Origin: Verrucomicrobiia bacterium
Lineage (GTDB): Bacteria > Verrucomicrobiota > Verrucomicrobiia > Palsa-1439
Reading direction: 5' to 3'
Length of the DNA: 36,647 nucleotides
Assembly: GCA_025056465.1 (NCBI GenBank)
Contig: JANWVU010000009.1
Location: 1 to 36,647, forward strand
Each line of letters begins with the position of its first letter. Positions within the stretch are counted from its first letter, which is position 1. A program made the translations under genes and the position numbers. The notes below the pieces were generated by a model. The model worked only from the letters and a program-made list of their open reading frames with translations, was not told where the DNA came from and did not search any database. Below are positions 1-36,647 of this stretch, piece by piece.

Positions 1-8
1 AGATCGCA

Positions 9-1328
9 CTAGGTCTGATCGGCTGAGAGACGGCGAAACCGCACCCGTCGCAACCCGCGAGGTGTCACCTCCTCTGCCGTGATTAGGTAATTTTCCACAC
101 GCAACTCCTCACCCGCTTTGGGCATTCGCCCCCATTTGCTCAAGCACCATTTTTCGACCGTCATGGTGGTGTGACGCGGTAACGGCCAGTTCATTTCGTT
201 GGCCACGTCGCGGATTGGCATGTCGGCGTCCACCAAGATGGAATCTTCGGTGCGATCGAAGATGGGCCCTTTCTCGATGTCGAACTCATCCCGAATGTCA
301 CCCACCAACTCCTCCAACACATCCTCGAAGCTGACGATGCCTTGCATCTGGTTCTGCGCGTCAATCACCACCGCCAGATGGCTGCGTGATTTCTGAAACA
401 ACTGCAACATCGCCGGTAGCCGCGTCTCGGGCGTGAATGTCAGGACCGGTCGCATGATATCGGTCAGCCGCGCTTGTTCTGGTCCGAGACTGACGACCTG
501 CCAGAGCAACTCCTTCACGTGGACGATACCAAGCACGTCCTCCAGACGATCGCCACAGACCGGTAGCCGACTGTAACCCGCTTGCTCAGCGATTTTGAGA
601 TTTTGCGCCAACGGCGCGCTCGCCCACAACACGCTCACGCGGTCCTTAGGGATCATGATTTCCGCAGCGGTGGTCTCGCGCAGCCGGAGTGCTTTCAGCA
701 ACAGACGATTGATCAACTGATCCGACGGATGGACGTGCCGCGCATGCATCAGCACATACTGCAACTCTTCATGGGTGAACCGGTGTTCGGTCTCGGTTGC
801 CGGTGGGATGCCCACCCATCGCAGCAGAAGGTTGGCCGTGCCGTTCAAGAGCCAGATTGCCGGCAGGAAAAGATAGTAAAAAATGGTCAGCGGTGGCGAG
901 GACCACAGCGTGATCCGGCGGGGGTACCGTATTGCCAGTGACTTAGGCGCCAGTTCGCCAATCACAATGTGCATGAATGTGATGATGGAAAACGCCAACA
1001 CATAACTGGTCGTCCGCACGGTCGTCTCCGACTGGACGCCCAACGCCGCGAGCGGCCGCTCAATCCAGTGCGCCAAATACGGTTCGCCCAACCAACCCAG
1101 ACCCAAGCTTGCCAACGTGATGCCGAGTTGGGTGGCGGAGAGATACGCATCGAGATGGCTGATTACGTGCAACGATTGGCGAACACGCCATCCACCTCCC
1201 GGCAGCATGGGGCGCAACTGGCTCGCGCGCACCTTGACGATGGCAAACTCGGTGGCCACAAAAAATCCATTGGCCAGCACCAACAACACGATCACCATCA
1301 ACTGCCAGCTCAGATGAATCCATTCCAT
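9..1328 (-). CDS. CNNM/CBS-domain transporter (HlyC/CorC family)
   Basis: A 439-residue inner-membrane protein of the CNNM (DUF21) family, whose members are linked to Mg2+/Co2+ efflux and have often been called hemolysin C-like. An N-terminal hydrophobic block with several membrane segments (about residues 1-190, starting MEWIHLSWQLMVIVLL and including NGFFVATEFAIVKVR) is followed by a CBS pair (about 215-335, with AGYSRLPVCGD and SFEDVLEELVGDI). A CorC_HlyC domain follows (about 350-432). Length and order are those of a complete family member. The ATG at 1328 is preceded by a -10-like TACATA only 6 nt away and has no Shine-Dalgarno sequence, so it may be leaderless. It is divergent from kdsC. 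The family is clear; the transported ion cannot be read from sequence. Confidence 0.9.
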   Translation of the reverse strand: MEWIHLSWQLMVIVLLVLANGFFVATEFAIVKVRASQLRPMLPGGGWRVRQSLHVISHLDAYLSATQLGITLASLGLGWLGEPYLAHWIERPLAALGVQSETTVRTTSYVLAFSIITFMHIVIGELAPKSLAIRYPRRITLWSSPPLTIFYYLFLPAIWLLNGTANLLLRWVGIPPATETEHRFTHEELQYVLMHARHVHPSDQLINRLLLKALRLRETTAAEIMIPKDRVSVLWASAPLAQNLKIAEQAGYSRLPVCGDRLEDVLGIVHVKELLWQVVSLGPEQARLTDIMRPVLTFTPETRLPAMLQLFQKSRSHLAVVIDAQNQMQGIVSFEDVLEELVGDIRDEFDIEKGPIFDRTEDSILVDADMPIRDVANEMNWPLPRHTTMTVEKWCLSKWGRMPKAGEELRVENYLITAEEVTPRGLRRVRFRRLSADQT

Positions 1329-1334
1329 GCCGGC

Positions 1335-1364
1335 TATGTACTCCCGCCGTGCCCGTCGAGTAAA
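1335..1364 (-). promoter_or_regulatory. Candidate promoter for the CNNM gene
   Basis: On the minus strand, TTTACT (1359-1364) and TACATA (1335-1340) are separated by 18 nt. Each matches the sigma-70 consensus at 4 of 6 positions. The -10 ends 6 nt before the ATG, so transcription would begin at or next to the start codon. Inferred from sequence only. Confidence 0.4.
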
Positions 1365-1381
1365 GCTCCCCTGTCCGTTGC

Positions 1382-1409
1382 TTGCCGCATGCGGGGCATC
1401 TGCTACACT
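1382..1409 (+). promoter_or_regulatory. Candidate promoter of the kdsC-lptCAB operon
   Basis: TTGCCG (1382-1387) and an extended -10, TGCTACACT (TACACT at 1404-1409), are separated by 16 nt. The -10 ends 8 nt before the kdsC ATG at 1418, which would give a leaderless or nearly leaderless mRNA. No Shine-Dalgarno sequence is visible in the gap. Confidence 0.45.
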
Positions 1410-1417
1410 GCGCGGCG

Positions 1418-1951
1418 ATGATTTCTCAGGCGGAATTGCAACAGCGACTGCGGCGCGTGCGGTGTTTGTTGTTGGACGTGGACGGTGTGCTGACCGACGG
1501 CAAACTGTACTTCAACGGACAGGGCGATGAGTGGAAAGCGTTCGACGTGCAGGACGGTCATGCGATCGCGATGGCGTTGCGGGTTGGGCTGCCGGTCGGG
1601 TTCGTGTCCGGCCGACCTTCCGCAGCGACCGCACGTCGGGCGGCGGAGTTGGGCGTCTCGATTTGCGTTCAGAAAGGCGTGAACAAAATGGAGTCGGTGA
1701 CCGAAATCCGTGAGCAACTTCGGTTGACCAATGAGCAACTGGCATTCGTTGGCGACGAGTTGGTGGACCTACCGGTGATGCGTCGGGTGGGGTTGGCGAT
1801 TGCGGTGCCGAACGCCGTGCCCGAGGTGAAAAAAGTCGCTCACTACTGCACACGTGCGGCCGGGGGCAACGGCGCCGTGCGCGAGGTGATTGAGTTGGTG
1901 CTCAAGGCGCAAGGCACGTGGGCGACCGCCATCGAGAAATACCTCGCATGA
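1418..1951 (+). CDS. kdsC: 3-deoxy-D-manno-octulosonate 8-phosphate phosphatase
   Basis: A cytoplasmic HAD phosphatase of 177 residues that converts KDO-8-phosphate to KDO for the LPS inner core. The nucleophile motif is LLLDVDGVLTDGKLYF (Asp20 and Asp22), followed by VSGRPS, a conserved Lys region (QKGVNKM) and the metal motif GDELVDLPVM. The small cap-less size fits KdsC (usually about 170-190 residues). An in-frame ATG at 1382 would add 12 unconserved residues and lies on the -35 element, so I use the ATG at 1418. The stop overlaps lptC by ATGA, so it is translationally coupled to the LPS transport genes. This kdsC-lptC-lptA-lptB order is common in Gram-negatives. Confidence 0.93.
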   Translation: MISQAELQQRLRRVRCLLLDVDGVLTDGKLYFNGQGDEWKAFDVQDGHAIAMALRVGLPVGFVSGRPSAATARRAAELGVSICVQKGVNKMESVTEIREQLRLTNEQLAFVGDELVDLPVMRRVGLAIAVPNAVPEVKKVAHYCTRAAGGNGAVREVIELVLKAQGTWATAIEKYLA

Positions 1952-2373
1952 GCAAGGTCCGACACTTTCTTGGGATCGTTCTCGCCGGATTGTGGGCCAG
2001 TGCTGTTGTTTTCTCCGACCAGTTGGCCGGTGGGTATGTGGAGAAGTTTGAAGTGCCTGAACGCGACGCCGACGGCAATCTGGTCTGGATGATCCGGGGC
2101 GAGCGAGGCCAGTTTCTCGACGATGGTCGGTTGCAAATCGAAAAGTTGCGGGCGGAGTTTTATTCAAGCAATCGTGTGGAATACGTCTTCACCAGTGATT
2201 CGGCCACGTTGGATCAGCACAATCGCCACGCGCGGATGGCATCTCCGATTCGGCTAGAAGGGCCCGGTCTTATCGTTGTGGGCAACGGGGCGGAGTGGTG
2301 GGGCAGCAGCAACCTGTTTCACATCGAGGGCCAAGTGCGTGTGGTGCTGAGCGGGGATTCGGGCGAACGATGA
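1948..2373 (+). CDS. lptC: LPS export protein LptC
   Basis: A 141-residue protein with an N-terminal hydrophobic anchor (MSKVRHFLGIVLAGLWASAV) and a periplasmic beta-strand-rich domain of the LptC/OstA type. The repeated strand pattern includes VWMIRGERGQFLDDGRLQI, VFTSDSATLDQH and FHIEGQVRVVL. In the Lpt bridge, LptC receives LPS from the LptB2FG transporter and passes it to LptA. The call rests on this pattern together with position between kdsC and lptA, because LptC sequences diverge strongly. The start overlaps the kdsC stop (ATGA) and its own stop overlaps the lptA start the same way. An alternative upstream start at 1918 would run into kdsC and is not needed. Confidence 0.82.
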   Translation: MSKVRHFLGIVLAGLWASAVVFSDQLAGGYVEKFEVPERDADGNLVWMIRGERGQFLDDGRLQIEKLRAEFYSSNRVEYVFTSDSATLDQHNRHARMASPIRLEGPGLIVVGNGAEWWGSSNLFHIEGQVRVVLSGDSGER

Positions 2374-2909
2374 TCAAGACCATCGCCCTGCTCGCGATTC
2401 TGCTTGCCTTACCGGTTTCGGCGACGGCGGATGAATCCTCAGCCCCCACTGCGCCTCAACCCACGATTGTGACCAGCGAGAAACTGTCGGTGGATTATCT
2501 GCAAAACATCGGCACCTTTACCGGGAATGTTTTGGTAGTTGACCCTCGAATCACGGTTCGAGCGGATCAGATGGTGGTGTGGTTTGAGCGCGCGACGAAC
2601 ACTGTCACCCGTTCGCGCAGCGGGGAATTGGCAGGGCGCCAACTAAGCCGGATTTTGGCGAAAGGCGGAGTCGTCATCACGCTCAACGACCGAAAAGCCA
2701 AAGCCGAGGAGGCTGAATACACCGCGCACGACGGACGGGTGGTGCTGAGTGGTCAACCTGAACTGGACACCCCCGACGGTCGGGTCAGCGGCGAGACGAT
2801 CGTGTTCTGGCGTGACACCAAGAAAATTGAGGTGGAGTCGCGGACGCGGTTGTTGTTTTACCCGGAAGAACAGCGAGCCGCGCCGACCGAGTCGAACGAC
2901 ACCCCATGA
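2370..2909 (+). CDS. lptA: Periplasmic LPS-binding protein LptA (OstA-like)
   Basis: A 179-residue secreted protein. The signal peptide is MIKTIALLAILLALPVSATA, followed by an OstA/LptA beta-jellyroll with the usual opening ITSEK-like and 'NIGTFTGNVLVVDPRITVRAD' region (about residues 35-75) and further strands GVVITLNDRKAKAEEAEYT and DGRVVLSGQPELDTPDGR. LptA molecules stack into the periplasmic bridge that carries LPS to LptD in the outer membrane. The chosen ATG at 2370 overlaps the lptC stop and begins the signal peptide; longer readings would overlap lptC heavily. It overlaps lptB by ATGA. LptF, LptG, LptD and LptE are not in the window. Confidence 0.87.
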   Translation: MIKTIALLAILLALPVSATADESSAPTAPQPTIVTSEKLSVDYLQNIGTFTGNVLVVDPRITVRADQMVVWFERATNTVTRSRSGELAGRQLSRILAKGGVVITLNDRKAKAEEAEYTAHDGRVVLSGQPELDTPDGRVSGETIVFWRDTKKIEVESRTRLLFYPEEQRAAPTESNDTP

Positions 2910-3742
2910 GTCCACCGTCACCTGCACCGCCGTCGTGCGTCGCGGCGCGCGACTTGAGTCACTCAGCCAGCTTGCTAGACTCGCGAGCCGTGGAGCCGAC
3001 CAGCACGTCAACCCCACCGGATGCTTTGTTGCGCACGGAGGCACTGGTCAAGACTTACGGTCAGCGACGCGTGGTGGATGGTGTGGGCATTTATGTGCGT
3101 GCGGGGGAGGTGGTGGGTTTGTTGGGTCCGAATGGCGCCGGAAAGACAACCACGTTTTACATGACAATTGGTCTGGTGCGTCCTGACGGTGGGAAGGTCT
3201 GGTTCGACGGACAGGACATCACGCATTGGCCCATTCATCGTCGCGCGCGATTCGGTATGGGATACTTGGCGCAGGAACCCAGCGTGTTTCGCAAGTTGAC
3301 GGTTGAGGAGAATCTCTTGGCGATACTCGAATTGCTTCCGCTGTCGGCGACCGAGCGACAACAGCGGTTGGAGGCGTTGTTGGAGGAACTTGACCTTGCC
3401 CCGTTGGCCAAAAATAAAGCGTACACCCTCAGCGGGGGAGAACGACGTCGGCTCGAAATCACCCGCGCGCTGGTTACCGGCCCGAAGCTGTTGCTGCTCG
3501 ATGAGCCGTTTAGTGGAGTGGATCCGATCGCGGTCCAAGAAGTGCAGCAAATCATCGGAGAACTGCAACGACGGGGTCTCGGCATTTTGATCACCGATCA
3601 CAACGTGCGCGAGGCGCTGCGGGTGGTGAACCGCGCCTACATCATTCATCACGGCCGGGTGTTGCGGGAAGGCACCAGCGAGTTTCTGATCAACGACCCG
3701 AAAAGCCGCGAGATTTATCTGGGGCCGGAGTTTACGATGTGA
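2906..3742 (+). CDS. lptB: LPS export ABC transporter ATP-binding protein
   Basis: Cytoplasmic ATPase of the LptB2FG transporter that extracts LPS from the inner membrane. It shows Walker A (GPNGAGKTT), Q-loop region (YLAQEPSVF), signature LSGGERRRLE, Walker B (LLLLDEPFSG) and the switch His (ITDHNV), plus the LptB-like end (YLGPEF). From the ATGA-coupled start at 2906 it has 278 residues. Family members are about 240 long, and the first 28 residues are low-complexity. A GTG at 2990 (250 residues) sits 8 nt after a good -10 (2976-2981), so two starts, or the shorter one only, are plausible. The function is firm; the start is uncertain. Confidence 0.94.
   Translation: MSPPSPAPPSCVAARDLSHSASLLDSRAVEPTSTSTPPDALLRTEALVKTYGQRRVVDGVGIYVRAGEVVGLLGPNGAGKTTTFYMTIGLVRPDGGKVWFDGQDITHWPIHRRARFGMGYLAQEPSVFRKLTVEENLLAILELLPLSATERQQRLEALLEELDLAPLAKNKAYTLSGGERRRLEITRALVTGPKLLLLDEPFSGVDPIAVQEVQQIIGELQRRGLGILITDHNVREALRVVNRAYIIHHGRVLREGTSEFLINDPKSREIYLGPEFTM
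2954..2981 (+). promoter_or_regulatory. Candidate internal promoter for lptB
   Basis: TTGAGT (2954-2959), a 16-nt spacer and the extended -10 TTGCTAGACT (TAGACT at 2976-2981) lie within the first 76 nt of the long lptB frame. An in-frame GTG follows 8 nt later at 2990. The layout closely resembles that before kdsC and would allow separate, leaderless expression of a normal-length LptB. Confidence 0.4.
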
Positions 3743-3777
3743 ATTCGCTTAAGCATCCAGCACAGCAGCGTGTTTAC

Positions 3778-3798
3778 AGCTCCGCGCCTGGCGGAGCT
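3778..3798 (+). other. Perfect stem-loop between lptB and hprK
   Basis: AGCTCCGC, a 5-nt loop and GCGGAGCT form a perfect 8-bp stem 35 nt after the lptB stop and 62 nt before the hprK start. No T-run follows on either strand, so it is not a textbook terminator. It could be an RNA-processing or attenuation element at the boundary of the LPS and phosphotransfer genes. Confidence 0.35.
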
Positions 3799-3847
3799 CA
3801 GCGTGGACGATGTTCGTGTTGTGAGTGCAGAGGCGGCTTGGGAACTC

Positions 3848-3855
3848 GGAGGTGA
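3848..3855 (+). promoter_or_regulatory. Strong ribosome-binding site fixing the hprK start
   Basis: GGAGGTGA lies 5 nt before the ATG at 3861. It is one of the best Shine-Dalgarno matches in the window and decides against the in-frame start at 3825. Confidence 0.7.
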
Positions 3856-3860
3856 GCGCG

Positions 3861-4826
3861 ATGTCTCCTCCCTCCACTGTGGTCACGGTTGAAAAATTTT
3901 ACCTAAACCACGCCCAGACTCTACAGTTGAAGCTGGTGGCCGGTGGGGCGGGATTGTCGCGGCCTATTCGCGAGGGCTCGATCAACCGCCCGGGTTTGGC
4001 GTTAGCAGGTTTTCTCCGATATTTCGCTTACAAGCGCGTCCAGGTGATCGGAGGTGCGGAGCATCAATTCTTGAAATCACTGACACCGAGCGAAGCGGTC
4101 GCACGGATCGAGGCGATGTTGCGACGAAAAATTCCGTGTTTGGTCTTTGCACGCAATCTGCAACCGCCTGCGGCCGTGGAGGAGGCATGCGAACGGATGC
4201 AAACGCCACTGTTCCGGACACCCATGAGCACCATGAAGTTCATCAACGCGGCCACGATCGCATTGGAGATGGATTTTGCGCCCACCGTGAGCGAGCAAGG
4301 ATCGATGGTGGACATTCTTGGCATCGGCGTGTTGATTCGCGGGGAAAGTGGCGTGGGCAAAAGCGAAAGCGTGTTGGCGCTAATCGAGAGGGGTTATTCG
4401 TTGGTCAGCGACGACGTCACGCGCATCCGCTTGATGGAGGGGCGGGAGTTGATTGGAACATCGGCAGAGACCACCCGGTATCACATGGAGGTGCGCGGGC
4501 TGGGAATCATTAATGTGCCGGCCATCTTCGGCGTGGCCAGCGTGCGGACAGAGAAGCGGTTGGATTTGGTGGTCACCTTGCTGGATTGGCATAAGATGAC
4601 GGACATCGAGCGCACCGGTTTGGAACAGCACACCTACAACATACTGGGCATCGAGGTGCCGCATGTAACAATACCGGTACGACCGGGGCGAGACCTGGCG
4701 CGTTTGATTGAGGTCGCGGCGCTCGACCAAAAACTCAAGAGCATGGGACACAACGCCGCCCGCGAGTTTAATGAACGACTGATCGCGCGGATGCGCGGTG
4801 CGAGTGGTCTGTTACCAAGCACCTAA
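3861..4826 (+). CDS. hprK: HPr kinase/phosphorylase
   Basis: A 321-residue bifunctional enzyme that phosphorylates and dephosphorylates a regulatory serine of HPr. The N-terminal domain (about 1-135) is followed by the kinase domain with P-loop GESGVGKSE (residues 161-169), the acidic pair in LVSDDVTRI (about 184-185) and the HprK signature MEVRGLGIINVPAIFG (about 213-228). At the position where many HprK proteins have the conserved HG before the P-loop, this one reads QGSMVDI, so the His is replaced by Gln. The partner HPr gene follows after a 14-nt gap. In bacteria lacking sugar EII components, HprK and HPr are thought to act in regulation rather than carbohydrate uptake. The start is set by the strong ribosome-binding site at 3848-3855. 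Confidence 0.93.
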   Translation: MSPPSTVVTVEKFYLNHAQTLQLKLVAGGAGLSRPIREGSINRPGLALAGFLRYFAYKRVQVIGGAEHQFLKSLTPSEAVARIEAMLRRKIPCLVFARNLQPPAAVEEACERMQTPLFRTPMSTMKFINAATIALEMDFAPTVSEQGSMVDILGIGVLIRGESGVGKSESVLALIERGYSLVSDDVTRIRLMEGRELIGTSAETTRYHMEVRGLGIINVPAIFGVASVRTEKRLDLVVTLLDWHKMTDIERTGLEQHTYNILGIEVPHVTIPVRPGRDLARLIEVAALDQKLKSMGHNAAREFNERLIARMRGASGLLPST

Positions 4827-4840
4827 CCGAAAAATTGCGT

Positions 4841-5152
4841 ATGTCGGTGTTCAAAAAAAATCCCTCGTCAAACACGCCCCAGCAACGGGTGGTCAAGGAA
4901 CTTACCGTCACAAACAAACTCGGTATCCATGCGCGACCGGCAGCGCTGTTTGTGAAAACGGCGGGTCGCTTTGAAAGCAACATCAGCGTCGAGAAGGATG
5001 GTGAGGTCGTCAACGGCAAAAGTATTATGGGGTTGATCATGCTGGCGGCGGGCTATGGGTCGCGGGTCAAAATCATCGCGGAGGGCAAGGACGCCGAGGC
5101 GGCAATCAGCGAGCTGGAAAAACTGTTTGAGCGCAAGTTTGACGAGGAGTAG
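4841..5152 (+). CDS. ptsH: Phosphocarrier protein HPr
   Basis: A 103-residue cytoplasmic phosphocarrier. The EI-phosphorylated histidine is His30 in NKLGIHARPAALFV, and the HprK target serine is Ser61 in NGKSIMGLIMLAAG. Both regulatory sites are intact. About 15 extra residues precede the HPr fold, with a lysine- and proline-containing tail (MSVFKKNPSS); family members are usually about 85-90 residues. A TTG at 4835 is in frame, but the ATG at 4841 is the simpler start. It lies between its kinase (hprK) and its phosphate donor (ptsI), so the complete donor/carrier/kinase chain is encoded together. Confidence 0.94.
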   Translation: MSVFKKNPSSNTPQQRVVKELTVTNKLGIHARPAALFVKTAGRFESNISVEKDGEVVNGKSIMGLIMLAAGYGSRVKIIAEGKDAEAAISELEKLFERKFDEE

Positions 5153-5166
5153 AAACGACGTGGAAC

Positions 5167-6933
5167 ATGAACAAGCCCACGGCGACCGAAAAAGTCTTTC
5201 AGGGCATCGGCGTCTCCCCCGGGGTCGCCCACGGAAAGATTTTTGTCTACAGCGTCGCCGAGGAGGCCGTTCCGCAGTATGACATCAATGACGAGGATGT
5301 TCCGAAAGAGCTAAACCGTTTTGAACAGGCGCTGATCAAAACGCGCGCGCAGTTGCATGAGTTGCAGCGTCGCATCGAGACCGGCACCGGCGCCTCCGTG
5401 TTGACCAACATCGTCGAGGTGCACCTTGCACTCACCGAGGACCCGGTACTGATTGACCAAGTGGGCAAGTTGCTTAGCGAAGAAAAAAAGAATGTGGATT
5501 TTATTTTCCACAAGGTTGCTCAGCGATACGTCCAAACCTTGTCCACGTTGGATGACGAATTTTTCCGGGAACGCGCGGTGGATGTGCAGGATGTTTGCCG
5601 ACGTATCTTGCGAAACTTGCTCGGCCACGAACACCGCGAGTTGTCGAGTTTGCCGCCCGACACCATCGTGATTGCCTACGACCTCGCTCCCACGGACACA
5701 ACCGCGTTGGATCGCACGCACGTGCTGGGCTTCGCCACCGACGTCGGCAGCCACACGTCCCACACGGCGATCATGGCGCGTTCGATGAACCTGCCGGCGG
5801 TGGTGGGGCTGCGGGACATCAGCCAGAAAGTCCATGACGGCCAGCCGGCCATCCTCGACGGGTACAGTGGCACGGTCATCGTCGATCCCAGCCCGCAAAC
5901 GTTGTTCGTGTACGGGCAGCTCGAAGTCAAACGTCACAACGTTCGGGAGCGCTTGGCCCAACTCCGTGACCTACCGGCCGAGACGCTCGATCATCACCGC
6001 GTTACGTTGGCCGGCAACATCGAGCTGCCGGAAGATGTGCCGGCTTTGAAACAGGTCGGTGCGGAGGGAATTGGCCTTTTCCGCACGGAGTTTTTATATC
6101 TAAAGCGACCTGATTTCCCCAGCGAGGACGAGCAATATGAAACCTACGCGAAAGTCGTCCGCGAGATGGCACCGCACGCAGTGATCATCCGCACGCTCGA
6201 CCTTGGCGGAGATAAGTTTCACTCAGAGGAATCAAAGGTACCGGAAATTAACCCCTTCCTAGGATTTCGCGGTATTCGATTCTGTTTGGGGCGACCCGAT
6301 ATTTTTGAAACCCAGCTTCGTGCCATCTTGCGCGCGAGCGCACACGGCAACGTCATGGTGATGTACCCGATGATCAGTCATGTGGGCGAGGTGATTCAGG
6401 CAAACGAGATTCTTGAGCAGGTTAAAGCCAGTCTGCGGCAGAAACAGATCCCCTTCGATGAGAACATCCAGGTGGGTGCAATGATCGAGGTGCCATCCGC
6501 CGCACTAACGGCAGAGATGATCGCGCAGGAAGTGGACTTCTTCAGCATCGGTAGCAACGATCTCATTCAATACACGATGGCAGTGGACCGCGTAAACGAG
6601 AAGGTCGCTAACCTCTACGAACCCACCAACCCGGCCATCTTGCGCCTGATTCGCAACACCGTGGAGAGTGCCCATAACAACAACATTTGGGTCGGTGTCT
6701 GCGGTGAGATGGCTGGCGATCCATTATTCGCGCCGTTGTTGGTCGGCATGGGTGTGGACGAACTGAGCATGGGCGCTTCCAATTTGCCACGCGTCAAAGA
6801 GGTCATCCGGCGGATGACCTACCAGGAAGCGCAAGAATTGGCTGCTGCTAGTCTCCATGCCACCAATGGCCGGGACGTGCTCGGGATGCTTCAGGCGTTG
6901 CTGGAACGCGTAGATCCCGACCTGTTGATCTAG
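5167..6933 (+). CDS. ptsI: Phosphoenolpyruvate-protein phosphotransferase (enzyme I)
   Basis: A full-length 588-residue EI that transfers phosphate from phosphoenolpyruvate to HPr. The N-terminal domain (GIGVSPGVAHGKIF) leads to the swivelling phospho-His domain with active His199 in VGSHTSHTAIMARS. The PEP-binding TIM barrel carries GIGLFRTEFLYL, GSNDLIQYTMAVDR and the catalytic Cys motif GVCGEMAGDP. All key motifs are present, so activity is expected. The start lies 14 nt after the HPr stop, and the stop directly abuts the next gene's ATG at 6934, so all are probably one transcript. No EIIA/B/C gene is visible in the window. Confidence 0.96.
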   Translation: MNKPTATEKVFQGIGVSPGVAHGKIFVYSVAEEAVPQYDINDEDVPKELNRFEQALIKTRAQLHELQRRIETGTGASVLTNIVEVHLALTEDPVLIDQVGKLLSEEKKNVDFIFHKVAQRYVQTLSTLDDEFFRERAVDVQDVCRRILRNLLGHEHRELSSLPPDTIVIAYDLAPTDTTALDRTHVLGFATDVGSHTSHTAIMARSMNLPAVVGLRDISQKVHDGQPAILDGYSGTVIVDPSPQTLFVYGQLEVKRHNVRERLAQLRDLPAETLDHHRVTLAGNIELPEDVPALKQVGAEGIGLFRTEFLYLKRPDFPSEDEQYETYAKVVREMAPHAVIIRTLDLGGDKFHSEESKVPEINPFLGFRGIRFCLGRPDIFETQLRAILRASAHGNVMVMYPMISHVGEVIQANEILEQVKASLRQKQIPFDENIQVGAMIEVPSAALTAEMIAQEVDFFSIGSNDLIQYTMAVDRVNEKVANLYEPTNPAILRLIRNTVESAHNNNIWVGVCGEMAGDPLFAPLLVGMGVDELSMGASNLPRVKEVIRRMTYQEAQELAAASLHATNGRDVLGMLQALLERVDPDLLI

Positions 6934-7779
6934 ATGCGGCGCGCGGTTATCGACATCGGAACCAACACCGTCAAATTGTTGGTCGCCGATGTGGACGGCG
7001 AGCGCGTGACAGTGTTGATCAACGAAGACACCACCACTCGCCTCGGCGAAGGTCTCACGCGAACCGGGCACCTCAATCCCCAAGCCATCCGTCGCACACT
7101 CGATGCCGTAGAACATTACCGACAGCTCGCAGCGCAACACGGTGCCGAACGCATTCGTGTGCTGGCCACCTGCGCGGCGCGTGAAGCCGCAAACGACACC
7201 GACCTCGTGCGTGCTGTCAAAGACCGGTGCGGCTTGGTCGTGGAGGTAATCGGCGGCGAGACGGAGGCGGAATTGATCTGGCGCGGAGTTCACTCCGATC
7301 CACAATTCCGTGATGTGCGTGGTCCGGTGTTGGATGTGGGTGGTGGAAGTAGCGAAATGATTCTGCCGCCCTACCGGGTTAGTCTGCCGCTGGGCGCGGT
7401 GCGCTTGACCGAACGATACGGCGAGGATGTTGCGACACTCACACACCACATTCGGGAGCTGCTTGCTCAACACGCCGCGCCGTTCCGCGCGGTGGACGGG
7501 ATCGCCATTGGCACCGGCGGCTCCGTGGTGACGCTGGCGAGGCTGGAGCATGCGGAGGTCCATGGCGCGATCCTAACCGCATCGCAAGTGCGTGCGCTGG
7601 TGATGAAATTGCACGCGATCCCGTTACCTCAACGCCGCACCTACCCGCGCTTACCTCCCGAACGGGCGGACATCATCGTCGCCGGTGGGCTGATTGTGTT
7701 GTTGATGATGGAAGCTGTCGGTGCGCATCGCCTTCTGGTCAGCACACGCAATTTGCGTTTCGGTGCGTTATGGGACTGA
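6934..7779 (+). CDS. Ppx/GppA-family phosphatase (short form)
   Basis: A 281-residue member of the actin-fold exopolyphosphatase/guanosine-pentaphosphatase family, cytoplasmic. The phosphate-binding motifs are VIDIGTNTVKLLVADV near the N-terminus, VLATCAAREAAN, and VLDVGGGSSEMIL in the middle; the second half has AIGTGGSVVTLARLE. It corresponds to the short form of about 300 residues, lacking the C-terminal HD-like domain of E. coli Ppx. Whether it degrades polyphosphate or pppGpp cannot be told from sequence. Its ATG abuts the ptsI stop, suggesting co-transcription with the phosphotransfer genes. Its last 12 bp overlap the convergent tatC gene. Confidence 0.88.
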   Translation: MRRAVIDIGTNTVKLLVADVDGERVTVLINEDTTTRLGEGLTRTGHLNPQAIRRTLDAVEHYRQLAAQHGAERIRVLATCAAREAANDTDLVRAVKDRCGLVVEVIGGETEAELIWRGVHSDPQFRDVRGPVLDVGGGSSEMILPPYRVSLPLGAVRLTERYGEDVATLTHHIRELLAQHAAPFRAVDGIAIGTGGSVVTLARLEHAEVHGAILTASQVRALVMKLHAIPLPQRRTYPRLPPERADIIVAGGLIVLLMMEAVGAHRLLVSTRNLRFGALWD

Positions 7780-8568
7780 GGTCAGTTCCGAGGTCGCGCG
7801 ACGACGTCGCCGCTCCAGCAACCATGCGACCCACACACACGCCTCATACAGCAGATACATTGGCCCCGCCAACAGCGCCATGTTGAACGGGTCGGTTGTC
7901 GGGGTCACAAACGCGGACACCACCAAAATCGCAACCAGCACTTGAGGACGTTTCTGACGCAAAAATTCGTGCGTGACGATGCCCAACTTGGCGAGCACCA
8001 AGATGACCAACGGCAGTTCAAAACACAGTCCGAAGGCCAACAACATGTGCGTCACAAAGGCCACATAGTTATCAATGGTCCACTCCGACCGGATGCCGAG
8101 CCGTTCGTTGAAGTGAAGGAAAAACCGTAGTCCTGCCGGGACCACGACGAAATACGCCATCGCCGCCCCCAACAAAAACATACCGGCCCCCGCACTGAAT
8201 GCCGGCCACAACAGTCCGCGTTCCTGTCGGGTCAACGCCGGTAGGACGAACTGCCCGATAAAATACAGAATCAGCGGGCAGGCAACCACCAGCCCGGCAT
8301 ACAGCGCCAACCGCATCGCCAACGTGAACCCACCAGCCACCTCCAACGTGCGCAGATAGGCCGACGCATCGCCCGTGACGCGTTGCAACGGCCAAATCAC
8401 AAGCCGCAACAAGTCCGGCGCAAAAATAAAACAGCCAATCATCGCTACAGCGAGCGCCGCTAAAGACTTGATCAGTGTCCAGCGCAGTTCTTCGAGATGA
8501 ACTAGAAACGGCTGCACTAGCGGCGCGTCGGTCGAGTTGTCCGGCTCGCGTTCCGGCGCCGAGCTCAT
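7768..8568 (-). CDS. tatC: Twin-arginine translocase subunit TatC
   Basis: A 266-residue multi-spanning inner-membrane protein, the signal-peptide receptor of the Tat system that exports folded proteins. The diagnostic N-terminal motif is FLVHLEELRWTLIKSLAALA. About six hydrophobic helices follow, including LVVACPLILYFIGQFVLPAL and the conserved segment AFGLCFELPLVILVLAKLGIV. The ATG at 8568 is used; a GTG directly before it would add one residue. It lies 32 nt downstream of tatA and probably shares its transcript. No separate tatB is seen, which is usual for two-component TatAC systems. The 3' end overlaps the convergent Ppx-like gene by 12 bp. Confidence 0.95.
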   Translation of the reverse strand: MSSAPEREPDNSTDAPLVQPFLVHLEELRWTLIKSLAALAVAMIGCFIFAPDLLRLVIWPLQRVTGDASAYLRTLEVAGGFTLAMRLALYAGLVVACPLILYFIGQFVLPALTRQERGLLWPAFSAGAGMFLLGAAMAYFVVVPAGLRFFLHFNERLGIRSEWTIDNYVAFVTHMLLAFGLCFELPLVILVLAKLGIVTHEFLRQKRPQVLVAILVVSAFVTPTTDPFNMALLAGPMYLLYEACVWVAWLLERRRRRATSELTSVP

Positions 8569-8600
8569 CACATGTCCGCCCTACCGGGCCGCTCAGTCCC

Positions 8601-8822
8601 TCACGCCGGTTTACCGGACGAGTTGGACGGCGAAGCGGGCGGCGGGGATGGTTTGGTAGTGGCGGGAGGTTCTTCGTCGCTGGAAATGTCGCGTGCCGCT
8701 TTTTTGAACTCTTTCACGCCCTGACCCATCGAGCGCATCATTTCGGGAATCCGCTTCGCGCCGAACAGCAACAACACCACCAATACGATCCAGAAGATCT
8801 CCCAACCGCCAATGTTGCCCAT
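8601..8822 (-). CDS. tatA: Twin-arginine translocase subunit TatA
   Basis: A 73-residue TatA/E protein: a short N-terminal helix (IGGWEIFWIVLVVLLLFGAK), the conserved hinge FGAKRIPEMMRSMGQG, an amphipathic helix (KEFKKAARDI) and an acidic, then proline/serine-rich tail. TatA oligomers form the translocation pore with TatC. The start is supported by AAAGGAG six nt upstream. A 7-bp hairpin directly precedes that ribosome-binding site. It is followed by tatC on the same strand, and pal is upstream. Confidence 0.94.
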   Translation of the reverse strand: MGNIGGWEIFWIVLVVLLLFGAKRIPEMMRSMGQGVKEFKKAARDISSDEEPPATTKPSPPPASPSNSSGKPA

Positions 8823-8834
8823 AAAGGCTCCTTT

Positions 8835-8854
8835 CGCCGGTCATCCTACCGGCG
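8835..8854 (-). other. Hairpin abutting the tatA ribosome-binding site
   Basis: CGCCGGT, a 6-nt loop and ACCGGCG form a perfect 7-bp stem between the pal stop and tatA. In the minus-strand mRNA it ends right before the AAAGGAG of tatA. There is no T-run, so a translational or RNA-stability role is as likely as termination. One arm contains the window's abundant TACCGG word. Confidence 0.4.
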
Positions 8855-8889
8855 ACATGGGTGGCCGTCAACGACGCGTAGTCAGGATT

Positions 8890-9435
8890 TCAGGGACTGA
8901 CCGTGATGAACTCGCAACGACGGTTTTTCGACCAGGCGGACTCGTCATGCCCGATCACTGCCGGTCGGTCCTCGCCGTAGCTAATCGTTGTGATCCGATC
9001 CGCGGCGATGCCCAGCCGAATCAATTCTTCGCGACACGCCAACGCGCGCCGTTCACCGAGCGCGCGGTTGTACTCCGCCGTGCCGCGCTCGTCGCAGTGA
9101 CCCTCGATGATGAGCTTCTTGTTGTTTCCCCGCAACGCATTCGCCACAGCCTGCAACTTGGGAAGCTCGCTCGGGCGCACCAACGCACTGTCGAACTCGA
9201 AATAAACTGGCTCAAACTCACCGTGCTGCCCCCACGTCCCTGCTGGCCGGCCACCCGTCATCCCAACGCCCGTGCTGTCCAACGGCGTGATGCCGCCCAT
9301 CTGCCCCGCGCCACTGCCCAAACCCGATCCATCCCCACCCTGCTTGGGTGCCGGCGGATGACGGCAACCCGTCAGCGTGCTGATTGCCAATGCAGAAATG
9401 ATTGTTATCCGTAAAAGAAATTGAAACACTCGCAT
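8890..9435 (-). CDS. pal: Peptidoglycan-associated lipoprotein Pal
   Basis: A 181-residue outer-membrane lipoprotein. The signal peptide (MRVFQFLLRITIISALAI) ends in the lipobox LTGC. A Gly/Pro-rich linker leads to an OmpA-like peptidoglycan-binding domain (about residues 75-181): VYFEFDSALVRPSE, IEGHCDERGTAEYNRALGERR and the closing NRRCEFITV. Pal anchors the outer membrane to peptidoglycan and is cleared or positioned by TolB. The ATG at 9435 is chosen because it starts the lipoprotein signal and follows GGAGG closely; an upstream in-frame start at 9468 would add charged residues and overlap the tolB end. It is the last Tol-Pal gene of the set. Confidence 0.93.
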   Translation of the reverse strand: MRVFQFLLRITIISALAISTLTGCRHPPAPKQGGDGSGLGSGAGQMGGITPLDSTGVGMTGGRPAGTWGQHGEFEPVYFEFDSALVRPSELPKLQAVANALRGNNKKLIIEGHCDERGTAEYNRALGERRALACREELIRLGIAADRITTISYGEDRPAVIGHDESAWSKNRRCEFITVSP

Positions 9436-9454
9436 GTCCTCCGCGCTCCTTGTG

Positions 9455-10696
9455 TCACGAACTTCCACGCCCCGCCGCGATCAAGGGTCCCCACGCTGGC
9501 TCGGTGGCACTCCCATCAATCGCCGGCAACTCTACTTGTTCGCCGCTCAAAGCGTCAAGTAGATACAACCGCGACCGCCAGCCCTGCACCTTCGCAAACA
9601 CCAAATGCCGACCATTTGGTGCCCACGACGCATCCTGTGCATCTCCCGCGCCCGTCTCCAGCAACCGCACCTCGCGCGCACCCCAATCGTACAACCCAAT
9701 CCGAAATCGCCCGCCCACCCGCGACGTCATCGCAATCATCGGCGGCAACTCCCCGTTCGGTGGCGGACGCGACCAATCCGGTTCCGTGTTGTAACTTGGC
9801 GACACAGTCAACCGCCGCGCTTCTCCGCCGTTGCGCCCAATCACCCAAATTTGCGGTGACCCACCGGCCGCGCTCACATAGGCAATCTGTTGTCCGTCTG
9901 GCGACCATACCGGCGACGATTCCTCCGCCCGCGTGTTCGTCAACCGCAACAGTCCGCTGCCCGCCACCGACATCACATACAACTCGGGATTCCCATCCTT
10001 GCTCAGCGTCAACGCGATGTGCTGACCATCCGGTGAGTACGCCGCGCCCGAATTTAATCCGGGAAAACTCGCCACAATCCGCCGTGTCCCCGTGATCAAG
10101 TCCGCCTCCACGACATCCGGAAACCGATTCACATAACTCGTGTAAATCAACCGCCGTCCATCCGGCGACCACCGCGGCCGCACACTCAAGCTTTTGTCGT
10201 GCGTCAATTGCCGCACGTTATGCCCGTCGTAGTCCATCACCGCCAACTCCTTCACCCCCTCGCGCACCCACACAAACGCAATCCGCGTCTGAGCAATACC
10301 GGGCTGACCCGTGATCGTGCTGACAATATCATCGGAGATCCGATGCACCACCCGTCGCCAATCCTGCACGCTACCGGTGTATGCTTTCGACAACGCCACC
10401 TGCTTGCTCGCCGCCACCGTCACCGTGCAGTCCACCACCAACTGATTCCCCTCCACGCGCACCGCACCGCTCTGGATCAACTCGGCCTGTGCGGACGGTG
10501 TCACTGTGAAATGGCCCGAGATGCGCAGGTCATTGCGCAACACATCCGCTACTTGTGCCGCCCATGTCGCGTCGCCGCGAAACCCGCTTAGCGCGATGCT
10601 GCGTTTTGTCGGGCCCTTCGTGACCACCACCTGTGCCGAGGCAGTCACCGCGCACGCCAACCACACCATCCACCACGCCACCCATGCTGCGCTCAT
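9455..10696 (-). CDS. tolB: Tol-Pal system protein TolB
   Basis: A 413-residue periplasmic protein with a signal peptide (WVAWWMVWLACAVTASAQ). The N-terminal alpha/beta domain (about 25-150) has FRGDATWAAQVADVLRNDL and FTVTP. A C-terminal six-bladed WD40-like PD40 propeller shows repeats such as RPRWSPDGRRLIYTSY, GAAYSPDGQHIALTLS and SPVWSPDGQQIAYVS. TolB binds Pal and links it to the TolQRA motor. GGAGG overlapping the end of the upstream TolA-like gene serves as ribosome-binding site, with only a 4-nt gap between the genes. The length matches the family. Confidence 0.94.
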   Translation of the reverse strand: MSAAWVAWWMVWLACAVTASAQVVVTKGPTKRSIALSGFRGDATWAAQVADVLRNDLRISGHFTVTPSAQAELIQSGAVRVEGNQLVVDCTVTVAASKQVALSKAYTGSVQDWRRVVHRISDDIVSTITGQPGIAQTRIAFVWVREGVKELAVMDYDGHNVRQLTHDKSLSVRPRWSPDGRRLIYTSYVNRFPDVVEADLITGTRRIVASFPGLNSGAAYSPDGQHIALTLSKDGNPELYVMSVAGSGLLRLTNTRAEESSPVWSPDGQQIAYVSAAGGSPQIWVIGRNGGEARRLTVSPSYNTEPDWSRPPPNGELPPMIAMTSRVGGRFRIGLYDWGAREVRLLETGAGDAQDASWAPNGRHLVFAKVQGWRSRLYLLDALSGEQVELPAIDGSATEPAWGPLIAAGRGSS

Positions 10697-10700
10697 CCTG

Positions 10701-11705
10701 CTAACCCTCCAATTGAAAATTCACCGTGATATCCGCCGTCGCGCCACCCAACCCATCCGGCAACGGCGGCAACCGGCCCACACTCTCCACGGCCGCCAAC
10801 GCCGACTCATCCATCGCGCGGTTGCCCGACGGCGTCAACAATCGCACCGCCACAATCTCACCATTCCGCGCCACCTTGATCACCACTGTCGCGAACTGTC
10901 GCCGATCCCAATTCACCGCCTCGGGCGGATGCACCCACGCCTCATACAACCGATCATGCACCTGTTGGTAATACCACCAAAACGGCGACCCACGTCCCAC
11001 CCCACCGGCCACCCCATCCGGGGACCCGTCTCTCGACCCGATCACCGCACTGCTACCCGACCCACCACCAGCCCGTCTCCTGTCGCCGTAGGGAGTCCCG
11101 CCGGCTTCAGCCTGCAGCGCCCGCGCGAACCGATTCCGAATATCCGCCGCACTCGTTCCGGCCGGTGAACCCGTCGGCGACCCTGGCGTGCCGCCACTCC
11201 GAGCCACCCGCGTCGCCGTGCCCATTGTGCTGCCGGCACGCGCCACCGCACCGGTCGCACTACGGCTGCTCGCCACCGCATTCGTCCGACTCGTCTGACC
11301 CGTCAGACCCGTCCGACTCGTCCGATTCGTCCGACTCACCTGACTGTCTCGCTCCTCTCGGCGGGCTTGTCGTGGCATCGCAACCTCTCCCTCTGACGCA
11401 GCCACCGGCGTTTTGGGTTTTACCGGACGCTCCTCTGGCGTGAACACCGCCTCGCCCGGTGGCGCATCCATCGTTACCCCGCCACTCCCTAACCGCGGCG
11501 GCGTGTATGCGCCCCGACCCACCCCCGGTCCTCTCGGCAGGTCCCCCAACAAATCAGCCGGCGTGAAAATCTCCACCTCCACTGCCGACCGATCCCGCCA
11601 CCCAATTCCTTTCCCCTGCCAAATTGCCAACAACACCACCACCGCCACGTGACCGGCCATGGCGTACACAAAATTGCGTCGCAACCGTGACCCAGCACGT
11701 TTCAT
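10701..11705 (-). CDS. TolA/TonB-like energy-transducing protein
   Basis: A 334-residue inner-membrane-anchored protein. One N-terminal transmembrane helix (FVYAMAGHVAVVVLLAIW) is followed by a long low-complexity periplasmic spacer rich in Pro, Gly, Ser, Thr and Arg. A C-terminal TonB/TolA-type domain (about 245-334) contains AWVHPPEAVNWDRRQFATVV, KVARNGEIVAVRLL and MDESALAAVESVGRLPPLP. Position between tolR and tolB assigns it to the Tol motor, where it would carry proton-motive energy to TolB and Pal. The spacer contains a run of tripeptide repeats encoded by a 9-bp tandem repeat, unlike the Ala/Lys helix of enterobacterial TolA. The start overlaps the tolR stop by ATGA. Confidence 0.85.
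   Translation of the reverse strand: MKRAGSRLRRNFVYAMAGHVAVVVLLAIWQGKGIGWRDRSAVEVEIFTPADLLGDLPRGPGVGRGAYTPPRLGSGGVTMDAPPGEAVFTPEERPVKPKTPVAASEGEVAMPRQARREERDSQVSRTNRTSRTGLTGQTSRTNAVASSRSATGAVARAGSTMGTATRVARSGGTPGSPTGSPAGTSAADIRNRFARALQAEAGGTPYGDRRRAGGGSGSSAVIGSRDGSPDGVAGGVGRGSPFWWYYQQVHDRLYEAWVHPPEAVNWDRRQFATVVIKVARNGEIVAVRLLTPSGNRAMDESALAAVESVGRLPPLPDGLGGATADITVNFQLEG
11275..11346. repeat. Degenerate 9-bp tandem repeat inside the TolA-like gene
   Basis: Eight 9-bp units (plus-strand consensus CGTCCGACT) run in frame from 11275 to 11346; the two end units are the most diverged. On the coding strand each unit encodes a tripeptide of the form Ser/Asn/Gly-Arg/Gln/Leu-Thr. Such repeats may expand or contract by slippage and change the length of the periplasmic spacer. 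Confidence 0.75.
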
Positions 11706-12142
11706 CGCCGCGCCACACGCGCCGGGGTTTCCTCCTGTGTCATCAACGCGATCCGCGTGATCCGTGCCGCATGCAACTCTTTCAACACGCTCATCACCGC
11801 ACCGTAATTGTTCGCCTGATCCGCTTTCACCAAAATCGTCACGGGCGGTTGAACATTCGCCAGGGCACTAAGCTGCGTGCGCAACTCCGGCAGCGTCATC
11901 GGCACATCATTCAGAAACACCCGCCCCTGACTATCCACCGACAACGTGCGGGTTTGTTCGCGTTTGATGGTGTTGGTGGTGCCCTTGGGCAGATTGATGT
12001 TCAACCCATACTCCACCACCGGAAAGAAAATCACCACCGCGATGAACAACTGCATGAACAAATCCACCAACGGCATCACGTTAATCTCGCCCAACTCCGG
12101 TAGGTGACCGTACCGGCGACCCCGACGATTAGTTCGTGACAT
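11702..12142 (-). CDS. tolR: TolR/ExbD-type biopolymer transport protein
   Basis: A 146-residue protein with one N-terminal transmembrane helix and a periplasmic domain. The helix INVMPLVDLFMQLFIAVVIF has the conserved channel Asp in PLVD. The periplasmic part contains LSVDSQGRVFLNDVPMTL and VTILVKADQANNYGAVMSVL, as expected for ExbD/TolR. With TolQ it forms the proton channel that powers the TolA-like protein. The ATG at 12142 lies inside the last codons of tolQ (14-bp overlap), and the stop overlaps the TolA-like start by ATGA, indicating tight translational coupling. TolR rather than ExbD is inferred from the linked tolB and pal. Confidence 0.9.
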   Translation of the reverse strand: MSRTNRRGRRYGHLPELGEINVMPLVDLFMQLFIAVVIFFPVVEYGLNINLPKGTTNTIKREQTRTLSVDSQGRVFLNDVPMTLPELRTQLSALANVQPPVTILVKADQANNYGAVMSVLKELHAARITRIALMTQEETPARVARR

Positions 12143-12887
12143 AATTGCGCTCCACCGCCGCCACCAACTCCTCGGCAAACCCCTCCATCCGCACCGTCTC
12201 CTGTTTGATCTGCGCCGCCAACCAGTTGTACGCAAACAACGACGGCACCGCCACCAGCAACCCCACCACCGTCGCCAGCAACGCCGCCGAGATACCGGGC
12301 GCCACCGCACCCAAACGCACCGATCCCTGCTCCGCCATCGAGGCAAACACGTGCATCACGCCCCACGCACTGCCGAGCAATCCCAGAAACGGGCCCGCTG
12401 TGACGGCCGTGGACAAAATGGACACATGCTGCTCCAACGCCAGCACCTCCTCATCAATCGCCCGCCCCAACACACTGCGCAACGTGTCGAGATTGATCAC
12501 CGCGCGCGTGGCCGTCTCCACCTCCGGGTCCACCACCGCCAACGCCGCTGCACCGCCCCCGCCCAACGCTTTGTATCCGCCCTCCACACGGCGGGCATTA
12601 CCGAACTGCCCCGAGATTTCCTCCGCGCCCATCCGATAAATGTTGTAGAACGGACAATTTGGAAACTCATGATTGTTGATGAACAAATGCAACGGGTCCC
12701 GCTCGCGTCGAAACCGACTCAAAAACTCCTCCGAACTCCGCCGCGCCTGCCGCAACTGTTGCCACTTCGTGAGCATCACTGACCACGTCAACGCCGACCC
12801 AACCAGCAGCATGATCACAATGACCTTGCCGACCCAGTCCGCCTGTTGAAAGACGTACAGCAGTCCTGCCGCCACCACTACATTCAT
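12129..12887 (-). CDS. tolQ: TolQ/ExbB-type proton channel subunit
   Basis: A 252-residue MotA/TolQ/ExbB family protein with three membrane helices: WVGKVIVIMLLVGSALTWSV near the N-terminus, then STAVTAGPFLGLLGSAWGVM and APGISAALLATVVGLLVAVP in the conserved C-terminal half. The cytoplasmic segment between the first two carries conserved charged residues. It uses the proton gradient to drive the Tol system during envelope constriction. The ATG at 12887 is chosen because AAGGAGG lies 8 nt upstream and a membrane protein starts directly there; a longer reading to 12935 would run across a hairpin. It is the first gene of the compact tolQ-R-A-B-pal set. Confidence 0.93.
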   Translation of the reverse strand: MNVVVAAGLLYVFQQADWVGKVIVIMLLVGSALTWSVMLTKWQQLRQARRSSEEFLSRFRRERDPLHLFINNHEFPNCPFYNIYRMGAEEISGQFGNARRVEGGYKALGGGGAAALAVVDPEVETATRAVINLDTLRSVLGRAIDEEVLALEQHVSILSTAVTAGPFLGLLGSAWGVMHVFASMAEQGSVRLGAVAPGISAALLATVVGLLVAVPSLFAYNWLAAQIKQETVRMEGFAEELVAAVERNYVTN

Positions 12888-12902
12888 CACACTTCCCTCC
12901 TT

Positions 12903-12924
12903 GGAACCACAGAGTGTGGTTTCC
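12903..12924 (-). other. Hairpin abutting the tolQ ribosome-binding site
   Basis: GGAACCACA, a 3-nt loop and TGTGGTTTCC pair with a single bulged base. In the mRNA the hairpin ends just before the AAGGAGG of tolQ and 11 nt after the upstream kinase-like gene's stop. It could terminate or stabilise the upstream mRNA, or control access to the tolQ start. Confidence 0.4.
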
Positions 12925-12935
12925 TCAATGCCCAC

Positions 12936-13886
12936 TTATACAACTTCGCGCACCGCCGTCAAAGTCTTTCTACCACAACACTCCGCGCAACGATCCATCA
13001 ACGCCTCCCGCATCGCCCATCCTGCCGCGCTACTCGCCAACCACACCGCCCCAACCACCGGCGGCCACCGCGGAGCTCGCATCTCCACCGCGGGCAAGCG
13101 CGCGCGTAACGCCGTCGCAAACAAATCACGATAAAACGCCGACCGCTCCAACCACGACCCTGCATAACTCACCGGCCCCGTCTCCATTCCCAACCGCACC
13201 GCCACCGCCGCCGTCGCTTCCGCCAACGCGTCTGCCTGTTGTTGCACAACCTCGCGCGCCACCGCGTCGCCCTGCTCCGCCAACTGCACCACCACGCGCG
13301 CCAATCGAGCGGTCCCCACTCGTGACAACCTCTCCCAACTCGCCGGCTCGGGCAGCGCATCCGCCAACGCGGTCGCCGGCCCGCGCCCGTCCCGCGCACG
13401 CCACACCGCTGCTTGCGCCGCCACCGCCAGAGCATACCCGCCGCCCTGATTGTCCGATTCCCACGACCAACCACCGGCACGCCATGTTTCGCCCACCGCG
13501 TTCACCCCAAAACACGCCGCGCCTGTCCCCGCAATCGCAATCACTCCCGGTTGCCCGGCCAACGCCCCAGCCCACGCCACGCGCAAATCATGATCCACCA
13601 CAACCCGCTCCGCCCAACCCAACGCCATCACCATCTCCTGAATCCGCTTCTGCGTCTCGCCTTGTGCCGCACCCGCCACGCCGAGCATCGCGACCTTCGC
13701 ACCCCAATCCCGACCCAAAGCCGTCAGCGTCTCTCGCACACCATCCCAACCGATCGTCCGAAAATTCATCCCCCCGGCTTCCCGCCACGCCACCAACTCA
13801 CCTTCGCTCGTCACGGCCGCCAACCGTGTGCGTGTCCCACCGCCATCCAATCCCAACACAATGCGCCCCACCCTCGCCTCACTCAT
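12936..13886 (-). CDS. BadF/BadG/BcrA/BcrD-type ATPase, GlcNAc-kinase-like
   Basis: A 316-residue actin-fold (ASKHA) ATPase. The phosphate-1 motif is LGLDGGGTRTRLAAV, and a second phosphate loop, VIAIAGTGAACFGVN, occurs near residue 120. Between them are GMNFRTIGWDGVRETL and the MLGVAGAAQ segment typical of N-acetylglucosamine kinases. The ending GAVWLA is also family-like. The probable reaction is ATP-dependent phosphorylation of an amino sugar, possibly in wall recycling; the substrate is not proven. The ATG at 13886 overlaps the upstream prepilin-like gene by 8 nt, and the stop lies 48 nt before tolQ. Its place just ahead of Tol-Pal fits, but does not prove, a wall-metabolism role. Confidence 0.82.
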   Translation of the reverse strand: MSEARVGRIVLGLDGGGTRTRLAAVTSEGELVAWREAGGMNFRTIGWDGVRETLTALGRDWGAKVAMLGVAGAAQGETQKRIQEMVMALGWAERVVVDHDLRVAWAGALAGQPGVIAIAGTGAACFGVNAVGETWRAGGWSWESDNQGGGYALAVAAQAAVWRARDGRGPATALADALPEPASWERLSRVGTARLARVVVQLAEQGDAVAREVVQQQADALAEATAAVAVRLGMETGPVSYAGSWLERSAFYRDLFATALRARLPAVEMRAPRWPPVVGAVWLASSAAGWAMREALMDRCAECCGRKTLTAVREVV

Positions 13887-14490
13887 CGTCAATCCACCCC
13901 CACCCATTCGTCATCGTCACATTCCAGCCGCTCGGTGCCGAACGAAATTGCACCGCGCCATCGCTGCGCAAGGCATTCACCCCAGCGGCGTGATTCGGGA
14001 AATAACCCGACGGTCCCAACCAATCCGTCACCAACACCCGCAACTCCCGATCCAACCGGCTCGGCGCCCCTTGCGACGGACTCCGACCCCAATACGCACA
14101 CGCCGTAATCTGACCCGCGATCCCCAAATTCTGAATGCCGGTATCCCAATCGTGCGGCGGAAATTCGCGACCCGACGGACAATAAAACACGCGCGCTACC
14201 GGCCACCCACCGGCATCGGCCACAACCCGCCCGTACAACACATACCGCGCCCCATCCCACAACAAGTAACCCGGATAATCCTCCACCGGCAGCCTCTCAT
14301 ACCGGTCGTAATAAAGACACACCAACTGCCCGACTTGTCGGAGATTGCCCGCGCAGACAACCTGTCGCGCTCGCTCGCGTGCACGGGCCAACGCCGGTAG
14401 CAGCAACGCCGCCACCAAACCCAACACCGCCCCTACAGTGATCAACTCCACGAGCGAGAAGCCCGCCCTCCTTGCCGCGCAGCTTCTCAC
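13879..14490 (-). CDS. Prepilin-like protein with H-X9-DG C-terminus
   Basis: A 203-residue protein with a type IV prepilin/pseudopilin N-terminus: a short basic leader, then GFSLVELITVGAVLGLVAAL, with cleavage expected after the Gly. A globular domain with GNLRQVGQLVCLYYDRY ends in NHAAGVNALRSDGAVQF, which has a His followed by nine residues and Asp-Gly. This H-X9-DG element is known from large prepilin-like families in Planctomycetes and Verrucomicrobia; their function is poorly known. The start codon is GTG with a -10-like TACAAA 7 nt upstream and no Shine-Dalgarno sequence. No pilus assembly genes are nearby, so a pilus role is uncertain. Confidence 0.85.
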   Translation of the reverse strand: MRSCAARRAGFSLVELITVGAVLGLVAALLLPALARARERARQVVCAGNLRQVGQLVCLYYDRYERLPVEDYPGYLLWDGARYVLYGRVVADAGGWPVARVFYCPSGREFPPHDWDTGIQNLGIAGQITACAYWGRSPSQGAPSRLDRELRVLVTDWLGPSGYFPNHAAGVNALRSDGAVQFRSAPSGWNVTMTNGWGWIDDE

Positions 14491-14497
14491 AACTCTC

Positions 14498-14503
14498 TTT
14501 GTA
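14498..14503 (-). promoter_or_regulatory. Candidate -10 element of the prepilin-like gene
   Basis: TACAAA on the minus strand ends 7 nt before the GTG start at 14490. No convincing -35 is seen. The short distance again suggests a leaderless message. Confidence 0.3.
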
Positions 14504-14627
14504 AGTCACACCCCACGCAAAAGCCAGTTGAAATCAACCACGCAACCCGGTCTGCGCCACCAGGGCCAGTGTGTCATACAAGTTGAAAGCTCGACCGAGT
14601 CAATGCAGGTTCATGCAGTGAATCAAC

Positions 14628-15590
14628 ATGTCCCCGCAGAACGAGCTCCCATTGCAGGCCAGTCGAAGGCAGCTCATGGCCCAAATCACCGAGCGAATCC
14701 TCGACTTGCTTAACCAGAACATCGTGCCGTGGAAAATACCGTGGTCAGGTGCCCTCCCATACAATTACATCTCCCGCCGCCCCTATGGGGTCTTAAACGC
14801 AACCCTCCTCCTCGCTACGCCCTTCACCCAGCGTGCTTGGCTCACGCAGCGACAAGTCGAGCGACGCGGTGCCAGCATCCTCCCCCAACAAAAGCCAACG
14901 ACCATCTACTCATTTTTTCCGAACACCTGCAGGAGGACCAACCCGCAGGGCGAACCTAGTTACCCAGTCGAATTGCGTGTCCGCAAATACCAAGTTTGGA
15001 ACATTCAGCAAACGACCTTGCCTCCACCCAAAAACAAAATCACTCCTAGACCGATCCACACAGCCGAAGCCATCGTGCAAAACATGCCCAAACGTCCAGC
15101 GATTCACCAGCACCCCTTGGCCGCCTACTACCGCCCGCTGACCGACGAAGTTTATGTCCCGCCCCCAGACGCATTTCCAATCGCCGAGGAATACTACAGC
15201 ACACTTTTCCACGAGCTGGTCCACGCCACCGGCCATCCCTCCCGGCTCAAACGCAAATCGCTTACGGTGCTCGCAAGTTTCGGTTCACACGCCTACAGCC
15301 AAGAAGAGCTCGTTGCCGAACTAGGGAGCGCCTACCTCTGCGCCATCGCAGGGATTGAGCGTGCAACCCTCCAAAATTCCGTCGCCTACATCCAGAGTTG
15401 GTATCGCGTTCTGAAAAACGATCCGTATATCTTCCCCATCGCGGCAGCCCACGCCCAACGAGCATCTCAATTCATCCTCGGCCGTCTCCCGCATGATCCA
15501 CCGGCTGATCCCGACGCTGCCACCACATCAACACCTCCTCACCGACTCGTCCCGGCCACGAACGCGGACGCTCTTCCCGCAACAGCCTGA
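14628..15590 (+). CDS. ArdC-like antirestriction protein (ssDNA-binding + zinc peptidase)
   Basis: A 320-residue protein resembling ArdC/TraC. The N-terminal DUF1738-like ssDNA-binding domain (about 1-105) has ITERILDLLNQNIVPWKIPW, a region ending RRPYGVLNATLLL, and WLTQRQVERRGASI. The C-terminal metallopeptidase domain has the zinc motif TLFHELVHATGHPSRLKR (HELVH) and the further glutamates of QEELVAELGSAYL. Plasmid ArdC proteins protect incoming DNA against restriction. Here no conjugation, replication or integrase gene is visible. The last 40 or so residues are low-complexity and overlap the convergent methyltransferase gene by 119 bp. No ribosome-binding site is visible. The isolated context suggests transfer, but this is inference. 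Confidence 0.85.
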   Translation: MSPQNELPLQASRRQLMAQITERILDLLNQNIVPWKIPWSGALPYNYISRRPYGVLNATLLLATPFTQRAWLTQRQVERRGASILPQQKPTTIYSFFPNTCRRTNPQGEPSYPVELRVRKYQVWNIQQTTLPPPKNKITPRPIHTAEAIVQNMPKRPAIHQHPLAAYYRPLTDEVYVPPPDAFPIAEEYYSTLFHELVHATGHPSRLKRKSLTVLASFGSHAYSQEELVAELGSAYLCAIAGIERATLQNSVAYIQSWYRVLKNDPYIFPIAAAHAQRASQFILGRLPHDPPADPDAATTSTPPHRLVPATNADALPATA

Positions 15591-16092
15591 ACCACCGCCC
15601 AAACCGTGCGCGCAGCTCATCCCGTGTCGCGCCAAACGGCGGCCCGTCTTCCATCTCCACATCGAAGAAAATCCCCAACAACCACCCACCGGGCCGCACC
15701 ACGCGCGCCGCCGCATCCACGTACGCATCCCGCAACGACGGCTCGAGCGCGCAAAAACACGTGTGCTCAAACAACCAGTCGTACCGGCCCTGATGCGTCA
15801 AAAAATCTCCCACCACAAACTCCACTCCACTACCGGCCGCCAATCGCCGCGCCTCCTCAATCGCCACCTCCGACACATCCAACCCGGTCACCCGAAACCC
15901 ATGCGCCGCCAACGCTCGACAATCATGTCCCCGACCACAGCCCGGCACCAACACCGTACCGGGTTCGTACCGCTCCCGTGTCAGAAAATCCACCAAGCCC
16001 GGTGCCGGCTCGCCTTTGTCCCACGGCGTATCTCCGCACCGGTACCGCTCATCCCACGCCTGCGCGTCCAACCGTTGATCCTCTCGTTTCAT
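15472..16092 (-). CDS. TPMT-family SAM-dependent methyltransferase
   Basis: A 206-residue cytoplasmic methyltransferase of the thiopurine S-methyltransferase-like family. The N-terminal AWDERYRCGDTPWDKGEPAP is characteristic. The SAM-binding motif is VLVPGCGRGHDCRALA, followed by GLDVSEVAIEEA. The family signature region YDWLFEHTCFCALEP and the end GEEVLMWWQRRD complete the domain. Related enzymes methylate thiols, halides, or selenium and tellurium compounds; the substrate here is unknown. The ATG at 16092 is used because family similarity begins there. The conserved C-terminal strand lies within the 119-bp overlap with the ArdC-like gene, so this reading is the older and better-supported one there. 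Confidence 0.85.
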   Translation of the reverse strand: MKREDQRLDAQAWDERYRCGDTPWDKGEPAPGLVDFLTRERYEPGTVLVPGCGRGHDCRALAAHGFRVTGLDVSEVAIEEARRLAAGSGVEFVVGDFLTHQGRYDWLFEHTCFCALEPSLRDAYVDAAARVVRPGGWLLGIFFDVEMEDGPPFGATRDELRARFGRWFRLLREERPRSWPGRVGEEVLMWWQRRDQPVDHAGDGRG

Positions 16093-16154
16093 CCTGCAAC
16101 CCACCTCACCGACAACTTCCCGGCACAAACAACCTCGCCATTCGCCGCCGAAGT

Positions 16155-16160
16155 TATAGC
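16155..16160 (+). promoter_or_regulatory. Candidate -10 element of the rhomboid gene
   Basis: TATAGC ends 8 nt before the GTG start at 16169. The opposite strand of the same AT-rich patch reads TATAAC or TATGCT and could serve the divergent methyltransferase gene. No clear -35 is seen. Confidence 0.35.
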
Positions 16161-16168
16161 ATACCGGC

Positions 16169-17245
16169 GTGCTCGCCCTGCTCATACCGGTCGGCTCCGA
16201 CCACGACCGCGCCCGACCCGCGGTGGCGACCTTGTCGCTCATTGCGCTGAACATCATCATCTACCTCCTCACCAGCGCCCTCGACTCCGACGCCATCGCA
16301 CGCCAACTCGGTTTCGTCGCCGCCGCACCGCAACCTCACCAGTTCATTACGCACATGTTCCTTCACCTCGCTTGGCCGAAAAATCCCGACGCCGATTGGA
16401 TCATGCACCTCAACAGCGTCCTACACATCGGCGGCAACATGGCCTACCTTTGGTTCGCCGGTAGCGATTTGGAAGATGCGCTCGGCTCGCTCAAATTCCT
16501 CCTCGCCTACTTCCTCGGCGGCATCGCCTCCGCGTTGCTGTTCTGGGCCACCGCCGTCGCTGGTCGTTTCCCGAATCTTGACGAACCCGCTATTGGTGCC
16601 TCGGGCGCAGTCTCCGCGTTGCTCGGACTCTATCTCGTACGCTTCCCCCGATTCAAAATCCGCATCTGGTACGCGGGATTCATCCCGGTACCCTTGATCA
16701 TGCGACAAGGTATCGCGCGCATCAGTTCGTGGTTCTTCATCGGTTTCTGGATCGCGTTGCAACTATTCTTCGGTCTCCAAGCCCTGCGCGCCGGTGGCGC
16801 GGAAGTGGCATATTGGGGTCACATCGGCGGATTTCTCCTCGGGTTGGCTTACGGAACTGCCACTCATCAGTGGCGCGCTGGCCAGCAGGAGTTCTTGTTC
16901 AAGGAAGCCGAACACTTCTTCTACAAACAAAAATGGTTCCCCGCGATGGAGGCCTACCAATGTCTCGCCCAACGATACCCGCGCTTCGTCGAAGCCTACC
17001 TCAAATGGGCGTTGTGCTGGGAATGTGCCGGCCATCCCCAGCGCGCGGAAAAAGTGCTGTTCGACGCCCTTCAAACCTGTCGCGCCAACGGTTGGGAGTC
17101 GGAAGCCGACCGGCTCCAGGCCGAACTCCAACAACTCGGCGCGCTCCGCGCTGCTTCACCCACTCAACCACCGGCAGCACCCGCCCCCGCCACTCCCAAT
17201 CTCATGTTCCGTCGCCGCTTCAAGTGGGAGAAGGACAACGCATGA
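16169..17245 (+). CDS. Rhomboid-family intramembrane serine protease with C-terminal TPR-like region
   Basis: A 358-residue polytopic membrane protein. The first helix is VATLSLIALNIIIYLLTSAL. Rhomboid motifs follow in order: HIGGNMAYLWFAG (Asn90, oxyanion site), AIGASGAVSALLGLYL (catalytic Ser145) and AYWGHIGGFLLGLAYG (catalytic His218). It should therefore be an active intramembrane protease. After the membrane domain, residues of about 235-330 form a helical, TPR-like segment (KQKWFPAMEAYQCLAQRYP, then AYLKWALCWECAGHPQRAE). The GTG start is preceded by a -10-like TATAGC at 8 nt. The stop overlaps the next gene by ATGA, so the two are translationally coupled. Confidence 0.9.
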   Translation: MLALLIPVGSDHDRARPAVATLSLIALNIIIYLLTSALDSDAIARQLGFVAAAPQPHQFITHMFLHLAWPKNPDADWIMHLNSVLHIGGNMAYLWFAGSDLEDALGSLKFLLAYFLGGIASALLFWATAVAGRFPNLDEPAIGASGAVSALLGLYLVRFPRFKIRIWYAGFIPVPLIMRQGIARISSWFFIGFWIALQLFFGLQALRAGGAEVAYWGHIGGFLLGLAYGTATHQWRAGQQEFLFKEAEHFFYKQKWFPAMEAYQCLAQRYPRFVEAYLKWALCWECAGHPQRAEKVLFDALQTCRANGWESEADRLQAELQQLGALRAASPTQPPAAPAPATPNLMFRRRFKWEKDNA

Positions 17246-18777
17246 CCACACCCGCCCAATCATTCATCCCCTGCGTTCATCATCCTGATCAACGCGCCAC
17301 GCACAATTGCATGAATTGCGGCAAACCACTCTGCATGTTTTGCGTCTCGGAACGCGGCTATTACTGCAGCGACACTTGCAAAGCCGCCGTCCAAGCGACC
17401 GAACCCGATGCGCCCCGCGACCAACGCCTCGACCAACTCGATGCTCAGTTGCAACGCAGCCGCGCCGTACTCACCACCCTCTGGCGCAAACTCGCGCTCG
17501 TGCTCGTCCTCATACTCGTCCTCGGAGCCGGTTGGCTCACCTACCGGTTGCTATTTGCGCCCCGCGGCAAAATCACCGTCGCTTTCCCCGTGGATTCCGC
17601 CATGGCCAGTTTCTTCGCTCAACCCCTCGATGCCGACACCGTTTTGGTCCGTGCCAACAATGAATTGTTTCGGCTCCGCCTGCGCACCCAAACCAAACTC
17701 TGGAGCGTGACGCTGCCGGAAGACGAATCCGGTAGCGTCGTGTCCGTTCATGGTTCCGAGATCCAAATCCGTTATCGCGACCGCGTGCAATCTCTCGATG
17801 CCCAAACAGGCACACCACTGCGCGAAGCCACCCGGCCTCCACAATCTCAGCATGAATGGAATCAACACACCATCACCATCCGCCCCGCCGCCCTCAAACC
17901 ACAGACGGAATCTCAGGAGGAACCCGAACTCACCGCCGGTGACCCCGAACAGTTTTCCGCCCGTCGCCTGTTCAACCTCGCTGGTGGCGAGCAACCCTCG
18001 GCACCCCCTCGCGAGTTTCAGGTGCGATTCAGCGGCGCAACCCCTGCCGAACTCACTCTCGCGTTTTCCGAGTGGCCGACTGTCTTCCCATTCGAGAAAT
18101 CGCTGGTCCTTGTCGGTGGTCGCCACCTCGCTGTCTTCGACCGCATCGGCGAACCCCGATGGCAACACCAACTCGACGCCGAGTTTGTCACGCTCACCGT
18201 CAACGACAACGCGCTTGCCGTCGCCACCCTGCAGAGCGTGACGTTGCTTGACCTGCATACCGGACAACAACGATGGCGCGCCACCGACCTCCAAACCGAA
18301 AACCTCACCCTCGCACCCGACGGATCCGTGTACGCTTTCGTCGTCCTGTCCTCCGAACAAGCCAAAGCTCACGAGAAACAATTTCGTGCCGCCCCCGTCG
18401 CGCCGCGCGGCTTGGGCATTACCGTGCGCGACGCGGTACCGGCCTTGCTCAAGCTCGATGCCCGCGACGGCTCCATCCGCTGGGGCGTCCGCAACATCGG
18501 CCAATACGTTCTGGTCACCGACGATTCGCTGTTCGTCGCCGACGACACCGACCGAGTCAACCTACTCGCCCCAGCCGGTATCATCGAAACCTACTACAGC
18601 ATCCGACAACTCAACCCGCGGACTGGTGCCGACCTCTGGCATATCATCGACAAGGGCAGCCTTGCCGATGCCCACCTCCTCGGTCGCTCGCCCCTGCTCG
18701 TCGTGTTGCCCCATCCGCCCGCCGGACGGATCAACCCCACCGGCAGCTACCGGCTCCAACTCGTCGAAACGAACTAG
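17242..18777 (+). CDS. B-box-like zinc finger/transmembrane/beta-propeller protein
   Basis: A 511-residue protein of unknown function. Residues 11-46 hold a Cys/His cluster (C11, H13, H14, C23, C26, C31, C34, C42, C46; includes CMNCGKPLCMFCVSERGYYC), resembling a B-box-type zinc finger. A coiled or helical stretch precedes one transmembrane helix (about 84-105, LALVLVLILVLGAGWLTYRL). The rest, about 400 residues, looks like a PQQ-type beta-propeller, with segments such as LFRLRLRTQTKLWSV, VTLLDLHTGQQRWRATD and ALLKLDARDGSIRWGV. The likely topology is zinc finger inside and propeller in the periplasm. It overlaps the rhomboid gene by ATGA, so it may be the protease's partner or substrate. Confidence 0.8.
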   Translation: MTTPAQSFIPCVHHPDQRATHNCMNCGKPLCMFCVSERGYYCSDTCKAAVQATEPDAPRDQRLDQLDAQLQRSRAVLTTLWRKLALVLVLILVLGAGWLTYRLLFAPRGKITVAFPVDSAMASFFAQPLDADTVLVRANNELFRLRLRTQTKLWSVTLPEDESGSVVSVHGSEIQIRYRDRVQSLDAQTGTPLREATRPPQSQHEWNQHTITIRPAALKPQTESQEEPELTAGDPEQFSARRLFNLAGGEQPSAPPREFQVRFSGATPAELTLAFSEWPTVFPFEKSLVLVGGRHLAVFDRIGEPRWQHQLDAEFVTLTVNDNALAVATLQSVTLLDLHTGQQRWRATDLQTENLTLAPDGSVYAFVVLSSEQAKAHEKQFRAAPVAPRGLGITVRDAVPALLKLDARDGSIRWGVRNIGQYVLVTDDSLFVADDTDRVNLLAPAGIIETYYSIRQLNPRTGADLWHIIDKGSLADAHLLGRSPLLVVLPHPPAGRINPTGSYRLQLVETN

Positions 18778-18810
18778 CTTCTCTCGCCACTTAGTTTTCC
18801 CCGCGCAATC

Positions 18811-18819
18811 TGCTACGCT
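18811..18819 (+). promoter_or_regulatory. Candidate extended -10 of arsS
   Basis: TGCTACGCT ends 6 nt before the arsS ATG at 18826. It is nearly identical to the extended -10 before kdsC (TGCTACACT) and the one inside lptB (TGCTAGACT). The -35 region at 18791-18796 (TTAGTT, 17-nt spacing) is weak. A leaderless mRNA is predicted. Confidence 0.4.
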
Positions 18820-18825
18820 GAACCT

Positions 18826-19809
18826 ATGCATCACAACCCCGACCCTTGTCTCGTCAACACCTTTGAAACACGACTTCACCAACTCGGCCGCGCGCCGCTC
18901 CGTCGCACCACCATCACCACCTTGCAAATCAACCTCGGCAAACGCTGCAACCAAACATGTCAGCACTGCCACGTCAACGCCGGCCCCGCTCGCACCGAGA
19001 TGATGACCCGCCAAACTGCCGACCGCATTCTCGATTGGCTCGCCCACACCACCATCCCCACCGTTGACCTCACCGGTGGCGCGCCCGAACTCAACCCCAA
19101 CTTCCGCTACCTCGTCGAATCCTGCCGCACGCTCCGCCGCCATGTCATTGACCGCTGCAACCTCACCGTCCTATTCGAGCCCGGCCAGCACGACCTCGCG
19201 GAGTTCCTCGCCGACAACCGCGTCGAAATCATCGCCTCACTCCCCTGTTACCTCCCCAACAACGTTGACGCCCAACGCGGCGACGGTGTCTTCGACAAAA
19301 GCATCCGCGCCCTCCAAATCCTCAACGCACTCGGCTACGGCACGGCACCCGACCTCCCGCTCAATCTCGTCTACAACCCGCTCGGCGACACCCTGCCGCC
19401 GCAACAAGCACAATTGGAAGCCGACTACCGGCATCACTTGCGTGCCCACTACGGTATCGTCTTCAACCACCTCTACACGCTCACCAACATGCCCATCGCG
19501 CGATTCGCTGCGTGGCTTCACCGCGAAGGCCGGTACGATTCCTATCTCCAACTGCTCATCGCCAAGTTCAACCCGGCAACCCTCGACCATCTCATGTGCC
19601 GCACCACGCTCTCCATCGGCTGGCGCGGCGAAGTCTACGACTGCGACTTCAACCAAATGCTCGACCTCCGATGGTGCAACCACCAACCGCTCTACCTCTG
19701 GGACATCACCGTCGCCGACACCGAAAACCGTCCCATCATCACCGGCCCGCACTGCTTCGGTTGCACGGCCGGCTGCGGCAGCAGTTGCACCGGCGCACTC
19801 ACCTCGTGA
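18826..19809 (+). CDS. arsS: Arsenosugar biosynthesis radical SAM protein ArsS
   Basis: A 327-residue radical SAM enzyme. The N-terminal iron-sulfur motif CNQTCQHCHVNAGPART is the CxxxCxxC of the superfamily, followed by VDLTGGAPELNPNFRYLV. The C-terminal DUF3641-type domain contains CRTTLSIGWRGEVYDCDFNQ and a cysteine-rich end (HCFGCTAGCGSSCTGAL) likely to bind further clusters. ArsS is proposed to build the dimethylarsinoyl-deoxyribose core of arsenosugars from methylated arsenic and SAM. The next gene belongs to the family repeatedly found with arsS, which strengthens the call. The arsenic methyltransferase ArsM that normally supplies the substrate is not in the window. Confidence 0.92.
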   Translation: MHHNPDPCLVNTFETRLHQLGRAPLRRTTITTLQINLGKRCNQTCQHCHVNAGPARTEMMTRQTADRILDWLAHTTIPTVDLTGGAPELNPNFRYLVESCRTLRRHVIDRCNLTVLFEPGQHDLAEFLADNRVEIIASLPCYLPNNVDAQRGDGVFDKSIRALQILNALGYGTAPDLPLNLVYNPLGDTLPPQQAQLEADYRHHLRAHYGIVFNHLYTLTNMPIARFAAWLHREGRYDSYLQLLIAKFNPATLDHLMCRTTLSIGWRGEVYDCDFNQMLDLRWCNHQPLYLWDITVADTENRPIITGPHCFGCTAGCGSSCTGALTS

Positions 19810-19834
19810 CCGAAACCCATTCCCCGCGCGGGTG

Positions 19835-19876
19835 AATCCCCAATCTCCAATCTCAAATCTGAAATCACCAATCCCC
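19835..19876. repeat. Heptanucleotide tandem repeat (AATCNNN x6)
   Basis: Six consecutive 7-bp units all begin AATC and vary only in the last three bases: AATCCCC, AATCTCC, AATCTCA, AATCTGA, AATCACC, AATCCCC. They lie in the 138-bp gap between arsS and its partner gene. The form resembles the short tandemly repeated sequences known in cyanobacteria and other genomes. A CCCGCGCGGG palindrome (19823-19832) directly precedes the array. Confidence 0.8.
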
Positions 19877-19947
19877 ACTCATCCGGCATGACCGCCTCCG
19901 CCCCGCCTACCGGCACGTAGCACCCACGCAAAATCCATCTCATCCCC

Positions 19948-20583
19948 ATGACCGCTCCGCACCACGCACCTGAGCAGCTGGTGTTGATGGCTCGATACCC
20001 AACCCCGGGCAAAGTCAAAACGCGACTCGCCACCGAAATCGGCCCGCACCGCGCCGCGACGCTCTACCGACGCTGGCTCCGTCAGCTCGCCCGCGAATTT
20101 TCCCACGCACCCTTCCACGTCGAATGGCGTTTCACCCCGTCGCGCGCACCCTTCCGCCGAGTCACCCGCTGCCCCGGCGCCGCCTACCGGCCCCAACCAC
20201 CCGGCAACCTCGGCCACCGGCTCACCACCATCGTCGCCGACTCTTTCGCCGCAGGCTACCGGCGGGTCATCGTTATCGGTACCGATTGTCCGCTCATGAC
20301 TCGCACAACCATCATGCGCGCCTTCCAACTGCTCCACCGCTATCCGGTTGTCATCCAACCCACCGACGACGGCGGCTATGCGCTCGTCGGGTTGACCGCG
20401 CCATTCGATCTGTTCCGTAACATCGCGTGGAGCACCGATCGCGTCATGGAACAAACCCGACAACGACTCAGCCAGCTCAACCTCTCATGGCGTGAGTTGC
20501 CGAGCACCTTCGACATCGACACCCGTGCCGACCTCGATCGCTGGCGCGCGCTTCAACGCAGTCTCAACCGCTCCACCAGATAA
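19948..20583 (+). CDS. TIGR04282-family arsenosugar biosynthesis glycosyltransferase
   Basis: A 211-residue nucleotide-sugar-transferase-like protein (DUF2064, GT-A fold). Diagnostic motifs are LVLMARYPTPGKVKTRLATEIG, trimmed here to its core PTPGKVKTRL, then VIVIGTDCPLMT with the metal-binding Asp, and VIQPTDDGGYALVGL. The family is named for its frequent pairing with ArsS and is presumed to act in late arsenosugar assembly; its exact reaction is not established. The ATG at 19948 gives the normal short N-terminus. The last 31 bp overlap the convergent glcF gene. Confidence 0.88.
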   Translation: MTAPHHAPEQLVLMARYPTPGKVKTRLATEIGPHRAATLYRRWLRQLAREFSHAPFHVEWRFTPSRAPFRRVTRCPGAAYRPQPPGNLGHRLTTIVADSFAAGYRRVIVIGTDCPLMTRTTIMRAFQLLHRYPVVIQPTDDGGYALVGLTAPFDLFRNIAWSTDRVMEQTRQRLSQLNLSWRELPSTFDIDTRADLDRWRALQRSLNRSTR

Positions 20584-21767
20584 TCCGCCAGGTGTTGCAC
20601 CCGAACATGCCTCGCACCGGCCCGACGCAACCCCGCCTCGATTTGCATCTGGCAACCGGGGTTTGTCGTGACCACCACGCACGCCCCGCTGCGCAAAATG
20701 TTCTCCACTTTCCGTTGCTGAAGCCGACGCGCCATATCGGGCTCCGTCAGATTGTAGCTACCGGCACTGCCACAACACGTGTCCGACTCCGGCAGCTCCA
20801 CAAACTGCCTACCGGCCACGGCCCGCAACAACTCACGCGGCTGTTGCCGGATGCGTTGCGCGTGCGACAAATGACACGCCTCATGATAGGTCACACGCTT
20901 AGTCCCCTGTTGCGGAAACTCGCGCGTCGCCAACAGCTCCACCAAATCACGCACCCGACCCGCCACGCGCATCGCTTCCTCGTCGCCCAACAAGTGTCCG
21001 TACTCTTTCATCATCGCACCGCAACCCGCCGCATTGACCACCACCCAGTCCACGCCCGATTGCACAAACACCGCAACGTTCCGCCGAGCCAAGTGACGTG
21101 CCTGCACGAGATTCCCGTTGTGCGCGTGCAACGCCCCGCAACACACCTGCCCCTCCGGTACCACCACATCGTACCCCGCCCAATTCAGCAACCGCATCGT
21201 GGCCCGGTGCGTCCCGCGAAATAACACGCTCATCACGCAACCAGTCAGCAACCCAACCCGCCCCCGACGCGGACCGCAGGCCGGTGACTCCGCCGGCAAC
21301 GGCGCGTCATCCCACCGCTCAGGCAACAACTCCATCGGCTCCCGCAGCCACGCCGGTAACCCACCCCGCCGGCCCCACCACCGCGCCAACCCCACCGGCC
21401 ACAACGCCACCCGCAACCGCTGCGGATACGGCAACACCTCATCAATCAGCACCCGACGCAACCACCATTGCCAGCCCCGTCGCCGGTATCCTCGCTCCAC
21501 ATACGCGCGCGTCTGCTCTAGCAACGCGCCGTACGCCACCCCGCTCGGACACGCCACTTCGCATGCCCGACACCCCAAACACCGGTCCAGCGGCCCAACC
21601 ACTCCCGCCGTCAACGACAACCGCCCCGCCGCCAACTGCCGCATCAACCAAATCCGACCCCGCGGGGATTCGTTCTCGTCGCCTGTCTCGCGGTACGTCG
21701 GACACGACCCCAAACACAACCCGCAATGAATGCATGCCCGCGCCGCGTGCTCGTCCAAGAAACCCAT
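20553..21767 (-). CDS. glcF: Glycolate oxidase iron-sulfur subunit GlcF
   Basis: A 404-residue iron-sulfur protein. Two N-terminal [4Fe-4S] motifs, CIHCGLCLGSCPTY and CLGCRACEVACPSG, are followed by two Cys-rich CCG domains: GCVMSVLF to QVCCGALHAHNG, and YHEACHLSHAQ to DTCCGSAGSYN. It transfers electrons from the flavin subunits to the respiratory chain during glycolate oxidation. The ATG at 21767, 5 nt after the glcE stop, is used because the ferredoxin-like domain begins directly after it; an upstream in-frame GTG or ATG would overlap glcE. It ends the glcD-glcE-glcF operon, and its 3' end overlaps the convergent TIGR04282 gene. Confidence 0.93.
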   Translation of the reverse strand: MGFLDEHAARACIHCGLCLGSCPTYRETGDENESPRGRIWLMRQLAAGRLSLTAGVVGPLDRCLGCRACEVACPSGVAYGALLEQTRAYVERGYRRRGWQWWLRRVLIDEVLPYPQRLRVALWPVGLARWWGRRGGLPAWLREPMELLPERWDDAPLPAESPACGPRRGRVGLLTGCVMSVLFRGTHRATMRLLNWAGYDVVVPEGQVCCGALHAHNGNLVQARHLARRNVAVFVQSGVDWVVVNAAGCGAMMKEYGHLLGDEEAMRVAGRVRDLVELLATREFPQQGTKRVTYHEACHLSHAQRIRQQPRELLRAVAGRQFVELPESDTCCGSAGSYNLTEPDMARRLQQRKVENILRSGACVVVTTNPGCQMQIEAGLRRAGARHVRVQHLADYLVERLRLR

Positions 21768-21772
21768 CACGC

Positions 21773-22537
21773 TCACCGCAACGCCGCCTCCAACCGTGCC
21801 TGCAACCATGCCGGTGCCGACGCCGGCATGGGCAGCGTCCGCCCTCCCCGGTACTCAATCCAACCATTGCCAGCCCGTGCTACGAATTCCTCCGCATGCA
21901 ACTCCGACAACGTCGTCACCAACCGCGACGGCGCCACCGAGGCGCGTTGCGGCAGCGGACGGTTGTAATCCAGCGTTGCCGGCTGCGTCAGACCAAGCGC
22001 GGCCAACTGCTCTTTTTGCCATGCCACTTCCTCCGTGCTACCGGCCACGCCAACCACCACGCGCCGTGGTGACACCACATCCACCACCACCGGCATCAGC
22101 GGCGCTCGCCAAATCGCATCCAACAGCTCAGCCACCGCGCGCCAATCCGGTAGCTCCGCCCCAACGACCGCCTCCGCCTCCGGCAACGGTCGCAATTTGA
22201 ACGTCGCCTCACGCACCGTCCCCAAACGCCCACGCGCGCCCACGAACAATTTGCCCAAATCATAACCGGCCACGTTCTTGACCACCCGACCGCCCGACCG
22301 AATCTCGCTCCCGTTCAGCAACCGCACGCGAATCCCGAGCAGATAATCGCGCACCGTGCCGTACCCGAATCGTCTCGGCCCGCTCAGATTCTGCTCGATC
22401 AATTCGCCAATCGTTGGATCGCCGGGCGGGTCCAGCGGCAACCATTGTCGGTGCGGTGCCAGCACGCGTTGCAATTCCGACAGCCGAACATCGGCACCGA
22501 CCGTCACCACGAAATCGTCCACAAAATGCTGCATCAT
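21773..22537 (-). CDS. glcE: Glycolate oxidase FAD-binding subunit GlcE
   Basis: A 254-residue FAD_binding_4-type protein. It has the flavin-fold segments VTVGADVRLSELQRVLAPH, GDPTIGELIEQNLSGPRRFG, VRDYLLGIRVRLLNGSEIRS and GGRVVKNVAGYDLGKLFVG. This is the smaller flavoprotein of the GlcDEF complex. It is shorter than E. coli GlcE (350 residues) and begins within the first FAD-binding subdomain, but the core is intact. The start overlaps the glcD stop by ATGA and the stop is 5 nt before glcF, so coupling is tight. An in-frame start at 22609 would overlap glcD by about 75 bp. Confidence 0.88.
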   Translation of the reverse strand: MMQHFVDDFVVTVGADVRLSELQRVLAPHRQWLPLDPPGDPTIGELIEQNLSGPRRFGYGTVRDYLLGIRVRLLNGSEIRSGGRVVKNVAGYDLGKLFVGARGRLGTVREATFKLRPLPEAEAVVGAELPDWRAVAELLDAIWRAPLMPVVVDVVSPRRVVVGVAGSTEEVAWQKEQLAALGLTQPATLDYNRPLPQRASVAPSRLVTTLSELHAEEFVARAGNGWIEYRGGRTLPMPASAPAWLQARLEAALR

Positions 22538-23973
22538 GCCGCCGCCTGTTTCCGCACCTGAAAATCCGCGCACCGTTTCGATCCCGGAAACATCTTGTGC
22601 GGATTGCACCGCCCCACCGGGTCGAACACCCGCCGCACCGCGCGCATCGCCTCCAAATCCGCCGTCCGAAACTGGCGCTCCATGAAATCAATCTTTTCCA
22701 CTCCAATCCCGTGCTCCCCGGTGACACTCCCGCCAAGCGCCAGACAATGCTCCAAAATCTCGTTACCGGCCGCCACCGCTCTCCGCACCTGATCAGGGTC
22801 GCGTTCGTCGAACAACACCAACGGATGAATGTTGCCGTCGCCCGCGTGAAACACGTTCGGAATCCGCAACCCGTACTTTTCGCTCACCGCCCGAATGTGT
22901 CGCATGATCTCCGGCAGCGCCGAACGCGGCACCACACCGTCCTGCGTCAAAAAACTCGGACTTAGCCGGCCAATCGCTCCAAACGCGCGTTTCCGGCACT
23001 TCCACAACTCCGCCCGCTCGCCCTCCGTGCGCGCGTGCCGCACCTCGCGCGCGCCGTGCTCGCGACACAACGTTCGCACCCGTTCCGCTTGTCGTTCCAA
23101 CCCTGCCTCCAAACCGTCCAACTCGATGATCAACACCGCACCGGCATCCGACGGAAAACCAAACCGGTAGGCTTCCTCCACGGCTTGCGTGATCAACTGA
23201 TCCATCATCTCCAACGCCGCCGGTACAATCCCCGCCGCAATGATCGCGCTCACCGCCCGACTCGCCTCGTCCACGCCGGGAAAAATCGCCAGCATCGTCC
23301 GCCACGCCGGCGGCACCGGCACCAACTTCACCAACACGCGCGTCACCACGCCGAACATCCCCTCGCTGCCGACCACCACGCCGCGCAGGTCGTACCCCTC
23401 CACATCATCGCCGCTCTCCCGCGTTGCACCCAACCACACGACCTCCCCGTCCGGCAACACCAGCTCCAACCCAAGCACGTGGTTGGTCGTCACACCGTAT
23501 TTCAACGTGTGCGGCCCACCGGAGTTCATCGCCACATTCCCGCCGACCGTGCACGCGCCCTGACTCGATGGATCCGGCGCAAAATGCAACCCGTACGGTC
23601 GTGCCGCCGCCGAAATGTCCGCGTTGACGCAACCGGCTTCCACCAACGCCCGACGATTCCGCGCGTCCACCTCCAACACCCGATTCATCCGCGCCGTCCC
23701 AATCACCACCCCGCCATCCACCGCCAACACCGCCCCGCTCAAACTCGTACCGGCCCCGCGCGGAATGATCGCCCGCTGATGCCGCGCCGCAATCCGCACG
23801 GCGGTCACCACCTCGTCCGTGGACCGGGGCAACACCACCGCATCCGGTAGGTGTCGTTCCAACGTGTACGCATCACACTCGTACACCACGAGCTGATGCG
23901 GCTCCGCAATCACCGCATCCGCACCCAACGCCGCGCGTAACTCCTCCACCAACGCGTTCGCCAACGTCCGCAC
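22534..23973 (-). CDS. glcD: Glycolate oxidase FAD-linked subunit GlcD
   Basis: A 479-residue FAD-dependent oxidoreductase of the GlcD/D-lactate dehydrogenase type, converting glycolate to glyoxylate. The FAD-binding domain has IIPRGAGTSLSGAVL, SQGACTVGGNVAMNSGG and EGMFGVVTRV. The C-terminal FAD-oxidase domain ends with FHAGDGNIHPLVL, GSVTGEHGIGVEKIDFM and a DPVGRCNPHKMFPG tail. An in-frame ATG at 24033 would add 20 unconserved residues and overlap the divergent aminotransferase start. The GTG at 23973 leaves room for promoters and has a -10-like TATGCT 6 nt upstream. It is the first gene of glcDEF, divergent from a glyoxylate-using aminotransferase. Confidence 0.93.
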   Translation of the reverse strand: MRTLANALVEELRAALGADAVIAEPHQLVVYECDAYTLERHLPDAVVLPRSTDEVVTAVRIAARHQRAIIPRGAGTSLSGAVLAVDGGVVIGTARMNRVLEVDARNRRALVEAGCVNADISAAARPYGLHFAPDPSSQGACTVGGNVAMNSGGPHTLKYGVTTNHVLGLELVLPDGEVVWLGATRESGDDVEGYDLRGVVVGSEGMFGVVTRVLVKLVPVPPAWRTMLAIFPGVDEASRAVSAIIAAGIVPAALEMMDQLITQAVEEAYRFGFPSDAGAVLIIELDGLEAGLERQAERVRTLCREHGAREVRHARTEGERAELWKCRKRAFGAIGRLSPSFLTQDGVVPRSALPEIMRHIRAVSEKYGLRIPNVFHAGDGNIHPLVLFDERDPDQVRRAVAAGNEILEHCLALGGSVTGEHGIGVEKIDFMERQFRTADLEAMRAVRRVFDPVGRCNPHKMFPGSKRCADFQVRKQAAA

Positions 23974-23979
23974 GGCCGC

Positions 23980-24008
23980 AGCATAAATATCGCACTTGAG
24001 CGAGTCGA
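23980..24008 (-). promoter_or_regulatory. Candidate promoter of glcDEF
   Basis: On the minus strand TCGACT (24003-24008) and TATGCT (23980-23985) are 17 nt apart. The -10 ends 6 nt before the GTG at 23973. It overlaps the divergent aminotransferase promoter candidate, so the two could compete or share control. Confidence 0.35.
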
Positions 24009-24025
24009 GCGTTGCCCGGTAGCCT
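23996..24025 (+). promoter_or_regulatory. Candidate promoter of the aminotransferase gene
   Basis: TTGAGC (23996-24001) and TAGCCT (24020-24025) are separated by 18 nt. The -10 ends 6 nt before the ATG at 24032. No Shine-Dalgarno sequence is visible, so a leaderless start is possible. Confidence 0.35.
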
Positions 24026-24031
24026 ACAAGC

Positions 24032-25150
24032 ATGAATCTCCCGTCCTCCGTTCAACCGCCCGACCGATTACTGCTCGGCCCCGGCCCCAGCAACGTACCG
24101 GCCTCCGTTTACGCCGCGATGAGCCGTCCGCTCGTCGGCCATCTCGACCCTTTTTTCGTCCAGTTGATGGAGGAGGTGAAAACCATGCTGCGCGCCGTGT
24201 TCCAAACCCGCAACCCGATGACCTTTCCCGTCAGCGGCACCGGCAGCGCGGGCATGGAGTTCTGCTTCGTCAATCTCATCGAACCGGGCGACGAAGTCGT
24301 CATCGGTGTCAACGGCGTGTTCGGCAATCGCATGTGCGATGTCGCCGAACGCTGCGGCGCGCGCGTGCATCGCATCGAGACGGAGTGGGGCCGCATCATC
24401 GAACCCGATGCACTGGCCACCGCCCTGCGCCAATGCCGGCAGCCCAAACTCGTCGCCGTCGTCCACGCGGAAACCTCCACCGGCGCATTGACCCCACCGG
24501 CCGACCTGGCCCGACTCGCCCACGAGGCCGGTGCCCTGTTCGTGCTCGACACGGTGACTTCACTGGGCGGTTGCCCGGTAGCTCTCGACGACTGGGGCGT
24601 GGACGCCGCCTACAGCGGCACCCAAAAATGTCTCAGCGCCCCACCGGGCCTGGCGCCGGTATCGTTCAGCCCGCGCGCCGTCGAAACCGCGCGCCGTCGC
24701 AAAACAAAAGTCCAAAGCTGGTATCTCGACCTCAACCTGCTCGCCGCCTACTGGGGCGAAGACCGCGTTTACCACCACACGGCGCCCATCTCGATGAACT
24801 ACGCATTGCACGAAGCGTTACGTCTCGTCCTGACCGAGGGACTCGCGGCGCGTTGGCAACGACACCAACAAAATCACCTGCGATTGAAAGCCGGTCTCGA
24901 GTCGCTGGGTATCTCCTTCGCCGCACAGGAGGGCCACCGGCTCTGGCAACTCAACGCCGTTCACGTTCCGCCCGGCGTGGACGAGGCCGCCGTGCGCCAC
25001 CGGCTCCTCAACGAGTTCGGCATCGAAATCGGTGCGGGTCTCGGCCCATGGAAAGGCAAAGTCTGGCGCATCGGATTGATGGGAGAGAACAGCCGACCCG
25101 AAAACGTGGACCGATTGCTCGACGCGCTGCGTCGCACCCTGCATCGCTAG
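24032..25150 (+). CDS. Class V aminotransferase, alanine-glyoxylate type
   Basis: A 372-residue pyridoxal-phosphate enzyme resembling alanine/serine-glyoxylate aminotransferase. It starts [20 protein letters not shown] and has the cofactor pocket [20 protein letters not shown], and the Asp in [12 protein letters not shown]. The Schiff-base lysine is in [14 protein letters not shown]. Near the end, [20 protein letters not shown] carries the substrate carboxylate-binding arginine. It would convert glyoxylate to glycine. The divergent glcDEF genes make glyoxylate from glycolate, so the pair forms a compact salvage route. It is convergent with the mannitol-dehydrogenase-like gene, 47 bp away. Confidence 0.9.
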
Positions 25151-25154
25151 CCGG

Positions 25155-25200
25155 TAGCGCAAACTCTCCCCCGCGTCCCTGCGACCGCCGCGCTGCGCTA
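25155..25200. terminator. Possible long-loop inverted repeat between convergent genes
   Basis: TAGCGCA (25155-25161) pairs with TGCGCTA (25194-25200) across the 47-bp gap between the aminotransferase and the mannitol-dehydrogenase-like gene. The 32-nt loop and missing T-run make it a weak bidirectional-terminator candidate. Confidence 0.2.
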
Positions 25201-26439
25201 GACGGGCAGCGGCCGATCCAAATCGCGCAGTGACTCCAGAACCAGTTGCTTCAACTGCGGCAGACGATGGGCGTCGGTTGCCTCGGCCCCGGGCACGACA
25301 ATTTCATCGAACAGTTGCGAGGGAGATTTTTGTGATTCCTCTCGCGCAATCACCGCCAATGCAGCCGCTGCGCCGCGCGCATACCGGTAGGGCGTGATAC
25401 CGGCTTCCAACGCGAGGCGCATGACTCCAATCAGCCGGTCATCCCAAGCAAGCTTCCGACGCGGGTCGCGCGCCACACGATCCACCGCATCGCGCAACCA
25501 CGGATTGACCATCCGCTCCATCAGGTCGTTCACGTACGCCGCAAAACCGGGCGGACTGAACAGTGCATCCACGCCCGCCCACCGGTGAATCAGCGCCCGA
25601 CCGGATTCCTCAAGGAACGCCGCCCGGGCAAATTCCAGCAGCGCTTTGTCCGCCGCCACATCCGACATGTACCGGTACCCGCGCCGCTGCGCGAGATAGG
25701 CGATGAGCGCGTGTGTGGCGTTATGGCCGTAAAGCTTCGCTTCCTCGAAGGGTTTCAGATCGGGTTTTTCCTCAAACACCGTGATCGCGCGCGAGAACGG
25801 CGGACCCGGTAGCCGATTGATAAGAATCCGGTTGAACTGTTCCACCAACAACGCGCGCGGCAGGTCCGGCGCCAGCGGTGCCAAATCCCACTGCCGGATC
25901 TCCTGCGGGTCGGTCACCACCTTGCTCATTTTCCCGATGACCGTATTGAGAAAACAACATTGCGACGGCAACCGCGCAATGTCGTCAATGCCCAACCGGG
26001 CGCGCACCGCCGCTTCGAGGATTTCCGCCGCGCGAATGTGATTCTCACCGGCATACAAGATGGCCGGAGTGGTTTTTCGCGGCAGGGCCTCGGCCAACAT
26101 TGCCGTCACCGACGCCGCCCCATGATCGTAGTAATCCACGCTGGGCAGCGCCGTCGCCATTTCACAGGCGTCCACGATTGCTTCGACCAGTTTCGCGCGG
26201 TCAGCCGGTACGCTCGGGTTGAAAATCTCCACGCCGCTCACCCGATGCCGTTCCAGACCGGATCGCGTGGCCACATTCACGGCGTATGTGCCACCGGCCC
26301 GCCGCACCGCCGCCACTACATCGCCGATCACTTCCGCAACCACCAAGCGGTCGAATCGGCCCGACCGGTGGGCCTCAAGCAAAAACAACCCGCCCTGAAT
26401 CGCTCCAAAACCAAACCCTACAAATGTCCGCCGCGTCAT
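25198..26439 (-). CDS. Mannitol-1-phosphate 5-dehydrogenase-like protein
   Basis: A 413-residue member of the polyol-specific long-chain dehydrogenase family. The N-terminal Rossmann nucleotide-binding motif is TFVGFGFGAIQGGLFLLEAH, and the C-terminal domain has KLYGHNATHALIAYLAQ and RKLAWDDRLIGVMRLALEAG. The family interconverts mannitol-1-phosphate and fructose-6-phosphate or related polyols with NAD. No mannitol PTS permease is nearby, and the catalytic-domain Lys/Asn/His pattern (KLYGHNATH) is only loosely that of MtlD, so the true substrate is uncertain. The ATG at 26439 starts directly at the Rossmann fold. It is divergent from the HAD phosphatase gene. Confidence 0.78.
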   Translation of the reverse strand: MTRRTFVGFGFGAIQGGLFLLEAHRSGRFDRLVVAEVIGDVVAAVRRAGGTYAVNVATRSGLERHRVSGVEIFNPSVPADRAKLVEAIVDACEMATALPSVDYYDHGAASVTAMLAEALPRKTTPAILYAGENHIRAAEILEAAVRARLGIDDIARLPSQCCFLNTVIGKMSKVVTDPQEIRQWDLAPLAPDLPRALLVEQFNRILINRLPGPPFSRAITVFEEKPDLKPFEEAKLYGHNATHALIAYLAQRRGYRYMSDVAADKALLEFARAAFLEESGRALIHRWAGVDALFSPPGFAAYVNDLMERMVNPWLRDAVDRVARDPRRKLAWDDRLIGVMRLALEAGITPYRYARGAAAALAVIAREESQKSPSQLFDEIVVPGAEATDAHRLPQLKQLVLESLRDLDRPLPV

Positions 26440-26495
26440 GAACCGCGATGCTGGCCGTCGCCCCGCTCCAATGCAAGCCGATACCCGCATCCCGC

Positions 26496-26524
26496 TTGCA
26501 TGACTTGCCCGCTTCGCTCATAAA
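26496..26524 (+). promoter_or_regulatory. Candidate promoter of the NagD-like gene
   Basis: TTGCAT (26496-26501), a 17-nt spacer and CATAAA (26519-26524) give the best-spaced promoter in the window. The -10 ends 7 nt before the ATG at 26532, and no Shine-Dalgarno sequence is present, so the mRNA should be leaderless. Confidence 0.5.
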
Positions 26525-26531
26525 CGCGCGC

Positions 26532-27320
26532 ATGAACGAGTCGGTGCGTGGCAAGCGCGGGTTCATCATTGATATGGACGGTGTGCTGTACCACGGCAAC
26601 CGCATCCTACCGGGTGTGCCGGAATTTCTCCGTTGGTTGCATGCCGAACAAAAACGATTCGTCTTCCTCACCAACAGCAGCGAACGCTCACCGCGCGAAT
26701 TGCAGCAGAAACTGGCGCGGTTGGGACTCGAGGTAGCCGAGGAACATTTTTACACGAGCGCGCTGGCGACAGCTTCCTTCCTGGCCAGCCAACGCCCCAA
26801 CGGACGGGTGTACGTTATCGGCGAGGCCGCGTTGATTCATGCACTGTACGATGCCGGGTTCATCATGGACGAAGTAAACCCCGACTATGTTGTTGTGGGC
26901 GAGTCCCACAACTATACCTACGACCGCATCGCGCGCGCCGTGCAACTGGTGCTCAACGGTGCACGCCTGATCGGCACCAACCCGGATCTAACCGGCCCCG
27001 CCGAAAACGGGCTTGTACCGGCTACCGGCGCGTTGATGGCCCCGATCGAACTGGCCACTGGTGCCAAAGCCTATTACGTCGGCAAACCCAACCCGTTGAT
27101 CATGCGTCACGCGCTGAAAAAGTTGGAATGCCGCCGCGAGGAAACCGTCATCATCGGCGATCGCATGGACACCGACATCGTCGCCGGCATCGAGAGCGAG
27201 ATCGAAACCGTGCTCGTGCTCACCGGCGTCACGCGCGAATCCGATCTACCCCGCTTCGCCTACCGGCCCCACCACATCCTGCCCGACCTCACTCACTGGC
27301 TGGGGCGCGGCGATGGTTAG
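26532..27320 (+). CDS. HAD-IIA family (NagD-like) phosphatase
   Basis: A 262-residue cytoplasmic HAD hydrolase with a type IIA cap. Motif I is FIIDMDGVLYHGN (Asp14 nucleophile, Asp16). Motif II is FLTNSSERSPRELQ, the cap domain includes YVVVGESHNYTYDRI and GTNPDLTGPAENGLVPATG, and the final motifs are VGKPNPLIMRHALKKL and VIIGDRMDTDIVAGIES. All catalytic residues are present. Substrates in the family include nucleotides, sugar phosphates and phosphoglycolate. The last is attractive because a phosphoglycolate phosphatase would feed glcDEF nearby, but this is only inference. The ATG at 26532 follows a well-spaced promoter. Confidence 0.9.
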   Translation: MNESVRGKRGFIIDMDGVLYHGNRILPGVPEFLRWLHAEQKRFVFLTNSSERSPRELQQKLARLGLEVAEEHFYTSALATASFLASQRPNGRVYVIGEAALIHALYDAGFIMDEVNPDYVVVGESHNYTYDRIARAVQLVLNGARLIGTNPDLTGPAENGLVPATGALMAPIELATGAKAYYVGKPNPLIMRHALKKLECRREETVIIGDRMDTDIVAGIESEIETVLVLTGVTRESDLPRFAYRPHHILPDLTHWLGRGDG

Positions 27321-27334
27321 AGCAGCTCAAGACT

Positions 27335-28351
27335 TCATGCAGACACCGACGCCGGTGCGGCCGCCGGCTGCCGATGTTGTTCCAACCATTCAAGGATCGC
27401 CGGTAGCGCGGGTGAGTGTCGGCGGGTGAATCGCACGCGCAACGGCGCGCCGTCCGTCGGCTTGATGCACAGGACATGAAACAGCGCACCGGGATCTTCA
27501 ACCCAATGCGCGCCGACCGGGCTGATGACCCGGTAGCGTGTCCGAAACAGACGTTTGCCAATTAGCACCAGCCGACCGGCGGTCGTTCCCACCAGCACGC
27601 ACCGAACGTTGCGGCCGATGATTTTGTCGCGTCCCGTGAAACAAGGAACAGCCCAGGCGATGTCTTCGTGGCGATGTTGCACCGCCAACCACGGTTCCAT
27701 CGCAAACTCCGGCAGCGTCCTCGAGACGGTGCGATCCATCTCGTTTCGACGCGCCCGCAACCGATGCCACATCGCCGTCGCATACGCTTTGACCATGCGA
27801 AAGAAACGCGGCGCGAAGTACCAGAACGCCGCAACGAAAACGACCACAATCACTAGCGCGATAATCGGATGCCGAAACACAAACCAGATTCCAACCGCGA
27901 CCACCACGTTCTCGGTGAGGCTAACGATGATGTTGCTGACCGGCTCGGGCGACGTGTTGACCATCAACCGGGTACCGGCTTTCGTGGCATGGGTCGTCAA
28001 CGCCACCGTGCCCCCGAGCAGCGCGCCAATCACATCGAGTTGTGGGCTGACGGTGCCGAGCGCTTTCAATCCGATAATGGCCCCGCCGATCGGACGAATT
28101 ACGGTGTGCAATGTATCCCATGTGTTGTCCGCGTACGGCACCTTGTCCACGATCAATTCCAGCACGAGCAACGCACCCGCAACCGTCAACACCACCGGGT
28201 CGGCCAGCACCATCAACGGTTCCAAACCCGGTGCCAGCTCCAACCACCCAAACCGCAACGCTAGGCCGGTAACAAAGACCGTCAGATACAGATTCAACCC
28301 GGCCAGTGCCGACAATCCCAACGCCGTCCCGAGCAATTGCAGTGTCTCCAT
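27335..28351 (-). CDS. DUF4126 membrane protein with C-terminal soluble domain
   Basis: A 338-residue protein. The first half (about 1-190) is the DUF4126 membrane domain: LGLSALAGLNLYLTVFVTGL, VDKVPYADNTWDTLHTVIRP, and KAGTRLMVNTSPEPVSNIIV, with several transmembrane helices ending near AFWYFAPRFF. The second half (about 205-330) is soluble and not part of the usual DUF4126; it is beta-rich (AVPCFTGRDKIIGRNVRCVL, KRLFRTRYRVI) and may be PH-like. Function is unknown. GAGGTG lies 4 nt before the ATG at 28351. It is downstream of yhbY on the same strand and convergent with the HAD phosphatase gene. Confidence 0.8.
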   Translation of the reverse strand: METLQLLGTALGLSALAGLNLYLTVFVTGLALRFGWLELAPGLEPLMVLADPVVLTVAGALLVLELIVDKVPYADNTWDTLHTVIRPIGGAIIGLKALGTVSPQLDVIGALLGGTVALTTHATKAGTRLMVNTSPEPVSNIIVSLTENVVVAVGIWFVFRHPIIALVIVVVFVAAFWYFAPRFFRMVKAYATAMWHRLRARRNEMDRTVSRTLPEFAMEPWLAVQHRHEDIAWAVPCFTGRDKIIGRNVRCVLVGTTAGRLVLIGKRLFRTRYRVISPVGAHWVEDPGALFHVLCIKPTDGAPLRVRFTRRHSPALPAILEWLEQHRQPAAAPASVSA

Positions 28352-28436
28352 AAATCACCTCGACGCACCCTACGGTGAAATCGGTCATCGGGCAAGCGCA
28401 CGCGGTGCCGGGTACCGGCGAACCAACGCATCGTCC

Positions 28437-28730
28437 CTACCGGTCCGAAGGGCCGTCGCGGGTGGTCGCTTGCGCCCGGTACAACACGGCTACATGGCCG
28501 ACCACGGTGACAAGGTGACTACCGGTTCGTTGAGCAAGTTCCTGCGCCCACTCATGGCGCTGAGCCTTACCGGCCACGAAGCGCACCTTGATCAATCCAC
28601 GCGCAGCAAGGGCATCATCCACGCTGCGGACCACCGCAGCGCTGAGACCTTGTTTGCCAACGAACACGACCGGCTCCAGATGTTGAGCGGCGGCTTTCAG
28701 TTGTCTAAGCTCGGCGCGGGAGAGGCTCAT
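28437..28730 (-). CDS. yhbY: YhbY-family ribosome assembly RNA-binding protein
   Basis: A 97-residue CRM-domain protein. It opens MSLSRAELRQLKAAAQHLEP, followed by the GxxG-like loop VFVGKQGLSAAVVRSVDDAL and the strand LIKVRFVAGKAQRHEWAQEL. E. coli YhbY associates with 50S ribosomal precursors. The ATG at 28730 is chosen because typical family members start there; a GTG/ATG four codons upstream is possible. It starts back-to-back with the divergent RluA-type gene, the two start codons sharing one base pair. The promoter of each therefore lies inside the other's coding sequence. DUF4126 follows downstream. Confidence 0.88.
   Translation of the reverse strand: MSLSRAELRQLKAAAQHLEPVVFVGKQGLSAAVVRSVDDALAARGLIKVRFVAGKAQRHEWAQELAQRTGSHLVTVVGHVAVLYRAQATTRDGPSDR
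28683..28711 (+). promoter_or_regulatory. Candidate promoter of the RluA-type gene, inside yhbY
   Basis: TTGAGC (28683-28688) and TAAGCT (28706-28711) are separated by exactly 17 nt, within the antisense yhbY coding sequence. GGGAGAGG (28718-28725) then lies 4 nt before the TTG start at 28730. Together these support the unusual start codon. Confidence 0.4.
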
Positions 28731-29473
28731 TGAGCAATCCATTACCCGACATCGATGTGTTTTACGAGGACGCCGACCTGCTGGTGGTCAACAAGCCCCC
28801 CGGCTTGCTGGCCGTGCCGGATCGTTATGACAAAACGCTGCCAAACCTGTGGGATTTGCTGAGGCAACGCTATCAGTTGCCAGAGTTGACCAACCCCCAC
28901 CGGCTCGACCGCTACACTAGCGGTGTCATGATTTTCACCAAACACTCGCAAGCCTACCGGCGATTGACGGCGCAATTTCGCGATCGCCTCATTCGCAAAG
29001 AGTACCTCGCGATTTGTCACGGGACACCAGTCGGCCAATCCATCACCTTGCCGGTAGGCGAACGCGCGGACCGCCCCGGTTTGGCGCGGATTGATCTGCA
29101 CAACGGCAAAACTGCCGAGACCCACATCGCAGTGAAAGAGGCGTTTCGCCAGCACAGTTTGTTGACGATCATCATCACGACCGGTCGGCTTCATCAAATC
29201 CGCGTGCATTTGCAGGCGATCGGTCACCCGCTGGTTGGTGACGCCGATTACGGCGGCGCACCGCTGTACTTGTCGGCGCTCAAACCAAATTATAAACCCA
29301 AGCCAAACGAACCCGAGCGCCCATTGATGACCCGACCGGCTTTGCACGCCAGCGCGATCACCCTGTCCGATCCCCCGCGAACCTTCTGCGCTCCCCTACC
29401 GGATGATTTTGAGGTCGCGTTACGATATCTGCGGCGGTTCGCCGCCCGACGCGACCCGGTCACTCAAACTTGA
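28730..29473 (+). CDS. RluA-family RNA pseudouridine synthase
   Basis: A 247-residue pseudouridine synthase that isomerises uridine in rRNA or tRNA. It begins with VFYEDADLLVVNKPPGLLAV. The catalytic motif HRLDRYTSGVMIFTK holds the essential Asp. Further motifs are KEYLAICHG, the TGRLHQIRVHLQAIGHPLVG segment, and DADYGGAPL. There is no N-terminal S4 domain, so the target site (RluA-, RluC- or RluD-like) cannot be assigned. The start codon is TTG, supported by GGGAGAGG 4 nt upstream and by the lack of an in-frame ATG before the first conserved motif. It overlaps the convergent CsgG-like gene by 14 bp. Confidence 0.9.
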   Translation: MSNPLPDIDVFYEDADLLVVNKPPGLLAVPDRYDKTLPNLWDLLRQRYQLPELTNPHRLDRYTSGVMIFTKHSQAYRRLTAQFRDRLIRKEYLAICHGTPVGQSITLPVGERADRPGLARIDLHNGKTAETHIAVKEAFRQHSLLTIIITTGRLHQIRVHLQAIGHPLVGDADYGGAPLYLSALKPNYKPKPNEPERPLMTRPALHASAITLSDPPRTFCAPLPDDFEVALRYLRRFAARRDPVTQT

Positions 29474-30422
29474 CTACCCAACCCTTTTTCACCGCCGCAT
29501 CCCCGGCGTAGTGCGCCTTGCTGCGATCGGCCTGCACCGACTCCAGTGTGATTTCACCGACGAGTTTCTCCTCGGTAAACACCACGTTGCCCTCATCGTC
29601 CTTCAACTCGACCAACTCGTACAACTTTAGTTTGTCGCCGCTTTTGACACCGTGGTCGCTACCGAGTGACACAATCAGTGTGTTCTTTCCGGCCACCGCA
29701 AGCACCTGGCCAGTGACTTTGCGTTGCTCGGCGGCCTTGGCCGCTTGGGCGCGACGCCGACCAGACTCGGGCAATTGAATCGCCGCAATCTCCTGAACGA
29801 TGCTCTCAAGCGCCTTGACGGTCGCCTTCCCCAGCGCACTGTTCATGAATTCCTGATTGTGAAACCCAATTTTTCCTCCATGACCTTTGACGCCTACGCC
29901 AACGTCGAATGCCAAACCGGTATGCTGACCGACGGCCTGGCCCGTCTTGATAATTTTGCGTGTCGCCGTGTCCACGAACCGCCAATCAATCCGCACATCA
30001 GCGCGCGTTTGTCCCAGCCCCAACTTGCCTCCGCTCCCGGGCACAAATCCACCGAGGTCAATTCCTTGCTTACCGGCTCCGAATCGAGTCACTTTGCCCC
30101 GAAACATGAAATCGGCCCCGGCAAACTGTCCTTTCTCCACGCGTTCGTCCTTTGCGACGTACCCTTGCTGACCCAACTCGATTTCCTCGATCAACTCCGG
30201 CAACGCCGTGGATTCCAGCACCTCGAACTTCCCGAGCTTCGTCAGCTCCGTAATTAACATCTCGGCCAATCCTTCGCCCATGGCCGGCTGCCAACCTTGA
30301 ATGGCGGCGAGGTCACCGTCGAGTGGCGCGACGAACACCGTAGGTTTGTCCTGTGCCAACCCGGCCCCAGCGAGCGCGAAACACAAAAACGTTGCGACAA
30401 ATCGTTGCTTCATCCCCGACAT
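29460..30422 (-). CDS. CsgG/FlgT-like secreted protein
   Basis: A 320-residue exported protein. A signal peptide (MKQRFVATFLCFALAGAGLAQ, quoted from residue 4 on and cut after Ala-Gly-Leu-Ala) precedes a CsgG-like domain (about 28-215). That domain has LAEMLITELTKLGKFEVLES, GADFMFRGKVTRFGAG and RADVRIDWRFVDTATRKII. A C-terminal region (about 240-318) resembling the FlgT C-terminal domain holds VLAVAGKNTLIVSLGSDHGV and EKLVGEITLESVQADRSKAH. It lacks a lipobox Cys, unlike curli CsgG, and no curli or flagellar genes are nearby, so its role is unknown. The ATG at 30422 has GAAGG 8 nt upstream; the ATG at 30413 is also possible. Confidence 0.75.
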   Translation of the reverse strand: MSGMKQRFVATFLCFALAGAGLAQDKPTVFVAPLDGDLAAIQGWQPAMGEGLAEMLITELTKLGKFEVLESTALPELIEEIELGQQGYVAKDERVEKGQFAGADFMFRGKVTRFGAGKQGIDLGGFVPGSGGKLGLGQTRADVRIDWRFVDTATRKIIKTGQAVGQHTGLAFDVGVGVKGHGGKIGFHNQEFMNSALGKATVKALESIVQEIAAIQLPESGRRRAQAAKAAEQRKVTGQVLAVAGKNTLIVSLGSDHGVKSGDKLKLYELVELKDDEGNVVFTEEKLVGEITLESVQADRSKAHYAGDAAVKKGWVVKFE

Positions 30423-30533
30423 GATATCAGCCTTCAACCCCCAATATTCAATCGCAAAAGCATCTCGCGCCACGTTACCGGATCATCACCCGGTGGTTGC
30501 GCGAATGTAACGCGACCGGTTGAGGTGCCTGCG

Positions 30534-30562
30534 TTGACGCTGTGGGGTCGGTTTGATAGTTT
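30534..30562 (+). promoter_or_regulatory. Candidate promoter of the HNH endonuclease gene
   Basis: TTGACG (30534-30539) matches the -35 consensus at five of six positions. TAGTTT (30557-30562) follows after 17 nt, with GATAGT overlapping as an alternative -10. The ATG at 30574 is 11 nt further, so the leader would be very short. Confidence 0.35.
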
Positions 30563-30573
30563 TCTCGTGTTCC

Positions 30574-31191
30574 ATGCGAAACTGGCTCAACGAAAACGTG
30601 TTGGTGCTCAACCGGCTCTGGCAGGCAGTGAACGTCTGCACGGTCGAGCGCGCGTTTTCGCTGTTGTTCGCCGGCCACGCCGAAGTCGTCGCCGAGACCG
30701 ACGGCGGTTTTCAAACCTACGACTTCAAAGAGTGGTGCGAGTTTAGTCGCGGCCATCACGGCGAGGATGTGGTGCACACGGTCTCGCTGAAAATCCGTGT
30801 GCCGCGCGTGATCCTGTTGTTGTTCTTCGACCGCCTCCCGCACAAGGAGGTCAAGTTCACGCGGCACAACATCTTCGAGCGCGACCACAACACCTGCCAG
30901 TACTGCGGGAAACGATTCGACCGCAAAGACCTCAATCTCGATCACGTCATCCCGCGCGACCGCGGCGGCACCACCACTTGGGAAAACATCGTGTGCGCGT
31001 GCATCCCCTGCAACACACGCAAAGCCAACCGCACGCCCGCTGAAGCCGGCATGCGATTGATCCGCAAACCGAAACGCCCCAAGTGGCGACCGTTCGTCAA
31101 CATCACCGTCGCCACCAGCGGTCACGAAAGCTGGAAACACTTCCTCGACCTCGCGTACTGGAACGTCGAGCTGGGCGAAGAGTTGGAGTAG
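30574..31191 (+). CDS. HNH endonuclease family protein
   Basis: A 205-residue protein. The N-terminal part (VLVLNRLWQAVNVCTVERAF) is typical of chromosomal HNH proteins of this type. The nuclease domain (about 105-150) has a zinc knuckle and catalytic core: CQYCGKRFDRKDLNLDHVIP, then RDRGGTTTWENIVCACIPCN, together giving CxxC, DHVIPRDRGG and CxxC. The C-terminal stretch (RPKWRPFVNITVA) is also recognisable. No methyltransferase or toxin partner is adjacent, so there is no evidence for a restriction or mobile-element role. The ATG at 30574 is preferred to an in-frame TTG at 30553, which lies in the promoter. It is convergent with the S41-like gene. Confidence 0.88.
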   Translation: MRNWLNENVLVLNRLWQAVNVCTVERAFSLLFAGHAEVVAETDGGFQTYDFKEWCEFSRGHHGEDVVHTVSLKIRVPRVILLLFFDRLPHKEVKFTRHNIFERDHNTCQYCGKRFDRKDLNLDHVIPRDRGGTTTWENIVCACIPCNTRKANRTPAEAGMRLIRKPKRPKWRPFVNITVATSGHESWKHFLDLAYWNVELGEELE

Positions 31192-31210
31192 CGACCCGCA
31201 GCCCACCGGC

Positions 31211-32386
31211 TCAGCGCTCACGACGCAACGATTCCAACGCCCGTTGAATCACCGGGTCATCGCGCGGTTCCGTCCCGAAGCCGGCTAAGGCCAGTCGCCG
31301 CTCCTGCTCACGCGTCAGCTCCACCGCAACGTCCGGTAGCAGCCCCTCACGGTCGAACGATTGTCCGTCCGGCGTCTCCATCCGTCCGACCGGCAAAATC
31401 AGGCGCATCCCATCCGGCAACGCAAACGACTGCCATACCCGACCGCGCCCCGCCGTTCGCGCACCGAACAATTGGGCTCGTCGGTGAGATTGCAACGCAC
31501 CCGCCAGCAATTCCGCCTCCGCGGCCGTACCGGCATTGATCAGCAACGCCACCGGTGCTTGGAACACCACCGGTTCGTACGCCGTCATTAGCGCCGTCCG
31601 ACGTTGTCCCCGACCGTACACCACCGACCCCACCGGTGAGCGACCCGGTAGGAACAACTCGATGGCCGCTGCCACCGCCAGCAAATGCCCACCGGGATTG
31701 TTCCGCACATCCAGAATCAACCCGCGCGCCTGTTCCTGATGCGCTTTCGCGATTCCCTCACGCAACCGTTCCACCACCTCCAGCTCCAGCGACGGCAGCC
31801 GGTAATACGCCACCCCGCCGGCTAAAAACCGCAGGCCACCGGGTGCCGGTCGCGGTGCTTCGCGGCGAATCCGCAACGCTCGCGCCGAACCGCCCGCGTC
31901 ACGAAGCTCCAAAATCAATTCCGCGCCAGCCACACCGTCGAGTTGCTGTCGCAACGCTGCAAGAGACCGCCCCGCCGTAGGCTGATAATTCACGCCGGTG
32001 ATCCACTCGCCGGGCATCAACCCTGCCCGTTGCGCCGTGGTGCCGTCTCGCACACTTACGATCAACGGCATGTCGTCGCGTCGCGTCAGCAACGCACCCA
32101 AAACCACTCCATCGGGCTGGGGCGTCTGCACAGCGGGCAACAGCTCGGCTTCCTCATCCACCGTTTGCACAAACTGCTCGAGCGCAGCGGTGGTGGCCTC
32201 AGCCAACTGTACCGGCTCCGCCGGCACATGATGCTCGAGAATCAGCTCGAGGAGGGCAGTCAGCCGCGAGACCGCTTCGTAGGTACCGGCCCCGGGCGTG
32301 AGCACGCGCGGCGATGTTGTTTGCGCGGCCAGCGGTGCACCGCCAACCACGAGACCAAGCAGACACCACCGCCCCGCCCGCACCAT
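31211..32386 (-). CDS. S41-family (CtpA-like) peptidase homologue, catalytic dyad lost
   Basis: A 391-residue exported protein related to carboxyl-terminal processing peptidases. A signal peptide (WCLLGLVVGGAPLAAQ) is followed by a helical region, a PDZ-like domain (about 130-200: GTTAQRAGLMPGEWITGVN) and the S41 core (GGVAYYRLPSL, ARGLILDVRNNPGGHLLAVA). In active enzymes the serine and lysine lie in GTASASE and TFGKG. Here they read GTAAEAE and TAGRG, giving Ala in place of Ser (codon 31520-31522) and Arg in place of Lys (31445-31447), with the normal 25-residue spacing. It is therefore probably not a protease by the usual mechanism. It follows rng by 37 bp; longer readings overlap rng. Confidence 0.87.
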   Translation of the reverse strand: MVRAGRWCLLGLVVGGAPLAAQTTSPRVLTPGAGTYEAVSRLTALLELILEHHVPAEPVQLAEATTAALEQFVQTVDEEAELLPAVQTPQPDGVVLGALLTRRDDMPLIVSVRDGTTAQRAGLMPGEWITGVNYQPTAGRSLAALRQQLDGVAGAELILELRDAGGSARALRIRREAPRPAPGGLRFLAGGVAYYRLPSLELEVVERLREGIAKAHQEQARGLILDVRNNPGGHLLAVAAAIELFLPGRSPVGSVVYGRGQRRTALMTAYEPVVFQAPVALLINAGTAAEAELLAGALQSHRRAQLFGARTAGRGRVWQSFALPDGMRLILPVGRMETPDGQSFDREGLLPDVAVELTREQERRLALAGFGTEPRDDPVIQRALESLRRER

Positions 32387-32423
32387 TGCCCAGCGGCGGG
32401 ATCGAGCCTTCCGACCGCGACGC

Positions 32424-34034
32424 TCAGGTGTACTCTTGGCCGGTGATCGCGTCGGTGATCTTGAACTGTTCAAGATGGAATGAGGGATCAGCGCGGAAAC
32501 TGAGTTTGCCGTGCAGTCGCTTCTCCAAATCAACCAACAAATCCTCATCTTCGCTGCGCAGCCGGTTGAGCACTTGCGGATGCACATACACACGCAAATG
32601 CGGCGGCTCGCCTTGCGGATCATGTTTCACCGAGCGCAACACCTCGGCGATCTTGCGTTGGATTTCCACCGACATCGTCAGCGGACTTTTCACCAGGCCG
32701 CGACCGTTGCAGTACGGACAATCCTCATATACCGCACTGGCCATGCTTTCGCTGTGACGCTGGCGGGTCATCTCCATCAACCCCAGCGGTGAGATGGGCA
32801 GGATGCGCGTCTTGGCTTTGTCGCGTTTCACGCACTCGCGCATTTTTTGCACGACCTTCTGTTGATCCGCGCGGTTGCGCATATCAATGAAATCAATGAC
32901 GATCAGCCCGCCAATGTTGCGCAAACGCAACTGGCGCGCGATTTCCTCGGCCGCTTCCATGTTCGTCTGGAAGATGGTTGTGTCGAGGTCCTTCTGGGAC
33001 TTGTGCTTGCCGGTGTTGACGTCAATGGCCACCAGCGCTTCCGTTTCATCAATGCAGATGTAACCGCCGCTTTTCAGCCAGACCTGACGACGAAACGCAT
33101 TCTCAATTTGTTTTTCCACATTGAACTTCGTGAAAATCGGCGTGGGTTCCGTGTACAACTTGACCTTGTTGCGGGAGCGACGACTGATTTGGCCGACCAT
33201 CTCCCGAATGCGCTCGTAAGCCTGTTCGTTGTCCACCACGATGCGGTCCACTTCTTCGGTGAGGAAATCGCGCACCGTGCGCTCGATTAGATCGGGCTCT
33301 TGGAAAACGCAGGAAGGAGTCGGTTGCGTTTTGATTTTCTCTTCCACCTCACGCCACGTCTTGAGCAGCAACTCGAGGTCGCGAATGAAATAGCGTTTGC
33401 GCTGTCCCTCACCTGCCGTGCGGATGATTAAACCCATCTCTCCCGGCACCTTGAGGCGTTGCAGGATTTTCTTCAGTCGCTGACGCTCTTTTTCGTCCTC
33501 GATTTTGCGGGAGATGCCCCGCAGCGGATTGAACGGCATCAACACTAGGAACCGACCCGGTATGCTGATGTTGGTGGTGACACGCGGCCCTTTCGTGCCG
33601 ATGGGACCTTTGACCACCTGCACAATCACATCGGAACCGGGCGGGTACAGTTTCGGGATATCGTTCTGACTGATTTTCTGCGGTTGTTTGGGCGCGCTGC
33701 CGTCCTCAGACTCGACCAACTCCACCCGTTCCGCAAGCGATTCGGGGATGATGTCCCAGTAGTGCAGGAACGCGTTCTTCTCAAACCCAATATCCACAAA
33801 CGCAGCTTTCAGTCCGGGCTCGAGGTTTTTGATCTTGCCCTTGAAAATGCTCGCCACAATGTGCCGCTCGCGCGTCCGCTCGATGCTGAATTCCTCAAGC
33901 TGACCGTCCTCCAACACCGCAACACGATTTTCCAACGCCTCCGCGTTGATGATGATTTCCTTGAACACCGAGGAGCGCTTGCGCCCGCGCAAGAGCTCCT
34001 CGCCTTTGCGAATCAATTGTTTGATGGCTTCCAC
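32424..34034 (-). CDS. rng: Ribonuclease E/G family endoribonuclease
   Basis: A 536-residue cytoplasmic endoribonuclease. The S1 RNA-binding domain (about 40-130) has IFKGKIKNLEPGLKAAFVDI and FEKNAFLHYWDI. The catalytic domain contains ETEALVAIDVNTGKHKSQKD and GLIVIDFIDM with the metal-binding Asp residues. The zinc-link motif CPYCNGRG and an RNase G-like C-terminal end follow. It lacks the long disordered degradosome tail of E. coli RNase E, so RNase G is the better name. A GTG start at 34034 has GGAGG 10 nt upstream within the rodA end; the gap to rodA is 4 nt. The rodA-rng neighbourhood parallels E. coli, where rng lies beside mreBCD. Confidence 0.93.
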   Translation of the reverse strand: MEAIKQLIRKGEELLRGRKRSSVFKEIIINAEALENRVAVLEDGQLEEFSIERTRERHIVASIFKGKIKNLEPGLKAAFVDIGFEKNAFLHYWDIIPESLAERVELVESEDGSAPKQPQKISQNDIPKLYPPGSDVIVQVVKGPIGTKGPRVTTNISIPGRFLVLMPFNPLRGISRKIEDEKERQRLKKILQRLKVPGEMGLIIRTAGEGQRKRYFIRDLELLLKTWREVEEKIKTQPTPSCVFQEPDLIERTVRDFLTEEVDRIVVDNEQAYERIREMVGQISRRSRNKVKLYTEPTPIFTKFNVEKQIENAFRRQVWLKSGGYICIDETEALVAIDVNTGKHKSQKDLDTTIFQTNMEAAEEIARQLRLRNIGGLIVIDFIDMRNRADQQKVVQKMRECVKRDKAKTRILPISPLGLMEMTRQRHSESMASAVYEDCPYCNGRGLVKSPLTMSVEIQRKIAEVLRSVKHDPQGEPPHLRVYVHPQVLNRLRSEDEDLLVDLEKRLHGKLSFRADPSFHLEQFKITDAITGQEYT

Positions 34035-34038
34035 CGTT

Positions 34039-35157
34039 CTAAATCCTCCGTCGTACCCACACGCTCTGCAACAGGCCCAACGCCGTCATGCTGGCGATCA
34101 CAAACGACCCGCCATAGCTGAGCAGGGGAAGCGGCAGACCTGTGATGGGCATCAGCCCAATGGTCATGCCGATGTTGATAAACACATGGAAAAACAACAT
34201 TGCCACCACACCCGTGGCCAGCAACGTGCCCAGCCGGTCGCGCGCATGTGCTGCAATCCGCAACCCGCTGAACAAAATCACCGCGTAACAACCAATTACC
34301 GCCACCGCTCCGAGAAAACCCGTCTCCTCGGCAATGACGCTGAACAAAAAATCGTTCGGCGCCACCGTCCGTGGCAGGTAACCCAACAAATTTTGCGTCC
34401 CGTCCAAATAACCTTTCCCCGTCAGGCCGCCCGACCCCACCGCAATCAACGACTGATTCAGGTTCCACGCGCTGCCCAGTGGATCCTTCTCCGGCTTCAA
34501 AAAAACCGTCAGACGCGCCTTCTGGTAATCCTTCAACTGCCACCAGGCCACTGGCGACATCGCCAGCCCCAGTGCGGCCACCCACACCAACTGCTTGATG
34601 CGGGCGCCGCCCACAAACAACATCGCATACGCCACCGGCACCAACACCATCGCGGACCCCAGATCCGGTTGGGCCAGGATCAAACCCATCGGCACCGCCG
34701 CAATCCCCAACGCGGTCCCCGTGGTCCTCCAACGGCGACGCGCCTCGGGCGTTCGATCAAACAAATAATACGCCAACGCCACAATGACACTCAACTTCGC
34801 AAATTCCGCCGGTTGGATCCCGTACCCGCCCCAGCCCAACCACGATTTCGCGCCGTTGACCGTCTTACCCACCGCCAACACCAGCACCAACAACCCCACC
34901 GCCAACACCATCCCCACCGTCGCCCACTGACACAACCACCGGTAATCCACCCACGCCGCCCCCACAAACGCCACCGTCCCCAAAACAAACCACACCATCT
35001 GTTGCCGATAAAAATCCGGCATCGCCTGACCCGGCCCCCGGTACGACGCGCTGTAGATGAACAACACACTCATCACCGCCAACACCACCATCGCCCCGAC
35101 GATCACCCAATCCATCCGCCCCAACAACGCGAGTTGTTTGCGCCACCGCTCGCTCAA
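34039..35157 (-). CDS. rodA: Peptidoglycan glycosyltransferase RodA (SEDS family)
   Basis: A 372-residue SEDS-family membrane protein with about ten helices. It polymerises lipid II during rod-shaped elongation together with PBP2. Motifs include MDWVIVGAMVVLAVMSVLFI, GAKSWLGWGGYGIQPAEFAK, ILAQPDLGSAMVLVPVAYAM, APNDFLFSVIAEETGFLGAV with the catalytic Asp, and the ending PLPLLSYGGSFVIASM. The start is TTG, overlapping the mrdA stop (TTGA) and supported by GGAGGTG 4 nt upstream; the first in-frame ATG is at 35115, 14 codons in. The mrdA-rodA pair is conserved and co-transcribed in many bacteria. Confidence 0.94.
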   Translation of the reverse strand: MSERWRKQLALLGRMDWVIVGAMVVLAVMSVLFIYSASYRGPGQAMPDFYRQQMVWFVLGTVAFVGAAWVDYRWLCQWATVGMVLAVGLLVLVLAVGKTVNGAKSWLGWGGYGIQPAEFAKLSVIVALAYYLFDRTPEARRRWRTTGTALGIAAVPMGLILAQPDLGSAMVLVPVAYAMLFVGGARIKQLVWVAALGLAMSPVAWWQLKDYQKARLTVFLKPEKDPLGSAWNLNQSLIAVGSGGLTGKGYLDGTQNLLGYLPRTVAPNDFLFSVIAEETGFLGAVAVIGCYAVILFSGLRIAAHARDRLGTLLATGVVAMLFFHVFINIGMTIGLMPITGLPLPLLSYGGSFVIASMTALGLLQSVWVRRRI

Positions 35158-36647
35158 TCCCCACCTCCGCTCGCCACCGCCGCGTACGTTCGCCCGAACA
35201 ACCCCGCAAAAATCTTCCCCGCCACCGGTGCCGCCGTGTGTCCGCCGCTTACCGCCTCCTCCAGCAACACTGTCACCGCGTACCGGGGCTGCTCATACGG
35301 CGCAAACCCGATAAACCAACCGCGATTGATCCGCCGTCGTTGCCCGCCCTCATACAAATCAAACTCCGCCGTCCCCGTTTTGCCCGCCACACTCAACCCC
35401 GGCACACTCGCCCGATGCGCCGTCCCATCCGCCAACCGCACCGCGTCCCACAACGACCGACGCACCCACTCGAAATTCGCCGCGTTCGCCGGCACCCGCC
35501 CGCGTGCCTGTGGCCGCGTCTCGTGCACCACCTCCCCGCTCGGACTGATCACTCGTTTCACCACAAACGGTCGCCACACCGTGCCCCCGTTGGCCAAGGC
35601 CGCCGCCATCACCGTCATCTGCAACGGCGTCGCCAACAAAAAACTCTGCCCGATCGCCAACTGCGCCGTGTCGCCATCCCACCACCGTTCACCGTGCTGC
35701 CGGCGTTTCCACGCCGGCGTTGGCACCAACCCTGCCGGCTCGATGCCCACGTCCACACCGGTCGGCTCGCCCAACCCAAACCATCGCGCCACCCGCTCCA
35801 ACTGCTCCACTCCCGTCGCAAGCCCCCGTTCGTAAAACCACACATCACACGACCACCGCATCGCCGTCAGCCCGTCCACCGCGCCGTGCCCCTCCCGTCG
35901 CCAACAACCAAACGACCGATTCCCCACCATCAACGCTCCACTGCAATGCGAAACCTCCTGCAACCGTCCCCGACCGCTCTCCAACGCCGCCAACAACGTC
36001 ACCGGCTTGAACGTCGAGCCGGGCGCATACAACCCGCCAATCGCGCGATTGAACAACGGCCGCCCCACATCCTGAAACAATGCCTCAACCCGACCGGCGC
36101 CTCCGGTGTGAAACACATTCGGATCAAACGTCGGCCAACTCACCAACGCCAACACCTCGCCGTTGCTCACATCCATCACCACCACCGCGCCGCGCAACGG
36201 TCGCTCACCCACCGGCGCGCTCGCCAACGCCTCCTCGGCCAATCGCTGAATCCGCGCATCCAACGTCAACACCACCGTGTGCCCGCGCGCGGGCGGCTTC
36301 TCGGCCACCACCTCCGCCGTGGTCCCACCGGGACTGACCCGAATCGTTCGCCCACCGGGTTCCCCGCGTAGCCACGTATCCCACGCGCGCTCTACCCCCT
36401 GCTTCCCGACCAAATCTGGTTGGTAGTAGTAATACTGCTCCAGCACATCCGCGTCTGATGCCGGTCGGTCCCGGTTCACATAGCCCACCACATGTGCCGC
36501 CAACGCGCCCAGCGGATACGCACGCACCGGGTTCACCATCAAATCCACCGCCGGCACACCCGTCGCACGCTCCGCAAACGCCGCCACCTCCACCGGCCCC
36601 AAATCCCGCCACACCGTCATCGGTAACGGCCGACGCACCGCATAATG
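35154..36647 (-). CDS. mrdA: Penicillin-binding protein 2 (transpeptidase), 5' end cut by window
   Basis: The C-terminal 497 or so residues of a class B penicillin-binding protein, the transpeptidase partner of RodA in elongation. The frame stays open to the window end, so the cytoplasmic tail, membrane anchor and start codon lie beyond 36647; the apparent GTG at 36638 is internal. The dimerisation region contains YPLGALAAHVVGYVN and VGKQGVERAWDTWLRG. Catalytic motifs are APGSTFKPVTLLAAL (SxxK), WSCDVWFYERG (SxN-type) and SVAGKTGTAEFDLYEGG (KTG). All three are intact. Its stop overlaps the rodA start by TTGA. Rod shape is suggested for the organism. Confidence 0.93.
   Translation of the reverse strand, partial: HYAVRRPLPMTVWRDLGPVEVAAFAERATGVPAVDLMVNPVRAYPLGALAAHVVGYVNRDRPASDADVLEQYYYYQPDLVGKQGVERAWDTWLRGEPGGRTIRVSPGGTTAEVVAEKPPARGHTVVLTLDARIQRLAEEALASAPVGERPLRGAVVVMDVSNGEVLALVSWPTFDPNVFHTGGAGRVEALFQDVGRPLFNRAIGGLYAPGSTFKPVTLLAALESGRGRLQEVSHCSGALMVGNRSFGCWRREGHGAVDGLTAMRWSCDVWFYERGLATGVEQLERVARWFGLGEPTGVDVGIEPAGLVPTPAWKRRQHGERWWDGDTAQLAIGQSFLLATPLQMTVMAAALANGGTVWRPFVVKRVISPSGEVVHETRPQARGRVPANAANFEWVRRSLWDAVRLADGTAHRASVPGLSVAGKTGTAEFDLYEGGQRRRINRGWFIGFAPYEQPRYAVTVLLEEAVSGGHTAAPVAGKIFAGLFGRTYAAVASGGGD

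Follow-up and report, generated by a model that had tools for sequence, protein, structure and literature searches.

We conclude that two overlapping genes, encoding a rhomboid protease and a zinc-finger, propeller-bearing membrane protein, form a real, lineage-restricted two-gene unit. They lie within a stretch of 36,647 nucleotides from a Verrucomicrobiia bacterium, analysed as a whole and called the window here. Both parts are members of known families, combined here in a new way; our literature search, with most subscription journals outside its coverage, found no paper that describes a rhomboid paired with a finger-propeller protein. As to function, we tentatively favour, at close to an even chance, a rhomboid that works in an inner-membrane complex with a dedicated non-substrate partner, which would recruit, gate or sense clients. 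The features are as follows, all on the forward strand.

16169 to 17245: rhomboid intramembrane serine protease, with six predicted membrane helices, a TPR-like tail and a conserved C-terminal peptide.
16865 to 17140: TPR-like helical tail of the rhomboid, approximately residues 233–324, predicted to be cytoplasmic, based on AF2 helices, PDB folds and conservation.
17195 to 17227: peptide PNLMFRxxFKW, rhomboid residues 343–353, a candidate docking motif that follows a variable Pro/Ala linker.
17242 to 18777: zinc-finger, single-helix, BamB-like propeller protein (the partner), the start of which overlaps the rhomboid stop by ATGA.
17272 to 17379: B-box-like finger of the partner, residues 11–46, with eight Cys/His (zf-B_box 23.1–26.2 bits; pLDDT 82–89).
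17479 to 17553: single transmembrane helix, approximately residues 80–104, based on hydropathy, a model helix (62–105) and charge bias; predicted N-in/C-out.
17590 to 18774: BamB/PQQ-like beta-propeller, approximately residues 117–511, with a conserved WGVRNIG, based on PQQ_2 and a BamB PDB fold.

The rhomboid comprises 358 amino acids, from a GTG start at 16169 to a stop at 17243–17245, and is an active-looking protease, as the earlier note on this DNA had held. Its score for the Pfam family Rhomboid (PF01694) is 91.6 bits, where the cut-off is 22.6, and S145 (GASGA), H218 (YWGHIGG) and H86/N90 of the HxxxN motif (HIGGN) are invariant in all four orthologues. No rhombosortase model was found for it among NCBIfam matches to E 10. 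Six membrane helices appear in a low-confidence model and three to four by hydropathy alone; the structure prediction (mean pLDDT 43) was used for the tail only. If there are six helices and the N-terminus is inside, the tail would lie in the cytoplasm, on the predicted side of the finger. The TPR-like nature of this tail is the weakest element claimed: five helices in the modest AF2 model (pLDDT 54–82 over approximately residues 260–330) and best PDB fold matches to TPR domains, none at E <0.1, speak for it, but the sequence match is weak (TPR_6 at E 1.1). Invariance among the four orthologues amounts to 65% in the core helices, 42% in the TPR-like tail, 17% in the linker (3 of 18 columns) and 82% in the C-terminal peptide (9 of 11), which, lying beyond the variable linker, looks like a candidate docking motif.

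The partner has 511 amino acids and starts with the ATG at 17242, giving the 4-nt overlap already recognised in the window; the program-listed open reading frame from 16729 is over-extended, 17242 being the likely start. The domains previously assigned to this protein, a B-box-like zinc finger, one membrane helix and a large PQQ-like propeller, are all upheld as predictions. All eight finger ligands (C11, H14, C23, C26, C31, C34, C42 and C46) are invariant in the four orthologues, and zf-B_box (PF00643) scored 23.1 bits by hmmscan against a cut-off of 24.1, and 26.2 bits, above the cut-off, in the genome search. A single hydrophobic segment at approximately residues 80–104 falls within the long helix of the model. 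The propeller matches PQQ_2 with 49.8 bits (cut-off 27.6), and its best PDB fold is BamB (E 1.6e-10; model mean pLDDT 60). It is not a BamB equivalog, scoring 27.1 bits with TIGR03300 against 285.2; BamB, with which it shares the propeller fold and the PQQ_2 domain, is an outer-membrane lipoprotein, whereas the partner has a finger and a predicted inner-membrane helix instead. Sequence searches gave no useful solved relatives. Invariance is 58% in the finger and 11–18% in the propeller, except for a patch at residues 405–420 (WGVRNIG) with 62%. Most members of the partner family, including those of genomes G004 and G010, begin with an additional module, a zinc-ribbon-like CxC..CxxC, which the copies of the window and of genome G007 do not have.

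The partner is likely a type II protein (N-in/C-out), with the finger in the cytoplasm and the propeller in the periplasm, because the finger has no signal peptide, a BamB-like domain follows the helix and the charges are biased. More Lys/Arg residues precede than follow the helix in 18 of 19 wider-family partner proteins, with one tie; for the four copies linked to a rhomboid, the surplus amounts to just one or two residues.

Rhomboid and partner stand side by side and in the same order in 4 of 11 genomes of the family, representing four genera, and both are missing from the remaining seven, so that every genome with the rhomboid orthologue has the partner next to it (4/4). These 11 genomes are identical to the 11-genome sample of the order; the window genome is 81% complete. 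If the two genes were independent, with four carriers each among 11 genomes, the chance of full coincidence would be 1 in 330, a figure that ignores phylogeny. Chance association is excluded, because both proteins and their adjacency are conserved in four genera. Identities among the orthologues are 60–78% for the rhomboid, with 61–78% in the genome search, and 34–47% for the partner over the alignment. The genes overlap in three of the four loci: the overlap measures 4 nt in both the window and G004, and 8 nt in G010. The G007 copy, the only one recovered by a scan of genome contigs, has a gap of approximately 70 nt between the genes, which contains a perfect hairpin; this hairpin (L033:4356-4427, gccgccgtcccggcggc...gccgccgggacggcggc) is GC-rich and REP-like. 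Outside the four family genomes, a search of 286 class genomes at E 1e-40 yielded no orthologue of the rhomboid, and a search of a 388-genome phylum sample at E 1e-30 yielded none besides the window copy.

The carriers G004 and G010 have congeners without the pair. For G010 and its congener G008, the flanks are 86–88% identical at the nucleotide level; in G010 (L035) the similarity stops at 8452 and resumes at approximately 11650, while the same flanks are approximately 60 nt apart in G008 (L116), the difference being precisely this gene pair. The pair was gained or lost as a whole, gain and loss not being distinguishable; in a second such comparison, of G005 with G004, synteny was lost on one side. 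The G+C content gave no sign of a recent foreign origin, that of the pair being 0.591 against 0.603 and 0.552 in the flanks of G010, and 0.612 against 0.612 in the window. The adjacency that the earlier note had proposed to look for across Verrucomicrobiota thus exists, with four of four paired, seven of seven with neither gene and a sister genome without both, but it is confined to one family.

The flanks of the four loci differ, and no third gene was common to them among the window genes tested. In the window, 18826–20583 is occupied by a gene for the arsenosugar radical SAM protein ArsS (TIGR04167, 456.8 bits) and, after it, one for an arsenosugar-type glycosyltransferase (TIGR04282), beginning 48 nt after the pair; these genes are absent beside the other three loci. 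An ArdC-like protein (ArdcN + MPTase-PolyVal), an antirestriction-type product usually encoded on mobile elements, is encoded at 14628–15590, approximately 0.6 kb upstream of the rhomboid, and a DUF1559/pseudopilin-like protein at 13879–14490 on the reverse strand. A distant relative of the latter (31%) lies at 14671–15108 in L035, approximately 3 kb from the pair. The window genome encodes four additional rhomboids (L001, L002, L003 and L005), one of which has a long N-terminal part and lies in an open frame of 604 aa. Since the genome has these four others, the partner would be dispensable for rhomboids in general, a point against the complex favoured below.

Homologues of the partner occur more widely, in 18 of the 286 class genomes with profile A2 and in 21 with profile A5. 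The wider homologues have the same domain order (profiles A2/A5) and form a second group, separate from the rhomboid-linked clade (100/100 support), which differs in its gene neighbour. A pseudopilin-like gene lies directly upstream in 14 of the 15 examined loci, at a spacing of −4 to 106 nt, and the two such genes tested belong to PF07963/TIGR02532; pseudopilin was also seen at three further wider-family loci and one contig end. None of the 15 loci has a rhomboid as direct neighbour of the partner. In G087 (L069), a different rhomboid lies on the opposite strand past the pseudopilin gene, at a distance of approximately 0.9 kb from the partner gene. The four members of the window clade all have a rhomboid in the upstream place instead of the pseudopilin, and G010 carries one partner of each type (L035, L036). 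The finger-helix-propeller protein is thus constant while its gene partner varies by clade. The class-wide unit consists of a pseudopilin-like gene and then a zinc-ribbon/B-box/membrane-helix/propeller gene, and was observed at L036:6790-9575, L065:7810-10536 and 12 further loci (L061-L064, L066-L072 and L074). Possibly, this pseudopilin-linked setting is the ancestral context of the window partner. Locus L079 of G001 contains two separate open reading frames (209 and 103 aa), each with a B-box-like finger and hydrophobic helices, and no rhomboid was found in its 3-kb stretch.

Zinc fingers have been reported in other bacterial rhomboids. Mycobacterium Rv0110 is a rhomboid with zf-B_box (PMC2989971), and zinc fingers are present in the Streptomyces rhomboid families A and B (PMC4467639). 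Likewise, a rhomboid on an Arthrobacter plasmid (L110) starts with a B-box-like finger (PF01694 99.7 bits; zf-B_box 22.9 bits) that is 36% identical to the finger of the window partner. In these actinobacterial proteins the finger sits on the protease chain, whereas here it sits on a separate propeller membrane protein encoded by an overlapping gene, and the window rhomboid has the TPR-like tail in its place. A comparable split occurs with another module on gammaproteobacterial replicons (L111:1040-2127, L112:1183-2274 and L113:1201-2286): in Salinivibrio and in Pseudoalteromonas HL-AS1, the rhomboid shares one chain with a zf-TFIIB zinc ribbon, which in Pseudoalteromonas CuT4-3 is annotated as a separate gene with a 4-nt overlap. 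The fusions are suggestive only, as similar fingers occur in rhomboid-free membrane proteins, such as the pseudopilin-linked family and those of G001.

The earlier note saw a protease-substrate or sensor pair. In the former, cleavage of the partner helix by the rhomboid would release a signal, either the propeller to the outside or the finger to the inside. The overlapping genes, the perfect co-occurrence, the single-pass nature of the partner and the small residues GAG near the helix end of the window copy are in line with this. However, the preferred substrates of bacterial rhomboids are type I/III proteins, whose N-terminus lies in the periplasm (PMC7232013), while the partner is predicted to be type II. 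Its helix is moreover the least conserved region of the protein (0 of 21 positions invariant; mean identity 25%), and the same architecture recurs in 15 relatives, none of them paired with a rhomboid gene. We therefore consider cleavage of the partner unlikely, and the reading as a typical substrate is weakened; a sensor or partner pair stays plausible. That the overlap merely sets expression levels and the proteins act separately, for instance in general envelope maintenance, would agree with the rhomboid-free, pseudopilin-linked wider family and with the B-box-like fingers that other bacterial membrane proteins also carry. Against this, both genes were gained or lost exactly together (G010 vs G008) and their order is kept in four genera despite unlike flanks, which makes simple co-expression a fairly unlikely explanation.

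The eight invariant Cys/His could also point to metal sensing, in which the finger would respond to cytoplasmic zinc and thereby control the rhomboid, yet B-box-like treble-clef fingers usually have a structural role and tight sites, and no metal transporter gene is common to the flanks of the four loci. The precedent for such switching is YqgP/GluP of Bacillus subtilis, a rhomboid with a cytosolic metal-binding domain and TPR repeats that also acts as FtsH adaptor; Mn/Zn, acting via the cytosolic domain, potentiates its cutting of MgtE (PMC7231995). The combination of rhomboid, TPR repeats and metal-binding cytosolic module recalls the pair. In YqgP, however, the metal domain is part of the rhomboid chain and has a fold unrelated to the B-box (PMC7231995), and the TPR domain is extracellular, whereas the window finger is on a separate protein and the tail of the window rhomboid is predicted to be cytoplasmic. 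Only some 18 residues precede the first helix of this rhomboid, leaving no N-terminal metal-binding domain of the YqgP type. Overall, metal sensing appears very improbable.

We favour a split finger-plus-rhomboid complex because of the predicted type II topology, the variable helix, the conserved finger, the unlinked wider family and the actinobacterial fusions. The strict pairing of the two genes, their overlap in three of four loci, their joint presence or absence, the invariant peptide at the rhomboid end and the gammaproteobacterial zinc-ribbon rhomboids also speak for it. In such a complex the partner would cross the membrane once, exposing the zinc finger to the cytoplasm and the BamB-like propeller to the periplasm. 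At the cytoplasmic face, both proteins would be joined by the finger, possibly with the TPR-like tail and the PNLMFRxxFKW peptide of the rhomboid, resembling the single-chain finger-rhomboids of Actinobacteria. The propeller would take in client envelope proteins or sense their assembly, and so govern which transmembrane helices get to the rhomboid. The probable task would be quality control, by removing or processing orphan single-pass envelope proteins. The bacterial rhomboids GlpG and Rhom7 remove unassembled (orphan) membrane proteins (PMC7232013), and differ in having no described dedicated finger-propeller partner. Together with YqgP (PMC7231995), they are precedents for quality-control rhomboids that have accessory domains. 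The far stronger conservation of the rhomboid than of the partner (60–78% against 34–47% identity) counts against a complex, being a difference that tight, obligate association would not call for.

More broadly, the finger-helix-propeller protein may be a swappable inner-membrane adaptor of Verrucomicrobia, serving pseudopilin-like proteins in one clade and recruited in another as a detached regulatory subunit of a rhomboid, a reading that we regard as possible but doubtful. If true, the pair would be a two-component rhomboid, with client selection placed on a separate propeller protein. If the partner is indeed non-enzymatic and genetically inseparable from the protease, it would offer a handle on substrate choice by bacterial rhomboids. 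The recurring link of zinc finger and rhomboid, fused in Actinobacteria, split here and, in Gammaproteobacteria, made with a different zinc ribbon, points to an accessory module in the cytoplasm that may be general.
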